Below are positions 1 through 64,000 of a DNA stretch of 64,000 nucleotides, one piece after another (positions within the stretch are counted from its first letter, which is position 1; each line of letters opens with the position of its first letter). A program made the position numbers and the translations under genes. Location of the stretch: assembly GCF_025989145.1 (NCBI RefSeq), contig NZ_JAPDNQ010000001.1, positions 1,922,001 to 1,986,000 of the forward strand, read 5' to 3'. The DNA is from Microbacterium sp. SSM24 (lineage in GTDB: Bacteria; Actinomycetota; Actinomycetes; Actinomycetales; Microbacteriaceae). The notes beneath the pieces were generated by a model. It worked only from the letters and a program-made list of their open reading frames with translations. It had not been told where the DNA came from and ran no database searches.

Positions 1-482
1 AATCGTCGAAGCCCGAGTGTCGTATCCCAGGTCCAAAGGTCCCCGCCATTGGCGTATCCGAGGCTGTCCAGGAGCATGTTGAGAGCTCGGGTTTCCTCCT
101 TCCCGCTCTCTGGGGAGACGGGTCGGAAGAACGGGGCGGATGAACGTGCTGCCAGCCGCCACACGCCGTCGATGCGCAGCACTTTCGCGCCATGGGAGAT
201 CTTCGCGCCCGGCGCGACCGCGACGTTCGTGACCATCCCGTTCCAGGCCGGAGCCACGAGAGCATCACCGTCCCCCCACGTCAAGCTGATCGTCGCCCGC
301 TGCTCGTCCAAGAAGTTCTCCTCAGCGATCGGCATGGTGAGAGGTTGGACCGGTTCATCGATCGCCGTGGGTTCCTGCAACACCCACAGACCGAAAGCCA
401 ATGCTGCGCACGGGACGACGAACGCTGCCGCGATAAGGGACCCCGCGAGTGTGTTCGAGAGGGTGCGGGTAGACATCACCAT
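1..482 (-). CDS. Peptidoglycan-binding, efflux-adaptor-like protein (3' part cut by window edge)
   Basis: This frame is open from ATG 482 (an alternative ATG lies at 476) to the window edge, so only the first 160 or so residues are visible. A membrane-anchoring hydrophobic stretch near residues 10-33 is followed by a lipoyl/HlyD-like hairpin (WNGMVTNVAVAPGAKISHG) and the start of a peptidoglycan-binding-like segment (FFRPVSP, then LLDSLGY). Such proteins usually sit with MacB-like ABC exporters as extracytoplasmic adaptors. It starts 9 bases after the lipoprotein gene stop, so the two are probably one transcript. The ABC genes expected downstream would lie outside this window. Confidence 0.7.
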   Translation of the reverse strand, partial: MVMSTRTLSNTLAGSLIAAAFVVPCAALAFGLWVLQEPTAIDEPVQPLTMPIAEENFLDEQRATISLTWGDGDALVAPAWNGMVTNVAVAPGAKISHGAKVLRIDGVWRLAARSSAPFFRPVSPESGKEETRALNMLLDSLGYANGGDLWTWDTTLGLRR

Positions 483-490
483 GACGTCGA

Positions 491-1090
491 TCAGTGCTCA
501 GCGTGATCGTTCGACCAGGTGGAGAAGAACGCCACGTTGCTGTTGATGCATGCTTGTTCTTCTTCCGAGACCTCGCCGTCTTCCCGAATGGCGGAGACGA
601 CCGTTTCCAGATCGGCGTCGTCAGGGAGCTTGGTCAGGCCCGTCTTCGCAAGACAAGCGAGCACTTTCGGTCTGGCGTGATCGCGTTCCGCCGGCGTGAG
701 GAGTTGCTGGTATGCCCAGAGCAGCCCCACCTGCTCGAAATACTCAGGCCTGCACTTCTCTGCGCGAGTCTCGATTTCGATCCTGGCGTCGTCGTTCGCG
801 GCGAACACCTCGTAATCGAACGTCAGCTCCCCGTTGCCGATCTCGTAGATTTCGCCAGGCACGGCTCCCGCGTCGGCGACGCAGTCGCTGTGCGCCAACA
901 GCGCGCGCTCGTATTCGGCGGCCGTGACGTCCCCGTCGGTCAAGATGTCCCTCTGGAACTCGCTGGAGTCATCGAGAAGTTGCGTGAGATCGAGTTTGTC
1001 GTGGGTGGCGACGGGCTGCGTGCTGCAGGCTGTGAGCAGGCCCGCGGCAAGTACGGTGATCGCGAAACCAGGGGCTGATCGGATCTTCAT
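491..1090 (-). CDS. Hypothetical lipoprotein
   Basis: A 199-residue protein with a lipoprotein signal peptide. The lipobox LLTAC puts the acylated cysteine at residue 22. The mature part is acidic and alpha-helical looking, with four further cysteines (near DCVAD, KCRPE, ACLAK and ACINS) that could form two disulfides outside the membrane. I do not recognise the family. It lies 6 bases after the secreted-protein gene and 9 bases before the adaptor-like gene, so the three likely form one operon on the minus strand. Base composition is less GC-rich than the neighbouring core genes. Confidence 0.7.
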   Translation of the reverse strand: MKIRSAPGFAITVLAAGLLTACSTQPVATHDKLDLTQLLDDSSEFQRDILTDGDVTAAEYERALLAHSDCVADAGAVPGEIYEIGNGELTFDYEVFAANDDARIEIETRAEKCRPEYFEQVGLLWAYQQLLTPAERDHARPKVLACLAKTGLTKLPDDADLETVVSAIREDGEVSEEEQACINSNVAFFSTWSNDHAEH

Positions 1091-1096
1091 GTGTTC

Positions 1097-1552
1097 CTAA
1101 ACGTTGATTCCCACGGGAGCACGCGCGTCGCTGCCCTCCGTGAAGCGGCCAGTGAGACGTGAGCCGGCCTTGAAGTAGATGTTCGGAGTCGTCGAGCTCG
1201 AACCCACGAGAGCAACGCAGCCGGAGTTCGCTCCGAACGTGCTGCTGTAGGACGTTCCGTTCGAGCGAGTTCCCGACGCCTTGGCCTTGAAGTTGCAGAC
1301 GGGCGCGCTGTGGATGTGTTGAACCATGATCTTCGTGTTGTAGGTAGTCCCGTCCTTCCAGTAGGTGTAGATGTGCGACTGCGTCCAGTCGTGGTCCATC
1401 ACCCAGCTGTTGTTCTGGTAAGCGGATGCCGGCAGGGCTGAGCCGAGCACCAGAGCCGTCGCCGCGAGCACGGCCGCGATTAGTCTCGACAGGTGCCTCC
1501 GAGCGCGAGTCTGCGTATCGGTGCGCGTTGATTCGGCGATGTCCAATGTCAT
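1097..1552 (-). CDS. Small secreted protein with two cysteines
   Basis: A 151-residue protein with a Sec signal peptide (hydrophobic residues 24-40, probable cleavage after PASA at 44), giving a mature chain of about 107 residues. The mature chain is rich in aromatic, Ser, Thr and Gly residues, with only two cysteines (about C86 and C112), which suggests one disulfide. No catalytic motif is visible. It is the first gene of a three-gene minus-strand unit with a lipoprotein and an efflux-adaptor-like protein. A ribosome site (AAAGGA) precedes the ATG. This set-up resembles secreted antimicrobial peptide loci, but that role is inference. Confidence 0.65.
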   Translation of the reverse strand: MTLDIAESTRTDTQTRARRHLSRLIAAVLAATALVLGSALPASAYQNNSWVMDHDWTQSHIYTYWKDGTTYNTKIMVQHIHSAPVCNFKAKASGTRSNGTSYSSTFGANSGCVALVGSSSTTPNIYFKAGSRLTGRFTEGSDARAPVGINV

Positions 1553-1702
1553 GTTGCTGGTCCTTTCGTGAATGGCAGGCGCGACGTAACCACCTCCGAC
1601 CGCCTTCGGGACAGGTTCCCGACGCTATCGAGAGGAGGGGCTGTCATCGGTTACGGCTTGGACAACTCGCGTCACGCAGTGGAGGCTGCGACATCCACTC
1701 GG

Positions 1703-2899
1703 TCACTCGTGCTCGGGCAGCAGCGGCGTGGACCATCCCGGATCGCGCCCCAGCTGCGTGGCGCGGGCGACGGATGCCGAGCCGAATCGGTCCCGCACGG
1801 CATCCAGCACTGTGTCGAGCCGGGCGCCGTCGTCCCAGTCGATCGGAAGCTCGGGCTGGATGCTGTCGACCCGGCCGAGTCCCGACAGGGAGATGCCGAT
1901 GAGCGTGATGCCGCGCTCCTCGATCGTCGGGAGCGCCGCTGCGAGAAGTGCCCGCGCGACCGTGAGCAGCACGGCCGTCCGATCCGTCGGATGCCGCACG
2001 CTGTGGGAGCGGGTGGCCCTGGCGTAGTCGCCGTACCGAAGGCGGAGCACCACCGTCCGGCACACGCGGTCCTTCTCGCGCAGGCGGCGGCCGAGCCGGT
2101 CGACGATCTGCGTGAGGAACACGTCGAGCTCATCGGCCGAGCGCGGCCGGTTGCCGAGCGCGCGCTGCGAACCGATGGAGCCCCGTCGCTTCGTCGTGTC
2201 GACCGGTCGCGGGTCGCGCAGCCGGGCCAGCGCGTGCAGGTGCGCGCCGGCGGCCCGGCCCAGCAGACGCTCGGCCGTCGCGGCCTCGAGCTCGGCCAGC
2301 TGGCCGACCGTGCGGATGCCGAGCCCGTGCAGCTTCTCGGCGGTGACCGCGCCCACGCCCCACAGTCGCTCCACGGGCAGGGGGAGCAGGAACTCCTCCT
2401 CGCGCTCGGGCTCGACCACGAGCAGCCCGTCGGGCTTGCTCACCGCGCTCGCGACCTTGGCCAGGAACTTGGTCCGGGCGACGCCCACCGAGATCGCGAG
2501 TCCGACCTCCGTCCGCACGCGGGCGCGCAGCCGGGCCGCGATCTCTTCGGGAGCGCCCGCGATGCGGCGAAGCCCGCCGACCTCGAGGAACGCCTCGTCG
2601 ATCGAGATGCCCTCGACGAGGGGAGTCGTGTCGCGGAAGATCGCGAACACCGCCTTGCTCGCCTCGGAATACGCCTCCATCCGCGGCGGCACGATGACAG
2701 CATCCGGGCACACCTCCCGCGCCTGCCTGCCCCCCATCGCGGTGCGCACGCCGCGGGCCTTCGCCTCGTAGCTCGCGGCCAGCACCACACCCCCGCCGAC
2801 GATGACCGGCCGCCCGCGCAGCGCGGGATCGTCGCGCTGCTCGACCGACGCGTAGAAGGCGTCGAGGTCCGCGTGCAGCACCGTCGCCTCGCCTCGCAT
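1703..2899 (-). CDS. dinB: DNA polymerase IV (Y-family)
   Basis: A 398-residue translesion DNA polymerase that copies past damaged bases with low fidelity. The catalytic palm motifs are intact: HADLD at 9-13 and SIDE at 99-102. The fingers motif SYEAKARGVRTAMGG lies at 43-57, a helix-hairpin-helix region around 185-215 (LWGVGAVTAEKLHGLGI), and a little-finger domain follows. Length is normal for DinB. There is no clear C-terminal beta-clamp peptide of the QxxLF type; the end reads LLPEHE. ATG 2899 has GGGAGG seven bases upstream. It stands alone, with a 100-bp palindromic element upstream. Confidence 0.95.
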   Translation of the reverse strand: MRGEATVLHADLDAFYASVEQRDDPALRGRPVIVGGGVVLAASYEAKARGVRTAMGGRQAREVCPDAVIVPPRMEAYSEASKAVFAIFRDTTPLVEGISIDEAFLEVGGLRRIAGAPEEIAARLRARVRTEVGLAISVGVARTKFLAKVASAVSKPDGLLVVEPEREEEFLLPLPVERLWGVGAVTAEKLHGLGIRTVGQLAELEAATAERLLGRAAGAHLHALARLRDPRPVDTTKRRGSIGSQRALGNRPRSADELDVFLTQIVDRLGRRLREKDRVCRTVVLRLRYGDYARATRSHSVRHPTDRTAVLLTVARALLAAALPTIEERGITLIGISLSGLGRVDSIQPELPIDWDDGARLDTVLDAVRDRFGSASVARATQLGRDPGWSTPLLPEHE

Positions 2900-2975
2900 G
2901 CGCGCGCCTCCCTGGGGTGATCCGTCGGGCGGATCGTCCCACGCACCGACGACACCGGCCGTGTATCGGCCCCAG

Positions 2976-3075
2976 GGCGCATAACTCCTGCACCTTCGTC
3001 ACCTCCGCGCGGGCGAGCGACGAAACCGCGCGGGCGACGGCGCGTCGGGGCTGCAAAGTGCAGGAGTTATGCGCC
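2976..3075. repeat. 100-bp palindromic element, copy A
   Basis: Two perfect 18-bp inverted arms (2976-2993 and 3058-3075, reading GGCGCATAACTCCTGCAC and its complement) enclose a 64-bp GC-rich loop. The same arms occur at 24560, 46262 and 46414 with almost the same total length. The loop here shares no obvious sequence with copy B. It lies between dinB and a small membrane protein gene. A short 23-bp-period direct repeat (3086 and 3109, GCTCACTCGCACCGGG) follows it. Confidence 0.9.
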
Positions 3076-3150
3076 GGGCCTGCCGGCTCACTCGCACCGG
3101 GCCGGCCAGCTCACTCGCACCGGGACCCGCAAGCCGCCGGGGAGCCGTCC

Positions 3151-3330
3151 TCACTCGCGGCGGTGATACCCCGCGTCGCGGTGCTGCGTCATGACGGGCA
3201 CCGCGACCGCCGCCGCGATGCACAGCACCCCCGCGATGAACACGAGGGCCGGCGCGATGGGCGACGCGAACGAGGCGCCGACGAGGTACATGCCACCCAG
3301 CAGCAGGATGGCGTAGAGCGCGAAGAGCAT
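3151..3330 (-). CDS. Small two-helix membrane protein
   Basis: A 59-residue protein made almost entirely of two hydrophobic segments (about residues 2-20 and 26-48) and a basic tail ending HRRE. The start at ATG 3330 is fixed by a strong ribosome site, GGAGGT, four bases upstream. No family is recognised; many actinobacteria carry such orphan membrane peptides. It is divergent from the glyoxalase-like gene at 3460. Confidence 0.7.
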   Translation of the reverse strand: MLFALYAILLLGGMYLVGASFASPIAPALVFIAGVLCIAAAVAVPVMTQHRDAGYHRRE

Positions 3331-3459
3331 GACCACCTCCGGGAATCGATCCTCAGGACCGTCATACTCCGCCGCGCCGCCGAGCGCGAGAGGGGTGACG
3401 TCGACGCGGAGCGTCATCGCCGGTGGCGCCCGCGGCGGCTTCGCGTGAGAATGTGCCCC

Positions 3460-3825
3460 ATGAGACTCGTGCAGATCGCGCAGCGCGCGGAGGACCTCCA
3501 GCGGGCCGCGGACTTCTACACCGTGCTCCTCGAGACCGCACCCGTGGCCACCTTCGATCCCCCCGGACTCCTCTTCTTCGACCTCGACGGCGTGCGGCTG
3601 CTGCTCGATCGCAAGGCGCCGTCGTCGGTGATCTACCTGCACGTCGACAACGTGCACGAGACTCTGGAACGCCTCGAGGGCCTCGCCGACGTCGTGAGCC
3701 ACCCGCACGTGATCTTCACCCACGAGGACGACGCCCTCGGCCCCGAGGGGCACGAGGAGTGGCAGGCTTTCATCCGCGACTCCGAGGGCAACACGGTCGG
3801 CCTGATCGCCTTCCAGCGCCCGTAG
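3460..3825 (+). CDS. Glyoxalase/VOC-family protein
   Basis: A 121-residue single-module VOC protein. The pattern of a beta strand (RLVQIAQRAEDLQRAADFY), then LLFFDLDGVRLLL, then a second half with HVDNVHETLERLEG and FIRDSEGNTVGLIAF, is typical of glyoxalase/bleomycin-resistance folds. The metal-ligand positions cannot be assigned to a known enzyme, so the substrate is unknown. ATG 3451 is possible, but ATG 3460 lies 7 bases after a GAGAAT -10 box and fits a leaderless start. The hydrolase at 3861 follows after 35 bases. Confidence 0.85.
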   Translation: MRLVQIAQRAEDLQRAADFYTVLLETAPVATFDPPGLLFFDLDGVRLLLDRKAPSSVIYLHVDNVHETLERLEGLADVVSHPHVIFTHEDDALGPEGHEEWQAFIRDSEGNTVGLIAFQRP

Positions 3826-3860
3826 CGCGTCCGGTGTCCTCCAACGAGGAGAATGGGCGG

Positions 3861-4661
3861 GTGGATGCCGCGTTCCCTGCCCTGACCGAGATGCCCGCGC
3901 CGCAGTTCGTGATGTCGGCGGAGGGTCATCGCATCGCGACGTACGTGTGGGGCGATGCCGATGCCCCGACCGTGCTGTGCGTTCACGGATTCGCCTCCAG
4001 CTGCCGCGACAACTGGGTCAACACCGGATGGGTGCGCGATCTCACTCGTGCGGGATTCCGCGTGCTCGGCGTCGACCAGCGGGGGCACGGCGCCAGCGAC
4101 AAGCCGCACGAGCCCGAGGCGTACGGGATGGATGCTCTGACGTCCGACCTCGTCGCCGTGCTCGACACGTACCTGCTCGACTCGGTGCTCTACGCGGGCT
4201 ACTCGCTGGGCGCGCGCGTCGGCTGGCAGCTCGCGGTGAACGCGCCCGAGCACGTCGAGCGCGCCGTGCTCGGCGGCATCCCCGACGGCCGTCCGCTCGC
4301 GCGGCTGCAGATCGAGCAGGCGCGCGCGTACGCCGAGCACGGCACGCCGGTCGAGGACCAGGTGACGCGCAACTACGTGACCCTCGCGGAGCGCGTGCCC
4401 GGCAACGATCTGCGCGCGCTCGTCGCACTCGCCGAAGGCATGCGCCTCGGCGATGCCGATCCGGATCCCGCGCGACCGCCGCAGCAGCGCGTGCTCTTCG
4501 CCACGGGCAGCGAGGACGCGATCCTCGAGCGCTCGCGGGCACTCGCGGCGGTGACTCCTCACGGCGACTTCACCGAGCTTCCCGGGCGGCACCACTTCAA
4601 CGCCCCGGGCTCGCGCGACTTCCGCCGGGTGGCGCGGGAGTTCTTCGAGGCCGGGAACTGA
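3861..4661 (+). CDS. Alpha/beta hydrolase
   Basis: A 266-residue alpha/beta-fold hydrolase. Oxyanion-hole region VLCVHGFASS is followed by DQRGHGASDKP and the nucleophile elbow GYSLGAR. The catalytic His is likely in GRHHF near the C-terminus, and the acid in GSEDAIL. It is cytoplasmic, with no signal peptide. GTG 3861 was chosen because AACGAGGAGA lies 9 bases upstream. The substrate is unknown. It is close behind the VOC gene, so the two are probably co-transcribed. Confidence 0.85.
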   Translation: MDAAFPALTEMPAPQFVMSAEGHRIATYVWGDADAPTVLCVHGFASSCRDNWVNTGWVRDLTRAGFRVLGVDQRGHGASDKPHEPEAYGMDALTSDLVAVLDTYLLDSVLYAGYSLGARVGWQLAVNAPEHVERAVLGGIPDGRPLARLQIEQARAYAEHGTPVEDQVTRNYVTLAERVPGNDLRALVALAEGMRLGDADPDPARPPQQRVLFATGSEDAILERSRALAAVTPHGDFTELPGRHHFNAPGSRDFRRVAREFFEAGN

Positions 4662-4775
4662 CCCGCGGTGAGCGACGCCAGACTGCCTCGCCTGCGCGGC
4701 GGGGGAGCGGCATCCTGCTCCTCTCGATGTGATCACGGTGCGCAATCTGAGCGACCGACCGCGTAGCCTGGGAGC

Positions 4776-6377
4776 GTGAGCGCCTACGTCTCGGCGTTCG
4801 AGCTGTTCTCCATCGGCGTAGGACCCTCGAGCTCCCACACGGTCGGTCCCATGCGGGCCGCCCTCGACTTCGTCAACCGTCTGCGCGCCGAGGGTCTCCT
4901 CGATCGCGTCGGTCGCGTGACCTGCACTCTCTTCGGCTCGCTCGGTGCGACCGGCATCGGGCACGGCACCCCCGACGCCGTCGTCGCCGGACTGATGGGC
5001 CTCGAGCCCGAGACCGTCGATCCCGACGCGGTCCGCGCGGCGTGGACGGCGTGGCCCGCGGGCCGTGCCCTGCCCCTCGGCGGAACGCGCCCGATCGAGT
5101 TCGCGAGGGACGACATCGCCTTCGAGCCGCGCACACGCCTGCCCGGCCACCCCAATGCGATGACGCTCGAGGCCTGGGTGACGCCCGACTCCGGTCGACC
5201 ACGCGGGGCTGTGACGACGGCCGCCGCCGGCCAGGTCCGCGAGACCGGCGTGACCCTTCCGGTCGTGAGCGCGCCGGCGATCGCGGACGACACCGGGCTG
5301 CTCCTGCGCGAGACCTACTACTCCGTCGGCGGCGGCTTCATCCGCCGGGACGGCGAGCCCCCGCGCGTGCAGTCACGCGGGTACCGGTTCGACTTCGGCA
5401 GCGCCGAGGAGCTCCTCGCCCTGTGCGACGAACACGGCCTGACGATCGCCGAACTCGCCCGCATGAACGAGGAGGCGCTGCGCGACGACGAACAGATCGC
5501 CGCCGGCCTCGACGCGATCTGGGACGCGATGGCCGCCTGCGTCGATGCCGGCCTCCACGCCGATGGGGTGCTCCCCGGGATGCTGCAGGTCAAGCGCCGT
5601 GCGGGGTCGATCAGGTCCCAGCTCGACGAGGCGGAGGCGGACGGGCGCCGCGAGCTGCCCGGCGAGTGGCTGGGGGCGTTCGCGCTCGCCGTGAACGAGG
5701 AGAACGCCGCGGGCGGACGGGTCGTGACCGCGCCCACGAACGGTGCGGCCGGCATCCTCCCCGCCGTCGCGATGTACTGGTGGCGGTTCCTCGCCGATTC
5801 CGGGCTCGGCGCGGGGAACGCCGTGACCCCGTACGGCGAGCTCGTCGGCAGCGCGCTCCTCGGCTACGACGGACATGCGGCGCCGGCCGACGAACGCACG
5901 GCGTGGGACGAGGCATCCGTCGCCGAGGCGAACCGCAGGCGCGGCATCCGGCGCTTCCTGCTCACGGCGACTGCGCTCGGCTCGCTGTTCAAGGCCAACG
6001 CGTCGATCTCGGGCGCTGAGGGCGGATGCCAGGCCGAGGTCGGATCCGCGTGCGCGATGGCGGCCGGCGGCCTCACCGCGGTGATGGGCGGCACGAACCG
6101 GCAGATCGAGAACGCCGCCGAGATCGCGATGGAGCACCATCTCGGACTCACGTGCGACCCCGTGGGCGGTCTCGTGCAGATCCCGTGCATCGAGCGCAAC
6201 GCGATCGCCGCCTCGACCGCCGTGACCGCTGCGCGCCTCGCGCTGCGCGGTGACGGCAGCCACTACGTGAGCCTCGACACCGTGGTCGAGACGATGCGCC
6301 AGACCGGCATCGACATGTCGCACAAGTACAAGGAGACCAGCGAGGGCGGCCTCGCGGTCAACGTCATCGAGTGCTGA
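4776..6377 (+). CDS. sdaA: L-serine ammonia-lyase (iron-sulfur type)
   Basis: Deaminates L-serine to pyruvate and ammonia. It is the single-chain form, with an N-terminal beta domain (SIGVGPSSSHTVGPM) and a C-terminal alpha domain. Three cysteines for the catalytic [4Fe-4S] cluster are present: C418 (GAEGGCQAEVG), C460 (LTCDPVGG) and C471 (IPCIERN). At 533 residues it is longer than the usual 450-460. Extra sequence of some 50 residues lies between the NGAAGILPAV motif and FLLTATALGSLFK. GTG 4776 sits exactly 6 bases after TAGCCT, so the message is probably leaderless. Confidence 0.95.
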   Translation: MSAYVSAFELFSIGVGPSSSHTVGPMRAALDFVNRLRAEGLLDRVGRVTCTLFGSLGATGIGHGTPDAVVAGLMGLEPETVDPDAVRAAWTAWPAGRALPLGGTRPIEFARDDIAFEPRTRLPGHPNAMTLEAWVTPDSGRPRGAVTTAAAGQVRETGVTLPVVSAPAIADDTGLLLRETYYSVGGGFIRRDGEPPRVQSRGYRFDFGSAEELLALCDEHGLTIAELARMNEEALRDDEQIAAGLDAIWDAMAACVDAGLHADGVLPGMLQVKRRAGSIRSQLDEAEADGRRELPGEWLGAFALAVNEENAAGGRVVTAPTNGAAGILPAVAMYWWRFLADSGLGAGNAVTPYGELVGSALLGYDGHAAPADERTAWDEASVAEANRRRGIRRFLLTATALGSLFKANASISGAEGGCQAEVGSACAMAAGGLTAVMGGTNRQIENAAEIAMEHHLGLTCDPVGGLVQIPCIERNAIAASTAVTAARLALRGDGSHYVSLDTVVETMRQTGIDMSHKYKETSEGGLAVNVIEC

Positions 6378-6419
6378 CCGGCGAGGCAGGGTCCGCTGCC
6401 GGGGTCGTAGGCTGTGCGC

Positions 6420-7028
6420 GTGGCGGAGTACGTGGTCCCCGCGCCCAAGCGGCGCCGCGGCCGGCCGCGCGCGGGGGAGTCCGACGCGCGGGATCGCATC
6501 ATGGCCGCGGCCGTGGAGGAGTTCGGCGAGGCCGGGTACGACGGCGCGACCATCCGCGGGATCGCGGCGCGCGCGGGGGTCGACTCCGCGCTGGTGCACC
6601 ACCACTTCGGCACGAAGGCCGACCTGTTCGGCGAGGCGATCGGGGCGCCCATGCGCCCCGATCTGGCCCTGCCTGAGATCCTGGCGGGACCGCGCGAGCT
6701 GGTCGGAGAAAGCATCGTCCGCTACATCCTCGAGACGTGGGAGCAGCCCGAAGTCCGGCGCCGCGGCGTGATGCTGCTGCGTTCGGCGATCGGCAACAAG
6801 CTGACCACGCCGCTCCTCTCCGGGTTCCTCTCGCGCGAGCTCCTCTCGCCGATCGCCCGCGTGCTCGACGCACCCGACGCGGACCTTCGCGCCACGCTCG
6901 CGGCCTCGCAGATCGCCGGGCTCCTCGTCGCGCGGTATGTCCTGCGGCTGCCGGCGCTGGCCGAGGCATCCGTCGATGATCTCGTCTCCCGGGTCGCGCC
7001 GACGGTGCAGCGCTACCTGTTCGGCTGA
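6420..7028 (+). CDS. TetR-family transcriptional regulator
   Basis: A 202-residue TetR regulator. A basic tail (KRRRGRPRAG) precedes the N-terminal helix-turn-helix, with ATIRGIAARAGVDSALVHHHFGTKADLF as the recognition region in residues about 41-68. The C-terminal ligand domain resembles the TetR_C group found beside drug ABC exporters. GTG 6420 lies 6 bases after TAGGCT, so it is preferred over GTG 6414. It is 48 bases ahead of the ABC transporter genes, and a palindrome over their start is its likely operator. Confidence 0.9.
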   Translation: MAEYVVPAPKRRRGRPRAGESDARDRIMAAAVEEFGEAGYDGATIRGIAARAGVDSALVHHHFGTKADLFGEAIGAPMRPDLALPEILAGPRELVGESIVRYILETWEQPEVRRRGVMLLRSAIGNKLTTPLLSGFLSRELLSPIARVLDAPDADLRATLAASQIAGLLVARYVLRLPALAEASVDDLVSRVAPTVQRYLFG

Positions 7029-7063
7029 TCCGGCTCTTGACCGCGCGGCCTCCGAGGCGAATA

Positions 7064-7081
7064 ATTCATCATGTGATGAAT
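7064..7081. promoter_or_regulatory. Probable TetR operator
   Basis: ATTCATCA-TG-TGATGAAT is an 18-bp palindrome with perfect 8-bp arms, strikingly AT-rich for this genome. It overlaps the start codon (7076) of the ABC ATPase gene, directly after the TetR gene. A repressor bound here would block transcription or initiation of the exporter genes. Assignment to this TetR protein is inference from position. Confidence 0.65.
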
Positions 7082-7855
7082 AAATCGCCGTCGAGCGCCG
7101 TGGAGGTCCGCGGCCTGCACGTGAAGCGGGGCACGACCGAGGTGTTCACGAGCCTCGACTTCGACATCCCGCGCGGGCAGATCACCGGGCTGATGGGTCC
7201 CTCCGGGTGCGGCAAGACGACCCTCATGCGGTCGATCGTCGGCGTGCAGAAGGTGGACGGCGGCACGGTCACCGTGCTCGGCGACCCGGCGGGCACGGCA
7301 GTGCAGCGTCGGCGCGTCGCCTACGACACGCAGGCCGCGTCCGTCTACGGCGACCTGACGATCGAGCAGAATCTCCGCTACTTCGCGCGGATCATCGGGG
7401 CACCCCGCTCCGACGTCGACCGCGTCATCGAGCGCGTCGGGCTCAGCGGCCAGGCGCGTCAGACCGTCGAGTCGCTGAGCGGCGGGCAGGAGGGCCGCGT
7501 GTCGCTCGCGGTCGCCCTGCTGGGCAGCCCCGAGCTGATCGTTCTCGACGAGCCCACGGTCGGACTCGACCCGGTGCTGCGGGCCGAGCTGTGGGACCTC
7601 TTCCGCGGACTCTCGTCCGACGGCGCGACGATCGTCGTCAGCAGTCATGTCATGGACGAGGCGCTTCGCTGCGATCGGCTCATCCTCATGCGGGCGGGCA
7701 GGATCGTCGCCGACACGACCCCCGCCGGCCTGCTCGCCGACACCGGTCAGACGGATCCGGATGCCGCCTTCCTCACCCTCATCGAGCGTGACGTCGCCGA
7801 CGCGGAGCACAAGCCGGCCTCCCGGCGCGAGGCACGCGAGGAGGCCCCCGAATGA
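7076..7855 (+). CDS. ABC transporter ATP-binding protein (ABC-2 type exporter)
   Basis: A 259-residue ATPase that powers a drug/lipid-type exporter. Walker A GPSGCGKT is at 41-48, the signature motif is LSGGQ and Walker B is LIVLDEPTVGLD; an H-loop histidine (SSHVMDEA) follows. ATG 7076 is preferred over the upstream in-frame TTG 7037, because the family N-terminus begins near here and an operator overlaps the site. Its stop overlaps the permease start by four bases (ATGA), so the pair is translationally coupled. Export substrate unknown. Confidence 0.92.
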   Translation: MNKSPSSAVEVRGLHVKRGTTEVFTSLDFDIPRGQITGLMGPSGCGKTTLMRSIVGVQKVDGGTVTVLGDPAGTAVQRRRVAYDTQAASVYGDLTIEQNLRYFARIIGAPRSDVDRVIERVGLSGQARQTVESLSGGQEGRVSLAVALLGSPELIVLDEPTVGLDPVLRAELWDLFRGLSSDGATIVVSSHVMDEALRCDRLILMRAGRIVADTTPAGLLADTGQTDPDAAFLTLIERDVADAEHKPASRREAREEAPE

Positions 7856-8586
7856 ACGGCACCCGCACCCTCGCGACCGCCGCACGCATCCTGCGCCAGC
7901 TGAGCCACGATCCGCGCTCGATCGCACTCATGCTCGTCGCGCCGAGCCTTCTCGTCGGCCTGTTCGCGTGGCTCTTCAGCGAACAGGACGGGGTCTTCGA
8001 CATCTACGGGCCGCCGATCCTGGCGCTCTTCCCCTTCATCATCATGTTCCTCATCACCTCGATCACGACGCTCCGCGAGCGCCGCTCGGGAACCCTCGAG
8101 CGGCTCATGACGACGCCGCTCGGCAAGGCCGACTTCATCGTCGGCTACGCGATCGCGTTCGGGCTCATGGCGATGCTGCAGGCGGTCGTCACGGTGTCGT
8201 TCGCCGTCTGGGTGTGCGGCCTCGAGACCGAGGGCCCGGTGTGGCAGCTCGGCCTGGTCGCCGTGACGGATGCCGTCCTCGGCATGGCGCTCGGCCTGCT
8301 CGCGAGCGCGTTCGCGCGCACCGAGTTCCAGGCCGTGCAGTTCATGCCGCTCATCGTCTTCCCGCAGATCCTGCTCGGCGGCCTCTTCATGCCGCGTGAC
8401 GAGATGCCCGCCGCGCTCGAGGTGATCAGCGACTTCCTTCCGCTGAGCTACGCGATCGACGCGATCAACGCCGTCACGGCGGGCGATGAGGGGTGGGACG
8501 TGTACGGCCCGCTCTTGATCGTGGCGGCGTTCCTGCTGGGATCCCTGATCCTCGCCGCGCTCACCCTTCGCCGCCGCACTCCCTGA
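7852..8586 (+). CDS. ABC-2 type transporter permease
   Basis: A 244-residue integral membrane protein with six predicted helices. The conserved ABC-2 segment RERRSGTLERLMTTPLGKADFIVGY follows the second helix, and LPLSYAIDAINAV lies before the last helix. It forms the membrane channel for the ATPase encoded just upstream with a 4-base overlap. The TetR-ATPase-permease order is typical of daunorubicin-like resistance exporters in actinobacteria. Confidence 0.92.
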   Translation: MNGTRTLATAARILRQLSHDPRSIALMLVAPSLLVGLFAWLFSEQDGVFDIYGPPILALFPFIIMFLITSITTLRERRSGTLERLMTTPLGKADFIVGYAIAFGLMAMLQAVVTVSFAVWVCGLETEGPVWQLGLVAVTDAVLGMALGLLASAFARTEFQAVQFMPLIVFPQILLGGLFMPRDEMPAALEVISDFLPLSYAIDAINAVTAGDEGWDVYGPLLIVAAFLLGSLILAALTLRRRTP

Positions 8587-8680
8587 CCGCGCCCTCGACT
8601 CCGCGCCGTCGACGCCGCGCCGTCGACTCCGCAGTCACTTCTTGTCGTGGTTCGTCCCGGAGCGCGGCGTGTCCTGACTG

Positions 8681-8776
8681 CGGAGCAGCGGGCGGAGCGG
8701 CGGGCGGAGCAGCGGGCGGAGCAGCGGGCGGAGCAGCGGGCGGAGCAGCGGGCGGGGCAGCGGGCGGGGCAGGGTG
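8681..8776. repeat. 12-bp tandem repeat, about eight units
   Basis: Eight consecutive 12-bp units close to CGGAGCAGCGGG, with unit 2 carrying a G for A and the last two units degenerating. The array lies between the convergent permease (ends 8586) and MarR (ends 8782) genes. Read through on the plus strand it would encode an (A)EQR-type repeat, but no ribosome site or independent start supports a gene. The rest of 8587-8680 holds only GC-rich sequence with a repeated GCGCCGTCGAC. Confidence 0.85.
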
Positions 8777-8781
8777 CGGGG

Positions 8782-9222
8782 TCAGCAGCCGGGCTGCTTG
8801 TTGCGCAGCTTCGCGGTGAGATCGCGCAGCTGGGTGAGTTCGTCGTCGCTGAGCAGCGACATGCGCGCCGCGATCGCTCGTCCGTGCGCACTCGCCAGCC
8901 GACGGAAGAGGGCGGCTCCGGCATCCGTCGCCCGCACGAGTGAGCCGCGCCCGTCATCGGGATCCGCGCACTTGGCGATCAGACCGCGGACCGCCATGCG
9001 ATCGACGAGGCGTGAGACGCTCGGCTGGCTGATGAGCATGTTGGCGGTGACGTCGCGCAGGCGCGCGGTCATGCCTTCGCCGCGCGTCACCGTGAGGAGC
9101 ACGTCGTACTCGGCCTGGCTGAGCGTGTCTTCGTCGAAGTCGTCGTTGATGTCGTCGAAGACCTCGTGCTGCGCGCGGAACAGGCTTTCCCACGCGTCGA
9201 TGGCGAGGCGTCGATCCGTCAT
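8782..9222 (-). CDS. MarR-family transcriptional regulator
   Basis: A 146-residue winged-helix regulator. The core reads LSQAEYDVLLTVTRG, then the recognition helix region MLISQPSVSRLVDRMAVRGLI (about residues 64-84) and the wing DPDDGRGSLVRATDAG. ATG 9222 lies 7 bases after a TACTCT -10 box. It is divergent from the DUF2207 gene, with the two -10 boxes only 18 bases apart, so one protein could control both. Ligand unknown. Confidence 0.9.
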   Translation of the reverse strand: MTDRRLAIDAWESLFRAQHEVFDDINDDFDEDTLSQAEYDVLLTVTRGEGMTARLRDVTANMLISQPSVSRLVDRMAVRGLIAKCADPDDGRGSLVRATDAGAALFRRLASAHGRAIAARMSLLSDDELTQLRDLTAKLRNKQPGC

Positions 9223-9229
9223 AGCGACA

Positions 9230-9259
9230 AGAGTAGGGCCAAAGGCGACCCTTTAGGCT
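9230..9259. promoter_or_regulatory. Divergent leaderless promoters (MarR / DUF2207)
   Basis: TACTCT on the minus strand (9235-9230) lies 7 bases from the MarR ATG at 9222. TAGGCT on the plus strand (9254-9259) lies 6 bases from the ATG at 9266. Neither gene has room for a ribosome site. Both transcripts probably begin at the start codon. Confidence 0.6.
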
Positions 9260-9265
9260 GGGCGC

Positions 9266-11062
9266 ATGGGGACAGTCTCGTCCGTTGCCGCGCGCGCCCG
9301 CACGCTCACGGTGATCGCCTTCGCGGTGATGCTGGCGCTCGGGTCGGTGCTGTGGGGAGGGATGCCGCGCGCCCTCGCCGATGTGAACGACTTCGAGTTC
9401 GAGAGCCTCGACGTCGTGTACGAACTCGGGCGAGCGGACGACGGCACCAGCACGCTCACCGTGATCGAGACGTTCGTCGCCGTCTTCCCGGAGTTCGATC
9501 AGAACCGCGGCATGCAGCGACGGATCCCCGACTCGTACCTCGGCGCTCCGCTGCGCCCGCACCTGGTGTCGATCACCGACGGGGACGGGAACCCCCGCGA
9601 GGCGGAGACCGAGTCGGACGACGACTACTACATCATGACCTCACGCGCGGGCGACTTCGTCCACGGCCGGCAGACGTACGTGTTCACCTACACGCTCGAG
9701 AACGTCGTGCGCCATTTCGAGGACACCGGCGTCGACGAGTTCTACTGGAACGTCAACGGCACCGAGTGGCAGCAGCCGTTCGGTCGCGTCACCGCGCGCG
9801 TGACGATGGCGCCCGAGGTCGCCGACGGTCTCACCGGTGCACAGGCGTGCTACGTCGGATACGAGGGCTCGACCGACACGTGCGCCATCGCGACCGTCGG
9901 CGCCGCCGTCGAGGCATCCGCGGGTCCCGTGCTCCCGTACCAGACGATGACGCTCGCGATCGGGTTCGATCCCGCGACCTTCGAGGAGTTCGACGCGTCG
10001 TACCTCGCGTCGCCGTGGGGGTGGCTGCAGTCGCTGTCGGCGCTGGGCATGGTCGGCGCGTTCGTGTGGGCGCTCGTCGTGCGCAGGCGCCACCTGCGAG
10101 ACGAACCGGGCCGCCCCGTGATCATCGCCGAGTACACGCCGCCGCGCATGGTCGATGCGCTCGAGGGCGCCGTCATGCTCGGGCTCACGACCAAGGCCAT
10201 CCCCGCCGAGGTGCTCGAACAGGCGGTCGTCGGGAGCCTGCGCATCGTCGAAGGCGAGCACAAGTTCTGGGGCGGGGTGAAGCTGAAGGCGCAGCTCGTC
10301 GATCCGTCGAAGGCCGACGGTGACGGGCGGATGCTGCTCGAAGGCCTGTTCCCGGACGGCGTGCCGGGCGAAGAGTTCGAGTTCGGTCGCACCGATACGC
10401 GCTTCTCGTCGGCGGCGCAGTCGATCCTGAAGGCCGCGAACCAGGAGCTGGTGAACCGGCGCCTGCGCCGCGAGGTGCCGGCACGCGTGCGAGTGCTGCC
10501 GCTGCTCGCGGCGATCGGCGCCGCCGTGCTGATCTTCCTGACCGGTTTCGCGGCCCTCGACGGCATGGTGAATCCGCTCGTGCCGATCCTGCTGATCGTG
10601 GGTGCGGTGCCGGCCACGATCGTGATCGGCGGACTCGTGGCACGCAAGCCGCTGACCGCACTCGGCGCAGAGACGCGTGACCACCTGCTGGGGCTCAAGG
10701 AGTTCATCGAGTGGGCCGAGGCGGACCGCATCCGCATGCTCCAGTCGCCGCAGGGTGCGGAGCGCGTGCAGATCGACACCACCGACCGCGGCTCGGTGCT
10801 GCGCCTCTACGAGACGCTGCTGCCGTACGCCGTGGTGTTCGGGCAGGAGAAGGACTGGGCGAGGGAGCTCGCGGTGCTCTACGGTCCGGGCGCGTCACCG
10901 GTCTGGTACGCCGGGTCGGGCGGATTCGATGCGTCGTCGTTCTCGTCGGGGATCTCGACGCTGTCGGCGAGCACCGCGTCATCCTCGTCGACGTCGGGCG
11001 GCTCGGGCGGCGGCGGATCCGCCGGCGGTGGTGGTGGCGGAGGCGGTGGCGGCGGGGTGTGA
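9266..11062 (+). CDS. DUF2207 domain membrane protein
   Basis: A 598-residue membrane protein. An N-terminal signal/anchor (about residues 13-34) is followed by the DUF2207 extracytoplasmic domain (DVVYELGRADDGTSTLTVIETF, QNRGMQRRIP, FYWNVNGTEW). Further membrane segments lie near residues 255-275, 412-435 and 440-460, separated by a cytoplasmic region. The C-terminus is a low-complexity Ser-rich then poly-Gly tail (GGGGSAGGGGGGGGGGGV), a usual end for this family. Function is unknown. ATG 9266 is 6 bases after TAGGCT. A terminator follows at 11105. Confidence 0.9.
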   Translation: MGTVSSVAARARTLTVIAFAVMLALGSVLWGGMPRALADVNDFEFESLDVVYELGRADDGTSTLTVIETFVAVFPEFDQNRGMQRRIPDSYLGAPLRPHLVSITDGDGNPREAETESDDDYYIMTSRAGDFVHGRQTYVFTYTLENVVRHFEDTGVDEFYWNVNGTEWQQPFGRVTARVTMAPEVADGLTGAQACYVGYEGSTDTCAIATVGAAVEASAGPVLPYQTMTLAIGFDPATFEEFDASYLASPWGWLQSLSALGMVGAFVWALVVRRRHLRDEPGRPVIIAEYTPPRMVDALEGAVMLGLTTKAIPAEVLEQAVVGSLRIVEGEHKFWGGVKLKAQLVDPSKADGDGRMLLEGLFPDGVPGEEFEFGRTDTRFSSAAQSILKAANQELVNRRLRREVPARVRVLPLLAAIGAAVLIFLTGFAALDGMVNPLVPILLIVGAVPATIVIGGLVARKPLTALGAETRDHLLGLKEFIEWAEADRIRMLQSPQGAERVQIDTTDRGSVLRLYETLLPYAVVFGQEKDWARELAVLYGPGASPVWYAGSGGFDASSFSSGISTLSASTASSSSTSGGSGGGGSAGGGGGGGGGGGV

Positions 11063-11104
11063 TTCCGCGTGCGTCCGCGATCCGCGCAGAACGACGGCAA
11101 GAGT

Positions 11105-11138
11105 AAGGGCCGGTCGGAGAGGCTCCCGACCGGCCCTT
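11105..11138 (+). terminator. Rho-independent-like terminator after the DUF2207 gene
   Basis: A perfect 13-bp stem (AAGGGCCGGTCGG paired with CCGACCGGCCCTT) with an 8-base loop, 43 bases after the stop codon. The run after the stem is GTCCCTTG, so the U-tract is poor, as often seen in high-GC actinobacteria. Confidence 0.7.
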
Positions 11139-11211
11139 GTCCCTTGCACCAAGAGTGTCCTGCAATCACATTCCGGTAGCTGCCACAGCAAAACAACTAC
11201 CGTGCAAGCAC

Positions 11212-11260
11212 TCTATAACGGAGAGATAACGACGACAAGGGTGTGGCGTTATCTTTTTGT
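11212..11260 (+). promoter_or_regulatory. Promoter and leader hairpin of the SipW export cluster
   Basis: TATAAC at 11212-11217 is a plausible -10 box in an AT-richer patch. About 7 bases later comes an 8-bp inverted repeat, AGATAACG (11224-11231) with CGTTATCT (11247-11254), followed directly by TTTTGT. A transcript would thus start with a terminator-like hairpin and U-run, then carry about 290 bases of leader before ATG 11553. Attenuation is possible. I do not recognise a riboswitch class in 11139-11552, and no convincing gene lies there. Confidence 0.45.
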
Positions 11261-11552
11261 GATTTCTTCGCAGCGGCACCGCTGAGGCCGCTTCACACCC
11301 CCGACTCGACCCTCTGAACACCAGAAAAACCCCCGTTCCCCCGGCCGCAACCAGCCGTCCAAAGGCGGAACTGAGCCGGCACAGTGCCCAATCCTGCGGT
11401 TCGTCGGAGCCTCGTGGATTCCTTGCGGAAACGTTGCGCATCCCCCGTGAGAACCGCAAGTTCGGTCTTCCAGGCTGTTCTCATCAGGCAAAGCACACCG
11501 CAGAGCCGACAGACCAGCGGGCCCCAGACCCGCCAACTGATAGGGGAAAGTC

Positions 11553-12110
11553 ATGAAGAAGTCCATGAAGGGCACGATCGCCATCGCAGCCGGTATCGCA
11601 CTGCTCCTCGGCGGCGGCGGATCGATGGCCTACTGGCAGGGCACCGCGTCGACGAGCTCCGCTGTCGTCCAGACCGGCGAGCTCGGCATCACCGTCGGCT
11701 CGAACCCGACCTGGCAGGTCAAGCGCGGCACCACCACGACGCCGATCGCGAACATCAGCACCTTCAAGATGGTCCCCGGCGACCAGGTCATCTACACGGT
11801 TCCGTTCCAGACCGTCGCCGCCGGCACCAACCTCACTGCGAGCGGCTCGATCGCGTGGGGCGGCTTCTCCAGCGTTCCCGCTCACCTGACCGCGGCCACC
11901 ACGGGCAGCACCTACAACAGCGTGGCCATCTCGGGCACGACGTTCACCGTCGCCCAGGGCACCGCCAACGGCTCGCTCGTGTTCACGCTGACCTGGCCCT
12001 TCGGCGCCAACGCCACCAACGACACCGCTGCCGCGACGATGAACCAGAACTGGAACCTCGGCGCCACCACCGTCACCGTCACGCAGACCGCCAACGGCGC
12101 GACCCCCTGA
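11553..12110 (+). CDS. SipW-type exported protein, first subunit
   Basis: A 185-residue secreted protein. Its N-terminus (MKKSMKGTIAIAAGIALLLG, then GGGSMAYWQGTAS) is the alternate signal peptide class processed by SipW-like signal peptidases, as in TasA/camelysin-type proteins. The mature part is a Thr/Ala/Gly-rich beta protein with no cysteines. It is the first gene of a cluster of three such proteins plus the peptidase. GATAGGGGAAAGTC precedes the ATG as ribosome site. A strong hairpin right after the stop may make this subunit the most abundant. Confidence 0.85.
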   Translation: MKKSMKGTIAIAAGIALLLGGGGSMAYWQGTASTSSAVVQTGELGITVGSNPTWQVKRGTTTTPIANISTFKMVPGDQVIYTVPFQTVAAGTNLTASGSIAWGGFSSVPAHLTAATTGSTYNSVAISGTTFTVAQGTANGSLVFTLTWPFGANATNDTAAATMNQNWNLGATTVTVTQTANGATP

Positions 12111-12126
12111 CGCTGGCCCTCTGACT

Positions 12127-12164
12127 GAAGGAGCCGGGTGGAACCCGATCCACCCGGCTCCTTC
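12127..12164 (+). terminator. Strong intergenic hairpin within the export cluster
   Basis: A perfect 15-bp stem (GAAGGAGCCGGGTGG and its complement) with an 8-base loop, 16 bases after the stop of the first subunit gene. There is no U-run. It may act as a partial terminator or RNA-stabilising stem, favouring the first gene over the downstream ones. Confidence 0.65.
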
Positions 12165-12205
12165 ACCCACCCGCACTCGAACCACCACTCGAAAGAGGCA
12201 GACGG

Positions 12206-12757
12206 ATGTCGCGCAAGAAGACGGGAGCTCCCCTCGGAGTCGCCGGACTGATCGCCGGCATCGTCGCCATCGCCGTGGTGCTCGCACCGGGCACCCTGAG
12301 CTACTTCGTCTCGAGCAAGCAGACCCAGGCGGTCTCGGTCTCGACCGGACAGGCCGCCCTCACCATCTCGGGAACCGGCGGCTCGAACTCCGGGGTGTAC
12401 CCCGGCGGACCCGCGCAGCTCATCGCGTCGCGGTCCATCACGAACGGCGGCGATGTCGCCCTCACGCTGACCTCCGGCTTCACCGCCACCGGCAACCTCG
12501 CCTCGAGCGTCGTGCTCACCACGAGCGTCCAGACCGGTGCCTGCGCCGCGACCCCGCCCGGAACCTGGCCCACCGACTCCGGCCGGTGGCAGGGCACCAC
12601 GGCCGGCCTCACGACCTCCGTCCCGACCACGATCGCGATCGGCGCGACCCGCACGCTGTGCGTGTGGCAGAGTCTGGGCGTGAACACTCCGAACGGCACC
12701 CAGGGTCAGTCGGCCGCCGTGAGCATCACGGTCACCGGCACCCAGGTCGCCCCCTGA
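12206..12757 (+). CDS. SipW-type exported protein, second subunit
   Basis: A 183-residue secreted protein with a basic start (MSRKKTG), a hydrophobic core at about residues 11-30 and the typical SipW-type cleavage neighbourhood GTLSYFVSSKQTQAVSVSTG. The mature domain is a Ser/Thr/Gly-rich beta protein with two cysteines (GACAATPPG and TLCVWQS), unlike the first subunit. A ribosome site (GAAAGAGG) lies before ATG 12206. Probably a minor or cross-linking component of the same surface structure; that role is inferred from the cluster. Confidence 0.8.
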   Translation: MSRKKTGAPLGVAGLIAGIVAIAVVLAPGTLSYFVSSKQTQAVSVSTGQAALTISGTGGSNSGVYPGGPAQLIASRSITNGGDVALTLTSGFTATGNLASSVVLTTSVQTGACAATPPGTWPTDSGRWQGTTAGLTTSVPTTIAIGATRTLCVWQSLGVNTPNGTQGQSAAVSITVTGTQVAP

Positions 12758-12803
12758 CCGTCCCGATACCTCCCGATTCCCCGCAGCGAGACGAAAGCAC
12801 ATC

Positions 12804-13688
12804 ATGACGAAGCGAGCCAAGATCATCACAGCGCTGGTCGCTGCGGTGGCGCTCGTCGTCGTCACGCCGCTCGCCGCCGTCGCGTACTGGGTGGTCTCGA
12901 CCCAGCTCGCGGTCACGGCGCAGGCGAGCACGTTCTCGATCGCTCCGTACGCGGTGGCTCCGTCATCGGCGAGCTTCACCGGCTGGGAGGGCACGCAGTA
13001 CTACGCCGCACCCCTGACCAACAACGGCGCGACTCCGTGGAGCGGGCAGACCGTGTCGCTGGCGGCATCCTCCGGATTCGGCGCCGCAGCCGTCGCCACC
13101 GCGCAGGTCGCGTTCAACTCGGCCTCCAGCGCCTGCCAGAACGACGCGACCTACACGTCGGTCACGCCGCAGAGCGCCCTCGGCGCCTCGTCGTGGTCGT
13201 CGACCGCCACCGTCGCGCCGGCCGCCACGATCTACGCGTGCGTGAAGGTCGACATCACCGACACCGACACCCAGACGCCCTCGGGCCAGCCCGCCCCGGC
13301 GCCCAGCCTCACCCTGACGACCACGGCGACGGCGGCGCAGCGCAACTGGACCGATGCGGAGTCGGCGGCGCTGACGGTCGCAAGCACCGGCTGGGCTGCA
13401 TGCACCAACAGCGGCAGCAACGCCACCCTCACGCTCCCGGCTCAGGTGCCGGCCGGCACGTACACCGTCGTGCGCAACGACACCGGCGCGACGTTCACCG
13501 GCACGGTCGCCGCCAACGCGCGCACGACCTTGACGCTCACCAATCCCGCCACGTCGGGTACGGAGACCGCGGAGACGTACGTCACCGTCAAGAACTCGTC
13601 GGGCGCGGTGGTCGCGGTCGCGAACCTGACGTTCCGCTCCTCGTACGTCCTGTGGATCTTCTTCACCAAGAGCCTGATCTGCGCATGA
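12804..13688 (+). CDS. SipW-type exported protein, third subunit
   Basis: A 294-residue exported protein. The signal segment (ALVAAVALVVVTPLAAVAYW) is followed by STQLAVTAQAST, again SipW-like. The mature part is Ala/Ser/Thr-rich with several beta-sandwich-like repeats and four scattered cysteines. The C-terminus is unusual: a short hydrophobic run (YVLWIFFTKSLICA) ends the protein without a basic tail. Its stop overlaps a possible ATG (13685) of the peptidase frame. The role as adaptor or tip component is inference. Confidence 0.8.
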   Translation: MTKRAKIITALVAAVALVVVTPLAAVAYWVVSTQLAVTAQASTFSIAPYAVAPSSASFTGWEGTQYYAAPLTNNGATPWSGQTVSLAASSGFGAAAVATAQVAFNSASSACQNDATYTSVTPQSALGASSWSSTATVAPAATIYACVKVDITDTDTQTPSGQPAPAPSLTLTTTATAAQRNWTDAESAALTVASTGWAACTNSGSNATLTLPAQVPAGTYTVVRNDTGATFTGTVAANARTTLTLTNPATSGTETAETYVTVKNSSGAVVAVANLTFRSSYVLWIFFTKSLICA

Positions 13689-13753
13689 CCGGGGGAGTGG
13701 TGGACGGCTACGCTCAGCCGCAGGAGAGAATCGTCGACGAAGAGGACACCGCG

Positions 13754-14407
13754 ATGACGGATGCCGAGACCCCGGCGTCTCGTGCCGATGCCCGTCGCGA
13801 CGGCGACGAGGACCGCGTCTCGATCCCCCGCATGATCTTCCGGGCGGTGTCGTGGGTGCTCCTCGTGGCGGTCACGCTGCTGGCCCTGGTCGTGGTCGTG
13901 GTGCCGCTCGTCACGGGCGCGAAGCCCTACACGATCCTGACCGGGTCGATGGCTCCGCAGTACCCGCCGGGCACGCTCGTCGTCGTCAAGCCGGTCGATG
14001 CCTCCGAGATCAACCTCGGCGACGTGATCACGTATCAGCTCGAGTCGGGCAAGCCCGAGGTCGTGACGCATCGCGTCGTGGCCGTGGGGACGGATGCCGA
14101 GGGCGGCCGGATCTTCACGACCCGCGGCGACGCCAACGACGGCGACGATCCCGAGCCGGTACGGTCCGTGCAGATCGTGGGCAAGCTCTGGTACTCGGTG
14201 CCCTACATCGGCTGGATCAACAACGTGGTCACCGGTCAGGCGCGCGCGCTGGCCCTGCCCATCGTGGTCGGAGGGCTCTTCGTCTACGGCATCGTCACCA
14301 TCTCCCTGGGATTCCGCGACCGCCGGCGTGCGAAGGCTGCGCTCGCTCGGGACGCCCAGGACTCGGCGAACCCGGCACCGGAAGACGACTCCGCCGCGAA
14401 GGACTGA
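13754..14407 (+). CDS. sipW: Signal peptidase I, SipW/ER-type
   Basis: A 217-residue membrane peptidase. One helix (about 31-52) precedes the catalytic domain and a second (about 168-188) follows it. The nucleophile is Ser65 (TGSMAPQYPPG). Where bacterial LepB has lysine, this enzyme has His106 (VVTHRVV), with Asp126 in RGDAND, the Ser-His-Asp arrangement of archaeal/ER and SipW peptidases. It follows three genes with SipW-type signals and surely processes them. ATG 13754 has GAAGAGGA upstream; an ATG at 13685, coupled to the previous stop, is the alternative. Confidence 0.88.
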   Translation: MTDAETPASRADARRDGDEDRVSIPRMIFRAVSWVLLVAVTLLALVVVVVPLVTGAKPYTILTGSMAPQYPPGTLVVVKPVDASEINLGDVITYQLESGKPEVVTHRVVAVGTDAEGGRIFTTRGDANDGDDPEPVRSVQIVGKLWYSVPYIGWINNVVTGQARALALPIVVGGLFVYGIVTISLGFRDRRRAKAALARDAQDSANPAPEDDSAAKD

Positions 14408-14476
14408 GGCCCGACGACCGGACGGGCCGGGGCGCGGCATCCGCTGGTCGTCCTTCTCTGCGGTTACGCTCGCGGC

Positions 14477-14833
14477 ATGCCGCTCAGCAACACCCGCCGA
14501 GCGCGCGCCGGCCGTCGACGCGCTCGACGCGTCGCCGCCGCCGACAACGACCTGACCCTCGATGAGTGGGAGTCGATCGTCGAGGCCTGGGGGGCGTGCG
14601 CGTACTGCGGCTCGATCGCCGGACCGCTGCAGAAGGACTGCGTGCTGCCGATCTCGCGCGGCGGTCGATACACCTTCGACAACGTCGTGCCCGCCTGCCG
14701 GTCGTGCAACGCGAGCAAGAGCAACGACGAGGTCACCGCGTGGCTGCGGCGCAAGCGACTCGACGAGCGGGCCTTCCTGCTGCGGCACGTCGAGATCCTG
14801 GGAGCCTGGCGGTCGACGGGAGGCCCCGCGTGA
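14477..14833 (+). CDS. HNH endonuclease
   Basis: A 118-residue protein with a basic N-terminus and a compact HNH fold. Zinc-binding pairs CAYC (41-44) and CRSC (74-77) flank the motif DCVLPISRGG and DNVVPACRSCNASK. It is too small and isolated to be linked to a restriction system, and its target is unknown. ATG 14477 lies exactly 6 bases after TACGCT, so it is leaderless. The stop overlaps the acetyltransferase start (GTGA). Confidence 0.88.
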   Translation: MPLSNTRRARAGRRRARRVAAADNDLTLDEWESIVEAWGACAYCGSIAGPLQKDCVLPISRGGRYTFDNVVPACRSCNASKSNDEVTAWLRRKRLDERAFLLRHVEILGAWRSTGGPA

Positions 14834-15297
14834 CCATCACCGTTCGCCCGTACGAGTCCCGCGATTGGGACGACATCCGGCGCATCCACGACGCCGCCCG
14901 CCTCGACGAGCTCGGCGGCGCCGGGCTGCTCGAGGCGTACCTCGATCTCGAGGCGACGTACGAGAACGAGGGTCTCTTCGACGATGAGGTGTGGGTCGCC
15001 GAGGTCGACGGACGCGTCTCGGGCTTCATCGCCGGGTCGTCCGAGGAGATCACATGGGCGTACGTCGACCCGGCGCTCTACCGTCGGGGCGTGGGCCGCG
15101 CGCTCGTCCAGCACGTGCTGGATCGCGCGACCGGACCCGTCGAGCTCGAGGTGCTGGAGGGCAACAGCGCCCGCGCTTTCTATGAGGCCGTCGGCTTCGC
15201 GTGGGAATCCACGACGACAGGCAAGCTCGCCGGGAACGAGTCGTTCCAAGCCACCGGTCACACGCTCGTCTGGCGTCCCGCGCCGGCTGCGGACTGA
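14830..15297 (+). CDS. GNAT-family N-acetyltransferase
   Basis: A 155-residue acetyl-CoA-dependent acyltransferase. The acetyl-CoA loop is seen in VDPALYRRGVGRALVQHVLD, and a second signature in LEVLEGNSARAFYEAVGF. The fold begins at ITVRPYESRDWDDIRRIHD. GTG 14830 overlaps the HNH stop codon by four bases, so the two are translationally coupled, although no functional link between them is evident. Confidence 0.88.
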   Translation: MTITVRPYESRDWDDIRRIHDAARLDELGGAGLLEAYLDLEATYENEGLFDDEVWVAEVDGRVSGFIAGSSEEITWAYVDPALYRRGVGRALVQHVLDRATGPVELEVLEGNSARAFYEAVGFAWESTTTGKLAGNESFQATGHTLVWRPAPAAD

Positions 15298-15312
15298 CCG
15301 CGACGGCGCACG

Positions 15313-16146
15313 TCAGCGGGCCGTGAGCAGACCGATACCCTCGAGCACCGCGGCGTGCGTCCTGGGAGAGGCGAGCACGCGGAAATGACCGGGCGCGGGG
15401 ACCACGACGTTGGTGGCGCCGTCGAGCGCACTGCCCTCCGGAATATGGGGGTCGTAGGGTCCGAACACCGACACGATCCGTCCGTTGACCGACGTCTCGC
15501 GACCGAGCATGACGATCGTCTCGTTCCCGGGGAGGAAGGCCCGGATGCTGGGCACGAAGAACAGCCGAGCGCGGCGCGCGCCGCCGAACGGCGTGGCCAC
15601 GGCGACGAGCCCGAGCAGGCCGAGCGGCGGGCGCCCGGCGTCGGGAGCCGCGGCCGCGGCGGCCGCGGCCGGGTCTCCGCCGACCGAGGCCTCCGCCGCG
15701 GCGGCGGTCGCCGCGCCCGTCGTGACCAGCACGTGCTTGCCGATGAGCCCGCCCTTGCTGTGGGCGACGAGCACGCGCCCGGCCGGGGCGGACGGGAGAT
15801 CTGCGAGGACACGCGTGAGTCGATCGGCGGTCTCGGCGATCGCTCGGCGATTGACGCCCAGGCCGTGCACGACGCGCACGCGGTGTCCCGCCGCCGCGAG
15901 CGAGTCGCCCAGCGGCTTGAGAAAGGTCCAGTGCTCGTACACGCCGGGGAGCAGCACGACCTCGGGAAGACCGTCGGTGCCCGTCCGCCACCTCGGCGGT
16001 GTCGGGCGGCGGCGTCCGACGGCCCAGGGCAGGCCCAGGATCGCGAGCTGACGCCGGGCGGCGTAGATGTAGTCGGTGGTCCACCACAGTGCGCGCTTCA
16101 GGCTCCACGGCCTGCCGCCGTCGGGTTCGGGGCCGGCGAGGGTCAT
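15313..16146 (-). CDS. Alpha/beta hydrolase
   Basis: A 277-residue hydrolase-like protein. It shows VVLLPGVYEHW as the oxyanion region, the nucleophile elbow VAHSKGG, and a late histidine in APGHFRV. An Ala-rich insert (PAAAAAAAAP near residues 165-175) interrupts the cap region. The Ser-Lys-Gly elbow resembles lipases of the PGAP1-like group. ATG 16146 lies 7 bases after TAGACT on the minus strand; a start nine codons upstream is less likely. It is convergent with the acetyltransferase gene. Confidence 0.75.
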   Translation of the reverse strand: MTLAGPEPDGGRPWSLKRALWWTTDYIYAARRQLAILGLPWAVGRRRPTPPRWRTGTDGLPEVVLLPGVYEHWTFLKPLGDSLAAAGHRVRVVHGLGVNRRAIAETADRLTRVLADLPSAPAGRVLVAHSKGGLIGKHVLVTTGAATAAAAEASVGGDPAAAAAAAAPDAGRPPLGLLGLVAVATPFGGARRARLFFVPSIRAFLPGNETIVMLGRETSVNGRIVSVFGPYDPHIPEGSALDGATNVVVPAPGHFRVLASPRTHAAVLEGIGLLTAR

Positions 16147-16201
16147 GGCGGAGAGTCTATGGCGCGACCGCACGAGACCGGCTCGCCGGACGACGCCGGC
16201 C

Positions 16202-17212
16202 TCAGCCCGTCGTCGTTACAGCGGGGACCCGGAACCGGCGGCGGTAGGCCGCGGGACTCAGTCCCGTCACGCGCTTGAAGAGCCGGCGGAAGAAGGCCGG
16301 ATCCTCGTAGCCGACGGACCAGCCCACCGCCTCGACCGAGTCCTCGGTGCGCTCGAGGCGGCGCTTGGCCTCCTCGACCCGCACGCGCTGCACGTAGGCC
16401 AGCGGGCTGACACCGGTCGCCTCGGTGAACCGGCGCTTGAACGTGCGCCCGGCCAGCCCCGACCGCGCGACGAGCTGCTCGACCGGTGTCGCCACCGAGT
16501 AATGCGCCCGCAGCCAGTCCTGCGCGTCGTCGACGACCGCGTCGCCGTGTCCGGTGCGGCCCTCGAAGACCATGTACGGCGCGAGACCGTCCTGGTGCCA
16601 TTGGAGCGCGAACATGCGTGCGGCCTCCTGCGCCACTGCTGCGCCTGCGAACCGACCGGTCAGGTACAGCACGAGGTCGTGCCAGGTCGTGGACGCGCCG
16701 GATGTGATGAGCTCGTCCCGCGTGCCGGTGACCATCAGCGCGCGCTCGGGATGCACCCGCACCGCGGGACTGGAGGCTTCGAGGTGGCGGGCGTAGTCGT
16801 AGTGGACGGTGACGTCGCGGTCGTCGAAGAGCCCGGTCTCGGCCAGCAGGAAGATGCCCGAGCAGGCTGAGCACAGCAGGGCGCCCTGATCATGCATCCG
16901 CGCCGCCCATTCGACGAGCTCCGGGTAACGGCCGCGCTTCCACCCCGCGGGGCCGAGCACGATCGAGGGCACGATCACGATGTCGGTCGCCGGGATGTCG
17001 GCGATGCTCCGCGCCACCGGCACGGGCACGCCGCTGACGCCCATCAGCGGCCCCTCCCGCTCTCCGACGATCTGCGCGCGGAACGGAGCCGGTCCCTCGC
17101 CGATCCGCATGAGCTCGAATGAGTTCAGCACGTCCAGCACACCGAACATCGTGGCCACACCCGTATCGGGCAGGGCGACCACGCTCACCGTCAGCGGCCT
17201 CTGTGCGGCCAT
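16202..17212 (-). CDS. GlxA-family AraC-type regulator
   Basis: A 336-residue regulator. The N-terminal two thirds form a DJ-1/PfpI-like domain (VSVVALPDTGVATMFGVLDV, and ALLCSACSGIFLLAETGLF with the conserved Cys). The C-terminal third has two AraC helix-turn-helices (VEQLVARSGLAGRTFKRRF, then VGYEDPAFFRRLFKRVTG). ATG 17212 is fixed by AGGAGG five bases upstream. It is divergent from a methyltransferase gene, which it may regulate; a 9-bp-armed palindrome lies between them. Confidence 0.9.
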   Translation of the reverse strand: MAAQRPLTVSVVALPDTGVATMFGVLDVLNSFELMRIGEGPAPFRAQIVGEREGPLMGVSGVPVPVARSIADIPATDIVIVPSIVLGPAGWKRGRYPELVEWAARMHDQGALLCSACSGIFLLAETGLFDDRDVTVHYDYARHLEASSPAVRVHPERALMVTGTRDELITSGASTTWHDLVLYLTGRFAGAAVAQEAARMFALQWHQDGLAPYMVFEGRTGHGDAVVDDAQDWLRAHYSVATPVEQLVARSGLAGRTFKRRFTEATGVSPLAYVQRVRVEEAKRRLERTEDSVEAVGWSVGYEDPAFFRRLFKRVTGLSPAAYRRRFRVPAVTTTG

Positions 17213-17260
17213 CACATCCTCCTGAGAGCACATCGTGGCACGAATGGACCGAACGAGGGT

Positions 17261-17295
17261 CCGGATGCCTCTGAACGGCCGGGCGCGGCATCCGG
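17261..17295. promoter_or_regulatory. Palindrome between the GlxA-like regulator and methyltransferase genes
   Basis: CCGGATGCC at 17261-17269 and GGCATCCGG at 17287-17295 form a perfect 9-bp inverted repeat with a 17-base spacer. It is centred in the divergent intergenic region and could be a regulator site or simply two copies of the genome-wide overused GGATGCC word. Confidence 0.4.
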
Positions 17296-17338
17296 AGCAT
17301 GGAATCACAACGAACGAATGGACAAGGAAGGACCGGAC

Positions 17339-18406
17339 ATGAGAACGACAACCGTGGACGAGACGGCGCTGCAGGCGTTCGTCCTGAAGGCCGTGGACGA
17401 CCTGGGCGCGGGGTACCTCGGCGTCATGGTGAGCCTGGGAGCCAGGCTCGGCTTCTACCGGGTGCTGGCCGACGACGGACCGCTGACCTCGACCCAGCTC
17501 GCGGCGCGTACGGATTGCGCCGAGCGCTACGTGCGGGACTGGGCGGCATCGCAGGCCGCCGCCGGGTACCTCGCGTACGAGGCCTCGACGCGGACCTTCG
17601 CGCTGACGCCCGAGCAGGAGCTCGTGCTGGCGAACGAGGAGAGCCCCGTGTACCTGCCCCCGGCATGGAACGTGCCCGCGGCGATGTGGTCGGACGAGTC
17701 CAAGGCGCTGCACGCCTTCCGCACCGGCGAGGGAATCGCGTGGGGCGACCACGACCCGCGACTGGCTCACGGAACCGCCGCGTTCTACCGCAACGGCTAC
17801 CGCGCCGCCCTGACGTCGCAGTGGCTGCCGGCGCTCGAGGGCGTGGTCGAGTCGCTCGATCGCGGCATCGCCGTCGCCGACATCGGAGCAGGACACGGGC
17901 ACACCACCGTGATGATGGCCGAGGCCTTCCCGCAGTCCCGCTTCTACGGGTTCGACAGCCACGGGCCCTCGGTCTCGGAGGCCCGGCGGAACGCCCGCAC
18001 GGCCGGCGTCGAAGAGAGGGTGGTGTTCGAGCAGGCCCGCGCAGACGAGTACGAGCCCGCCGGCTTCGGCCTGATCTGCTTCTTCGACGCACTGCACGAC
18101 ATGGGCGACCCTCTCGGCGCCCTGCGGCACGCGGCGCGATCGCTCACCCCCGACGGCTCTCTCCTGCTCGTCGAGCCGAACGCGGCGGACCGCCTCGAGG
18201 ACAACCTCACGATGATCGCGCAGACGTACTACGCCGCGTCGAGCATGATCTGCACCGCCCACGCGCTGGCGGACGGCGGCGAGCTCGTGCTCGGCGCGCA
18301 GGCCGGCCCTGCCCGACTCACCGAAGTGCTCCACGCCGCCGGGTTCGGCCGCGTGCGGGTCGTCGCCGAGACCCCGTTCAATCTCATCATCGAGGCCCGG
18401 CGCTGA
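17339..18406 (+). CDS. SAM-dependent methyltransferase
   Basis: A 355-residue class I methyltransferase with an N-terminal winged-helix dimerisation region (TSTQLAARTDCAERYVRDW) and a Rossmann domain. Motif I is VADIGAGHGHTTVMMAEAF, with FYGFDSH as the acidic loop and CFFDALHDMGDPLGAL as motif IV. This layout matches rv2258c-like proteins of actinobacteria. The substrate is unknown. ATG 17339 has GGAAGGA upstream. It is divergent from a GlxA-like regulator. Confidence 0.85.
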   Translation: MRTTTVDETALQAFVLKAVDDLGAGYLGVMVSLGARLGFYRVLADDGPLTSTQLAARTDCAERYVRDWAASQAAAGYLAYEASTRTFALTPEQELVLANEESPVYLPPAWNVPAAMWSDESKALHAFRTGEGIAWGDHDPRLAHGTAAFYRNGYRAALTSQWLPALEGVVESLDRGIAVADIGAGHGHTTVMMAEAFPQSRFYGFDSHGPSVSEARRNARTAGVEERVVFEQARADEYEPAGFGLICFFDALHDMGDPLGALRHAARSLTPDGSLLLVEPNAADRLEDNLTMIAQTYYAASSMICTAHALADGGELVLGAQAGPARLTEVLHAAGFGRVRVVAETPFNLIIEARR

Positions 18407-18482
18407 GCAGCCGGTCGGCCCCGGCAGCGGTCGTGCGTGCGCGCGACTGCCGCCGGGGCCCTGGCGGGTCTACTGTCGGATC

Positions 18483-19175
18483 GTGCCCGAGGGACTCGAA
18501 ACCCCGGTCGTCGTCGACTTTCCGCTGCGCGGGGAGAACTGGGTGGCGGTGACCACGCCGGTCGCCCGCGTGCCCAGCCACGGGGTCGACATCCTCGGGC
18601 AGCGCTACGCGTACGACTTCGTGAAGGTCGACGAGCGCCCCGGCGTGCACGTGCACCCCGCATCGGCATGGGTGACGTCGACGATCGGCGGGCGGACGGC
18701 GGACTGCTACGCCTGGGGTGCGGAGATCTGCGCGCCGTTCGATGCCGAGGTCGTGACCGCTGTCGACGGCATCGCGGAGCGCGGGTGGGTCAACCCGTTC
18801 CGTGAGGCCGCGCGCGGCATCTGGAACGGGCTCACGTTCCGTCCTGGCAAGATCGCGGCCATCCTGGGCAACCACGTGATCCTCCGCGCCGGCGGCGTCT
18901 ACGCGGGGTTCGCGCACCTCGCCCCGGGCACGGTCGCCGTGCAGCCGGGCGAGCGGATGCCGGTGGGCGGCGTCCTCGGTCGAGTCGGCCACACAGGCAA
19001 TTCGACCTCGCCCCATCTCCACTTCCAGCTCATGGACAGCGCCGACCTGATGGCCGCGAAGGGGATCGCGTGCGCGTTCCGCGCGTACGACGTGCGGGCA
19101 GACGGCGGGTGGAGTCGCGTCGAGTCGGGATTCCCCGGCCCCCGCGAGCGCCTCCGCTCCGTCGACGACGCCTGA
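18483..19175 (+). CDS. M23-family metallopeptidase-like protein
   Basis: A 230-residue LytM/M23 domain protein. The core reads SHGVDILGQRYAYDFV (first zinc ligands), APFDAEVVTAVDG, NHVILRAGG, and VGHTGNSTSPHLHFQ, with HLH at 178-180. No signal peptide or membrane segment is present, so the usual role in cutting peptidoglycan is doubtful; it may be cytoplasmic or exported by other means. GTG 18483 lies exactly 6 bases after TACTGT. Confidence 0.85.
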   Translation: MPEGLETPVVVDFPLRGENWVAVTTPVARVPSHGVDILGQRYAYDFVKVDERPGVHVHPASAWVTSTIGGRTADCYAWGAEICAPFDAEVVTAVDGIAERGWVNPFREAARGIWNGLTFRPGKIAAILGNHVILRAGGVYAGFAHLAPGTVAVQPGERMPVGGVLGRVGHTGNSTSPHLHFQLMDSADLMAAKGIACAFRAYDVRADGGWSRVESGFPGPRERLRSVDDA

Positions 19176-19227
19176 GCGTCGCGGCGGAGGCCGCCCGTGC
19201 GCGCGCGGAGAGGGCCAGGATGGAAGC

Positions 19228-20061
19228 ATGACCTCGATCCCCACCGTGACCCTCAACGACGGCACCTCGTTCCCCGAACTCGGCCTCGGGACCTACAACC
19301 TGCGCGGGGAGGACGGCATCGCCGCGATCGTCAGCGCGATCGAGACCGGATACCGGCTGCTCGACACAGCGGTGAACTACGAGAACGAGCGCGAGGTGGG
19401 CGAGGCCGTGCGACGCAGTGGTCTCGAGCGCGACGAGCTCATCGTCACCTCGAAGATCCCGGGCCGCCATCACGGGTACGAGCAGGCCATCGACAGCATC
19501 CAGGGATCGCTGGGGATGCTGGGGCTCGACAGGATCGACCTGCAGCTCATCCACTGGCCGAACCCGAGCGTGGGAAAGTACGTCGACACCTGGCGCGGCA
19601 TGATCGAGGCGCGCGAGCGCGGCCTCGTCCGATCGATCGGGGTCTCGAACTTCACTGAGGCGATGCTCGCCGAACTGATCGACGAGACCGGTGTCGTGCC
19701 CGCGGTCAACCAGGTCGAGCTGCACCCGTACTTCCCGCAGACCGCCCTCCGTGCGTTCCACGCCGAGCGCGGCATCCGCACCGAGAGCTGGAGTCCGCTC
19801 GCCCGCCGCAGCGAGCTGCTCACCGAGCAGCTGCTGCAGGAGCTCGCGGTCGTGCACGACGTGACGCCGACGCAGCTCGTGCTGCGATGGCAGGTGCAGG
19901 TCGGCAGCACGCCGATCCCGAAGTCGGCCGATCCCGATCGTCAGCGAGAGAACGCCGACGTCTTCGGGTTCCGCCTGACCGACGAGCAGGTCGCGGCGAT
20001 CTCCGGGCTCGAGCGCGGCCGCCTGTGGGACGGCGACCCCGACACCCACGAGGAGATGTAG
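19228..20061 (+). CDS. Aldo/keto reductase
   Basis: A 277-residue NADPH-dependent oxidoreductase with a TIM-barrel fold. The catalytic tetrad is visible: Asp in LLDTAVNYENE, Tyr in the same motif, Lys in VTSKIPG and His in QLIHWPNP. The cofactor-binding end reads TPIPKSADPDRQRENADVF. It is close to 2,5-diketo-gluconate reductase-like enzymes; the physiological substrate is unknown. ATG 19228 is 6 bases after CAGGAT. A family-2 palindrome follows its stop. Confidence 0.92.
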   Translation: MTSIPTVTLNDGTSFPELGLGTYNLRGEDGIAAIVSAIETGYRLLDTAVNYENEREVGEAVRRSGLERDELIVTSKIPGRHHGYEQAIDSIQGSLGMLGLDRIDLQLIHWPNPSVGKYVDTWRGMIEARERGLVRSIGVSNFTEAMLAELIDETGVVPAVNQVELHPYFPQTALRAFHAERGIRTESWSPLARRSELLTEQLLQELAVVHDVTPTQLVLRWQVQVGSTPIPKSADPDRQRENADVFGFRLTDEQVAAISGLERGRLWDGDPDTHEEM

Positions 20062-20065
20062 CCGC

Positions 20066-20121
20066 CAGTCGCCAAGACACGCCGTGCGTGGTGCCGCCCT
20101 GTCGGCGTGTCTTGGCGGCTC
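20066..20121. repeat. Palindromic element, family 2, copy 1
   Basis: AGTCGCCAAGACACGCC (20067-20083) pairs with GGCGTGTCTTGGCGGCT (20104-20120) across a 20-base loop. It lies between convergent genes (aldo/keto reductase and NmrA-like) and could terminate both. A related element sits at 55486, also between convergent genes. Confidence 0.75.
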
Positions 20122-20137
20122 GACGGACGGGGCGCGG

Positions 20138-20878
20138 TCATTGCGACGCGAGCCAGCCGGCGAACGTCTCGCTGCCGAGCGTCGCCTCGCCCGACGGCAG
20201 GGCCAGGCCCGCGCGCATGCCCTTCATCTGCGGCCCGGGCAGGCTGATCGACGGCATCCAGCCCCTGTGACCGGTGTGCCGGGCGAACGCACGGACCATC
20301 TCGTCGAGGCGCTCCTCGCGGGGTCCGGTGAGATCGCGCGCGCGGCCCTGCGCCGGTCCGGCGACGATCGCCGCGAGGTGCTCGCCCACCTCGCGCGCCG
20401 CGATCGGCTGAACCCGCGCCCGGGGCGCGACGTGCAGCGGTCCGACCTTGGCCTGGGCGTACACCTGCCCGGCGAACTCGTGGAACTGCGTCGCCCGCAG
20501 GATCGTCCAGGGAACAGCGGATGCCTCGACCACCTGCTCCTGCGCCAGCTTGCCGGCGTAGTAGTCGTACGGCATCCGGTCGATGCCGACGATCGAGAGC
20601 AGCACGACGTGGCGCACACCCGCCCGGCGGGACGCCTCGACGAGGTTCCCGGTGGCCGTGGTGAAGAACTCCGTCGCCGTCACGGCTTTGAGCGTCGAGA
20701 CGTTGGCGGTGTCGATCACCGCGTCCACTCCCTCGAGCGCCGCGTCGAGTCCCTTCCCGGTGAGGAGGTCGATCCCCTCGCTGCGCGTGAGCACGACGGG
20801 CTCGTGCCCCGCGGCGCGCACGGCGTCGACCGTGGGGCGGCCGACCGTGCCGGTTCCGCCGGCGATCGCGATCTTCAT
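20138..20878 (-). CDS. NmrA-like NAD(P)-binding oxidoreductase
   Basis: A 246-residue short-chain-like protein with a Rossmann fold. GGTGTVG (7-13) binds the dinucleotide; GVDAVIDTANV and VLLSIVGID follow, then the YYAGKLAQEQVV segment with the Tyr/Lys positions. It is divergent from an ECF41-type sigma factor, the usual partner arrangement for this sigma group (oxidoreductase, epimerase or carboxymuconolactone decarboxylase). ATG 20878 has GAAAGGA upstream. Its promoter matches that of the sigma factor gene. Confidence 0.9.
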   Translation of the reverse strand: MKIAIAGGTGTVGRPTVDAVRAAGHEPVVLTRSEGIDLLTGKGLDAALEGVDAVIDTANVSTLKAVTATEFFTTATGNLVEASRRAGVRHVVLLSIVGIDRMPYDYYAGKLAQEQVVEASAVPWTILRATQFHEFAGQVYAQAKVGPLHVAPRARVQPIAAREVGEHLAAIVAGPAQGRARDLTGPREERLDEMVRAFARHTGHRGWMPSISLPGPQMKGMRAGLALPSGEATLGSETFAGWLASQ

Positions 20879-20921
20879 GGAGCGTCCTTTCGCGGGCGGT
20901 CCCTCCGCCCCTCGAATCTCC

Positions 20922-20980
20922 GACGACGCAGCGCGCCAGAATGTGAGGGATCGTCTCACATTCACCGGCGCCGCATCGTC
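20922..20980. promoter_or_regulatory. Divergent ECF41-type promoters
   Basis: The plus strand carries TCTCACA (20954-20960), 16 bases, then CGTC (20977-20980). The minus strand carries CCTCACA (20948-20942), 16 bases, then CGTC (20925-20922). The spacing is identical and both resemble the reported ECF41 consensus (TGTCACA and CGTC). The two -35 elements form the palindrome AATGTGAG-N7-CTCACATT. One sigma factor probably drives both its own gene and the NmrA-like gene. Confidence 0.7.
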
Positions 20981-20999
20981 GAACCTGCAGGAGGTGGCA

Positions 21000-21884
21000 A
21001 TGGACGACGTCGAGCTGCTCGCGCGCGAGCGGCGGAACCTGCTCGCGCTCGCGTACCGGATGCTCGGAACGGTGGCCGACGCCGAGGACGCCGTGCAGGA
21101 GACGTATGTGCGCTGGTACCGGCTCACGGAGGCGGAGCGCTCCGAGATCCGCAACCCGGCCGCGTGGCTCACCCGCGTCGCCGGCCGCGTCTGCCTCGAC
21201 CTGCTCGGCTCGGCACGCGCGCGGCGGGAGCGCTACGTCGGCGAGTGGCTCCCCGAGCCCGTGCCGGGGGAGTCGCCGATCGCGGCATCCGTCCCCCTCG
21301 GCCCGCTCGATCAGGTCACCCTCGACGACTCGGTCTCGACGGCCCTGCTGGTCGTGCTGGAGTCGCTCACACCGGCGGAGCGCGTGGCGTTCGTGCTGCA
21401 CGACGTGTTCGGCGTGCCCTTCGCCGAGATCGCCGAAACGGTGGGGCGGACACCGGATGCTGCGCGCCAGCTCGCCTCGCAGGCTCGGCGTCGCGTGCGC
21501 GAGCGCCGCGCGGGCGCGGCTTCCCGCGAGGAGCACGATGCCGTCGCGCAGGCGTTCGCGACGGCCACCGCGACCGGAGACCTCGCGGCGCTCGTGGCCG
21601 TGCTCGACCCCGACGTGGTGCTGCGCGCCGACGGCGGCGGCCACGTCTCTGCGGCGCGACGCCCGGTGTTCGGAGCGGACCGTGTCGCGCGCTTCCTGCT
21701 CGGACTCCCGCACCTGCTGCCGGAGGCTCGAGTCGAGCCGACCGTCACCGCGGACGGCCTGGGGTTCCTCGTGACCGTCGACGGCAGAGCGGACGCCGTG
21801 CTCTCGCTCTCCGTCTCGGGGCAGCGCGTCACCGACGTCTACATCGTGCGCAATCCCGACAAGCTCACGCTGTGGCGGGAGTGA
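21000..21884 (+). CDS. ECF41-type RNA polymerase sigma factor (SigJ-like)
   Basis: A 294-residue sigma factor. Region 2 (LLALAYRMLGTVADAEDAVQ, ETYVRWY) and region 4 (LTPAERVAFVLHDVFGVPF, then EIAETVGRTPDAARQLASQA) are followed by a SnoaL-like C-terminal domain. That domain carries the ECF41 hallmark motifs in slightly altered form: DGGGH at 211-215 (usually DGGGK) and NPDKL near 285-289. The extension replaces a separate anti-sigma factor in this group. ATG 21000 has GCAGGAGGT upstream. Autoregulated, judging from the promoter. Confidence 0.92.
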   Translation: MDDVELLARERRNLLALAYRMLGTVADAEDAVQETYVRWYRLTEAERSEIRNPAAWLTRVAGRVCLDLLGSARARRERYVGEWLPEPVPGESPIAASVPLGPLDQVTLDDSVSTALLVVLESLTPAERVAFVLHDVFGVPFAEIAETVGRTPDAARQLASQARRRVRERRAGAASREEHDAVAQAFATATATGDLAALVAVLDPDVVLRADGGGHVSAARRPVFGADRVARFLLGLPHLLPEARVEPTVTADGLGFLVTVDGRADAVLSLSVSGQRVTDVYIVRNPDKLTLWRE

Positions 21885-21898
21885 GCCGACGCCCCTCT

Positions 21899-22084
21899 TC
21901 AGGTCTCGTGCCGGATCTCGCAGTCGCTCCCCGGCGACAGAATCGCCTCGTGGCCGTCGTCGTACCGCACGACGAGCAGGGGAGCGTCCTCGTCACCTCG
22001 CACCTCGATGACCTCGCCGGCGCGCTCGGCCGATCCGACGATGCGCCCGTGGATGATCACGCGGTCGCCGACGCTGGCTCGCAT
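21899..22084 (-). CDS. DUF1918 domain protein
   Basis: A 61-residue protein, start MRASVGDRVIIHGR, continuing AGEVIEVRG, PPLLVVRYDDGHE-like and ending SDCEIRHET. The DUF1918 family is a small SH3-like beta barrel common in actinobacteria; function unknown. ATG 22084 is chosen because AGGAGG lies 8 bases upstream; GTG 22093 would overlap it. Convergent with the sigma factor gene, 14 bases apart. Confidence 0.85.
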   Translation of the reverse strand: MRASVGDRVIIHGRIVGSAERAGEVIEVRGDEDAPLLVVRYDDGHEAILSPGSDCEIRHET

Positions 22085-22145
22085 TCGGATCACCTCCTGG
22101 CGCTCACGATACGACTCGCGGGCGAGGGGCGGAAGACGGATGCTG

Positions 22146-22370
22146 CTACAGCTGTGCGCCGTCGTCGTCGCGGTTGTCGATGCCGACGCTGCGACCGCGC
22201 CAGGACTCGTAGGCGATGAGCCATCCGATCGACACGGCGAAGGCGAGAAAGATGCCGACGAGGGGCTGGCCCCAGATCATTCCGAACACGATGCCCAGTG
22301 TGAAGATGAGCACGGTGCCGACCGCCCAGCCCGAGTGGCCGCGCGTCCAGCGTTTGCGAGGTGTGGTCAT
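22146..22370 (-). CDS. Small two-helix membrane protein
   Basis: A 74-residue protein with a basic N-terminus (TTPRKRWTRG), two hydrophobic helices (about 15-33 and 37-54) and an acidic tail (DNRDDDG). Family not recognised. ATG 22370 is exactly 6 bases from TAGGCT on the minus strand, so it is leaderless. Confidence 0.7.
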   Translation of the reverse strand: MTTPRKRWTRGHSGWAVGTVLIFTLGIVFGMIWGQPLVGIFLAFAVSIGWLIAYESWRGRSVGIDNRDDDGAQL

Positions 22371-22417
22371 GGGGACAGCCTAGAGCCGGACCTGTCGGCC
22401 GCCGCGCCCCGGCGCTG

Positions 22418-22834
22418 TCACTCCGGAGTCGCGTTGAGCGCCAGCATCCAATCGATGCCGAAGCGGTCGGTGAGCATGCCGAAACGGCCGCCCCACGGTG
22501 GGGTGTCGAACGGCATCACCGTGGTGCCGCCGTCGGAGAGGGCGTCCCACCAGCCCTGCAGCGCGGCCTCGTCGTCGCCGCTGACCGACACCGAGATGCC
22601 CGCCGGCCGGCGGTACTCCATGCCCGTCGGTGTGTCGGCGCCCATCAGCACGAACCCGTCGGGGGTCGTGAGCTGCGCGTGCATCACGAGATCGTTCTCT
22701 GCCGGGTCCTGCACCATGCCCTCGAACTGCCCGAAGGTCGAGACGTCGAGCTCGCCGCCGAACACCGACTGATAGAACGTCATCGCCTCGCGAGCCTGGT
22801 TCTGGAACGAGAGGTAGGGGTTGAGGCTGGGCAT
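22418..22834 (-). CDS. PhnB-like VOC-family protein
   Basis: A 138-residue protein of the PhnB/3-demethylubiquinone methyltransferase-like VOC group. NPYLSFQNQAREAMTFYQSV and FGGELDVSTF open it; MHAQLTTPDGFVLMGAD and WGGRFGMLTDRFGIDWMLAL complete the fold. These proteins rarely have a proven activity. ATG 22834 has AGGAGAA upstream. Confidence 0.88.
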   Translation of the reverse strand: MPSLNPYLSFQNQAREAMTFYQSVFGGELDVSTFGQFEGMVQDPAENDLVMHAQLTTPDGFVLMGADTPTGMEYRRPAGISVSVSGDDEAALQGWWDALSDGGTTVMPFDTPPWGGRFGMLTDRFGIDWMLALNATPE

Positions 22835-22930
22835 GTGGTTCTCCTGGAGACGAGGACAGCGGATGCCGCGCCCGGCCGCGTGGCGGGATCCAGTGTGCTC
22901 CCCGCCTCCGACATCCGCCAGTGCCGGCGA

Positions 22931-23308
22931 TCAGTCCTCGCGCGGCCCCTCCGCCGCCCAGGCGACGGCGTCGTCGACGGCGTCCACGCCGAAGATGCGC
23001 AGCTCGCACGGGAACAGGAAGGAGACGCCGTGGATGATCTCCGCGATGACGGAATGGTCCGTCACGAGGGCGATCCGGCCCCATATGTGCGCCGGCTTGC
23101 CCTCGAGCTCGGCGTCCTTCCACAGCGCGCCGAGCGAGTAGCGCTCGAACTCCTCGCCGAGCACGAACACGAGATTCACCTTCTGCCCGGCATCGACGGC
23201 GGCGTCGATCGCCGGGTCGAGCACGCTCTCGTAGTCGGCGGCGTCGACGGCGCCCACCGCGCGGAACCCGAGGACGCCGTCGGGCAGGCCGTGCATCGTC
23301 TCGATCAT
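22931..23308 (-). CDS. SpoIIAA-like STAS-fold protein
   Basis: A 125-residue protein resembling the SpoIIAA-like/STAS group: VLGFRAVGAVDAADYESVLD, VNLVFVLGEEFERYSLGALW, then IALVTDHSVI and ELRIFGVDAVDDAVAW. The family has a lipid- or ligand-binding fold and unknown function. ATG 23308 lies 6 bases after CAGGAT. Confidence 0.85.
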   Translation of the reverse strand: MIETMHGLPDGVLGFRAVGAVDAADYESVLDPAIDAAVDAGQKVNLVFVLGEEFERYSLGALWKDAELEGKPAHIWGRIALVTDHSVIAEIIHGVSFLFPCELRIFGVDAVDDAVAWAAEGPRED

Positions 23309-23431
23309 GCGCTCATCCTGGCGTGCCGTGTGAGGGCCGCCCGCGCGGCACGCCGATCGGGGCAGGCGGATTCGCGGGCGCGCGGCATCCGTCCGATGAC
23401 GGGAATCGCCGCGTCGCGCGGACTCCGCGGG

Positions 23432-23520
23432 GTGCGCGATAAGGCGACCTTCGCGCACCGACGCGGGTGCGGGAACCCGCGACGTGCGCGATACGGCGAC
23501 CTTCGCGCACCGACGCGGGT
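23432..23520. repeat. 37-bp direct repeat, two copies
   Basis: Positions 23432-23468 and 23484-23520 differ at one base (A or C at the 11th position). Each copy contains an inverted repeat, GTGCGCGA with TCGCGCAC, so the pair would form two neighbouring hairpins. The second copy ends on the stop codon of the DNA glycosylase gene. It may serve as that gene's terminator. Confidence 0.85.
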
Positions 23521-24500
23521 CAGCGGTCGCGGTGGTCCTCGGGGTGCAGTCGCGGAGCGCGGCGGGGCTCGTGCACGCCGCTGGCGTAGATCAGCCGGAT
23601 CACCCGCTGCCGCTGGCCCGCCCACGGCGCGAGGAGTCGCAGCATGTCGTCGTCCTCGACGCGCGCGCCGGTGAGCGCGTAGCCCACCTCGTGCGCGAGG
23701 TGGAAGTCGCCGACGCTCACGGCATCGGGGTCTCCCAGGGCGCGGATGCGCGTCTCGGCCGAGGTCCACGCGCCGACGCCCGGCTGGCTCACCAGCACGC
23801 GGTCGACCGCTTCACCGTCGTCCGCCGCGAGAACGGCCCGCGCGATCGCGTCGCCGCGACGCGCGGCGCGCACGACGGTCTTCGACTGCGGAGGCTCGAG
23901 GCCCGCGCGATGCCACCCCCACGACGGCACGCGCTGCCAGCCGTCGATCGTCGGCGGTGCGAACATCGGGCGCGGGGTCGGGCCGGGTGCGCGCTCGCCG
24001 TACCACGTGAGGATCCGGCGCCACGCGGCGAAGGCCTGCAGGCCGGTGATCTTCTGCTCGAAGATCGCCGAGGCGAGTGCGTCGAAGACGAGGCCGGTGG
24101 CGCCGAGCCGAAGACCGGGGTTCCGGCGATGGGCCGCGGCGATGAGCGGATGCCGCGCCGCATCGAACTCGGACGGGTCGTCGCCGGCCCCGCACAGCGC
24201 CGGGAGCTGATCGAGCGCCCACTCGCGGCCCGGCCCCCACGCGGCGCCGCGCACGACACCGGGCTGCGTCTCGCGGACTGCGAGGGTCGCGATGCCCTCC
24301 GGCGTGCGACTGGTACGCCAGATCACCGACCCGGCGACGGTCATCGACGGGTCGTTCGCGCCGCGCCGCTGCACGAGGACGGTCCGTGCCAGATCGAGCG
24401 GATGCCGCGGCCGGTACTCGGTCTCGAGCGGTCGCTCGTGCGCCGGCCGGGTGTCGCGCACGGCGCCGATGGTGCGGCGGGCCGGCGCGACGAAGGTCAT
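23520..24500 (-). CDS. AlkA-like DNA-3-methyladenine glycosylase
   Basis: A 326-residue base-excision repair enzyme that removes alkylated purines. An N-terminal AlkA_N-like half is followed by a helix-hairpin-helix-GPD domain: AIFEQKITGLQAF, LVSQPGVGAWTSAETRIRAL (hairpin), and the catalytic Asp265 in SVGDFHLAHEVG. The length is usual for the actinobacterial group. ATG 24500 lies 6 bases after TATCGT. A 37-bp repeat touches its 3' end, and a 100-bp palindrome lies upstream. Confidence 0.88.
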   Translation of the reverse strand: MTFVAPARRTIGAVRDTRPAHERPLETEYRPRHPLDLARTVLVQRRGANDPSMTVAGSVIWRTSRTPEGIATLAVRETQPGVVRGAAWGPGREWALDQLPALCGAGDDPSEFDAARHPLIAAAHRRNPGLRLGATGLVFDALASAIFEQKITGLQAFAAWRRILTWYGERAPGPTPRPMFAPPTIDGWQRVPSWGWHRAGLEPPQSKTVVRAARRGDAIARAVLAADDGEAVDRVLVSQPGVGAWTSAETRIRALGDPDAVSVGDFHLAHEVGYALTGARVEDDDMLRLLAPWAGQRQRVIRLIYASGVHEPRRAPRLHPEDHRDR

Positions 24501-24559
24501 GCCACGACGATACGCCCCCGCCTCCGACATCCGGCGTGGACCGAGTCGGAAGCCGTCCG

Positions 24560-24659
24560 GGCGCATAACTCCTGCACATGGTGCAGGAGCACGACCCCGA
24601 GCCGCGCCCTGGCGCGCCTCCGGCACGCCACGGCGACGGAAGTGCAGGAGTTATGCGCC
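24560..24659. repeat. 100-bp palindromic element, copy B
   Basis: Arms 24560-24577 and 24642-24659 are the same 18-bp sequence as copy A, exactly 100 bp end to end. The inner sequence differs fully, and repeats part of the arm (CCTGCAC-ATG-GTGCAGG). It lies between the wHTH regulator gene (ends 24690) and the glycosylase gene start. Confidence 0.9.
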
Positions 24660-24689
24660 GCTCGAAGCGGAGGAGACCGACGCGGCGGG

Positions 24690-25481
24690 TCAGAAGCGGT
24701 CGGGCGAGGGGGTGCCGTGGCCGTAGCGGATGACGACGTCGGCGTGACGGTCGAAGCGGTAGCCGACCCCGCGCACGGTGCGGACGATGTCCTCGTAGCG
24801 GCCGAGCTTCGCGCGCAGGCGGCGCACGTGCACGTCGATCGTGCGCTCGCCCGGTGCCTCCTCCTCGGTGGCGCCCTGCCACAGCGACGTCACCAGCTCG
24901 GTGCGCTCGATCGTGCGGCCCTCGCGCAGCACCAGGTACTGGAGCAGCTCGAACTCCTTGAAGGTGAACGCGGCGGAGTCCCCGTCGATGAGCACGCGCT
25001 TGCGCGAGATGTCGACGACCACGCCGCCGCCGGCGCGGTCCTCGTCTTCGGGCTCCTCCTGCTTGGTGCGGGCGATGGCCGAGGGCTCGTGCAGCGCGAG
25101 GCGCACGACGTCGACGTCGCGACCGCCGGATCCGACGGGGGCGAGGGCGACGGTGGCATACGTCTCCGCACCGGGTGCGAGCTCGCCGAGCGTGCGGCGC
25201 AGGGCGTCGACGAGCACGCCGAGGCTGACGCCGGATGCCGCGGCCTTCGCCTCGTCGATCCCGACGTAGAGGGCGAAGCCGCGCGGTGCGGTGCCGGCCG
25301 GCAGGTGGCGCTGCGCGGCGGGCGCCTGCGCGGCGGGCGCCTGCGCGGCGGGCGCCTGCGCGGCGGGCGCCGGGGCGGCGACGGCCGGAGCGGGGCTGAT
25401 GACGGCGCGGAGGTGGCGCACGGGGGAGTCGGTGGTGGTGGTGGTGGTGGTGGGACGCTCGAGGAGGGCGGTGGTCGACAT
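24690..25481 (-). CDS. Winged-helix regulator without receiver domain
   Basis: A 263-residue protein whose C-terminal part is an OmpR/PhoB-type winged helix (FTFKEFELLQYLVLREGRTI, TIDVHVRRLRAKLG, IVRTVRGVGYRFD). No receiver domain precedes it. The N-terminus has a Thr run (TTTTTTT), a four-unit AQAPA-type repeat encoded by a 15-bp tandem (about 25315-25375), and an unassigned domain (RGFALYVGIDEAKAAASGVS). The start has only a weak AGGA. A 33-codon cysteine-rich ORF lies about 200 bases upstream on the same strand and probably controls it. Confidence 0.85.
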   Translation of the reverse strand: MSTTALLERPTTTTTTTDSPVRHLRAVISPAPAVAAPAPAAQAPAAQAPAAQAPAAQRHLPAGTAPRGFALYVGIDEAKAAASGVSLGVLVDALRRTLGELAPGAETYATVALAPVGSGGRDVDVVRLALHEPSAIARTKQEEPEDEDRAGGGVVVDISRKRVLIDGDSAAFTFKEFELLQYLVLREGRTIERTELVTSLWQGATEEEAPGERTIDVHVRRLRAKLGRYEDIVRTVRGVGYRFDRHADVVIRYGHGTPSPDRF

Positions 25482-25688
25482 GATGATGGTCCTAGCGGGA
25501 GGGAGCCCGGGCCGAGGGACGGCAGGAAGGGACTCGGATGTGCGTGTGCCCGGTGAGGGCTGTGCCCGTCGTCGGGCGTTGAGCGAGGCATCCGGTCGCG
25601 CGTGATCGACGCGTGGTTCCGGTGCTTCGGGGGACTCGCCAGGCCGTTGTTTCAGAAGCGGCGTGCGGGTCCGGCGGGGGTCACCGTG

Positions 25689-25790
25689 CTAGTGGCACAT
25701 TCGACAACACATGGCAACGCGGCCGGCCATCATCATGCCGGCAGCTCCGTTCGCCTCCCAGGCGGACAGGTAGCGTGCGTTGTCAGTCAT
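25689..25790 (-). CDS. Cysteine-rich leader peptide ORF (33 codons)
   Basis: On the minus strand an ORF runs from ATG 25790 to TAG. It begins MTDNARYLSAWEANG and ends with MCCRMCH, three cysteines among the last six residues. A TTGACG-N18-CATAAT promoter lies immediately upstream, and ATG 25790 is 7 bases after CATAAT, so translation would be leaderless. An internal ATG at 25736 has GGAG 8 bases before it. The following gene, about 207 bases on, is the wHTH regulator. The clustering of Cys codons suggests translation-dependent attenuation sensing cysteine, but this is inference. Confidence 0.6.
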   Translation of the reverse strand: MTDNARYLSAWEANGAAGMMMAGRVAMCCRMCH

Positions 25791-25797
25791 GTGGCCG

Positions 25798-25827
25798 ATT
25801 ATGACCGAGTGGGTCCCAATGCGTCAA
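25798..25827 (-). promoter_or_regulatory. Promoter of the leader ORF and wHTH regulator
   Basis: Minus-strand TTGACG (25827-25822), 18-base spacer, CATAAT (25803-25798). It is the closest match to a vegetative sigma promoter in the window. Transcription would begin at or near ATG 25790. Confidence 0.7.
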
Positions 25828-25929
25828 ATCGCACGGATACCGCGTTCCTTTCATGACGGAATGTGACACTTTGCTCAATCGGCGGGCGTGAGCGCGAGAT
25901 GAGATTTGTTGGCTAATTCCACAAATGTC

Positions 25930-25991
25930 TTGCGTCGGCGATCGCGATGTGCCTAACATTCGAGTCGAAGCGTTTCCGCGAAGCGCTTCGA
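25930..25991 (+). promoter_or_regulatory. lacI promoter and LacI-type operator
   Basis: TTGCGT (25930-25935), 18-base spacer, TAACAT (25954-25959). Just downstream lies TCGAAGCG (25965), then a perfect palindrome CGAAGCGCTTCG (25979-25990), the classical LacI/GalR-type operator core. The regulator would thus repress its own gene. Upstream, 25828-25929 holds a weak palindrome, ATTTGT-N11-ACAAAT, of unknown role. Confidence 0.75.
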
Positions 25992-26022
25992 CAGCGAATT
26001 TCCCCCAGACGATGAGGTCGAC

Positions 26023-27054
26023 ATGGCGAATATCAACGAGGTGGCCGAGGTCGCCGGCGTGTCGATCAGCACCGTGTCGTACGCACTCAGCGGAAAGCGC
26101 CCGGTCGCCGAAGACACCCGTCGCCGCATCGAGGCCGCGGTGCTCGAGCTCGGCTACAGCCCCAACGCGGGCGCCCGCATGCTGGCAGGGTCGCGCACCC
26201 AGATCTTCGCGCTGACCGAGCCGCTGCGAACCGATACGCACGCGCCGACCCACATGGCCTTCGTGCTCGCGACCGCGGTTGCCGCGCGCCGGAACGACTA
26301 CGACATCCTCCTCCTCACGGACGAGCAGGCCCAGGCGGGTATGAGCCGGGTCGCCGCGAACGGCCTGGTCGATGCGATCCTCGTGCTGGACGTGGCCCCC
26401 GACGATGCGCGGGTCGCGCTCGCGCGGCAGATCACGACGCCCACCGTGTTCATCGGGATCCCCGACGACAACGACGGTCTGATCTGCGTCGACCTCGACT
26501 TCGAGGCCGCCGCGGCGCAGGCGGTCGACCTGCTCGCCGATGCCGGCCACCGTTCGATCGGACTCGTGGGGCAGACCGAGACGGCTTACGTGAAGTCGAA
26601 CTTCCCGCCCCGCGTCCGCGCGAGCGTGCTCGGGCGGAGCGCCGAGCGCGGCGCCCGGGCCGCGTACGGCACGACCGGATCCAAGCACGCCAACCGCCAG
26701 GCGACCCGTCGCACGGTGGCCGAACTGCTGGACGGCGGCGCGACGGCCCTCATCCTCCACTGTGCGGACGACGCTCATGCGGCCGCGCTCGCCGAGCTCG
26801 ACGCGCGCGGACTCCGGATTCCCGAGGATGTCTCGGTCGTGTCGGTCGGCGCATCGTTCGACCTGACCGCGCTGCCCGTCGCGCTCGACTCCCTGCCCCT
26901 CGTGCCCGAGAGGTCGTGCGACCTCGCCGTCGACCTCGCGCTGCAGGCGCTCGGCTCCGACCGTCCCGAGCCCGGTGTCCGGCTCATCCCTCCGACCTAC
27001 ACCGCCCGCGGCTCCATCGCCGCGCCCAGATCGTCGGAGGCCACGGCGGACTGA
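26023..27054 (+). CDS. LacI-family transcriptional regulator of the sugar operon
   Basis: A 343-residue repressor. The N-terminal helix-turn-helix with hinge (INEVAEVAGVSISTVSYALS, then GYSPNAGARMLAGSRT) precedes a periplasmic-binding-protein-like sugar domain (FALTEPLR, FIGIPDDNDGLICVDLD, HRSIGLVGQ). It lies immediately upstream of an ABC sugar importer and two glycosidase genes. Identical operator cores occur before it (25979) and before the importer genes (27092), so it controls both. The inducer is probably a plant-derived oligosaccharide. Confidence 0.92.
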   Translation: MANINEVAEVAGVSISTVSYALSGKRPVAEDTRRRIEAAVLELGYSPNAGARMLAGSRTQIFALTEPLRTDTHAPTHMAFVLATAVAARRNDYDILLLTDEQAQAGMSRVAANGLVDAILVLDVAPDDARVALARQITTPTVFIGIPDDNDGLICVDLDFEAAAAQAVDLLADAGHRSIGLVGQTETAYVKSNFPPRVRASVLGRSAERGARAAYGTTGSKHANRQATRRTVAELLDGGATALILHCADDAHAAALAELDARGLRIPEDVSVVSVGASFDLTALPVALDSLPLVPERSCDLAVDLALQALGSDRPEPGVRLIPPTYTARGSIAAPRSSEATAD

Positions 27055-27091
27055 CCGCCGCGGCATCCGATCCGCGTTTCGCTGCCCGCTA

Positions 27092-27105
27092 TCGAAGCGC
27101 TTCGA
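27092..27105 (+). promoter_or_regulatory. LacI-type operator upstream of the sugar ABC operon
   Basis: TCGAAGCGCTTCGA is a perfect 14-bp palindrome sharing its core with the operator at 25979. It lies 58 bases before ATG 27163 of the binding-protein gene. Confidence 0.8.
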
Positions 27106-27162
27106 CAACTCAATCACACACCATCGCGACCAACGTTGGTCACCAAGAAAGGAGTGCCACCG

Positions 27163-28473
27163 ATGGCACGAATCACACGCAAGAACGCCCGACGCGGCCT
27201 CGCCGCCGTGGGCGCCCTGACCGTCGGCGCGCTCGCGCTCGCCGGCTGCGCCGGTGGCGGCAGCGGCAGTGAAGGCGACGGCGACACGCTGAAGCTCTGG
27301 CACTACGAGGGCGAAGACAGCGCGATGGCGAAGGCCTGGAACGAAGCCATCAAGGTGTTCGAAGAGGAGACCGGCGCGACGGTCGAGTTCGAGCAGAAGT
27401 CGTTCGAGCAGATCCAGAAGACCGCGAGCCAGGTGCTCGACTCGGATGCCGCGCCCGACCTCATGGAGTTCAACAAGGGCAACGCGACGGCCGGGTTCCT
27501 CGCCTCGACCGGCCTGATCGCCGACATCTCCGACGCCGTCGACGAGTACGGCTGGGCGGACAAGCTCGCTCCGTCGCTGCAGACCACCGCCAAGTACACC
27601 GAGGACGGGGTCATGGGCGGCGACACCTGGTACGGCATCCCCAACTACGGCGAGTTCGTCGGCGTGTACTACAACGAGGAGGCCTTCGCGGCGGCGGGCC
27701 TCGAGATCCCCACCACCTACGACGAGTTCGTGGACGTGCTCGACGCGTTCGTCGCTCAGGGCATCACCCCGCTCGCCGAGGCCGGTGCGGAGTACCCGCT
27801 GGGTCAGCTGTGGTACCAGCTCGCGCTGACGCAGGCCGACCGGCAGTTCGTCAACGACTACCAGCTCTACGAGAACCCGGTCGACTGGCAGGGCGAAGAG
27901 CTCACCTACGCCACCGAGACCCTCCAGGAGTACGTCGACAAGGGGTACATCGCCTCGGACGTCTCGTCCGTCAAGGCCGAGGACGCGGGTGTCTCGTTCA
28001 TCAACGGCACGGCCCCGATCTTCGTGTCGGGTTCGTGGTGGTACGGACGCTTCGTCGAGGAGGCCGGCTTCGACTGGACGCTGCAGGCGTTCCCCGACAC
28101 GCAGCTCTCGCTCGGGTCGTCGGGCAACCTGTGGGTCGTGCCTGAGAACGCGGCCAACAAGGAGCTCGCGTACGAGTTCATCGACATCACGATGCGTCCC
28201 GAGATCCAGGCGATCATCGGCAACAACGGCGGCGTCCCCGTCGCCGCGGAACCCGCCGACATCACCGACGAGAAGAGCGCCGAGCTCATCGCGACGTTCA
28301 ACGGGATCCTCGACAACGACGGACTGTCGTTCTACCCCGACTGGCCCGCCGCCGGCTTCTACGACGTCATCGTCCGTGAGCTGCAGGGTCTCGTGACCGG
28401 CACACAGGATGCCGAGACGACGAACGCCAACCTCGGCGCCGAGTACGAAGAAGGCACAGCGGACTTCCGCTGA
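27163..28473 (+). CDS. Sugar ABC transporter substrate-binding lipoprotein
   Basis: A 436-residue CUT1-type binding protein. The lipobox ALAGC acylates Cys29. The mature part reads LKLWHYEGEDSAMAKAWNEA and FEEETGATVEFEQKSFEQIQ, a standard start for oligosaccharide receptors; VSGSWWYGRF and DTQLSLGSSGNLWVVPENA lie in the second lobe. The start ATG 27163 has AAAGGAG upstream. It is the first gene of the operon repressed by the LacI protein and delivers sugar to the two permeases. Confidence 0.95.
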   Translation: MARITRKNARRGLAAVGALTVGALALAGCAGGGSGSEGDGDTLKLWHYEGEDSAMAKAWNEAIKVFEEETGATVEFEQKSFEQIQKTASQVLDSDAAPDLMEFNKGNATAGFLASTGLIADISDAVDEYGWADKLAPSLQTTAKYTEDGVMGGDTWYGIPNYGEFVGVYYNEEAFAAAGLEIPTTYDEFVDVLDAFVAQGITPLAEAGAEYPLGQLWYQLALTQADRQFVNDYQLYENPVDWQGEELTYATETLQEYVDKGYIASDVSSVKAEDAGVSFINGTAPIFVSGSWWYGRFVEEAGFDWTLQAFPDTQLSLGSSGNLWVVPENAANKELAYEFIDITMRPEIQAIIGNNGGVPVAAEPADITDEKSAELIATFNGILDNDGLSFYPDWPAAGFYDVIVRELQGLVTGTQDAETTNANLGAEYEEGTADFR

Positions 28474-28528
28474 TCGATCGGCGGTGGGTGGCGGCGACGC
28501 CACCCACCGCCCTCAGAAGGAGTCGCAC

Positions 28529-29500
28529 ATGTCCGTCATCACCCGCGCCGAACGCGGCGCGCGCACGAAGCTCCCCCCCGAGCAGCCCTCGATCCCGCAG
28601 CGCAAGGGCGGCACCGCCGGGTATTGGCTCTACCTCCTCCCGGGGTTCGTGCTCCTCCTCGTCATCGTCATCATCCCGCTCATCTTCAACGTCTATCTGA
28701 CGTTCACCAAGTGGCGCGGCGTCCGCACCCCCGAGTTCATCGGACTCGAGAACTGGGTCAAGATCTTCACAGACGAAGACTTCTGGACCTCCTTCACGAA
28801 CTCCGTCTGGATGGTCCTCGCGATGGTCGTGATCCCCACGACGATCGGCCTCATCGTCGCGGCGCTCCTCTTCGACGTCGTCGGCCGCAAGTTCGGCGGC
28901 AAGGTCGGCAGCTTCCTGCGGGCCACCTACTACCTTCCCCAGATCCTCCCGATCGCCGTCGCCGGCATCGTGATCGGCTGGATGTTCCGCCCGGGCGCGA
29001 CGGGGTCGGTGAATCAGATACTCGCCGTGTTCGGCATCCCCGCCTATGACTGGCTGGGGCAGATGCCGTCCGCGCTGCTCGTGCTCATGGGCGTCCTCGT
29101 CTGGGTCCAGCTCGGCTATCCGATCGTCGTGTTCATGGCTGCGCTCCAGCGCGTCGACCCCGAGCTCTACGAGGCGGCGGAGCTCGACGGTGCGAACTGG
29201 TTCCAGCGATTCTCGGCGATCACCATGAGCATCATCAGGCCCGAGATCTTCGTCGTGACGCTCACATGCACGATCGCCGCGCTCAAGGTGTTCGGGCCGG
29301 TGTACATCATCACGCAGGGCGGTCCTGCCGGCGCGACGCTCGTGCCCGCCTACTACGCGTACACCGAGTTCTTCACGAAGCGGAACATCGGCTACGGCGC
29401 GACCATCGCAACGGTCCTCACGATCCTCGTCGTGGTGGTCTCCATCATCTTCATCCGGGTGCAGAACTCGATGGAGCGCAAGGAAAGGGCGGGGCTCTGA
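28529..29500 (+). CDS. Sugar ABC transporter permease (MalF-like)
   Basis: A 323-residue permease with six helices. The EAA loop is YEAAELDGANWFQRFSAITM near residues 215-234. The start at ATG 28529 has AGAAGGAG upstream. It overlaps the next permease start (TGATG). With that partner and a housekeeping ATPase (MsiK-like) encoded elsewhere it forms a CUT1 importer; no ATPase gene is present in this operon. Confidence 0.95.
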   Translation: MSVITRAERGARTKLPPEQPSIPQRKGGTAGYWLYLLPGFVLLLVIVIIPLIFNVYLTFTKWRGVRTPEFIGLENWVKIFTDEDFWTSFTNSVWMVLAMVVIPTTIGLIVAALLFDVVGRKFGGKVGSFLRATYYLPQILPIAVAGIVIGWMFRPGATGSVNQILAVFGIPAYDWLGQMPSALLVLMGVLVWVQLGYPIVVFMAALQRVDPELYEAAELDGANWFQRFSAITMSIIRPEIFVVTLTCTIAALKVFGPVYIITQGGPAGATLVPAYYAYTEFFTKRNIGYGATIATVLTILVVVVSIIFIRVQNSMERKERAGL

Positions 29501-30387
29501 TGGCTGCCACGACCGCAATCATCACGCAGGGCAAGACCCGCGTGCGCCCACGCGGCGGCATGACGAAGAAGCGTGCGATCGACTGGCTGCTGTTCGTCGC
29601 GGTCATCCTCGGCGCCCTCGTCGTGATGGTGCCCTTCTACCTGATCCTCGTCAACGCCTTCAAGACGCCCGTCGACTACGCGACGTCCGGTCCGTTCGCG
29701 CTGCCGCAGGCGATCGACTTCACCGGCATCCAGGCTTTCTGGGAGCGCGTGAACTTCCCGCAGAAGGTGTGGAACTCGATCTTCATCTCGGGCGTCGTCG
29801 CGGTGCTCGCGGTGGTGATCTCGCTGCTCAACGCCTTCGCGATCGGCATCGGACGCGTCCGCGGACGCTCCTGGATCGTGCTGCTGTTCCTCATGGCGAA
29901 CCTGCTGCCCCAGGAGGCGCTGCTCTACCCCCTGTACTACATGTTCAAGTCGGTGGGTCTCTACGACAGCGTGTGGTCGGTCATCATCGTCTTCACGGTG
30001 ATCCAGGCGGCGTTCGGCACCTACCTCCTCGCGTCGGTGCTCGGCACCTTCCCCAAGGAGGTGCTCGAGGCCGCATCGATCGACGGCGCCACCCGCTGGC
30101 AGATCCTGTGGCGGGTCGTCTACCCGATCACGCGACCGACGCTCTCGGTGCTGCTCATCTTCTTCTTCATCTGGACCTGGAACGAGTTCCTCATTCCGCT
30201 CACGTTCCTGCCGTCGAACGCGAGCCAGACCGTTCCCGTCGCGGTCAGCGTCCTGACCGGAGACCGGCTCATGGATGTCACCACGACGGCCGGAGCGGCG
30301 CTGCTGAGCATCATCCCGACGATCATCTTCTTCCTCATCTTCCAGCGCACGCTCACACGCGGCATCACGGCAGGAGCAGTCAAGTAA
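29500..30387 (+). CDS. Sugar ABC transporter permease (MalG-like)
   Basis: A 295-residue permease with six helices. The EAA motif reads [20 protein letters not shown]. Start ATG 29500 overlaps the preceding stop (TGATG), and its own stop overlaps the GH31 start by one base (TAATG), so expression is tightly coupled along the operon. Confidence 0.95.
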
Positions 30388-32624
30388 TGAAGTTCACCGA
30401 CGGGTTCTGGCAGCTTCGACCCGGAGTCACCGCCCTCTACGCCCAGGAGGCGTACGACGTGTGGGAATCGGCCGCCACGGCCGACGGCCCCGGACTGGTC
30501 ATCACCGCTCCCACCGCGGTCATCGCCAAGCGCGGCGACACGCTCAACCGTCCCGTGCTGACCGTGACGCTGTCGTCGCCTCTCGAAGGGGTGGTGCGCG
30601 TGCGCGTCGCCCATCACGAGGGCGGCGCATGGCACGGCGGGTTCGCGCTCCCCGGAGCTGTCGAGGGCGGAGCGGGCGCGGCATCCGTCACTCCCGGCGG
30701 CGGGGAGCTGGTCACCGGCCGACTCACGGCGCGCGTCTCGCAGGGTGCGCCGTGGGCGCTGTCGTTCGAGCACGACGGTCGCGTGCTGACGTCGAGCGGT
30801 CACAAAGCCGAGGGGTACGTGCGGCTCGCCGCCGACGCGCAGGTGGAGACCGGCGTCGTCGGCAATGCGCGCGGCGCATCGCCCGCCCCCGAGGAGCGGG
30901 TGTTCGTGCACGAGCAGCTCGACCTCGGCGTCGGCGAGGTCGTCTACGGCCTCGGCGAGCGGTTCGGCCCGGTCGCGAAGAACGGCCAGACCGTCGACGT
31001 CTGGAACGCCGACGGCGGCACCTCGAGCGAGCAGGCGTACAAGAGCATCCCGTTCTACCTGTCCAGTCGCGGATACGGGGTGCTCGTCAACGACCCCGGC
31101 CACGTGTCGTTCGAGGTCGGCTCGGAGGCGGTCGAGCGCGTGCAGTTCTCGGTGCCGGGCGAGGTGCTCGAGTACTTCGTGATCGACGGTCCGACGCCCA
31201 AGGACGTGCTCGAGCGCTATACCGCGCTCACGGGTCGCCCGCCGATCGTGCCCGCCTGGTCCTATGGCCTCTGGCTCTCGACGTCGTTCACGACCGACTA
31301 CGACGAGGCGACCGTCACCTCGTTCATCGACGAGATGGCCGCGCGCGAGCTGCCGATCTCGGTCTTCCACTTCGACTGCTTCTGGATGCGCGAGTTCAAC
31401 TGGTGCGACTTCGAATGGGACCCGCGCACCTTCCCCGACCCCGACGGCATGCTCGCGCGACTGCACGAGAAGGACCTCCGCGTCTGCGTGTGGATCAATC
31501 CGTACATCGGGCAGCGCTCGCCGCTGTTCCGCGAGGCCGCCGACCGCGGCTTCCTCGTGAAGCGCGCCGACGGCTCGGTCTGGCAGTGGGATCTGTGGCA
31601 GGCCGGCATGGGGCTCGTCGACTTCACGAACCCCGACGCGACGGCGTGGTACCAGGGCCACCTGCGGCGGCTGATCGACCAGGGCGTCGACTGCTTCAAG
31701 ACCGACTTCGGCGAGCGGATCCCCGTCGACGTCGAGTGGGCGGACGGCTCCGACCCGCTGCGCATGCACAACCTCTACACGCAGCTCTACAACGAGGCCG
31801 TTCACGCGGTGCTCGTCGAAGCGCGCGGCGAGGGCGACGCCGTGCTCTTCGCGCGGTCGGCCACCGCCGGTGGCCAGACGATGCCCGTGCACTGGGGCGG
31901 CGACTCCACGTCGACCTTCGCGTCGATGGCCGAGACCCTCCGCGGCGGACTCTCGCTCGCCTACAGCGGCTTCGCGCACTGGAGCCACGACATCGGCGGC
32001 TTCGAGGGCACGCCGGATGCCGCGGTCTTCAAGCGGTGGACCGCGTTCGGCCTGCTCGGCTCGCACTCCCGCTTCCACGGCTCCGGCTCGTACCGCGTGC
32101 CGTGGGCGTTCGACGAGGAGGCCGTCGAGGTCACGCGGCGCTTCACGCACCTCAAGATGCACCTCATGCCGTATCTGTTCCAGGCGGGAGCGGATGCCGC
32201 GGCATCCGGCATCCCGATCCTCCGGCCGATGCTCCTCGAGTTCCCCGACGACCCGGCGGTGCTGCACCTCGATCGGCAGTACATGCTCGGCGGCGACATC
32301 CTGGTCGCGCCGGTGTTCTCGGCCGAGGGCGAGGTCGACTTCTACCTGCCCGACGGCGAGTGGACGAGCCTGCTCACGGGGGAGACCGTGACCGGCGGCC
32401 GGTGGCGACGGGAGACGCACGGGTTCGACAGTCTGCCGCTGTACGTGCGTCCCGGCGCCGTCCTCCCGTGGGGCGCCCGGTCCGACCGCCCGGACTACGA
32501 CTACCTCGACGGTCTCCAGCTGCGGGTGTTCCCGGGCGGATCGGGCACGCGCACGATCACCGTGACGACGCCCGACGGACGCACGCAACAATTCACGGCC
32601 GACCTCTCCGCGGTGACACGATGA
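30387..32624 (+). CDS. yicI: Alpha-xylosidase, GH31 (YicI-like)
   Basis: A 745-residue cytoplasmic GH31 glycosidase that removes terminal alpha-linked xylose (or glucose). The nucleophile is Asp440 in [16 protein letters not shown], and the acid/base is Asp506 in HWGGDSTS. The motifs [16 protein letters not shown] and [12 protein letters not shown] are much closer to alpha-xylosidase YicI than to alpha-glucosidases. It has no signal peptide, so it acts on imported sugar. Its start overlaps the permease stop, and its stop overlaps the GH1 start. Confidence 0.92.
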
Positions 32625-34075
32625 CATCCGTGACTTCTCCTACCGTCGTGCAGGGGAGCCCCGACTACCGGGACTCCGGCCTCGTCTTCCCGCCCGGCTT
32701 CACCTTCGGCTCGGCGACCGCGTCGTATCAGGTGGAGGGCGCGGCGAACGAGGACGGCCGCGGCCCGTCGATCTGGGACACCTTCAGCAAGACGCCCGGC
32801 AAGGTGTGGAACGGCGACACCGGCGACGTCGCGTGCGATCACTACCACCGGCTCGACGACGACCTCGACCTGATGAAGAGGCTGGGCCTCGGCGCCTACC
32901 GCTTCTCGATCGCGTGGCCGCGCATCATGCCCACCGGGACCGGCGCGGTGAATCAGGCGGGCATCGACTTCTACTCGCGCCTCGTCGACGGCCTGCTCGA
33001 GCGCGGCATCCGTCCGGTTGCGACGCTCTACCACTGGGACCTGCCGCAGGCGCTGGAGGATGCCGGCGGCTGGCCGGTGCGGGCGACCGCCGACGCGTTC
33101 GAGCGCTACGCCGAAGTGATGGGCGCCGCGCTGGGCGACCGCGTCCACACCTGGACGACGCTCAACGAGCCGTGGTGCTCGGCCTACCTCGGCTACGGAC
33201 AGGGCGGCCACGCTCCCGGACGCCACGAGCCGGCATCCGCACTCGCCGCCGTGCACCACCTCAATCTCGCGCACGGTCGTGCCGTCCAGGCGCTGCGCGC
33301 GACCTCGACGGGCGACCCCGACTACTCGATCACGCTGAACTTCCACGTCCTGCGCGGCGTCGGTGACGGCGCGGCCGAGGCGATGCGCCGCATCGACGGG
33401 CTCGCCAACCGCGTCTTCACCCACCCTCTGCTGAAGGGCGAGTACCCGGCGGACGTGGTCGAGGACACCGCATCCGTCACCGACTGGGCGTTCGTGCAGG
33501 ACGGCGACCTCGACGCGATCCACCAGCCGATCGACGTCCTGGGCGTCAATTACTACTCGACCGCGACCGTGCAGCTGTGGGACGGCGTCTCGCCCAAGCA
33601 GATGAACGACGGGCACAAGGGCGCCGCGGGCGGCACGGCGTGGCCGGGCAGCGACCAGGCGGTCGAGTTCGTCGAGCAGCCGGGCCCGTACACCGAGATG
33701 GGCTGGAACATCGCCCCCGAGGGACTGGAGGAGCTGCTGCTCGCGCTGAAGGCGGAGTTCCCCGATCAGCCCCTCATGGTCACCGAGAACGGCGCGGCCT
33801 TCGCTGACGCGGTGGCCGAGGACGGCTCGGTGCCGGACCCGGAGCGCCTCGACTACCTGCGCCGGCACTTCACCGCGGCCCACCGGGCGATCGAGCAGGG
33901 CGTCGACCTGCGCGGCTACTTCGTGTGGTCGCTGCTGGACAACTTCGAGTGGGGCTACGGATACGCCAAGCGATTCGGCATCGTCCGCGTCGACTTCGAC
34001 ACGCTCGAACGCACCGTGAAGGACAGCGGCCTCTGGTACTCGCGCCTCGCGACGACCGGAGTGCTCCCCGACTGA
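32621..34075 (+). CDS. Beta-glucosidase, GH1
   Basis: A 484-residue family 1 glycosidase. The acid/base is Glu183 in [13 protein letters not shown]; the nucleophile is Glu389 in [11 protein letters not shown]. The N-terminal signature [20 protein letters not shown] and the substrate-site [13 protein letters not shown] are intact. It is cytoplasmic. The start overlaps the alpha-xylosidase stop (ATGA). Alternating removal of xylose by GH31 and glucose by this enzyme would break down xyloglucan fragments. Bases following the stop contain a long hairpin. Confidence 0.95.
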
Positions 34076-34080
34076 GCGCG

Positions 34081-34120
34081 ACCCGGGATGTCGCTGTGCG
34101 AAGGCCGCGACATCCCGGGT
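34081..34120. terminator. Hairpin at the end of the sugar operon
   Basis: ACCCGGGATGTCGC (34081-34094) pairs perfectly with GCGACATCCCGGGT (34107-34120) across a 12-base loop, six bases after the GH1 stop codon. No U-run follows, but position favours a terminator. Confidence 0.65.
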
Positions 34121-34161
34121 GCGCGCGTCCGCACGTCTCCGGCCGGGCTTACGCTGTGCGG

Positions 34162-34461
34162 GTGACCGAGATGCGCTTCACGCACGAACCGGATGCCTCG
34201 CGCTACACGCTCCACCGCGGCGACGACCTCGTGAGCGTGCTGGACTACCGCGACGACGGGAGCACGGTCGCGATGACCCGCGCATACACCGTGCCGACCT
34301 TTCGCGGGCACGGCTACGCGGGTGAGCTCGTGGACCGCGCGGTCGCCGAGCTCGAGCGCACGGGCGGCCGCCGGGTGATTCCGGTCTGCTGGTATGTCGC
34401 CGACTGGTTCACCGCGAACCCGGGGCGCGGCGAGATCCTGGCCGACCGCCGCTCGGCGTAA
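34162..34461 (+). CDS. GNAT-like N-acetyltransferase (short, YjdJ type)
   Basis: A 99-residue mini-GNAT. FRGHGYAGELVDRAVAELER is the acetyl-CoA loop region, and RVIPVCWYVADWF the final strand. The small size is normal for this subgroup. GTG 34162 is exactly 6 bases after TACGCT, so it is leaderless. The protein begins VTEMRFTHEPDASRYTLH. Confidence 0.88.
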   Translation: MTEMRFTHEPDASRYTLHRGDDLVSVLDYRDDGSTVAMTRAYTVPTFRGHGYAGELVDRAVAELERTGGRRVIPVCWYVADWFTANPGRGEILADRRSA

Positions 34462-34513
34462 CCCGCGCGGCGCAGCCCGCTCGGCGCAGCCCGCGCGGCC
34501 CTATGCTGGCCGC

Positions 34514-34939
34514 GTGCACATGGAAGAGGTCTTCACCGCCGTGGCCGTCGGCTTCGAGGCGGTCGGCGCGGCCGCGATGATCGTCGGCTTCGTCATCGCG
34601 ATCGTCCTGGGCGCCCGCTCCCTCGCCCGGCACGAGGGCGGCACCGCCGCGTTCACGATCCTGCGCACGACCCTCGGCGCCGCGATCCTGCTCGGACTCG
34701 AGGTGCTCGTCGCCGCCGACCTCATCCGCACGATCACGTCCAAGCCTTCGCTCGAGGATGCGGCGATCCTCGGCATCATCGTGCTCATCCGCACCCTCCT
34801 GTCGATGTCGATCCAGATCGAGATCGAGGGCACCCTCCCGTGGCGTCGCGCGCTGCTGCGCAGCGGCGGCCAGATGGTCGGGGATGCGGTCGCACGCGAC
34901 CGCGCCGCGCAGGCCGCCGTCCCTGCCGACCACCCCTGA
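34514..34939 (+). CDS. DUF1622 membrane protein
   Basis: A 141-residue membrane protein of the DUF1622 family. It has two to three helices (AVAVGFEAVGAAAMIVGFVI; TTLGAAILLGLEVLVAADLI; ILGIIVLIRTLLSMSIQIEI) and a central basic loop (GARSLARHEGG). Function unknown. GTG 34514 lies 6 bases after TATGCT. A 25-bp-armed palindrome follows the stop. Confidence 0.85.
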   Translation: MHMEEVFTAVAVGFEAVGAAAMIVGFVIAIVLGARSLARHEGGTAAFTILRTTLGAAILLGLEVLVAADLIRTITSKPSLEDAAILGIIVLIRTLLSMSIQIEIEGTLPWRRALLRSGGQMVGDAVARDRAAQAAVPADHP

Positions 34940-34948
34940 CACCCCCTT

Positions 34949-35012
34949 CCGTTTGTGCGGGCGAAAGTACGCCTGGCGCGGCGTGCAGGCGCACTTTCTC
35001 CCGCACAAACGG
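34949..35012. repeat. Long intergenic palindrome, 25-bp arms
   Basis: Arms 34949-34973 and 34988-35012 match at 23 of 25 positions (CCGTTTGTGCGGG begins the left arm) with a 14-base loop. It lies 10 bases after the DUF1622 stop. Its design recalls the 100-bp element, but the sequence is different and no second copy is in this window. Confidence 0.8.
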
Positions 35013-35079
35013 ACGTAGGTCAAGCCCCTCTTGCGCAACGGGCTCGCGCGTCAGGCTGGAGTCGGACGAGAGGAGAGAC

Positions 35080-35298
35080 ATGGACCGCGACCTGCCCGAT
35101 GGCGTCATCGACGCCGATCCGCCCGGTGGCTGGGACGAAGTGGGGGACGAGGAGGCGGAGGAGCGAAACTCCGACGCCGACCAACTCCTGACGGATGCCG
35201 CGCTCCGCCCCGACGATCCCGTCGAGGGTGAACACGCACGACAGGGTGCCGACCCCGATCTCGCGGCCGGCGCCGACCGAGGTGACGAGGAGCCGTGA
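35080..35298 (+). CDS. Small acidic hypothetical protein
   Basis: A 72-residue, very acidic protein (start MDRDLPDGVIDADPPGGWDE, end ADRGDEEP) with no hydrophobic core. It looks disordered. ATG 35080 has AGGAGA five bases upstream. Its stop overlaps the next start. Family unrecognised. Confidence 0.65.
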   Translation: MDRDLPDGVIDADPPGGWDEVGDEEAEERNSDADQLLTDAALRPDDPVEGEHARQGADPDLAAGADRGDEEP

Positions 35299-35792
35299 TG
35301 ACGACGCACGAGAAGAACGAGAACGAGACCGCCCCGCCGGACCCGCCGGCGCCCGAGGTCGCGGCCACCGGGTCCGACGAGCCACAGGCCACCGAGGCGC
35401 CTGCGGGTGATCTACCCGCGCGCGACGAGGCGAGCCATCAGGCGGTCGGCATCGGCGTCGTCGAATCGGGCGACGGGGCCGACCACTACGGCCAGGATGA
35501 GGGGCGCGAGACGCTCACGGCTGGCCAGGCGCAGCGCCAACCCGGCGCGCTCGGCACCGAGCAGGAGCAGCGCCTTCCGGCGATGTCGCAGAACGACGCA
35601 TCCGCCGTGGAGAAGGTGTCGGGAATCGTGGCACAGACGCGGCAGGATGTCGGGACCGAGTCCGTCGAGCGGATCGCCCAGGTCCTCGCGCAGCGGCTCG
35701 ACCAGTCAGGGGTCTCCTTGCCTGACGCGGAAGTGCACGAGCTCGCGCAGCAGATCTCGACCGGCGACGCGTCAGCACCCGACCAGTCGTGA
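35298..35792 (+). CDS. Acidic hypothetical protein
   Basis: A 164-residue hydrophilic protein. The first 85 residues are Pro/Glu/Ala-rich and disordered looking. The C-terminal part (VEKVSGIVAQTRQDVGTESV, ERIAQVLAQRLDQSGV) looks like a small helical domain. ATG 35298 has GAGGAG upstream and overlaps the previous stop (ATGA). Co-transcribed with the 72-residue acidic protein; function unknown. Confidence 0.7.
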   Translation: MTTHEKNENETAPPDPPAPEVAATGSDEPQATEAPAGDLPARDEASHQAVGIGVVESGDGADHYGQDEGRETLTAGQAQRQPGALGTEQEQRLPAMSQNDASAVEKVSGIVAQTRQDVGTESVERIAQVLAQRLDQSGVSLPDAEVHELAQQISTGDASAPDQS

Positions 35793-35868
35793 CCGGCCGA
35801 TCCTGACGGCGCCACCGCGGCGCGATTCGCGCCGCCCACCCCCCGGAACGGGCGGGCGGCGCGAAGCG

Positions 35869-36087
35869 TCAGGCAGCAGCGCAGGCGGCCGTGCACACCT
35901 CGGCGGGCGCGAGACGCACCCCGATCGGGCGAGCCCAGGCGGCGCGTCGGAGACGCGGCCGCGGCGGGACGGCCGCCGCCTCGGCGGCGCGTCGCTCGCG
36001 GATCGAGACGAGGAGCGCGAGTTCGCGATCGCGGGCCCAGGTGTCGTGGCGGTACTGCTGTTCGGCGGCGGTGACGAGCGAGAGCAT
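35869..36087 (-). CDS. Small basic hypothetical protein
   Basis: A 72-residue protein. The N-terminal helix (LSLVTAAEQQYRHDTWARDR, ELALLVSIRERRAAE) is followed by a Pro/Arg-rich stretch and an Ala-rich end with two cysteines (CTAACAAA). ATG 36087 has GGAGGAAA upstream, which supports translation. Convergent with the acidic protein gene. Confidence 0.6.
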   Translation of the reverse strand: MLSLVTAAEQQYRHDTWARDRELALLVSIRERRAAEAAAVPPRPRLRRAAWARPIGVRLAPAEVCTAACAAA

Positions 36088-36186
36088 GGTTTCCTCCGTG
36101 TGTTCCGATGACTCGAACGTACGCCGGGGGTCCGACATTGCCGGTTCCCGTGGAGGTGGCAGGAATCCGCGCGAGAGCGGCAGTTC

Positions 36187-36921
36187 TCAGTCGTCGCCGA
36201 CGAAGGCGCGGATGAGCGCGGCGGCGGGTCCGGCATCCCGGATCATCGTCTCGTGACCGTGGCCGGAGACCTCGGCGAGCCGCCCGTCGGGGAGGGCGGC
36301 GACGATGCGCTCGCACCATCCGCGCGGCGCGACGAGGTCGTTCTCGCCGCGCAGCACCAGGGTCGGCGCGGCCACGCGGGGGAGGACGTCCTCGGGGCGG
36401 TGCGCGAGCATCGCGCGGAACTTCCTGCTCAAGCGAGGTCCCGCCCGGACGTACTCCCGCGCTCCGACCGCGATCACCTTCGGGCTCTCCACCGCGAGGT
36501 CGCGCAGCAGCCGGCCGATCTGACGCGGCGCGGTGCGGGCGGTCGGGTCGACCGTCGGGCCGACGAGCACCAGCTTCGCCACGGCATGCGGATGCCGCGC
36601 CGCGACCTCGAGCGCGACCTGCGAGCCCATCGAGTGGCCGATCACCACGGCCGGTCCGTGGACGGCCGAGTCCAGGTAGGCGGCGACGAGGTCGGCGGTG
36701 CGCTCCATCGTCAGCACCCGCGCCGGTTCCGGAGCCTCGCCGTACCCGGGGAGGTCCACCATCACGACCTCGCGGGCATCGTCGAGGTGCGTCGCCAGAT
36801 CGGCGAAGACGCTGCGCCCCATGCCGATGCCGTGGATCAGCACGTACGGCGGATGCCCGAACCCCCGCCGCTCCACGACCAGGGTCGCTCCGGCGAACGC
36901 GAATCGTCGAGCAGAGGCCAT
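36187..36921 (-). CDS. Alpha/beta hydrolase
   Basis: A 244-residue alpha/beta hydrolase. YVLIHGIGMGRSVF contains the oxyanion region; the nucleophile elbow is VIGHSMGSQVA; the acid is likely in VLRGENDLVAP and the histidine in VSGHGHETMI. No signal peptide. Substrate unknown. ATG 36921 is exactly 6 bases after TAGGCT. It is 20 bases after the unknown gene at 36942, in the same direction. Confidence 0.88.
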   Translation of the reverse strand: MASARRFAFAGATLVVERRGFGHPPYVLIHGIGMGRSVFADLATHLDDAREVVMVDLPGYGEAPEPARVLTMERTADLVAAYLDSAVHGPAVVIGHSMGSQVALEVAARHPHAVAKLVLVGPTVDPTARTAPRQIGRLLRDLAVESPKVIAVGAREYVRAGPRLSRKFRAMLAHRPEDVLPRVAAPTLVLRGENDLVAPRGWCERIVAALPDGRLAEVSGHGHETMIRDAGPAAALIRAFVGDD

Positions 36922-36941
36922 CGCAGAAGCCTAGGCGACGC

Positions 36942-37499
36942 TCATGCCGCGCCGGGCTGGTCGCGCAGGCCCACGCGATCGGGGATGTCGAACTGGACCC
37001 GGCGCAGCCAGTCGGGCTCGGGCCACGGTCGCGATGCCGGCAGGGCGCGAAGCCGCGCCCGCACCGCGGAGTCGGCGGCCTCGACCGGCAGCACGCGTGA
37101 CGGGGCGCGCAGCGCGAGGGCGCCCAGCCACCAGTGCCGCCACGTGCCCTCGATGGACTCCGGACCCGCCACGACGTAGTAGTCGGGCATCACGGCGTCC
37201 CCGGCCCGGAACAGACCGAGCAGCGTCTCGACTTCGACCTCGAGCGTGCCGAGCGTCGCCTTCTCCTCGTAGAGCTCGACCCACGCCGCGGCGACGTGCT
37301 CGAGCGGATCGGCGTCGTGGACCACGTACGGGCTGGATGCCGCGGCGACCGCCCGCGTCGCGTCCGCCGGCTCCGCCTCGCGCAGCGCGAGCGCCGCGAT
37401 CGCGGGGAAGCGCGCGAGCCCGCAGAGGAGCTCATCGCTCCCGGTCCCCACGAGGGCGACGACGGTGGAGCGAGGTGCGGAATCCGGTGAGGGCGCCAT
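36942..37499 (-). CDS. Hypothetical protein
   Basis: A 185-residue protein of no recognised family. It begins MAPSPDSAPRSTVVALVGTG, and contains VVHDADPLEHVAAAWVELYE, then DYYVVAGPESIEGTWRHWWL. It is soluble. ATG 37499 is 5 bases after TATCGT. Divergent from sbcD; the region between is 187 bases long. Confidence 0.6.
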   Translation of the reverse strand: MAPSPDSAPRSTVVALVGTGSDELLCGLARFPAIAALALREAEPADATRAVAAASSPYVVHDADPLEHVAAAWVELYEEKATLGTLEVEVETLLGLFRAGDAVMPDYYVVAGPESIEGTWRHWWLGALALRAPSRVLPVEAADSAVRARLRALPASRPWPEPDWLRRVQFDIPDRVGLRDQPGAA

Positions 37500-37686
37500 G
37501 ATCCACGATACGTCCGGCGCGGGCTCCGGGCGCCGAGGCAGCGCCGCGGCATCCGCTCTTTTCGCCCGGAGCACCACCGTCGCCAGGTCGGATCCGAAGG
37601 TGTACCGTGCCGCCGCGCACGCTCGCCGTCGGCCCCGCCCGGCCAGCCTCGGCCGCGATGTCGGAGCGCGAACGTACGGTGTGATC

Positions 37687-38841
37687 ATGCGGATCCTGCA
37701 TACCTCGGACTGGCACATCGGGCGGTCGTTCCACGGCCACGCCACGCTCGATGCGCTCCGCGGCGTGCTCGCCGCGCTCGTGGCCCAGGTGCGCGAACGC
37801 GAGGTCGACGTCGTGATCGTGGCCGGCGACGTCTTCGACTCCGCAGCGCCCGCCGCCGCGTGCTACGGACTGCTGACCGACACCCTCCGCGGCCTGTCCG
37901 ATACCGGAGCGACGGTCATCGTCACGAGCGGCAACCACGACTCCGCCGCCCGGCTCGGGTTCCAGTCCGCGCTGCTGCGCGACGGCATCCACGTGGTGAC
38001 CGATCCGCTGTCGATCGGCACGCCGATCACCGTCTCCGACGACGCCGGTCCCGTCCACTTCTACGGCATCCCCTTCCTCGAGCCGGCCCTGGTGCGCCAC
38101 CTGTGGCCCGAGGCCGAGCTGCGCTCGCAGCGGTCGGCGGTCGAGCACGCGATGGACCTCGTGCGCGCCGATGCGCTCGCGCGCGGCGGCAGGTCGGTCG
38201 CCGTCGCCCACTGCTTCGCCGCGGGGGTGGATGCCACGCCCGGCGTCGAGCGCGAGATCCGCCAGGGCAGCCTCGACGTCGTGCCGCTCTCCGCGTTCGA
38301 CGGACCCGACTACGTCGCGCTCGGACACATCCACGGCCGGCAGCAGCTCTCCGAGACCGTGAGGTACGCCGGTGCTCCGCTGCACTACAGCTTCGGCGAG
38401 GGCGACAAGCCGCGCGGGTCCTGGCTGGTCGAGCTCGACGCCGACGGATTCGCCTCGGCCGAGTGGCTCGACCTTCCCGTGCCGAGACGACTCCGCACGC
38501 TCCGGGGCACACTCGACGAGCTGCTGTCCGACGCCCGATTCGTCGACGCCGAGGACGACTGGGTCTGCGCGCAGTACACCGATGCGACGCCGCAGCCCGA
38601 TCCCATGCGACGGCTGCAGACACGGTTCCCGTTCTGCGCGACGGTCGTCCACCTGCCCGAAGGCGTGCGCGAAGACGACGGACTGAGCTACTCGCGCCGA
38701 GTGCGGCAGGCGCGCTCCGACGCCGAACTGGTCGATGCCTTCCTCGTGCACGTCCGCGAGGGCGAGGGAGCGTCGGCCCGCGAGGCCGAGGTCGTACGCG
38801 ACGTGATCGACGAGCGAACCCTGATCGAGGCGACCGCGTGA
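37687..38841 (+). CDS. sbcD: Exonuclease SbcCD subunit D
   Basis: A 384-residue Mre11-like nuclease subunit. The phosphoesterase motifs are complete: SDWHIG (7-12), VAGDVFDSA, TSGNHDSA, VAHCF and GHIHG. With SbcC it cuts hairpins and DNA ends. ATG 37687 lies exactly 6 bases after TACGGT. The stop overlaps the sbcC start (GTGA), so the two subunits are translationally coupled. Confidence 0.95.
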   Translation: MRILHTSDWHIGRSFHGHATLDALRGVLAALVAQVREREVDVVIVAGDVFDSAAPAAACYGLLTDTLRGLSDTGATVIVTSGNHDSAARLGFQSALLRDGIHVVTDPLSIGTPITVSDDAGPVHFYGIPFLEPALVRHLWPEAELRSQRSAVEHAMDLVRADALARGGRSVAVAHCFAAGVDATPGVEREIRQGSLDVVPLSAFDGPDYVALGHIHGRQQLSETVRYAGAPLHYSFGEGDKPRGSWLVELDADGFASAEWLDLPVPRRLRTLRGTLDELLSDARFVDAEDDWVCAQYTDATPQPDPMRRLQTRFPFCATVVHLPEGVREDDGLSYSRRVRQARSDAELVDAFLVHVREGEGASAREAEVVRDVIDERTLIEATA

Positions 38842-41834
38842 GGCTGCATCGACTCGAACTCGCCGGCTTCGGGCCCTTTCGCGAGACCCAGGTCGTCGAC
38901 TTCGACGCGTTCGCCGGCGATGGCATCTTCCTCATCGCCGGGCGCACCGGCGCGGGCAAGTCGAGCGTGCTCGACGGCGTCACGTTCGCGCTCTACGGCG
39001 GGGTGCCCCGCTACGACGGATCGGAGCGACGTCTGCGCAGCGATCACTGCGCGCCCGACGACCCCACACGAGTGACGGTGGAGTTCACCGCCGCCGATCG
39101 TCGGTGGCGCGTCACGCGCTCGCCCGAGTACGAGCGGCCGAAGCAGCGCGGCTCGGGAATGACGACCGAGCCCCACCGCGCGCAGCTCGACGAACTCGTC
39201 GAGGGCGAATGGATCGGCCGCGCCGCCCGGCCGGTCGACGTCGCCCGCGAGCTCGACGAGATCCTGGGACTCAGCCAGCAGCAGTTCCTCCAGGTGATCC
39301 TGCTCGCGCAGAACAGGTTCGCGGAGTTCCTGCTCGCGAAGAACGACGAGCGTCAGCGTCTGCTGCGTCGCCTGTTCGGCACGCGCACGTACGAGGGGTA
39401 CCAGGCCTCGCTCGAGCAGCGCCGCAAAGACACCGAGCACGCCGTCGCGTCCGCCGGAGACGGCGTCGAGCTCCTCGTGGGTGAAGCCGAGCGCGTGCTC
39501 ATCGCCGACGACCTCGCCGGCGGCGATGAGCCGCCCACGAGTCTCGCCGCACGGCTCGAGTCCGCCGGGGTCGGCGTACAGCGCGCGGTCTATCGCGCCG
39601 ACACGCTCGCACGCGAGCGCGACGCCGCCGACGAGGGGCATCGCCGCGCCGAGTCCGCGCACGCCGCCGCGAAGACGCTCCGCGACAGGCAGGAGCGGCG
39701 TACGCGGTCGCGCGAGGCGCTCGTGCGGCTCGAGGAGGCGGAACCGACCGTCGGCGCGGACCGCCTCGCGCTCGCGCACGCGCTCGCGGCCGAAAGCCTG
39801 CGAGCGTACCTCGACGCAGCGGCCGCCGCCGCCGTGGCGGCATCCACGGCCGATGCGGCGGTGAGCCGGCTGCGATCCGAGTGGCAGACGACGGATGCCG
39901 CGGCTCACGCCGAGACGGTCGAAGAGCTCGCCGCGCTGGTCGACGGGCTGACGGGCGATCTCGCCGTCTGGGCGGCGGCCGAGACCTCCGAGCGCGAGCT
40001 CGACAAAGCCGTGACGCGGCTTGCCGAGGCTCGGTCGACGGCCGTCGAGTTCGAGCGTGCCCAAGACGCGCTCGATCAGGCGCGCGCCGCGTTCCCCGCG
40101 CGGATCGCCGAGATCGACGCGGCGCTGCCCGCGGCCCATGCGGCCGCATCCGCGCTCGATGCCGTCGTGCTTCAGCGGACTGAACTCGCCGCGCGCCTCG
40201 ACGCAGGGCGCGAGGCCGAGCGATTGAGCGGCGCTGCGCGCCAGGCCGAAGCCGCGTATCTCGCGGCGAGCGGTCACCACGACACTGCTCGCGCCCTCGT
40301 CACGACGCTGCTGCGACGGCGCCTCGCCGGTCACGCGGCCGAACTCGCCGGCGGCCTCGTCGACGGCGAGCCCTGCGTGGTGTGCGGCGCGACCGCGCAC
40401 CCGGCCCCGGCGCCGGCATCCGACGACCCCGTCTCGGACGACGAGATCGCCGCCGCCGAGGCGGAACGGGATGCCGCGGCGCTCGCCGAGACGGCGGCCG
40501 CGGACGCGGCGCGCGTCTCGCGCGACGCACTCGCCGCGGCGGCCGCCCGCGCGGGCGGTGACGGAACCGACGTCCTTGCCGCGTCGCTGGCCCGCGTCGA
40601 GGCCGAGGTCATCGCCGCCGAAGCCGCCGTCGTCGAGCGCGATCGGCTCGCCGCCGAACGCCTCGCACTCGGCTCGGCCGAGGCGGAGGCCCGTTCTGAG
40701 CGCGAGACCCTGGCCGCCGAGCTCGCCCGCGTTCGTGAGCGGATCGCCGTGCTGGCGAGCGAGACCGACTCGATCCGAAAGCTTGTGGACGAGGCACGCG
40801 CCGACTTCGCGTCGGTCGCCGAGCGCATCGCGCACGCGCGCGCGCTGAGAACACTGGCGGCGTCGCTCGTCGAAGCGATCGGCGGCGCCGTGAGCGCCCG
40901 TGCGGCGGCGCGTCGCGCCGACGCGGAGGTCGCCGCCCGGATCAAGGCATCCGTGTTCGCCGACGTCGACACCGCGGCCGCCGCGCTGCGCACCGCCGCC
41001 GAGCGGTCGGCGCTCGACGATCGGGTTCGCGAGCACGAGGTCGCGCTGCGCACCGAGCGCGAGCGGCTGCGCGAACTCGAACTCGAGCTCGCCGGTGAAC
41101 CCGACGAGCCGGTGGACATCACCGCGACCGCCGACGCTCTCGCGGCCGCACGCGAGCGGTGGAGTGCGGCCGTCGACCGTGCGGCGCACGCCGCCCAGAC
41201 CTCGGAGCGCGTCGGCGACCTCGTAGCGCGCGCGACGGCCGCCCACGCGGCCATCGCGGGGCTCGCCGAGGAGCACGCCGTCGTCGCCCGGCTGGCGAAC
41301 ACGCTCAACGGGCGCGCCCCGAACACGCACCGCATGACACTCGAATCCTTCGTGCTCGCGGCCGAACTCGAAGAGATCGTCGAGGCCGCGAACCTGCGCC
41401 TGTCCGACATGTCGTCCGGTCGCTACCGCCTGCAGCACAGCGATGCCCTCGCCGCCCGCGGCGCGGCGTCCGGTCTGGGTCTCGAGATCATGGACGCCCA
41501 CACCGGGCTGTCCCGGCCCGCGCAGTCGCTCTCCGGCGGCGAGACGTTCCTCGCCTCCCTGGCCCTCGCGCTCGGCCTCGCCGAAGTGGTCACCGCGCGG
41601 GCGGGCGGAGTCCGCCTCGACACCCTGTTCATCGACGAGGGATTCGGTTCGCTCGACGACGACACGCTCGAACTCGCGATGCGCACGCTCGACGAGCTCC
41701 GCCAGGGCGGTCGCACCGTCGGACTCATCAGCCACGTCGCGGCGATGAAAGAGCAGATCCCTGCGCAACTCGCGGTGGTGGCCGCACCGCACGGACCCAG
41801 CACCATCTCGCAGGCCGAGTTCGCCGTCGCCTGA
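38838..41834 (+). CDS. sbcC: Exonuclease SbcCD subunit C (Rad50-like)
   Basis: A 998-residue SMC-type ATPase. Walker A GRTGAGKS is at about 35-42. Long Ala/Glu/Arg-rich coiled coils flank a zinc hook CVVC (513-516). The signature LSGGETFLASLALALGL and the D-loop region LFIDEGFGSLD lie near the C-terminus. GTG 38838 overlaps the sbcD stop. Together they resect DNA ends and process hairpins, relevant because this genome carries many long palindromes. Confidence 0.95.
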   Translation: MRLHRLELAGFGPFRETQVVDFDAFAGDGIFLIAGRTGAGKSSVLDGVTFALYGGVPRYDGSERRLRSDHCAPDDPTRVTVEFTAADRRWRVTRSPEYERPKQRGSGMTTEPHRAQLDELVEGEWIGRAARPVDVARELDEILGLSQQQFLQVILLAQNRFAEFLLAKNDERQRLLRRLFGTRTYEGYQASLEQRRKDTEHAVASAGDGVELLVGEAERVLIADDLAGGDEPPTSLAARLESAGVGVQRAVYRADTLARERDAADEGHRRAESAHAAAKTLRDRQERRTRSREALVRLEEAEPTVGADRLALAHALAAESLRAYLDAAAAAAVAASTADAAVSRLRSEWQTTDAAAHAETVEELAALVDGLTGDLAVWAAAETSERELDKAVTRLAEARSTAVEFERAQDALDQARAAFPARIAEIDAALPAAHAAASALDAVVLQRTELAARLDAGREAERLSGAARQAEAAYLAASGHHDTARALVTTLLRRRLAGHAAELAGGLVDGEPCVVCGATAHPAPAPASDDPVSDDEIAAAEAERDAAALAETAAADAARVSRDALAAAAARAGGDGTDVLAASLARVEAEVIAAEAAVVERDRLAAERLALGSAEAEARSERETLAAELARVRERIAVLASETDSIRKLVDEARADFASVAERIAHARALRTLAASLVEAIGGAVSARAAARRADAEVAARIKASVFADVDTAAAALRTAAERSALDDRVREHEVALRTERERLRELELELAGEPDEPVDITATADALAAARERWSAAVDRAAHAAQTSERVGDLVARATAAHAAIAGLAEEHAVVARLANTLNGRAPNTHRMTLESFVLAAELEEIVEAANLRLSDMSSGRYRLQHSDALAARGAASGLGLEIMDAHTGLSRPAQSLSGGETFLASLALALGLAEVVTARAGGVRLDTLFIDEGFGSLDDDTLELAMRTLDELRQGGRTVGLISHVAAMKEQIPAQLAVVAAPHGPSTISQAEFAVA

Positions 41835-41854
41835 GGGGCCATTGCCCCCTCCGA

Positions 41855-41868
41855 TACACGGGTGTATG
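41855..41868. promoter_or_regulatory. Palindrome upstream of the SGNH hydrolase gene
   Basis: ATACAC-GG-GTGTAT is a perfect 14-bp palindrome 107 bases before ATG 41975. TATGGT overlapping its right side (41866-41871) could be a -10 box, so the palindrome may be an operator. Confidence 0.4.
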
Positions 41869-41974
41869 GTCGCGCCAGATCGGTCTGGGGCCGGTCGTGC
41901 CCCACCGCCGGCGCGTCCGGCCGCGGCAGTTCGCCGCGCCTACTCCGTCCACGACGTCGTAATGGAGTTCTTCA

Positions 41975-42829
41975 ATGCGCATGTCAGCCAGGGCGCGCCG
42001 CGCCCTCGCGTCCCTCGCGGCCGCGGCCATCGTCCTCTCGGGAACCCTGTTCTCCGCTTCCGCCGCTCACGCGGCGCCGATTCCGCCCGACAACGTCGGC
42101 GTCATGGCCGCCCTGGGCGACTCCATCACGCAGGCGTCGATGACCTGCAGCGCTCTGACGAGCTGCCCCGCGAACAGCTGGTCCACGGGCACGACCACAT
42201 CCGTGAACTCCCATCTGCTGCGACTCCGCGTAACGGCCGCGCCCGACAACCTCACCGGTTTCAACAACGCGGTCGCGGGAGCCGCGTCGAGCGCACTCAA
42301 CGGACAGGCGCAGAAGGCGGTGACCCAGGGCGCGCAGTACGTGACGATCGAGATCGGGGCGAACGACGCATGTACGAGAACCGTCGGCGCGATGACACCC
42401 ACGGCGACCTTCACGGCCAACGTGCAAGCGGCGATGGCCACGCTGTCGGCGAGTCCGAGCTCTCCGCAGATCTTCCTCGCCAGCATCCCGAACCTCCAGC
42501 GTATGTACGACCTCAGCAAGTCGAGCATCAGCGCACGGCTGGTCTGGGGACTTCTGGGCATCTGCCAGTCGATGCTCGCGAGCCCCAGCAGCACCAAGGT
42601 CGCCGACGTGCAGCGCCGGGCAGCGGTGCAGCAGCGGGTGAACGAGTACAACGCGGCGCTCGCCCAGGTGTGCGCCGCCTATCCCACGTGCCGCTGGGAC
42701 GGTGGCGCCGTCGCCGGCTACGCCTTCACGAAGTCCGACATCTCGACGCGCGACTACTTCCACCCGTCGCTGTCGGGGCAGGCGAGCCTCGCGGCCCTGA
42801 CCTGGGCCAAGACGCAGTGGGCTTCGTGA
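41975..42829 (+). CDS. Secreted SGNH/GDSL hydrolase
   Basis: A 284-residue secreted esterase-like protein. The signal peptide ends near SASAAHA. Block I is ALGDSITQA (nucleophile Ser); the Gly and Asn blocks are NNAVAGAASS and IEIGANDACT; the last block is STRDYFHPSLSGQ with Asp and His. Several cysteines suggest disulfides. Substrate unknown (acyl or carbohydrate esters are likely). A strong terminator follows. Confidence 0.9.
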   Translation: MRMSARARRALASLAAAAIVLSGTLFSASAAHAAPIPPDNVGVMAALGDSITQASMTCSALTSCPANSWSTGTTTSVNSHLLRLRVTAAPDNLTGFNNAVAGAASSALNGQAQKAVTQGAQYVTIEIGANDACTRTVGAMTPTATFTANVQAAMATLSASPSSPQIFLASIPNLQRMYDLSKSSISARLVWGLLGICQSMLASPSSTKVADVQRRAAVQQRVNEYNAALAQVCAAYPTCRWDGGAVAGYAFTKSDISTRDYFHPSLSGQASLAALTWAKTQWAS

Positions 42830-42847
42830 GACGCTGACCGCACGAAA

Positions 42848-42880
42848 GAGGGGCGACGACTCGATGAGTCGCCGCCCCTC
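42848..42880. terminator. Bidirectional terminator-like hairpin
   Basis: GAGGGGCGACGACTC and GAGTCGCCGCCCCTC pair with one mismatch around a 3-base loop. It lies between the convergent hydrolase (ends 42829) and membrane protein (ends 42896) genes, with AAA before it and GGGGTCTGTG after it. Confidence 0.75.
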
Positions 42881-42895
42881 GGGGTCTGTGTCGGA

Positions 42896-43834
42896 TTACT
42901 CCTCGACGAGGTACTGCTCTGCGGCGCTGCGGATCGTCTCGTAGAAGCGGGTCGCCTGCTCCGCGGTGAACATGCCCTCCGAGCCCTCGACGAGCTGGTC
43001 GACGATCGCGTCGCCGCCGAGGTCGCCCATGGAGACGATCGTGGTTCCGACGGTGATCAGCACGTCATCGGTGTAGAACTCGTCGACGAGCTCCTGCGTG
43101 ATGGTGGGCTCGATCTCCTGCATGATCGCGAGGATCTCGGGGCGCACGGCGGCCAGGTACGCCTCCTCGTCGTAGGTGCCGGTCGGCGCCTCGCCCTCGG
43201 TCGACTCCCCGTCGCCGGGGGTGGCCTCTTCGCTCACCGAGATCTCGGGGTCCGAGCTGCCGCTCGATGAGCCGGCGACGGCGAGGCCGATCCAGAGGAG
43301 CGACGCGGTGAGCGCGAAGATCCAGAGCAGCCCACCGAGCACCGAGACGGCGATCGCGGCGATGCCCAGGCCCTTGGCGCCCTGCTTCTTGCTCGCGAGG
43401 GTCACGATGCCGAGCACGAGCGCGACGAGAAGCAGGAGACCGCCGAGGAGCACGAGCACGAGCGACACCCAGGCGAGCGGGATGAAGGCCGCGCCGACGA
43501 GCACGAGACCGCCGATCGCGAGTCCGAGCGAGGCCCACCCGAGACCGCGCGGGCGGTCGGCCACCGACACGGCGGCGGGGTCGGCCACCGGAGCGCCGTA
43601 CGCGGGCTGACCGTACGCGGCTGTCGCCGCGGGCTGGCCGTAGGCGGCCGGGTCGCCCGGCTGGCCGTAGGTCGGCTGCCCCGCGGGCGGGTACGCCTCG
43701 GTGGGCTGGACGTCGGCGGGCGGGTAGGCCTCGGTGGGCTGGACGTCCGCGGGCGGGTATGCCTCGGTCGGCTGCGCGTCGGTGGGCTGCGCATCGGCGG
43801 GCTGCGGAGGAGTGGGCTCCGTGGGGTTGGTCAT
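42896..43834 (-). CDS. Pro-rich repeat membrane protein
   Basis: A 312-residue membrane protein. The N-terminal 95 residues are Pro/Gln/Tyr-rich, with PTEAYPPADVQ-type repeats (three near-identical units) and further AYGQPA repeats. Four hydrophobic segments follow in about residues 99-190. The last 110 residues are acidic and extracytoplasmic, possibly a DUF4190-like arrangement with an extra domain. Function unknown. ATG 43834 has AAGGA upstream. Confidence 0.75.
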   Translation of the reverse strand: MTNPTEPTPPQPADAQPTDAQPTEAYPPADVQPTEAYPPADVQPTEAYPPAGQPTYGQPGDPAAYGQPAATAAYGQPAYGAPVADPAAVSVADRPRGLGWASLGLAIGGLVLVGAAFIPLAWVSLVLVLLGGLLLLVALVLGIVTLASKKQGAKGLGIAAIAVSVLGGLLWIFALTASLLWIGLAVAGSSSGSSDPEISVSEEATPGDGESTEGEAPTGTYDEEAYLAAVRPEILAIMQEIEPTITQELVDEFYTDDVLITVGTTIVSMGDLGGDAIVDQLVEGSEGMFTAEQATRFYETIRSAAEQYLVEE

Positions 43835-43917
43835 CGGGTTCCTTGCTGCGGAAGTGTGCGGACGCGCGGAAGACAGGTCGCACCCCCGCGGCTCACCAGA
43901 CTATCTAGGCTGGAGGC

Positions 43918-44100
43918 GTGAAGAAGACCAGTGTGTGGACCATCGTCGGAGTCATCGTCGCGATCATCATCGCGTGGGTGCTCGTCGACGTGCTGTTCTC
44001 GCTGCTGTGGTTCATCGGCAAGCTCGTCGTGGTCGCAGTCGTCGCCGCGATCGTGTTCTTCGTGCTCCGAGCGCTGTTCTCCCGATCGAGCGCCGAATGA
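43918..44100 (+). CDS. Small membrane protein
   Basis: A 60-residue protein with two closely spaced helices (TIVGVIVAIIIAWVLVDVLF and KLVVVAVVAAIVFFVLRALF) and a short basic tail. GTG 43918 lies exactly 6 bases after TAGGCT, so it is leaderless. Common orphan type in actinobacteria; function unknown. Convergent with the nucleosidase gene by 4 bases. Confidence 0.7.
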   Translation: MKKTSVWTIVGVIVAIIIAWVLVDVLFSLLWFIGKLVVVAVVAAIVFFVLRALFSRSSAE

Positions 44101-44104
44101 CCCG

Positions 44105-44662
44105 CTACACGCCGTAGTCGGTGCGGATGCGATCGCGCAGCTGGTGGCTGCACGCCGTGACGGTCGCGCGCCAGTCGGTGATCGCGTTGTCCTGAGCGCG
44201 GTCCGAGACGGCCTTGAGCACCCGGATCGGCACGCCGAACTGCTCGGCGACCCACACGTAGGCGTACGTCTCCATGTCGACGAGCCCCGCGCCGAGCGGA
44301 CGGATGACCGAGACGGCCTCGGCGTCGTCGACGAAGTGGTCGCCGGTGGCGATCGTCACGCCCTCGCGTCCGAGCTCGACACGGGTCGGCAGCGACACGT
44401 GCTGACCGACGATGCCGTCGATGTCGGTCACGTCGTGCTGGATGGCGGCATCGACGTCGTACACGTCGGCATCGAGTCGCGCATCGATCGCACCCGCGGT
44501 TCCGACGACGACGATCTCGTCGTAGTCACCCGCATCCAGCGCCCGTGTGAGGGCGTAGGTGGCCTGCAGTTTGCCCGGACCGGTGACGAGCCGGTCGAAG
44601 CCGGGGAGGTCGGTCGGGAAGGCGACGAGTTCGGCTTCGAGGGCCGCGACGAGGAGCTTCAC
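44105..44662 (-). CDS. 5'-methylthioadenosine/S-adenosylhomocysteine nucleosidase-like protein
   Basis: A 185-residue nucleoside phosphorylase/nucleosidase family protein. It begins KLLVAALEAEL, and carries GTAGAID, then GLVDMETYAYVWVAEQFGVP (ligand Glu) and KAVSDRAQD (catalytic Asp). It is shorter than the usual 230-residue MTA/SAH nucleosidase, so the exact substrate is uncertain. GTG 44662 is 6 bases after GAGAAT and also follows GGAGGG. Confidence 0.82.
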   Translation of the reverse strand: MKLLVAALEAELVAFPTDLPGFDRLVTGPGKLQATYALTRALDAGDYDEIVVVGTAGAIDARLDADVYDVDAAIQHDVTDIDGIVGQHVSLPTRVELGREGVTIATGDHFVDDAEAVSVIRPLGAGLVDMETYAYVWVAEQFGVPIRVLKAVSDRAQDNAITDWRATVTACSHQLRDRIRTDYGV

Positions 44663-44708
44663 CCCTCCATTCTCCCCGCCGGCGGCTGAACGCGGGCCCC
44701 ACGCCGCC

Positions 44709-46190
44709 TCAGCGGAGCGAAAGCGGCCCGAGCACCTCACGGCGCCGGTCCCGGATCCACCGGTCGTGCGTGCGGCGGAACTCGGCGCGGGTGCTGAAGC
44801 GGTAGCGGTAGGCGACAGCGCGAACCCACCGCGGCCGCGTGCCCTCGAACGGATCCCGTGCGAGCAGGCGCAGGGTCGCGGCATCCGCCTGCAGCAGCCG
44901 CACCAGGAAGACGGTGAACCAGTCATCGAGGGAGCGTCCGAGGGGGAGGAACCACATCAGCCAGTCCAGGCGGAGGTGGTACGGCGCGAACTGCCGGGGG
45001 ATGCTGCGCACCTGGCCCGGTTTGCCCTTGAAGTCGTACTCGCGCCAGGTGGCGGCATCCGGATCCTCGTCCGTCGTGCCCTCGACGACGATCTCGATGC
45101 GCTCCTTCGTCACCGTGCCGAACGCGCCGTACGCGTTGGCGAGCTGCCAGCGGTTGAAGCTCGCGTTCATGAGCTGTCGATGGGCGAAGAGGTTCCGCAG
45201 CGGCGCCCAGCTCAGCACCACGTACAGCGCGGCGACGGCGCACGTGGCGACGAGCCAGGGCAGCGGCATCCCGTCGACGACCGACGGCAGGTGGCTCGCC
45301 GGCTCGCTCGACGGGGACCTGACGCCGGGGAGCCCGACCGCCGAGAACGCGAGCACGACCGTCGCCCAGTTGAGCCACGCGAAGTTGCCCGTCACGATGA
45401 GCCACAGCTGCGTCGCGATCACCACCGCCGCGGCTGCCGCTCCCACGATCGCCGGCCAGGGTCCCGGGACGAAAAGGCCGAGCAGGGGTGCGAACAGGAA
45501 CCACGGCACCACGAGCTGCGCGAAGTGGTTGGCGAGCACCTCGCCCCGATGGAACCAGCGCGGGAGCAGGTGCGCCTGCCGGCTGAGCGGACCCGGCATC
45601 GGCTGCGTCTCGTGGTGGTAGGTGAGGGCGGTGAGGTCTCTCCACTCGCGGCCACCCCGGATCTTGATCATTCCCGCGCCGAACTCGAGCCGGAACACGA
45701 GCCACCAGAACAGCACGATCACGGCGGTGGCTGGGGGCTCGGCATCCGAACCGAGGAACGCGGCGAGGAAGCCCGCCTCCAGCAGCAGCATCTCCCACCC
45801 GAACGCGTAGAACGTCTGGCCGATGCTCACGATCGACATGTAGCCCAGCCACAGCGCGAGGAAGCACGCCATCGGCACCCAGGGGGACAGGAGCTGCGGG
45901 ATGCCGCACACCAGCGTCGCCGCGAGCACGATGCCCGCCACGCACAGCCCGATGAGGCGCCGGTCGGAGTACCGGACATGGCGGAAGAGGGTGGGACGGA
46001 GCATCCGGCGTCCGCGCGGGGAGGTGCGCACCCACTCGAGCAGCTCGGGTGCGGGGAGCAGGCCGCGCTCGCCGAGGAGGGGGCGGAACTGGTTCAGCGT
46101 CGACGCGAAGGCGACGACGTACAGCAGGGCGATCCCGCGCTGCAGCACCTGCCGCGCGAACTCGAAGTCGACCGCTGCGAAGCCGTCCAC
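44709..46190 (-). CDS. Lipase maturation factor-family membrane protein
   Basis: A 493-residue polytopic membrane protein of the LMF1-like family. The family core WWLVFRLEFGAGMIKIRGG, REWRDLTALTYHHETQPMPG is intact, and the C-terminal domain holds EYDFKGKPG, RQFAPYHLRLDWLMWF. About eight to ten helices are visible. Eukaryotic homologues fold lipases in the ER; the bacterial role is unproven. GTG 46190 is exactly 6 bases after GAGGAT. Confidence 0.9.
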   Translation of the reverse strand: MDGFAAVDFEFARQVLQRGIALLYVVAFASTLNQFRPLLGERGLLPAPELLEWVRTSPRGRRMLRPTLFRHVRYSDRRLIGLCVAGIVLAATLVCGIPQLLSPWVPMACFLALWLGYMSIVSIGQTFYAFGWEMLLLEAGFLAAFLGSDAEPPATAVIVLFWWLVFRLEFGAGMIKIRGGREWRDLTALTYHHETQPMPGPLSRQAHLLPRWFHRGEVLANHFAQLVVPWFLFAPLLGLFVPGPWPAIVGAAAAAVVIATQLWLIVTGNFAWLNWATVVLAFSAVGLPGVRSPSSEPASHLPSVVDGMPLPWLVATCAVAALYVVLSWAPLRNLFAHRQLMNASFNRWQLANAYGAFGTVTKERIEIVVEGTTDEDPDAATWREYDFKGKPGQVRSIPRQFAPYHLRLDWLMWFLPLGRSLDDWFTVFLVRLLQADAATLRLLARDPFEGTRPRWVRAVAYRYRFSTRAEFRRTHDRWIRDRRREVLGPLSLR

Positions 46191-46261
46191 GCGCTCATCC
46201 TCGCACCGCGCTCGGCGCCGGGACTACCGGGTTGCGCCGCGGGTGCGCCGCGGGCAGCCCC

Positions 46262-46360
46262 GGCGCATAACTCCTGCAACATCGGCGCCGGCGGGTTCGG
46301 AGTGGCCGAGAATCCGCGAAACCCCCGGCGATCGAGCCCGAACTGCAGGAGTTATGCGCC
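46262..46360. repeat. 100-bp palindromic element, copy C (99 bp)
   Basis: GGCGCATAACTCCTGCA (46262-46278) with its complement (46344-46360). The inside is nearly identical to copy D but unlike A and B. Confidence 0.9.
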
Positions 46361-46413
46361 CGGACTAACGGGTTGCCTCGAGGGTGCGCCGCGGGTGCGC
46401 CGCGGGCAGCCCC

Positions 46414-46512
46414 GGCGCATAACTCCTGCAGAATCGGCGCCGGCGCGTTCGGAGTGGCCGAGAATCCGCGAAACCCCCGGCGAACGAGCCCGAACTGCAG
46501 GAGTTATGCGCC
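46414..46512. repeat. 100-bp palindromic element, copy D (99 bp)
   Basis: Arms 46414-46430 and 46496-46512. Together with copy C and its GC-rich flank (GGTGCGCCGCGGG) it makes a tandem duplication with a 152-bp period, 46216-46512. Located between the divergent LMF-like and 46604 genes. Confidence 0.9.
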
Positions 46513-46603
46513 CGGCGCCGGCGGAGCGGGCGTGGCGGACTTCCGCACCGTGCCCCGCCCCGGCAGGATGAGAGCGCGGAGTGGCCGCAGGAAGAGGTGC
46601 ACC

Positions 46604-47182
46604 ATGCAATCCGTTCTGCTCGACACCCCCTCGGGGATCACCGCTCGGCTCGGCTGGGATCCGAAGATGCCGGAGCACGATCGCAAGCGCGCGCTCGCCC
46701 GCGAGATCGTGGCGTCCCAGCTCGGGGTCGAGGAGAAGGCCGTGCGCATCGAGCGCGAGGCGCCGGGGCAGTTCGGCTTCCACACTCAGCTCATCGCCGA
46801 GGTCGACGGGCAGGAGGTGCCGCTCGGCATCCGCAACGCCAACTTCCGCGCGGCGACCGTGGTCGCGGTGGCCGACCCCGCGGTTCCGCTCGGGCTGGAC
46901 CTGCGTGACGCCCACCCCGACGAGCCGACCCTGCACCAGATGAAGCGGCACTCCCATCTGCTCGAAGAGGCCGACCTCGGCAAGCTCGTCGCGCACTGGA
47001 CGCGCGTGCAGGCCGTCCGCGATGCGGATGGGCGAGGCGCGCGGGTCGCGGCCGATCACGTGCGCCTCGACAGCCCGCTGACGAAGGGCTGGATTCCCGA
47101 CCGCCGCGTGTACTACCAGCTCGCCGATCTCTCGCGCGACAGCTGGGTGATCACGCTCGCGTACGGCGCCGCGCCCGCGTGA
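46604..47182 (+). CDS. Phosphopantetheinyl transferase-like protein, degenerate
   Basis: A 192-residue protein faintly like Sfp-type 4'-phosphopantetheinyl transferases: PLGLDLRDAHPDEPTLHQMK resembles the VGVDIE strand, and HWTRVQAVRDADGRG the W-x-x-K-E-A-x-x-K-a-x-G motif. The catalytic Glu of KEA is replaced (RVQAV), so it may be inactive or misassigned. GAAGAGGTG precedes ATG 46604. Transcription starts beyond a double palindrome, without a visible partner gene. Confidence 0.5.
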   Translation: MQSVLLDTPSGITARLGWDPKMPEHDRKRALAREIVASQLGVEEKAVRIEREAPGQFGFHTQLIAEVDGQEVPLGIRNANFRAATVVAVADPAVPLGLDLRDAHPDEPTLHQMKRHSHLLEEADLGKLVAHWTRVQAVRDADGRGARVAADHVRLDSPLTKGWIPDRRVYYQLADLSRDSWVITLAYGAAPA

Positions 47183-47200
47183 GCCGGGCGCCGCGGGGCA

Positions 47201-49255
47201 TCACTCCTCGACGAGCTCGGGAAGTGCGGCCTTGAGCTCTGCGATCCACGCATTCACGTTGCCGTCGGAGGGTGCCCGCCAGTCTCCGCGCGGAGACAAT
47301 GAGCCGGTCGGCGACACCTTCGGTCCGTTGGGGATCGCGGATCGCTTGAACTGCGCGAAGGCGAAGTAGCGCCGCAGGAACACCTGCAGCCACTTCACGA
47401 CGGTCGGCAGGTCGTAGGCGTAGCGATCCTCGTCGGGGAATCCGGGAGGCCACGCACCGGCATCCTTGTCGCCCCAGGCCTTCGCCGCGAGGAAGGCGAT
47501 CTTCGAGGGCCGGAACCCGTACCGCAGGATGTGGTGCAGCGCGAAGTCGTGCAGCGCGTAGGGGCCGATGCGGTCCTCGGTCGACTGCAGCTTGCCGTCC
47601 TGTCCGGCGGGTACGAGCTCAGGGCTGATCTCGGTGTCGAGCACCGACTGCAGCACGGCCGCCTCGCTGTCGTCGACGCCCTCGCGGTTCGCGATGACCC
47701 ACCGGATCACGTGCTGGATGAGCGTCTTCGGCACGCCCGCGTTGACGGCGTAGTGACTCATCTGGTCGCCGACGCCGTACGTCGCCCAGCCGAGTGCGAG
47801 CTCCGACAGATCGGACGTGCCGATGACCATGCCGCCGTGCTGGTTGGCGAGGCGGAACAGGAAATCGGTGCGGATGCCGGCCTGCACGTTCTCGAAGGTG
47901 ATGTCGTGCACCGGCTCGCCGTCGGCGAAGGGATGCCCGATGCCCTCGAGGATCTCGGTGGCAGCCGGCCGGATGTCGATCGTCTCGATCGACGCGCCGA
48001 CCGACTCCGCCAGGGCGATCGCGTTCGACTTCGTGTGGTCGCTCGTCGCGAACCCGGGCATCGTGTACGCCAGGATGTCGGCACGCGGCCGGCCCATGCG
48101 GTCCATCGCCCGCGCGATGACGAGCAGGGCGTGCGTCGAGTCGAGTCCGCCGCTGACGCCGATGACGGGCTTCGGCCGGCCGATCGCCTCCATGCGCTGG
48201 ACGAGTCCGGAGACCTGGATGTTGAAGGCCTCGTAGCAGTCCTGCGCGAGGCGCGCGGGGTCGTCCGGCACGAACGGGAACCGGTCGAGCGTGCGTCGCA
48301 AGCCGATGTCGGCGGCGGGCGGGTCGAGCTCGAAATGCACCACCCGGAAGCGCGGATCGTACGTGCGGCGGTTGTCGTCGAACGTGCCCTGGCGCAGGCG
48401 GTCCTGCCGGAGACGGTCGAGGTCGACGTCGGCCACCGATCGGCGCGGGCCGTCGGGGAAGCGCTCCGTCTCGGCGAGCAGCGCGCCGCCCTCGTAGATC
48501 ATGGTCTGCCCGTCCCACGACAGGTCGTTCGTCGACTCGCCCATTCCGGCAGCGGCATAAGCGTATGCGGCGAGGCAGCGGAGCGATTGGGACTGGCAGA
48601 GATCCTTGCGGTCCTCGGCCCGGGCGATCGTGATCGGGCTGCCGCTGAGGTTGAGCAGGACCGTGGCTCCGGCGAGAGCGGCTCCCGCCGAGGGCGGGAT
48701 CGGCACCCATACGTCTTCGCACACCTCGGCGTGCACGACGAGGCCGGGGACGTCGAGGGCCTCGAACAGCAGGTCGGGACCGAACGGCGCCTCGAGCTCG
48801 CCGACGCGGATGTCCTCGCCCACCTGGTCGTCACCCGGTGCGTACCAGCGCCGCTCGTAGAACTCGCGATAGGTCGGCAGGTAGGACTTGGGTGCGACGC
48901 CGAGCAGCTCGCCGCGGTGGATGACGACGGCGCAGTTGTAGAGGCGGTTGCGGTGTCGCAGCGGCGCGCCGATCACGATCACGGGGAACAGATCGGCGGA
49001 TGCTGCGACCAGCCGCTCGACCGCACCTTCGACGGCGTCGAGCACGGCATCCTGCATCACCAGGTCCTCGATGGAGTACCCGGTGAGGCAGAGTTCGGGG
49101 AAGAGCGCGATCGCGACCGAGTCGGCGTCGCACTCGCGCACCGTCGCGAGGACCGCGTCGGCGTTCGCGGCGGGATCGGCGATCGCGACCGGGATGGTGC
49201 AGGCCGCGATGCGGGCGAACCCGTGCCGGTACGCGCTCTCGAAGGGGAGGCTCAT
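47201..49255 (-). CDS. nadE: Glutamine-dependent NAD+ synthetase
   Basis: A 684-residue enzyme that amidates nicotinic acid adenine dinucleotide to NAD+. The N-terminal nitrilase-fold glutaminase has the Glu54-Lys123-Cys179 triad (FPELCLTGY, APKSYLPTYREFYE, HAEVCEDVW). The C-terminal synthetase domain has the ATP loop SGGLDSTHALLV near 366-377. Full-length for the glutamine-using type. ATG 49255 is 6 bases after CAGACT. Upstream 49256-49487 holds a 10-bp hairpin (49302-49335) and two GTCACGTG copies, no gene. Confidence 0.96.
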   Translation of the reverse strand: MSLPFESAYRHGFARIAACTIPVAIADPAANADAVLATVRECDADSVAIALFPELCLTGYSIEDLVMQDAVLDAVEGAVERLVAASADLFPVIVIGAPLRHRNRLYNCAVVIHRGELLGVAPKSYLPTYREFYERRWYAPGDDQVGEDIRVGELEAPFGPDLLFEALDVPGLVVHAEVCEDVWVPIPPSAGAALAGATVLLNLSGSPITIARAEDRKDLCQSQSLRCLAAYAYAAAGMGESTNDLSWDGQTMIYEGGALLAETERFPDGPRRSVADVDLDRLRQDRLRQGTFDDNRRTYDPRFRVVHFELDPPAADIGLRRTLDRFPFVPDDPARLAQDCYEAFNIQVSGLVQRMEAIGRPKPVIGVSGGLDSTHALLVIARAMDRMGRPRADILAYTMPGFATSDHTKSNAIALAESVGASIETIDIRPAATEILEGIGHPFADGEPVHDITFENVQAGIRTDFLFRLANQHGGMVIGTSDLSELALGWATYGVGDQMSHYAVNAGVPKTLIQHVIRWVIANREGVDDSEAAVLQSVLDTEISPELVPAGQDGKLQSTEDRIGPYALHDFALHHILRYGFRPSKIAFLAAKAWGDKDAGAWPPGFPDEDRYAYDLPTVVKWLQVFLRRYFAFAQFKRSAIPNGPKVSPTGSLSPRGDWRAPSDGNVNAWIAELKAALPELVEE

Positions 49256-49487
49256 GCGCCCAGTCTGGCAGGAGCGGCGGATCGGGGGCGAGCGCGCCGT
49301 GAGCCCGCCCCGACCGGGAGAGGCAGGGGCGGGCTGCGCATCTGGAGCCTCGTGTCACGTGCCACCCGTATGCCAGCTCAGAGGACTCGTTCGGTCACCC
49401 TCGCCAGCGCACCCGTACGTCACGTGCCGCCAGCACGACACCGATGACCCACACGACGCTCGAGTTCTCTTCGCAGACGGGGTGTAC

Positions 49488-49522
49488 GGCGGTGTCGGAT
49501 GCCGCGGTTAGTGTCGTGGGGA
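49488..49522. repeat. 35-bp direct repeat, left copy
   Basis: Identical to 50838-50872 except one base (GTGTCGTGGGG here, GTGTCATGGGG on the right). The repeat contains GGATGCCGCGGTTAGTGTC. The two copies enclose the lower-GC segment with the secreted-protein and small membrane-protein genes, 1350 bp apart. Confidence 0.85.
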
Positions 49523-49531
49523 CCGTGCTCG

Positions 49532-49575
49532 CAGCCAGGTCCTGCGGAGCCGCACACGATCCGCGAACCTGGCTG
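49532..49575 (-). terminator. Terminator-like hairpin after the small membrane protein gene
   Basis: CAGCCAGGT (49532-49540) and ACCTGGCTG (49567-49575) pair perfectly, 13 bases beyond the stop of the minus-strand gene at 49589. The loop itself contains a second short stem. No U-run. Confidence 0.55.
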
Positions 49576-49588
49576 AGGAGCAGCCGGG

Positions 49589-49822
49589 CTAGCGGTGGGT
49601 ATGCGCGAACGCGCGTTCCAGCGCCCGGGAGTACGACACCTCAACCAGATAGCTGGCTGTCACGAAGAGCAGCATGACCGCGCCCGTGACAGCACCGAGC
49701 ACTGCAGTGTCGTTCCAAAACAAGACTGTCGCTACGAGAAGCAGCGCTAGTCCCACGGTGCGGATGACGAACATGCTCCGCCTCTTCCGAGCCAACGGCG
49801 TTCGTTTTGATGAGTTCCTCAT
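49589..49822 (-). CDS. Small membrane protein (possible immunity protein)
   Basis: A 77-residue protein with a basic N-terminus (RNSSKRTPLARKRRS) and two helices (VIRTVGLALLLVATVLFW; TAVLGAVTGAVMLLFVTASY), then a polar tail. ATG 49822 is set by AGAGGTG six bases upstream; longer in-frame starts would overlap the upstream gene. It directly follows a secreted protein gene (17-base gap), the placement and shape of a bacteriocin immunity protein. That function is inference. Confidence 0.65.
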   Translation of the reverse strand: MRNSSKRTPLARKRRSMFVIRTVGLALLLVATVLFWNDTAVLGAVTGAVMLLFVTASYLVEVSYSRALERAFAHTHR

Positions 49823-49839
49823 GGGTTCACCTCTTTCCG

Positions 49840-50715
49840 CTACGGTCCTGTGCACCAGACGTGGCCAGCCCACGTCCAGTAGATCCAAATGCCTCTGCCT
49901 GCTTGGTTGCAGATACCCAAGCCTGCCGAGACGATGGCGGCAGGCGGCACGGCGATGAACCCGGCCAACATCACGGCGACCTGCTGCACGCTCACCGCTT
50001 TGGCGGGAACCCAGGTCTTGCCGCCCCACCAATACGTGTAAGTGGGATCGGCGACGATCGGGTACTCGTAATCACCAGTCGTGTGGTCTACGACCTGAAC
50101 AAGTTCTGTTCCCTTCACTTCGTAGTGAGTGGGCACCGCGGACCCGGCTGCATCGACCGCCCACGGTGCGGTCGTGATGATCAGTGGGACTCCGGCTGCA
50201 TCCTGGACCATTGCTGAACCGTCCGAGCCCAACGAGACAGATCCGCCGCCGGGGATGCTCAGCGGGTAAGCGAACGACGTCGATGCATCCTCGGATGCGA
50301 TCGTCGTGAGGATTTGAACTCCGTCATTGAGCGGTACGACCGTGGTGGCGGCGGCGTCCCGACTTGGGTAGGCGACGACACCGGACTCCAGGGTTACAGC
50401 AGGCGATGCTGCTCCAGCCGCGGGCAATCCGATCGAGATTGACGTCGAACCCATCATGAGCCGGACATCGTCCTCGGGTTCGCGCGGGATGCTTGTCTGG
50501 GTTCCAGCGCCGGTGACTACGGCGGCGGATGCCGACGTCGTGGACGACTCTGCGGCACTCTCGACGAGACTCGCCTCCACGTTCGACAGAGCTTCTGCGA
50601 CCTCCGTGGCCGAGACCGTGTCTGCCTCCGTCGCGTGGGCTGGACCGGTCGACGTGAATGTCAGCAGCGCGGAGATCGCGAGTGCGCCGACGAGTAGCTT
50701 CGATTTCATCTTCAT
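49840..50715 (-). CDS. Secreted protein with YPIVADP motif, bacteriocin-precursor-like
   Basis: A 291-residue secreted protein; the signal peptide ends near TGPAHA (28). A Ser/Ala-rich pro-region and a beta domain lead to HTTGDYEYPIVADPT (211-225). After that a C-terminal segment of about 67 residues is Trp/Gly-rich (YWWGGKTWVPAKAV), hydrophobic in the middle, with two cysteines C269 and C288 (ICNQAGRGIWIYWTW, VWCTGP). That design suggests a maturing peptide released after the motif. Its GC content is near 57%, below the flanks. Family function unknown. Confidence 0.75.
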   Translation of the reverse strand: MKMKSKLLVGALAISALLTFTSTGPAHATEADTVSATEVAEALSNVEASLVESAAESSTTSASAAVVTGAGTQTSIPREPEDDVRLMMGSTSISIGLPAAGAASPAVTLESGVVAYPSRDAAATTVVPLNDGVQILTTIASEDASTSFAYPLSIPGGGSVSLGSDGSAMVQDAAGVPLIITTAPWAVDAAGSAVPTHYEVKGTELVQVVDHTTGDYEYPIVADPTYTYWWGGKTWVPAKAVSVQQVAVMLAGFIAVPPAAIVSAGLGICNQAGRGIWIYWTWAGHVWCTGP

Positions 50716-50837
50716 CCCTCTCCATTCTCATCAGTCACGGCAATAGCCGCCATATCTTTCCTTCATCTATAGAGACTCGCTAGCGCGGCATTTATGTCGC
50801 GGGCTTTGTCCCCTCTTCGGCGGACAACACCCCGTCA

Positions 50838-50872
50838 GGCGGTGTCGGATGCCGCGGTTAGTGTCATGGGGA
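50838..50872. repeat. 35-bp direct repeat, right copy
   Basis: Matches 49488-49522 at 34 of 35 positions. It forms the promoter-proximal region of the helicase gene, which starts 13 bases later. The left copy thus looks like a duplicate of this promoter region left by an insertion. Confidence 0.85.
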
Positions 50873-50884
50873 AGGAAGGCGGGC

Positions 50885-53800
50885 ATGCGATACATCGAAG
50901 ACGAGGGCCGGATCGTCTGGAGCGCCAGTGACCTCAAGGCCGCGGCCGAGTGCGAGTTCGCGTGGCTGCGCGCCATCGACGCCCGGCTCGGGCGGGTGGA
51001 AGCCGTCGAAGAGCCCGAAGACCTCACGCTCGAGCGCGCCGGCCGGCTCGGCACCGCGCACGAGCTGCGCGTGCTCGCCGACTACATCGAGCGATTCGGC
51101 GACGGGGTCGTCGAGATTCCCGAGACGCGGTCGTCGGATGCCGCCGCCCTCGCCGATGCGGTGGCATTGACGAACGCCGCCCTGGCGTCCGACGCCGACG
51201 TCGTCTACCAGGCCGCGTTCGCGACATCCGACTTCGTGGGCTTCGCCGACTTCCTGGTGCGCGACGACGCGGGCCGGTGGGTGGTCCAAGACACCAAGCT
51301 GGCGCGTCGCGCGCGCGTCACGGCCCTCATGCAGCTCGCGGCATACGTCGCCCAGCTCGACCGCCTCGGCGTCCCGCGCGCCGACCGGGTGGAGCTGCTG
51401 CTCGGTGACGGCACCGTCAGCGAGCACGACGTCGACGACCTGCTCCCCGTCTTCTCCCTCCGTCGCGAGCGCCTCGCGGCGCTCATCGCCGACCGCCGGC
51501 TCGACCTCGGTGGTGACGGTGCCCCGATCGCGTGGGGGGACCCCCGCGGCGATCTCGACGTCGTGGCATGCGGCCGCTGCGCGACGTGCGACGCCGAGGT
51601 CGTGGCATCCCGCGACCTGCTGCTCGTGGCGGGCATGCGTCCCGTGCAGCGCGAGCGACTGCGAACCGCCGGGCTGCGCACGATCGACGACCTCGCCACC
51701 GCCCTCGACGGGCCCGCCGGCATGAACCCCGACACGTTCGGGATGCTGCGCACGCAGGCGCTCCTTCAGCTCGAGAGCCCGGCAGGCACACCGCCGCTCG
51801 TCGCCGCGAAGCCCGACACCGCGGCTTCGCCGCCGGTGCCGACGTTCCGCGTCGTGGCGCCGACCGCGCTGGGCGCGCTGCCGCGGCCCGACCACGGCGA
51901 CCTGTTCTTCGATTTCGAAGGAGATCCGCTCCACACCGAGCCGAATCCGCCCGGACGCGAGAGCGAGCCGGTGCAGTGGGGGATCGACTACCTGTTCGGG
52001 TGGGTCGACGACCGCGAGGACTACACCGCGCTGTGGGCGCACACGTTCGCCGAAGAGAAGCGCGCACTCGAGACCTTCCTCGACATCGTCAACCTGCGTC
52101 GGTTCCAGTTCCCGGCCATGCACATCTACCACTACGCCCCGTACGAGCCCACGCACCTACTGGCCATGGCAGCGCGGCACGGCGTGCGCGAGGCCGACGT
52201 CGACCGCCTGCTGCGCGACGGCGTCTTCGTCGACCTCTACCCGATCGTCCGACGCGCCCTGCGCGTGGGCTCGCGGTCGTACTCGATCAAGAAGCTCGAA
52301 CCCCTGTACATGGGCGAAGAGGTGCGTACGAGCGACGTCCAGAAGGGCGACGACTCGATCGTCCGCTACGTCGAAGCGCGCGCGCTGATCGCCGACGGAG
52401 CGGATGCCGAGGGCTCGGCCGTGCTCGACGACCTGGCCGACTACAACCGCTACGACTGCGTGTCGACGCGTCGCCTGCGGGACTGGCTCGTCGACCGGGC
52501 ACGCGAGACGGGCATGCGGCCCTCGCCGAACCCCGAGCCCGACGAACGGACGTACGAGCCGTCACCGCGGGCCCTCGCACTCGACCGGCTGGCCGCGCAG
52601 CATCCGCCCGACTCGGCCGAAGCGCAGTCGCTCCGGCTCGGCGCGGCCGCGATCGACTACTACCCCCGCGAGGCGAAGTCGTTCTGGGCGACGCACTTCC
52701 TCCGGCTGCGCGAACCCGTCTCGCTGTGGGAGGAGACGCGCGATGTGGTCGTGATCGATCCCGCGCGCAGCCGGGTCATCGAGGACTGGCACTTCGCCGA
52801 GAGCGGCCGCGGAGGCGAGCGGCGCACGGTCGAGCTCCGCGGCGAGCTCGCCCCCGGCACCCGGCTCAGCACGGGCGCCAACCCGTTCGCGCTCTACGAG
52901 CTGCCCGCGCCGTACCCGTTCGAGGCGACCGTGCGCTGGATCCACTCGTACCGCACCCTGACCGTGCTCGAAGTGCTCGACGACGGCGCCATCGTCGAAG
53001 AGACCGCGGTCGACGGCGTCACGTGGGAACGGCTCCCGATCGCGCTGACCCCCGCGGCCCCGCCGTCCGCGGGCAACCAGCAGTCGGCGATCGACGAGTG
53101 GGCCGATGCCGTCCTCGATGCGGCGCCGGAGTTCCCCGCCGGCCCCGCGACCGACATCCTGCGACGCCGGCCGCCGCGCACGCGCACCGCCGCGCTCCCC
53201 GCTTCGGCAGGCGACGACGTCGACGCGATCGTTCGCGCGGTGCTCGACCTCGACCGCAGCTACCTCGCCGTGCAGGGGCCTCCCGGCACCGGCAAGACCT
53301 ATGTCGGTTCGCACGTCATCGCCCGGCTCGTGCGCGATCACGCCTTCAAGATCGGCGTGGTCGCCCAAGGGCACGCCACCGTCGAGCAACTGCTCGAACG
53401 CGCCATCGCCGCCGGAGTCCCGCCGCAGGCCGTGGCGAAGGCGCCGAAGGATGCCGCGGCCGACCACGGGTTCACGGTGATCCCCAAGAACGGCGTCGCG
53501 GCGTTCACGGCCGAGCAGGCGGCGACCGGGTACGTCATCGGCGGCACCGCGTGGGACTTCAGTCACCAGGGTCGCATCCCTCGCGGCAGCCTCGACCTCC
53601 TCGTCATCGACGAAGCGGGACAGTTCTCCCTCGCGTCGACCGTCGCGGTGTCCGTCGCCGCACCCCGGCTCCTGCTCCTCGGCGACCCGCAGCAGCTGCC
53701 GCAGGTGAGCCAGGGCACACATCCGGAACCCGTCGACACCTCGGCGCTGGGGTGGGTGATGGACGGTGCCGACGTCATCCCGTCCGAGTACGGCTACTTC

Positions 53801-54427
53801 CTCGCGCGCACCCGTCGGATGCATCCCGCTGTGGCCGAGCCGGTGTCGCACCTGTCCTACCGCGGCGAGCTCGAAGCGCACCCGTCGACGGCCCTGCGCC
53901 GCATCGACGGCGTGACGGCGGGGGTGATCCCCGTGCCCGTCCGCCATCGCGGCAACGCCACACGCTCGGTCGAAGAGGCCGATCAGGTGGTGGCGATCGT
54001 ACGGGACCTCGTCGGTCGCCCGTGGACCGACATCGCCGTCGATGACGCCGACGCGGCCACGGTGCAGCAGGTCCGTCCGCTCGCGCAGAGCGACATCATC
54101 GTCGTCACGCCGTACAACGCGCAGCAGGTCGCCGTCGAAGAGGCACTCGCCGCGGCAGGCTTCGCCGACATTCCCGTCGGAACGGTCGACAAGTTCCAGG
54201 GGCAGGAGGCTGCCGTCGCGATCGTGTCGCTCGCGGCATCCTCCGGTCGCGATGCCCCACGCGGGCTCGAATTTCTCCTGCTGCGCAACCGGCTCAACGT
54301 CGCGATCTCCCGCGCGAAGCACACCGCCTACCTCGTGCACTCGCCGGCGCTCTTGGACGATCTGCCGTACACGCCCGAAGGAGTCGCGCGACTGAGCGGC
54401 TTCGCCAGGCTCGTCGGGCGCGGCTGA
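50885..54427 (+). CDS. TM0106-type RecB-like nuclease fused to superfamily 1 helicase
   Basis: A 1180-residue fusion. The N-terminal 600 residues form a RecB-like nuclease of the TM0106 type (WSASDLKAAAECEFAWLRA, RWVVQDTKLARRARVTALMQ, DLFFDFEGDPLHTEP, KLEPLYMGEE). The C-terminal part is an Upf1/DNA2-type helicase: Walker A GPPGTGKT about 797-804, Walker B VIDEAGQFS near 907-913, then GDPQQLPQ and the final VGTVDKFQGQEAAVAI, NRLNVAISRAK motifs. It probably processes nucleic acids during repair. ATG 50885 has GGAAGG upstream. Confidence 0.9.
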   Translation: MRYIEDEGRIVWSASDLKAAAECEFAWLRAIDARLGRVEAVEEPEDLTLERAGRLGTAHELRVLADYIERFGDGVVEIPETRSSDAAALADAVALTNAALASDADVVYQAAFATSDFVGFADFLVRDDAGRWVVQDTKLARRARVTALMQLAAYVAQLDRLGVPRADRVELLLGDGTVSEHDVDDLLPVFSLRRERLAALIADRRLDLGGDGAPIAWGDPRGDLDVVACGRCATCDAEVVASRDLLLVAGMRPVQRERLRTAGLRTIDDLATALDGPAGMNPDTFGMLRTQALLQLESPAGTPPLVAAKPDTAASPPVPTFRVVAPTALGALPRPDHGDLFFDFEGDPLHTEPNPPGRESEPVQWGIDYLFGWVDDREDYTALWAHTFAEEKRALETFLDIVNLRRFQFPAMHIYHYAPYEPTHLLAMAARHGVREADVDRLLRDGVFVDLYPIVRRALRVGSRSYSIKKLEPLYMGEEVRTSDVQKGDDSIVRYVEARALIADGADAEGSAVLDDLADYNRYDCVSTRRLRDWLVDRARETGMRPSPNPEPDERTYEPSPRALALDRLAAQHPPDSAEAQSLRLGAAAIDYYPREAKSFWATHFLRLREPVSLWEETRDVVVIDPARSRVIEDWHFAESGRGGERRTVELRGELAPGTRLSTGANPFALYELPAPYPFEATVRWIHSYRTLTVLEVLDDGAIVEETAVDGVTWERLPIALTPAAPPSAGNQQSAIDEWADAVLDAAPEFPAGPATDILRRRPPRTRTAALPASAGDDVDAIVRAVLDLDRSYLAVQGPPGTGKTYVGSHVIARLVRDHAFKIGVVAQGHATVEQLLERAIAAGVPPQAVAKAPKDAAADHGFTVIPKNGVAAFTAEQAATGYVIGGTAWDFSHQGRIPRGSLDLLVIDEAGQFSLASTVAVSVAAPRLLLLGDPQQLPQVSQGTHPEPVDTSALGWVMDGADVIPSEYGYFLARTRRMHPAVAEPVSHLSYRGELEAHPSTALRRIDGVTAGVIPVPVRHRGNATRSVEEADQVVAIVRDLVGRPWTDIAVDDADAATVQQVRPLAQSDIIVVTPYNAQQVAVEEALAAAGFADIPVGTVDKFQGQEAAVAIVSLAASSGRDAPRGLEFLLLRNRLNVAISRAKHTAYLVHSPALLDDLPYTPEGVARLSGFARLVGRG

Positions 54428-54469
54428 TGCGCGCGTAGACTCGCGCTCACCCGCGACGAGGAGTCACCC

Positions 54470-54790
54470 ATGGCCGAAGAGGCACCCCGCCAGTTCGAGA
54501 TCGACCTGCCCCCGGAGCACATCGGCGGCGCGTACGCCGACTTCGCGAACGTCTGGCACACGCCGACCGTCTTCGTCATGGACTTCCTCACCCTCGCGCA
54601 GCCGCCGCGCGAGCAGGTCGACGCAGAAACCGGAGAACGACAGACGATCGTGCCTGCCCGCGTCGTGAGCCGCATCCGCATTCCTCCCGAGCAGGTGTTC
54701 GAACTCGCGAAGGCGCTCACGCAGCAGCTCGAGTTCTGGGAGCAGGAGACCGGCCGGCGCAACCCGCAGGGTCCCCTCCTCGACGACTGA
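54470..54790 (+). CDS. DUF3467 domain protein
   Basis: A 106-residue protein. The DUF3467 motif is FEIDLPPEHIGGAYADFANV, with WHTPTVFVMDF, RIRIPPEQVFELAKALTQQL. The family is widespread and uncharacterised. ATG 54470 has GAGGAG upstream, and TAGACT (54436) is a likely -10 box for a short-leader message. Confidence 0.88.
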   Translation: MAEEAPRQFEIDLPPEHIGGAYADFANVWHTPTVFVMDFLTLAQPPREQVDAETGERQTIVPARVVSRIRIPPEQVFELAKALTQQLEFWEQETGRRNPQGPLLDD

Positions 54791-54977
54791 GACGCGGCCA
54801 CTAAGCGGAGCGGACGGGCCTGTCAAGCCCGTTCGTGCGATCGGATCCGTCGCCTACCGTGGGATTCGCGTCGGATAGACGCGGGTGCGGCATTCGTTCG
54901 GCGAGGGGCGGGTGCCGCACCGTCCTTCCGTATCACGCGCCCCCTCCTTTCCTCTGTCACGGGGAAGGGAGCGCGAA

Positions 54978-55487
54978 ATGAGCCTGATCGTCACCGGAAC
55001 CGTCAGCGAGTCGGCGCAGGACGTCGCCGTCGCGCCTCGCCCCCGCCGCCGGGGAATCGTCTTCTGGATCACGCGCTACCTTCCTGCGGAGATCGTCGGC
55101 ACCTCGGCGATGGTCCTCGCCGGGCTGGGCGTGACGCTGTGGACGGATGCCCCCGCCGCGATCGCGCTGGCGGCGCTCGTGGGCGAGACGCTGGGGTTCT
55201 ACGCCGTCCTCGCCGTCACGATCTACCTCGAGCAGCGGACAGTCGCCTCGTCGCGTCGCCGGACGGCCGCCCGCACCGGCATGCTGCTGGTCGCCGAGTT
55301 CGGCGCAGCCGAACTGCTCGACACCTTCCTCATCCGCCCCGCTGCGCTCGTGGCCGGCGTCCTGCTGTTCGCCGACCCCATGTGGGGACTGCTGGCGGGC
55401 AAGCTCGTCGCCGACATCGCCTTCTACGCGATCGCCGCCGGCGCGTTCACGATCACGGCACGCATCGGGCTGCGCGACCGCGCCTGA
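54978..55487 (+). CDS. Multi-pass membrane protein
   Basis: A 169-residue protein with about four helices: ITRYLPAEIVGTSAMVLAGL, AAIALAALVGETLGFYAVLA, FLIRPAALVAGVLLFADPMW and GKLVADIAFYAIAAGAFTI. The first 28 residues are cytoplasmic. Family not recognised with confidence. ATG 54978 has GGGAAGGGAG upstream. Upstream 54791-54977 holds a 9-bp hairpin (54884-54921) in the probable leader and no gene. Confidence 0.75.
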   Translation: MSLIVTGTVSESAQDVAVAPRPRRRGIVFWITRYLPAEIVGTSAMVLAGLGVTLWTDAPAAIALAALVGETLGFYAVLAVTIYLEQRTVASSRRRTAARTGMLLVAEFGAAELLDTFLIRPAALVAGVLLFADPMWGLLAGKLVADIAFYAIAAGAFTITARIGLRDRA

Positions 55488-55541
55488 GTCGCCGAAACAC
55501 GCTGATCAGCGCACCACGGCATCGGCGCGTCTTGGCGACTC
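55486..55541. repeat. Palindromic element, family 2, copy 2
   Basis: GAGTCGCCGAAACACGC (55486-55502) faces GCGTCTTGGCGACTC (55527-55541). The arms match imperfectly, but each agrees with the family-2 arm at 20067. It overlaps the end of the membrane protein gene and lies before the convergent upp stop, so it may terminate both. Confidence 0.65.
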
Positions 55542-55563
55542 GCCTTGGCGCGACGCGCGGCGC

Positions 55564-56196
55564 TCAGACCGTGCCGTAGAGACGGTCGCCCGCGTCGCCG
55601 AGCCCGGGGACGATGTAGCCCTTCTCGTTGAGGCGCTCATCCATCGCGCCCAGCACGAGGGTGACGTCGCGTCCGGCGACCTGCTTCTCGATGGCGGCGA
55701 CGCCTTCGGGAGCGCCCAGCAGACAGATCGCCGTGACGTCCTGCGCGCCGCGCGCGAAGAGGAACTCGATGGCGGCGCCGAGTGATCCACCGGTCGCGAG
55801 CATCGGGTCGAGCACGAAGCACTGACGGTCGCTGAGGTCGTCGGGGAGCCGCTCGGCGTAGGTCGACGGCTCGAGGGTCTCCTCGTTGCGCACCATGCCG
55901 AGGAACCCGACCTCAGCGGTCGGGATGAGCTTCACCATGCCCTCGAGCATGCCGAGGCCCGCGCGGAGGATCGGGACCACGAGGGGGCGCGGCTCGCTGA
56001 TCTTCACGCCCATCGTCGTGGTGACGGGGGTCTGGATCTCGATCGGCGAGACCCGCACGTTGCGCGTCGCCTCGTACGCCAGGAGCGTCACGAGCTCCTC
56101 TGTGAGCTGGCGGAACACCGGCGACGGTGTGCCCTGGTCGCGCAGGACCGTGAGCTTGTGGGTGACGAGAGGATGATCGGCGACGTGCAGGCGCAT
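55564..56196 (-). CDS. upp: Uracil phosphoribosyltransferase
   Basis: A 210-residue pyrimidine salvage enzyme converting uracil and PRPP to UMP. N-terminus [24 protein letters not shown] motif [11 protein letters not shown]; uracil site near [17 protein letters not shown]. Full length. ATG 56196 lies 6 bases after TACCCT on the minus strand. It is divergent from tadA, with their starts only 75 bases apart. Confidence 0.97.
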
Positions 56197-56270
56197 ACGC
56201 CCAGGGTAGTGCGTGGCGCGGCCCGCCCGAGAGTGTTCGCGCGCCGGCCGCGCGGGCCTACGCTCGTGCT

Positions 56271-56732
56271 GTGACCTTCGAGCCCGCCGACCTCGCCGCG
56301 ATGGAGCGCGCGCTGGCGCTCGCCGCGTCGGCGGCCGCGTCCGGCGACGTGCCGGTGGGCGCTGTGGTGACGGATGCCGCGGGCGCCGTGATCGGCGAGG
56401 GACGCAATCTCCGCGAGGCGACCCACGACCCGACCGCGCACGCCGAGGTCGTGGCGCTCCGTCAGGCGGCGGCATCCCTCGGCTCGTGGAACCTGGAAGG
56501 GTGCACGCTCGTGGTCACCCTCGAGCCCTGTGTGATGTGCGCGGGGGCGGTGCTGCAATCCCGCGTCTCGCGCCTCGTCTTCGGGGCGTGGGACGAGAAG
56601 GCGGGCGCGGCCGGCTCGATGTACGACGTCGTGCGCGACCGGCGACTGCCGTACCGCGCCGAGGTCGTGGCGGGCGTGCGCGAGGACGAGGCATCCGCGC
56701 TGCTCCGCGCCTTCTTCGACGCGCGACGCTGA
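56271..56732 (+). CDS. tadA: tRNA adenosine deaminase
   Basis: A 153-residue zinc deaminase that converts A34 of tRNA-Arg to inosine. The zinc site is H57-x-E59 (AHAEV) and C87-x-x-C90 (EPCVMC). The fold is standard, with [17 protein letters not shown] and [13 protein letters not shown] 56271 lies exactly 6 bases after TACGCT, so it is leaderless. Divergent from upp. Confidence 0.95.
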
Positions 56733-56909
56733 TCCGCCCAGCCGCGTCGGCGCCGACTTCGAAAGAGTTCGCTGGATCGCCGTCATGAAACGGCCGCCGC
56801 ACGGTCTTGCAAGGTGAGCACGTAGACAGAGTTCGACGTGCGCCGACATCGCGTCGCAGCGGCGGGAATCCTGTTCCGCCGTGCCCTGCCGCGCGCACGA
56901 GGGGGAACG

Positions 56910-59900
56910 TTGAAGGCTCTGGAAGAAGCGCGCATCGCGCCATCGCGAAACGGCGACCGCCGTGGGCGAGTACGCCGCGGGATCGCCATGCTGGCGGCTT
57001 CGCTGGTGGCGGCCGTCGTGCTGGTTCCGGTGGCAGCCGCTCCGGCGAACGCGGCGCCCGGCGATCCGTTCGACGCGAACACGCCGGCGGTGTTCGTGGC
57101 GCAGGACACGCCCACCCAGTTGTACCGGGCGGTGCACGGCACGGGTGCGATCACCTTCGCGGCGGAGGGCGCTGCGGCATCGGTGAGCTACAACGCGATG
57201 AGTTACAACACGACCAACAACTACCTCTACGCCATACGGCGTGATGCCGGATCCCGCACCACTCTGCTGCGCATCGGGCAAGGCGGTGTCGTCACGTCGC
57301 TGGGCGCCGTCGCAGGTCTGGCCAATCCGGGCGCCGAGGCATACAACCAGGGAGCATTCGGCTCCGGCGCGACCGCGAACATCCTGTACGTCCGCGCCTC
57401 GGGCGCCACCACGTCGACGATGTACGCCGTCAACATCACGACGCGCACCGCCACGCTCGTGACGCTCTCGGCGCCGGTGCCGAACGTGTCGGATCTGGTC
57501 TGGAAAGACGGATTCCTCTGGGGACTGCAGAGCGACGACGTCATGTACCGGATCAATCCGTCGACCGGCCAGGTCTCGTCCTGGCCGACCGGACTGGGAC
57601 TCTCGCGCACCTTCGGCGCGCAGTGGGTCTACGGCAACGGAAACCTCGGTCTGTCGAGCAACGTCGATGGGAACATCTATCAGGTCGCCATCGGCAATCC
57701 GGCCGGAGCCGCACCCACCTTCACGCTGATCGCCCAGACCACCGGACCGACCTCGGCGAACAACGACGGCGCCGCCAACCCCGGCCTCAACGCCGACCTC
57801 GGCATCGTCAAGACCGGACCGGCCACCTACACACCCGGCGGCTCGATCACCTACTCCCTCGCGGTCACCAACCACGGACCCGGGGTGTCGTCGGGCAGTC
57901 AGCTCACCGACGCGCTGCCTGCGGGATTCACCCTGACCTCGACCTCGATCTCCGGCTGCGCGGTGACCGCCGGCGTGCTGCGATGCGCACTGCCCGGCAT
58001 GAACGTCGGCGCCACCCAGACGCTCACGATCACGGGGACGCTCTCGACCTCGCTCACCGGAGCCCTCTCCAACACGGCCCGGGTGATCGGCAACGAGCTC
58101 GACCCGAACCCGGCGAACGATCAATCATCGACGAGCGCGACGCAGCCGCCGTTCCGGTGTGCGGCGACCACGATCTACGGCCTGAACACGAGTGGCGCGA
58201 TCCTCGCGATCGATCGCACGACGGGGGCGTCTGTGCAGGAGGGGTTCTTCCCGGCAGGAGGGGCGACCTCGCTGAACGGCCTTGCAATCACCTCGGATGG
58301 CCGGTTCGCCTATGCGACGACGCAGGCCGGGACCAAGACGGTGTACCGGTATGACACCACGACGGGAATCGTGTCGACCTTGGGCACGATCCCCGGGGTG
58401 TCGGTGAATCTGTTCATGGGGGCACTGAACCCGACGAACGGGCTGTACTACGTCGGCGGCAGGAACGGGTCGGAGTACGTCTTCTACGCATTCGACCCCG
58501 CCACGGGCTCATCCTCGGGGCTGCAGTTCCGGGTGGCGGCGCCGGCCGGCGCGACAGGGGGGAACGGGGACCTGGTGTTCGACAGTCAGGGGCGGGCGTA
58601 CATCGTGACATCCACCCCGACCCCGGGGACGAACGTCAACGAGTTGGTCGTCGTCGATGCTCCGCCCAGCGATGGCAGCCTCTCGGCGGCTCGGCTGCTC
58701 GCCCATCCTGCGCCGACGAGCGTGCCGTTCCAGGGCATCGCGTTCGGCAGCGACGGCTACCTCTACACGCAGCACAGCGGCGCGACGAAGGTGCTCTCCC
58801 GCGTGGACCCGAACTCGGGTGCACAGATCTCCAGCGTGACGATCCGCAATCCCGACGGCAGCGACAACACCGCGGTCAGCGACCTCAGCTCGTGCACCCT
58901 GAACAGCACGTTGACGCTGCGCAAGAACATCGTCGGCCGGTACGCGGCATCCGATCAGTTCACCGTCACCATCACCGGCAACGGGATCGCGTCGGGGAAC
59001 ACCGGCACCACGTCGGGCTCATCGACGGGACTGCAGACCGCGGCCTCGGCGACCGCGGGTGCGCTGGTCGGCGTCCCTGGCCGCACGTACACGATCACCG
59101 AGACCCCGGCCGGTGGCGCATCGCTCGCCAACTATCGGTCGACATGGGAGTGTCGTGACACGAGCAGCAGCAACGCACTCCTGGCCAGCGGGACCGGTGC
59201 GTCCGGAACGGTGACGATGCCGCTGGGCTCGAACACCGGCTCGCACGTCGTGTGCGTGTTCACGAACACGCCGATCCCGAGTTGGACGCTCTCGAAGCAG
59301 GCGCTCCGCGGCACCGATGTGCTCCCCGCCGGCGCCGCCGTCCAACCGGGCGAGGTCATCACCTACCGTGTCACCGCGACCAACACCTCGCTGGCTGCTG
59401 TCGACGCCGTCCGCCTGACGGACGACCTCACGCAGGTCCTGGACGATGCGACGTTCGTCCCGGGGTCGGCGCAGCTGGTGATCGCCGGCGGATCACCCAG
59501 CGCGGTGCCGAACCCCGTCGGTGGCCAGCTCGTGGCGGGCCCCTTCACACTGCCGGGCTCGGCCACGGCTGAGCTGACGTACCGCGTGCGGGTCGACGAC
59601 GACGCCTGGTCGGCGAGGCTGACGAACGTCGTGACCGGCGCCGGAGGGACGCCTGGAGACCCTCTGCCGCCGCAGTCGTGCACGACCGCGTGCACGACGA
59701 CGCAGATCACGCCGTCTCCGGTGCAGATCCAGAAGGTCGGCGAGGCATCCAGCGGCGACGTCGTCCCCATGGACGGCTCCCGATGGGCCATCTGGGACGC
59801 CGCCGTCGGCGGCACCGCGCTGGTCGACCCGGTCCCGGCCGCTACCACCGGGGGTAACCCGGTGACCGGTCTGTTCCGCGCCACCACCCTGACCGCCGGC

Positions 59901-60221
59901 ACCTACTGGCTCGAAGAGACCCGCGCTCTCGACGGGTTCGCGCTGCTCCCCGAACGGGTCCCGTTCACCATCGCCGCGGACGGCTCGATCACCCTCGGCG
60001 CCGGCGTGTCGGCCAGCATCGAGATCGTCACCGTCGGCGGTGTCGCCACCATCCGAGTCGAGGACATGCCCGCCTTCGACCTGCCGGCCGCAGGTGGTCC
60101 GGGAGCGACCGCGATCTCGTTGGTCGGGCTCGCTCTCCTTCTCTGCAGCTTCGCAGTCGCGGGCTTCATCCGCGTGCGGCAGCGGCGATCTCCGGCTCTG
60201 CTGCGCGGGTCAGGAGAGTAG
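56910..60221 (+). CDS. Large LPAAGG-anchored surface protein (DUF11/prealbumin-like)
   Basis: A protein of about 1100 residues. The signal helix follows RRGRVRRGIAML and ends APANAAPG. Beta-propeller-like modules occur twice (VYTPGG-side NILYVRASGATTS; later IYGLNTSGAILAIDRTTGAS), separated by DUF11 repeats (LGIVKTGPATYTPGGSITYS) and followed by prealbumin/SpaA-like domains. The end is LPAAGG, a helix and RVRQRR, a sortase-type anchor. TTG 56910 with GAGGGGG is preferred; GTG 56838 would lengthen the N-terminus by 24 residues. No sortase gene is nearby. Confidence 0.82.
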   Translation: MKALEEARIAPSRNGDRRGRVRRGIAMLAASLVAAVVLVPVAAAPANAAPGDPFDANTPAVFVAQDTPTQLYRAVHGTGAITFAAEGAAASVSYNAMSYNTTNNYLYAIRRDAGSRTTLLRIGQGGVVTSLGAVAGLANPGAEAYNQGAFGSGATANILYVRASGATTSTMYAVNITTRTATLVTLSAPVPNVSDLVWKDGFLWGLQSDDVMYRINPSTGQVSSWPTGLGLSRTFGAQWVYGNGNLGLSSNVDGNIYQVAIGNPAGAAPTFTLIAQTTGPTSANNDGAANPGLNADLGIVKTGPATYTPGGSITYSLAVTNHGPGVSSGSQLTDALPAGFTLTSTSISGCAVTAGVLRCALPGMNVGATQTLTITGTLSTSLTGALSNTARVIGNELDPNPANDQSSTSATQPPFRCAATTIYGLNTSGAILAIDRTTGASVQEGFFPAGGATSLNGLAITSDGRFAYATTQAGTKTVYRYDTTTGIVSTLGTIPGVSVNLFMGALNPTNGLYYVGGRNGSEYVFYAFDPATGSSSGLQFRVAAPAGATGGNGDLVFDSQGRAYIVTSTPTPGTNVNELVVVDAPPSDGSLSAARLLAHPAPTSVPFQGIAFGSDGYLYTQHSGATKVLSRVDPNSGAQISSVTIRNPDGSDNTAVSDLSSCTLNSTLTLRKNIVGRYAASDQFTVTITGNGIASGNTGTTSGSSTGLQTAASATAGALVGVPGRTYTITETPAGGASLANYRSTWECRDTSSSNALLASGTGASGTVTMPLGSNTGSHVVCVFTNTPIPSWTLSKQALRGTDVLPAGAAVQPGEVITYRVTATNTSLAAVDAVRLTDDLTQVLDDATFVPGSAQLVIAGGSPSAVPNPVGGQLVAGPFTLPGSATAELTYRVRVDDDAWSARLTNVVTGAGGTPGDPLPPQSCTTACTTTQITPSPVQIQKVGEASSGDVVPMDGSRWAIWDAAVGGTALVDPVPAATTGGNPVTGLFRATTLTAGTYWLEETRALDGFALLPERVPFTIAADGSITLGAGVSASIEIVTVGGVATIRVEDMPAFDLPAAGGPGATAISLVGLALLLCSFAVAGFIRVRQRRSPALLRGSGE

Positions 60222-60236
60222 GCCGGCGCAGAGCGA

Positions 60237-60272
60237 CCGCGCACCCCGCTCGCCCGGATGCGGGGTGCGCGG
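60237..60272 (+). terminator. Terminator-like hairpin after the surface protein gene
   Basis: CCGCGCACCCCGC and GCGGGGTGCGCGG form a perfect 13-bp stem with a 10-base loop, 15 bases after the stop codon. No U-run, as with others here. Confidence 0.7.
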
Positions 60273-60395
60273 GGCGGCCCTGCGCGAGATGGATCGGCCC
60301 GCTCGGCGTGGGCCGAGATCGGGGGGTTCACGCGATGCCCGTTGGGGGGTCTGCCCCCTGCCTCCGATCGCGCGGGCGGGCCTACCGTGACGGGC

Positions 60396-61133
60396 GTGAC
60401 ACGTCTCATCGAACCCGTACGCACCGCTCCCGCCACAGGTCGCCCCGGCCGTCGGGTCGGAGCCCGCATCGCCTGGATCTTCGTCCTGCTCACGGCCCTC
60501 GCCGTCGTGGCGTACTCGGCGGTGCCTTACTTCACCGCATCCCTGCGTGAGCTCGCCGGCGATGAGGTCGGACTCGCGCCGACGTACGCGGAGGCATCCG
60601 TGTTCGTCCAAGGCGCCCTCTATGTGCACATCGTCGGCGGCGCGACGGCCCTCGTCGCGGGCGCGCTGCAGTTCTGGCGCGGGCTGCGCGAGCGGGCGCC
60701 GCGCGTGCACCGCTGGATCGGCCGGGTCTACCTCGTGGGCGTGGCGATCGGCGGCGTCGCCGGTCTTGTGATCGCGCCCTCGAGCCCGGCCGGCTACGTC
60801 GGCTTCTTCGGGTTCGGCGCGCTCGCGGTGCTGTGGCTGGTGACGGGATGGCGGGCGTATCGCGCGATCCGCCGCCGCGACGTGCCCAGTCACCAGGCGT
60901 GGATGATCCGCAACTACGCCCTCACCTATGCGGGAGTCACGCTGCGCCTGTGGCTGCCGCTCCTGCTGCTCGCACCGCTCCTGCTCGGGCAGCCATGGGA
61001 GTTCGACAGCGCGTTCGCAAACGCCTACGCGGCCGTGCCGTTCCTGTGCTGGCTGCCCAACCTCGTCGTCGCGGAGTGGCTGATCCGCCGGCGCGGGCTT
61101 CCCTCCTACCGCCTGCCGGTCACACGCGGCTGA
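60396..61133 (+). CDS. DUF2306 membrane protein
   Basis: A 245-residue membrane protein. The DUF2306 core is YVHIVGGATALVAGALQFW, RGLRERAPRVHRWIGRVYLV, with further helices to about seven in all; the histidines in the core (HIVGG, VHRWIGR) resemble haem-binding layouts. GTG 60396 is 7 bases after TACCGT. Function unknown. Confidence 0.88.
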   Translation: MTRLIEPVRTAPATGRPGRRVGARIAWIFVLLTALAVVAYSAVPYFTASLRELAGDEVGLAPTYAEASVFVQGALYVHIVGGATALVAGALQFWRGLRERAPRVHRWIGRVYLVGVAIGGVAGLVIAPSSPAGYVGFFGFGALAVLWLVTGWRAYRAIRRRDVPSHQAWMIRNYALTYAGVTLRLWLPLLLLAPLLLGQPWEFDSAFANAYAAVPFLCWLPNLVVAEWLIRRRGLPSYRLPVTRG

Positions 61134-61163
61134 CCCCTCCGTGCCGGAGCCGCGAGTGCTCGG

Positions 61164-62093
61164 TCAGCGCGGAAGGTGCGGCAGCACGTCAGAGCCGAGA
61201 TAGTCGACCTGCTCGACGTCCTGCAGGTCGAGGAGCTGCAGGTAGATCCGGTCGGCGCCGAGTGCGGCGAGGCGCTCGGCCTTGTCGGCGATCTCGTCGC
61301 GGCCACCCACGATGTTCACACCGTCGCGCATGTCGTCGACGGTGTCGCCGAGGTTCGCCGCCCGGCGCGCGAGTTCGGCGTCGTTCGCCCCCGCCAGAGT
61401 CGTCAGCGCGACCGAGAGCTTCAGCGTGGCCGGGTCGCGGCCGATGCGCTCGCAGGCCGCGCGCACGCCCGCGAACTTCTCGGCGATCTCGTGCTCCGGG
61501 CGGAAGCCGATGTTGAACTCCGTCGCGAACCGCGCCGCGAGCTCAGGGGTGCGCCTCGGGCCGCCGCCGCCGACGATCACCGGCACCCGGGACTGCACCG
61601 GACGGGGGAGCGGGGGCGCATCCGTCAGGCGGTAGTGCGCGCCGTCGAACCCGAACGTCTCGCCGGCGGGGGTGCCCCACAGGCCGGTGACGATGGCGAG
61701 CTGCTCCTCGAGCAGATCGAACCGCTTCGCGGGGAACGGGATGCCGTAGGCCTGGTGCTCCCGCTCGAACCAGCCGGTTCCGAGCCCGAGTTCGACGCGC
61801 CCGCCCGACATCGCGTCGACCTGTGCCACCTGGATCGCAAGGACCCCCGGCTGGCGGTACGTCACCGACGAGACGAGGGTGCCGAGGCGGATGCGCGACG
61901 TCTCGCGCGCGAGACCCGCCAGCGTGGTCCACGCATCGGTCGGACCGGGGAGCGGATCGCCCGGGCCCATCCGCAAGTAGTGGTCGGAGCGGAAGAAGCC
62001 GTCGAACCCGACCCGCTCGGCGGTCTGGGCGAACACGAGCTGGTCGTCGTAGCCGGCACCCTGCTGAGGCTCGGTGAAGACGCAGTACTCCAT
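61164..62093 (-). CDS. LLM-class F420-dependent oxidoreductase
   Basis: A 309-residue luciferase-like flavin/F420 enzyme. TIM-barrel motifs: TAERVGFDGFFRSDHYLRMG, GTLVSSVTYRQPGVLAIQVA, GRVELGLGTGWFEREHQAYG, VIVGGGGPRRTPELAARF. Substrate unknown. It starts 8 bases after the cation efflux stop and so likely belongs to that operon. The family usually uses F420, common in actinobacteria. Confidence 0.9.
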   Translation of the reverse strand: MEYCVFTEPQQGAGYDDQLVFAQTAERVGFDGFFRSDHYLRMGPGDPLPGPTDAWTTLAGLARETSRIRLGTLVSSVTYRQPGVLAIQVAQVDAMSGGRVELGLGTGWFEREHQAYGIPFPAKRFDLLEEQLAIVTGLWGTPAGETFGFDGAHYRLTDAPPLPRPVQSRVPVIVGGGGPRRTPELAARFATEFNIGFRPEHEIAEKFAGVRAACERIGRDPATLKLSVALTTLAGANDAELARRAANLGDTVDDMRDGVNIVGGRDEIADKAERLAALGADRIYLQLLDLQDVEQVDYLGSDVLPHLPR

Positions 62094-62100
62094 GCCCGCG

Positions 62101-63066
62101 TCAGTCCGCCGACCTGATGACGAACTCCTCCGTCGGAGGGGCCGGGTCATCGCCGGGCCGGTAGATGTCGGGTTCGAGGTAGATGACGCGAGCGGCCGGC
62201 ACGGCCTCGCGCACACGCGTCTCTATGCGGTCGATGTCGGCCGCGACATCCGCCAGCGGCCGATCCGAGGCGAAGCCGAGCTTCGCCGCGACGAGCAGCT
62301 CGTCCGGGCCGAGGTAGAGGGTCTTCATGTGGATCAGCTTCTCGATCTCGTGCCCCGTGGTGATCGCCGTGACGATGCTGTCGTGGTCGGCATCCGTGGC
62401 TCCTTCGCCGACGAGCAGGCTCTTCGTCTCGATGCCGAGCGCGATCGCGACCAGGATCAGGAGCGTGCCGATCATGAGCGTGCCGATGGCGTCGAAGAGC
62501 GGGTTGTGCGTGAGCCAGGTCATGCCGACGCCGAACAGCGCGAAGACGAGCCCCACGAGGGCGGCGATGTCCTCGAGCAGCACGACGGGCAGCTCGGGAG
62601 CCTTCGCGTGCCGCACGAACGACACCCACGACTGCCCGCGCCCGCGGACGTGGTTGCTCTCCTTCACGGCCGTGCGCAGCGAGAACGACTCGAGCACGAT
62701 CGCGATGAGGAGCACCGCGATCGGGATCCAGTAGTTGGTGAGCTCATGCGGGTGGGTGAGCTTCTCGATGCCCTCGTAGATCGAGAACAGGCCACCGACG
62801 GAGAACAGGATGATCGACACGACGAACGCGTACACGTACCGCTCGCGACCGTAGCCGAACGGATGCTCGCGGTCGGCGCGCTTCTTCGCCTTGCGTCCGC
62901 CGAGCATGAGCAGCAGCTGGTTGCCCGAATCGGCGACGGAGTGGATCGCTTCGGCGAGCATCGAGGCGGATCCCGAGAGGAACCATGCGATGAACTTCGC
63001 GAGGGCGATGCCCATGTTCGCCAGGAACGCCGCGAGGATCGCCTTGCCACCGCCGGAAGCACTCAT
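62101..63066 (-). CDS. Cation diffusion facilitator-family transporter
   Basis: A 321-residue CDF metal/proton antiporter. Six helices carry the motifs AEAIHSVADSGNQLLLMLGG and DREHPFGYGRERYVYAFVVS; the cytoplasmic C-terminal domain follows. The extra tail ends PAPPTEEFVIRSAD, closely matching the end of the neighbouring hydrolase (PAPPTEAIIIRSAD). ATG 63066 lies 6 bases after TAGACT. Metal specificity cannot be read. Confidence 0.92.
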   Translation of the reverse strand: MSASGGGKAILAAFLANMGIALAKFIAWFLSGSASMLAEAIHSVADSGNQLLLMLGGRKAKKRADREHPFGYGRERYVYAFVVSIILFSVGGLFSIYEGIEKLTHPHELTNYWIPIAVLLIAIVLESFSLRTAVKESNHVRGRGQSWVSFVRHAKAPELPVVLLEDIAALVGLVFALFGVGMTWLTHNPLFDAIGTLMIGTLLILVAIALGIETKSLLVGEGATDADHDSIVTAITTGHEIEKLIHMKTLYLGPDELLVAAKLGFASDRPLADVAADIDRIETRVREAVPAARVIYLEPDIYRPGDDPAPPTEEFVIRSAD

Positions 63067-63116
63067 GCGTTGAGTCTACGGATGCCGCGACCCCGCCCGT
63101 GCGGCTGTGACGGCGG

Positions 63117-64000
63117 TCAGTCGGCGGAGCGGATGATGATCGCCTCGGTCGGCGGGGCGGGGTGCGCGGAAGGCCCCACATAGCCGATCACCGTCAGCAG
63201 CGCTTGGCGGAACTCGGCGGGCCGCTCGAGATGCGCGGAATGACCGACCCCCTCCAGGGCGAGCTCGGTGACCTGGCCTCCGCCGTCGGCGTAGCGCGCC
63301 AGGACATCGCGGGTCTGCGACACCATCTCCTGCGGGGGAGCGGCCTCTTCGCCGGGCCAGCCCGGAACGATTCCGAGCTTGCCGAGAGTGGCGAGGTCGT
63401 AGACCGACGAGTCCGAGACGATCGGGTCGAGGACGCCATGCACCCACAGGATCGGGGGCTTGTCGGCGAGGTCGACGACCCCCGACACGTTGAAGTGCTT
63501 GGGCGCGAGGGTGTTGAGCACACCGAGGGTACCCGCCGCGAATCCCGGCCAGTTGTCGCTCGCGACGGAGTCTCCGGGGTAGTTTCCCGTCGCGGTCGAG
63601 GTCGTGAGCATAGAGGCGACCCAGATGTCCTCGTGGTCCCTGCGGAACTCGGGGCCGACGTAGTGCGCGCGGAACACGCTGCGCGGTGAGGTCGGCGCCT
63701 CGTCGGTCTCGTCGTGGTCGATGAGCCGCTGGACGAAATCGGGGTTGGCGCCGCCGCCCCCGCTGCCGGCGTCGTCGTCGGTGACACGGGTCCCGTCGCG
63801 GCGCGTGCCCCCGAAGCCGTACGGCGACACGGGGGATTCCAGCGTCAGGCTGAGCACCGGATGGTCCAGCGCGTACTGCAGGACGACGCCGCCTCCCATC
63901 GACCAGCCCACCAGGTGCGCCTTCCGGATGCCGAGGGTCTCCAGCGTCGCGTGGACGTCGTCGCTGAAGTCGCGCACGCCCCGCGTCGCATCGACGGGCG
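63117..64000 (-). CDS. Alpha/beta hydrolase (5' part beyond the window)
   Basis: The frame is open to the window edge (PVDATRGVRDF upstream of the first in-window start), so the N-terminus is missing. The nucleophile elbow is VGWSMGGGVV, the acid lies in WVHGVLDPIV and the histidine in EGVGHSAHLERP. The C-terminus PAPPTEAIIIRSAD is nearly identical to the tail of the cation efflux protein encoded next. Substrate unknown. Confidence 0.85.
   Translation of the reverse strand, partial: PVDATRGVRDFSDDVHATLETLGIRKAHLVGWSMGGGVVLQYALDHPVLSLTLESPVSPYGFGGTRRDGTRVTDDDAGSGGGGANPDFVQRLIDHDETDEAPTSPRSVFRAHYVGPEFRRDHEDIWVASMLTTSTATGNYPGDSVASDNWPGFAAGTLGVLNTLAPKHFNVSGVVDLADKPPILWVHGVLDPIVSDSSVYDLATLGKLGIVPGWPGEEAAPPQEMVSQTRDVLARYADGGGQVTELALEGVGHSAHLERPAEFRQALLTVIGYVGPSAHPAPPTEAIIIRSAD

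Follow-up and report, generated by a model that had tools for sequence, protein, structure and literature searches.

The locus lies on the minus strand of a 64,000-nucleotide stretch of the Microbacterium sp. SSM24 genome (hereafter the window; 70% G+C), where a short open reading frame (ORF) of 33 codons precedes the gene for a winged-helix regulator. The ORF runs from 25790 to 25689, encodes the peptide MTDNARYLSAWEANGAAGMMMAGRVAMCCRMCH and closes with a TAG stop, from which 207 bases lead to the regulator ATG at 25481. Its main features are as follows.

25822-25827, minus strand: -35 element TTGACG of the leader promoter (sequence and promoter scan)
25798-25803, minus strand: -10 element CATAAT, after an 18-base spacer from the -35 element and 7 bases before the ATG at 25790
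25689-25790, minus strand: Met/Cys-rich leader ORF of 33 codons (translation, profile and conservation in the genus)
25728-25736, minus strand: Met-codon run ATGATGATG, codons 19-21 (sequence)
25695-25709, minus strand: TGT TGT CGA ATG TGC, codons 28-32 (CCRMC), with CGA in all leaders counted
24690-25481, minus strand: receiver-less winged-helix regulator of 263 aa, with a GlnR/PhoB-like DNA-binding domain at residues 171-243, lacking Cys altogether and Met beyond the start (Pfam, profile and fold)

A preliminary description of this DNA had pointed to a promoter of the form TTGACG-N18-CATAAT followed, 7 bases on, by the ATG of a 33-codon ORF with three cysteines in its ending, CCRMCH. The promoter and the start codon lie where it placed them, and translation confirmed the ending. 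With only 7 bases between the -10 element and the ATG, the predicted transcript would be leaderless or nearly so. The promoter scan, which covered 701 bases (25400-26100), returned this promoter-like site only, with 0.1 expected in shuffled sequences. Beyond its Cys codons the leader is also rich in Met, with MMM at codons 19-21. The peptide matched no Pfam and no NCBIfam family, and a search of 25400-26000 with the covariance models of Rfam 15 returned nothing at E values up to 1. The neighbours in SSM24, at 26023-28473, are ordinary: a divergent LacI-type regulator and then, judged by eye, an apparent sugar ABC transporter binding protein.

The regulator is present in 144 of 149 same-genus genomes, and the upstream DNA was examined for 130 of the 144. 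Of these 130 Microbacterium loci, 129 have the leader ahead of the regulator, the exception being a contig edge. An initial motif search recovered 124, and inspection accounted for the remaining six: four with the first Cys changed, one with a C-terminal extension, and the contig edge. Leaders in the genus are 31-37 codons long and differ by whole codons. For 128 of the 129 leaders, a loose promoter pattern, TTGAC-N-NAnnnT, has its end 4-9 bases ahead of the ATG; a contig edge truncates the remaining one. Adjacent Cys codons (CC) occur near the C terminus in 125 of the 129, the first Cys being replaced in four. Among sampled pairs within the genus, mean ungapped pairwise nucleotide identity was 0.85 in the ORF, as against 0.36 in the 60 bases past the stop and 0.31 at positions -60 to -40. 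Judged by these alignments, the leader is conserved far beyond chance. The preliminary description had made conservation of the reading frame and of the C-terminal Cys codons among relatives the check on its proposal; both are kept within the genus and beyond it, and the comparison did not refute it.

A profile built from 46 aligned leaders matched 175 of 249 genomes of the Microbacteriaceae, in 69 of 85 genera, at one place per genome; SSM24 itself has one convincing place, its next match having an E value of 0.045. The regulator occurs in 240 of the 249 genomes and 84 of the 85 genera. It was present in 29 of 30 loci from the family leader search (4 from the genus and 26 from other genera), the other lying at a contig edge, and it was downstream on the same strand in 74 of the 80 named loci (the best 80 of 254), the other six being incomplete loci of 3.3-3.5 kb. 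Thirteen of the 74 profile-negative family genomes were examined: a diverged leader with the ending CCRM[CHS]A is present in 11, and none was found in the other two. Since the diverged leaders keep CCRM, the invariant part is CCRM before the stop, and the Met run is common, not universal. One diverged leader (locus L391) has five consecutive in-frame copies of MMPV, a naturally expanded Met run. A broader profile gave no true match outside the family in 297 genomes of the order (22 family matches and 2 by chance) or in 197 genomes of the class; the two chance matches (L183 and L184) were marginal, at E 0.004-0.005, and were judged so on inspection. In the smallest family genomes (1.1-1.9 Mb), the regulator is kept in most and the leader profile matches few. 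The comparison establishes that a leaderless ORF is conserved and that its linkage to the regulator is fixed.

Orthologs of the regulator were also found at 20 loci from three other families of the order, two of which, Micrococcaceae and Brevibacterium, were assigned by the names of one member's homologs each. Ahead of the regulator, 7 of 10 Micrococcaceae-type loci have a short ORF with CCRM[HQ]A or a variant of it, 6 of 7 Brevibacterium-type loci have one with M-x-CVR, and all three loci of the third family have Met-rich ORFs ending RQPSL; these patterns were written after the ORFs had been seen, so the counts describe rather than test. One related-family leader (L209) is Met-rich, with MMMMMMQMM, and has no Cys near its end. 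In two genomes of a more distant family, the only 2 of its 22 genomes with the regulator, M[TA]CPGCCSPSDAPSI lies ahead of it, and the regulator there has neither Cys nor internal Met. By gene calls, a uracil phosphoribosyltransferase gene adjoins the regulator in 7 of 8 family loci outside Microbacterium, 3 of 3 Brevibacterium-type loci and 1 of 2 third-family loci, an order not seen in Micrococcaceae-type or Microbacterium loci; the shared neighbour makes the loci look orthologous. Often beyond it lies a deaminase gene (L307-L319 and L321; Pfam of one copy of each), which we read as tadA-like. TadA makes the inosine tRNA that reads CGA, and the fixed CGA of the leader beside a tadA-like neighbour is possibly coincidence. 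No sulfur gene was recognised among the shared neighbours, few of which are annotated. We also considered a link to sulfate assimilation, which is weakened by a PAPS reductase family match in just 5 of 13 same-genus genomes; the other 8 have none, so a need for reduced sulfur is possible in some members of the genus.

The preliminary description had called the downstream gene a PhoB-type DNA-binding protein without a receiver, and Pfam bears this out, finding Trans_reg_C (PF00486) at residues 171-243 only and no Response_reg domain. By profile and fold, the best matches of this domain are GlnR and PhoB (8hml, 8hig and 1gxq), with 43% identity to GlnR; the regulator thus shares their DNA-binding domain and differs in having no receiver domain. 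Its N-terminal half matched nothing in Pfam, and none of the 50 fold matches listed by Foldseek was to that half itself; the structure model (mean pLDDT 74) and Foldseek recognise the DNA-binding domain only.

The composition of the regulator is unusual. A codon tally of the regulators gave no Cys codon and a single Met codon in each gene. Against a background of 28 window genes with 1.42% Met and 0.64% Cys (genes of at least 200 aa, picked by codon bias, not annotation), it is the only gene with neither. The 13 other PF00486 proteins of the SSM24 genome have 2-7 Met each in their last 200 aa and the regulator has none; a low Cys content is in any case usual for such regulators, 8 of the 13 paralogs having none in that segment. 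Among 121 close homologs (120 listed of 6,137 protein database matches, plus one; the names seen were mostly Microbacterium), 30,183 residues include 1 internal Met and no Cys. The 130 genus loci (30,265 aa, read from alignment start to stop) hold no Cys and nine Met, seven of them the second residue and two at about residue 22 of the stretch read; we read all nine as start codons. Likewise, 25 other-genus loci (5,372 aa) have no Cys and one Met, taken as the start, and the 13 regulators of the profile-negative genomes have no Cys and only two Met, both first residues of the stretch. Depletion is milder outside the family, with 0.24% Met and 0.01% Cys in Brevibacterium-like homologs and 0.47% Met and 0.01% Cys in Micrococcaceae-type homologs, none of 118 of which is Met-free. 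All of these Met and Cys counts share ancestry and are not independent, and the comparison establishes a regulator free of sulfur amino acids beyond its start. Having no Cys and no internal Met, such a protein would not have its own synthesis limited by a shortage of either.

Selection on the leader extends to its codons. The choice TGY-TGY-CGA-ATG is nearly fixed across leaders: CGA is the Arg codon of CCRM in 129 of 129 genus, 26 of 26 other-genus and 11 of 11 diverged leaders, and it precedes Met in all 7 Micrococcaceae-type loci (of 10) that have such an ORF. Elsewhere CGA makes up 64 of the 3086 Arg codons counted in regulator genes and 60 of the 847 counted in window genes. TGT serves as the first Cys codon in 137 of 149 leaders, the counts in window genes being 2 TGT and 66 TGC. 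Ser9, Ala10 and Ala13 each use a single codon in 111 of 111 33-codon leaders; in conserved Ala columns of the regulators the top codon averages 0.65. By codon position, conservation is 0.83 at third and 0.84 at first positions. The comparison thereby establishes that codons are fixed, and fixed rare and synonymous codons indicate selection on codons or RNA besides the peptide, as does the near-equal conservation of third and first positions.

These patterns bear on two readings in which the peptide itself would be the active element. In the first, the ORF product would be a small trans-acting protein, merely co-transcribed with the regulator. We consider this very improbable: it would suit the strong amino acid conservation within the genus, but the ORF stands ahead of one gene in the loci checked and at one place per genome, its synonymous codons are fixed, and orthologous regulators elsewhere have different short ORFs sharing mainly their Met/Cys richness. 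The second is that the nascent Cys/Met peptide senses a metal or an oxidant in the exit tunnel, the sulfur-free regulator being simply robust to the same agent. Met and Cys can bind metals and be oxidised, the regulator avoids both, and conservation reaches beyond the Cys and Met codons, with S9, A10, E12, A13 and N14 invariant in the 46 aligned genus leaders. Yet the middle and N-terminal parts of the leader are replaceable in other genera, third-position conservation points to codon or RNA selection, and the peptide matches nothing in Pfam or NCBIfam; peptide sensing of this kind seems improbable, if less so than action in trans.

We next consider pairing in the RNA, for which three features matter.

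25722-25742, minus strand: putative hairpin P1 around the Met-codon run, GCCGGC-AUGAUGAUG-GCCGGC (pair counts in MMM leaders)
25503-25535, minus strand: hairpin P2, GAGUCC/GGGCUC by eye, upstream of the Shine-Dalgarno site (stem covaries among relatives)
25479-25489, minus strand: CCATCATCATG over the regulator start codon, a perfect complement of the leader Met-codon run (sequence and complement counts)

For P1, the pairs in MMM leaders were GGG/CCC in 42 and GGC/GCC in 28, but GGC/CCC in 13. P2 lies about 20 bases upstream of the regulator ATG and changes in a compensatory way: of 113 sequences, 68 have A-U and 34 have G-C at one pair. An inverted repeat of at least 5 occurs at this site in 115 of 122 loci, a count with no chance level. 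In a contiguous-stem test with fixed windows, a stem of at least 6 was found in 69 of 118 loci, whereas with swapped partners the fraction was 0.325 and with shuffled ones 0.12; the alignment-based pair counts are the better evidence. By eye, no T run follows P2.

In 73 of 118 genus loci, a complement of the Met run of at least 7 bases overlaps or adjoins the regulator start, against 4.6 expected from shuffling and 11.2 from other windows of the same DNA. Other genera have one in 13 of 25 loci (1.1 from shuffling, 1.7 from other windows), mostly about 18-29 bases before the regulator start, not over it. Within the genus, the exact Met run and CATCATCATG at the start are both present in 67 of 118 loci and both absent in 29, with only one of them in 20 and 2. 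Over 234 branches, on which the two changed 14 and 11 times, changes of both coincided in branch and direction 5 times. The Cys codons have a complement of at least 7 in 32 of 118 loci, against 3.0 expected; a control leader segment gave 6. Several clades lack the Met run and its complement. What the comparison establishes here is a covarying hairpin and a recurrent complementarity.

The preliminary description had likened the ORF to Cys-rich leaders that control downstream genes by ribosome stalling. Control of the regulator by stalling is plausible on these alignments, which show the frame, the leaderless promoter and the CCRM end conserved; folding gave mixed results for leader codons pairing at the following gene's initiation region, as in translational attenuators of the erm/LEU-element type, and speaks against the simplest version, in which a stall at Cys opens the start. 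In ensemble folding, leader-start pairing averaged 0.26, versus 0.16 with shuffled leaders, and exceeded the shuffled mean in only 49 of 118 loci. With a ribosome placed over the Cys codons, the start site became less accessible by more than 0.1 in 47 of the 118 and more accessible in 8, which does not support the model in which a Cys stall simply frees the start site. At 54 loci, a ribosome on codons 16-26 gave mean start accessibilities of 0.54-0.59 and one on codons 28-34 gave 0.34-0.39, with 0.46 for free RNA; the step falls between codons 26 and 28, the limit of resolution of the footprint approximation. On average, the MTTN and MCH groups (33 of the 54 loci) show the predicted switch, which is nearly absent from the mean of the other 21. 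This folding favours a stall on the Met run as the ON state and gives no support to a simple Cys-stall ON state. We also tried RNAduplex on the 3' half of the leader and the regulator start, where native pairing was not stronger than after synonymous recoding (means of -41.7 and -43.0 kcal/mol; native better in 44 of 118 and in the best 5% in 5). That control gets little weight, because recoding raises G+C and because the Cys codons could not be recoded, the codon frequencies having come from regulators without Cys.

We propose that the ORF is a leaderless attenuator responding to sulfur amino acids, which would turn on a sulfur-sparing regulator when Met or Cys runs short, and we hold this to be probable. 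The leader would act as a gauge of the supply of charged Met- and Cys-tRNA. Ribosomes would start at the 5' end of the mRNA, meet the Met-codon run and then TGT-TGY-CGA-ATG-TGY, in which TGT and CGA are rare codons for a 70% G+C genome, and the position of the pause would decide whether the downstream regulator is made. The most likely route would be changed base pairing at the ribosome-binding region of the regulator, with the Met run ATGATGATG and CATCATCAT as candidate partners, possibly together with Rho loading on a C-rich stretch. When Met or Cys is scarce, the regulator would be made and transcription adjusted. Translation, control in cis, the signal, its direction and the regulon are what we infer here. 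That the leader is real, translated and cis-acting appears very likely from the comparative evidence, and a sulfur amino acid signal appears likely. ‘Cysteine’ alone is too narrow a name for that signal, given that Met codons are as prominent, that the MMMMMMQMM leader has no Cys near its end and that the regulator avoids Met too. A broader statement, which we judge evenly poised between right and wrong, is that the Micrococcales have a self-consistent switch for sulfur scarcity, general rather than pathway-specific, with a leader spelling Met and Cys as its gauge and a regulator purged of both as its output; the leader sequence would have been rebuilt several times and yet have stayed rich in Met and Cys, keeping the TGT-CGA-ATG codon signature in two families.

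The main rival for the downstream step is Rho-dependent attenuation of the TnaC type, in which Rho would load on the following stretch once the ribosome has left and end transcription before the regulator, a stalled ribosome masking the site.

25482-25688, minus strand: C-rich, G-poor stretch, a possible Rho-loading region (base counts in genus loci)

C exceeds G between leader and regulator in 118 of 118 genus loci, as against 47 of 118 for the 200 bases upstream of the promoter, with median C/G ratios of 1.78 and 0.97. The terminator scan found no intrinsic terminator in 25400-26100, which suits Rho and also sets the locus apart from a trp-type attenuator, where an intrinsic terminator follows the leader. 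The available passages of PMC1262725 already raise the Rho idea for mycobacterial cys leaders. Rho leaves unexplained, though, both the covarying hairpin beside the Shine-Dalgarno site and the recurrent Met-codon complement at the regulator start, and we regard it as a possible but rather unlikely account. Rho and base pairing may act together; according to the available part of PMC12810186, upstream ORF and Rho control are combined in a mycobacterial case.

The closest known systems are the mycobacterial polycysteine leaderless short ORFs (Canestrari et al., 2020), reported as cysteine-responsive in the accessible portions of PMC9094748, PMC9031893 and PMC13236596, and earlier PMC4633059. As described there, they resemble the SSM24 leader in being leaderless, in having Cys codons near the end, in lying upstream of a presumed target and in their actinobacterial host. 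They usually precede cysteine-metabolism genes, or else hypothetical genes, whereas in SSM24 the gene downstream encodes a transcription regulator in which Met and Cys are themselves avoided; and unlike them, going by those descriptions, the SSM24 leader is also Met-rich. Cys leader peptides have been described, too, for cys operons of Mycobacterium and P. acnes and for cbs of B. longum (Seliverstov et al., 2005; PMC1262725). From the available passages of that paper, they share with SSM24 a run of Cys codons near the stop, no intrinsic terminator and a polypyrimidine stretch afterwards; they differ in having biosynthetic targets and no conserved terminator-like hairpin, whereas the SSM24 type has a covarying hairpin before the next gene. 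The same passages describe the LEU element of leuA, for which pairing between a run of regulatory leader codons and the Shine-Dalgarno region of the following gene has been proposed; the Met run may pair likewise in some members. The LEU element differs in involving leucine, a pseudoknot and a biosynthetic gene.

Among the matches listed in a search of open-licence papers by title and abstract, none concerned this leader or regulator. Leaderless Cys leaders are a known kind, while this family, its target and its sulfur-free regulator appear new. If our reading is correct, a near-universal and apparently unstudied regulator of a large family has been identified, with its likely signal read from sequence alone, and leaderless Cys leaders extend from mycobacterial cysteine-metabolism operons to a transcription factor. 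It would also show how gauge and output can match in amino acid composition, and make sulfur amino acid sensing in these bacteria directly testable.

Two further observations concern the DNA around the start of the leader and the leader itself. In the genus (25798-25869 in SSM24, minus strand, for the promoter and the DNA upstream of it), the promoter spacer has GAC repeats at 10-base steps (TTGAC, GAC, GAC/GTC, then the -10 element), seen in the genus and not clearly present in the promoters of other genera, and one class of genus promoters has GTCAC-N5-GTCA 26-39 bases upstream of the -35 element. Either could be a putative binding site, perhaps of the regulator itself. Within the leader, codons 11-13 (25752-25760) contain GGAGG, which is kept within the genus, is Shine-Dalgarno-like and lies upstream of the Met run; it could pause ribosomes or start an internal ORF.
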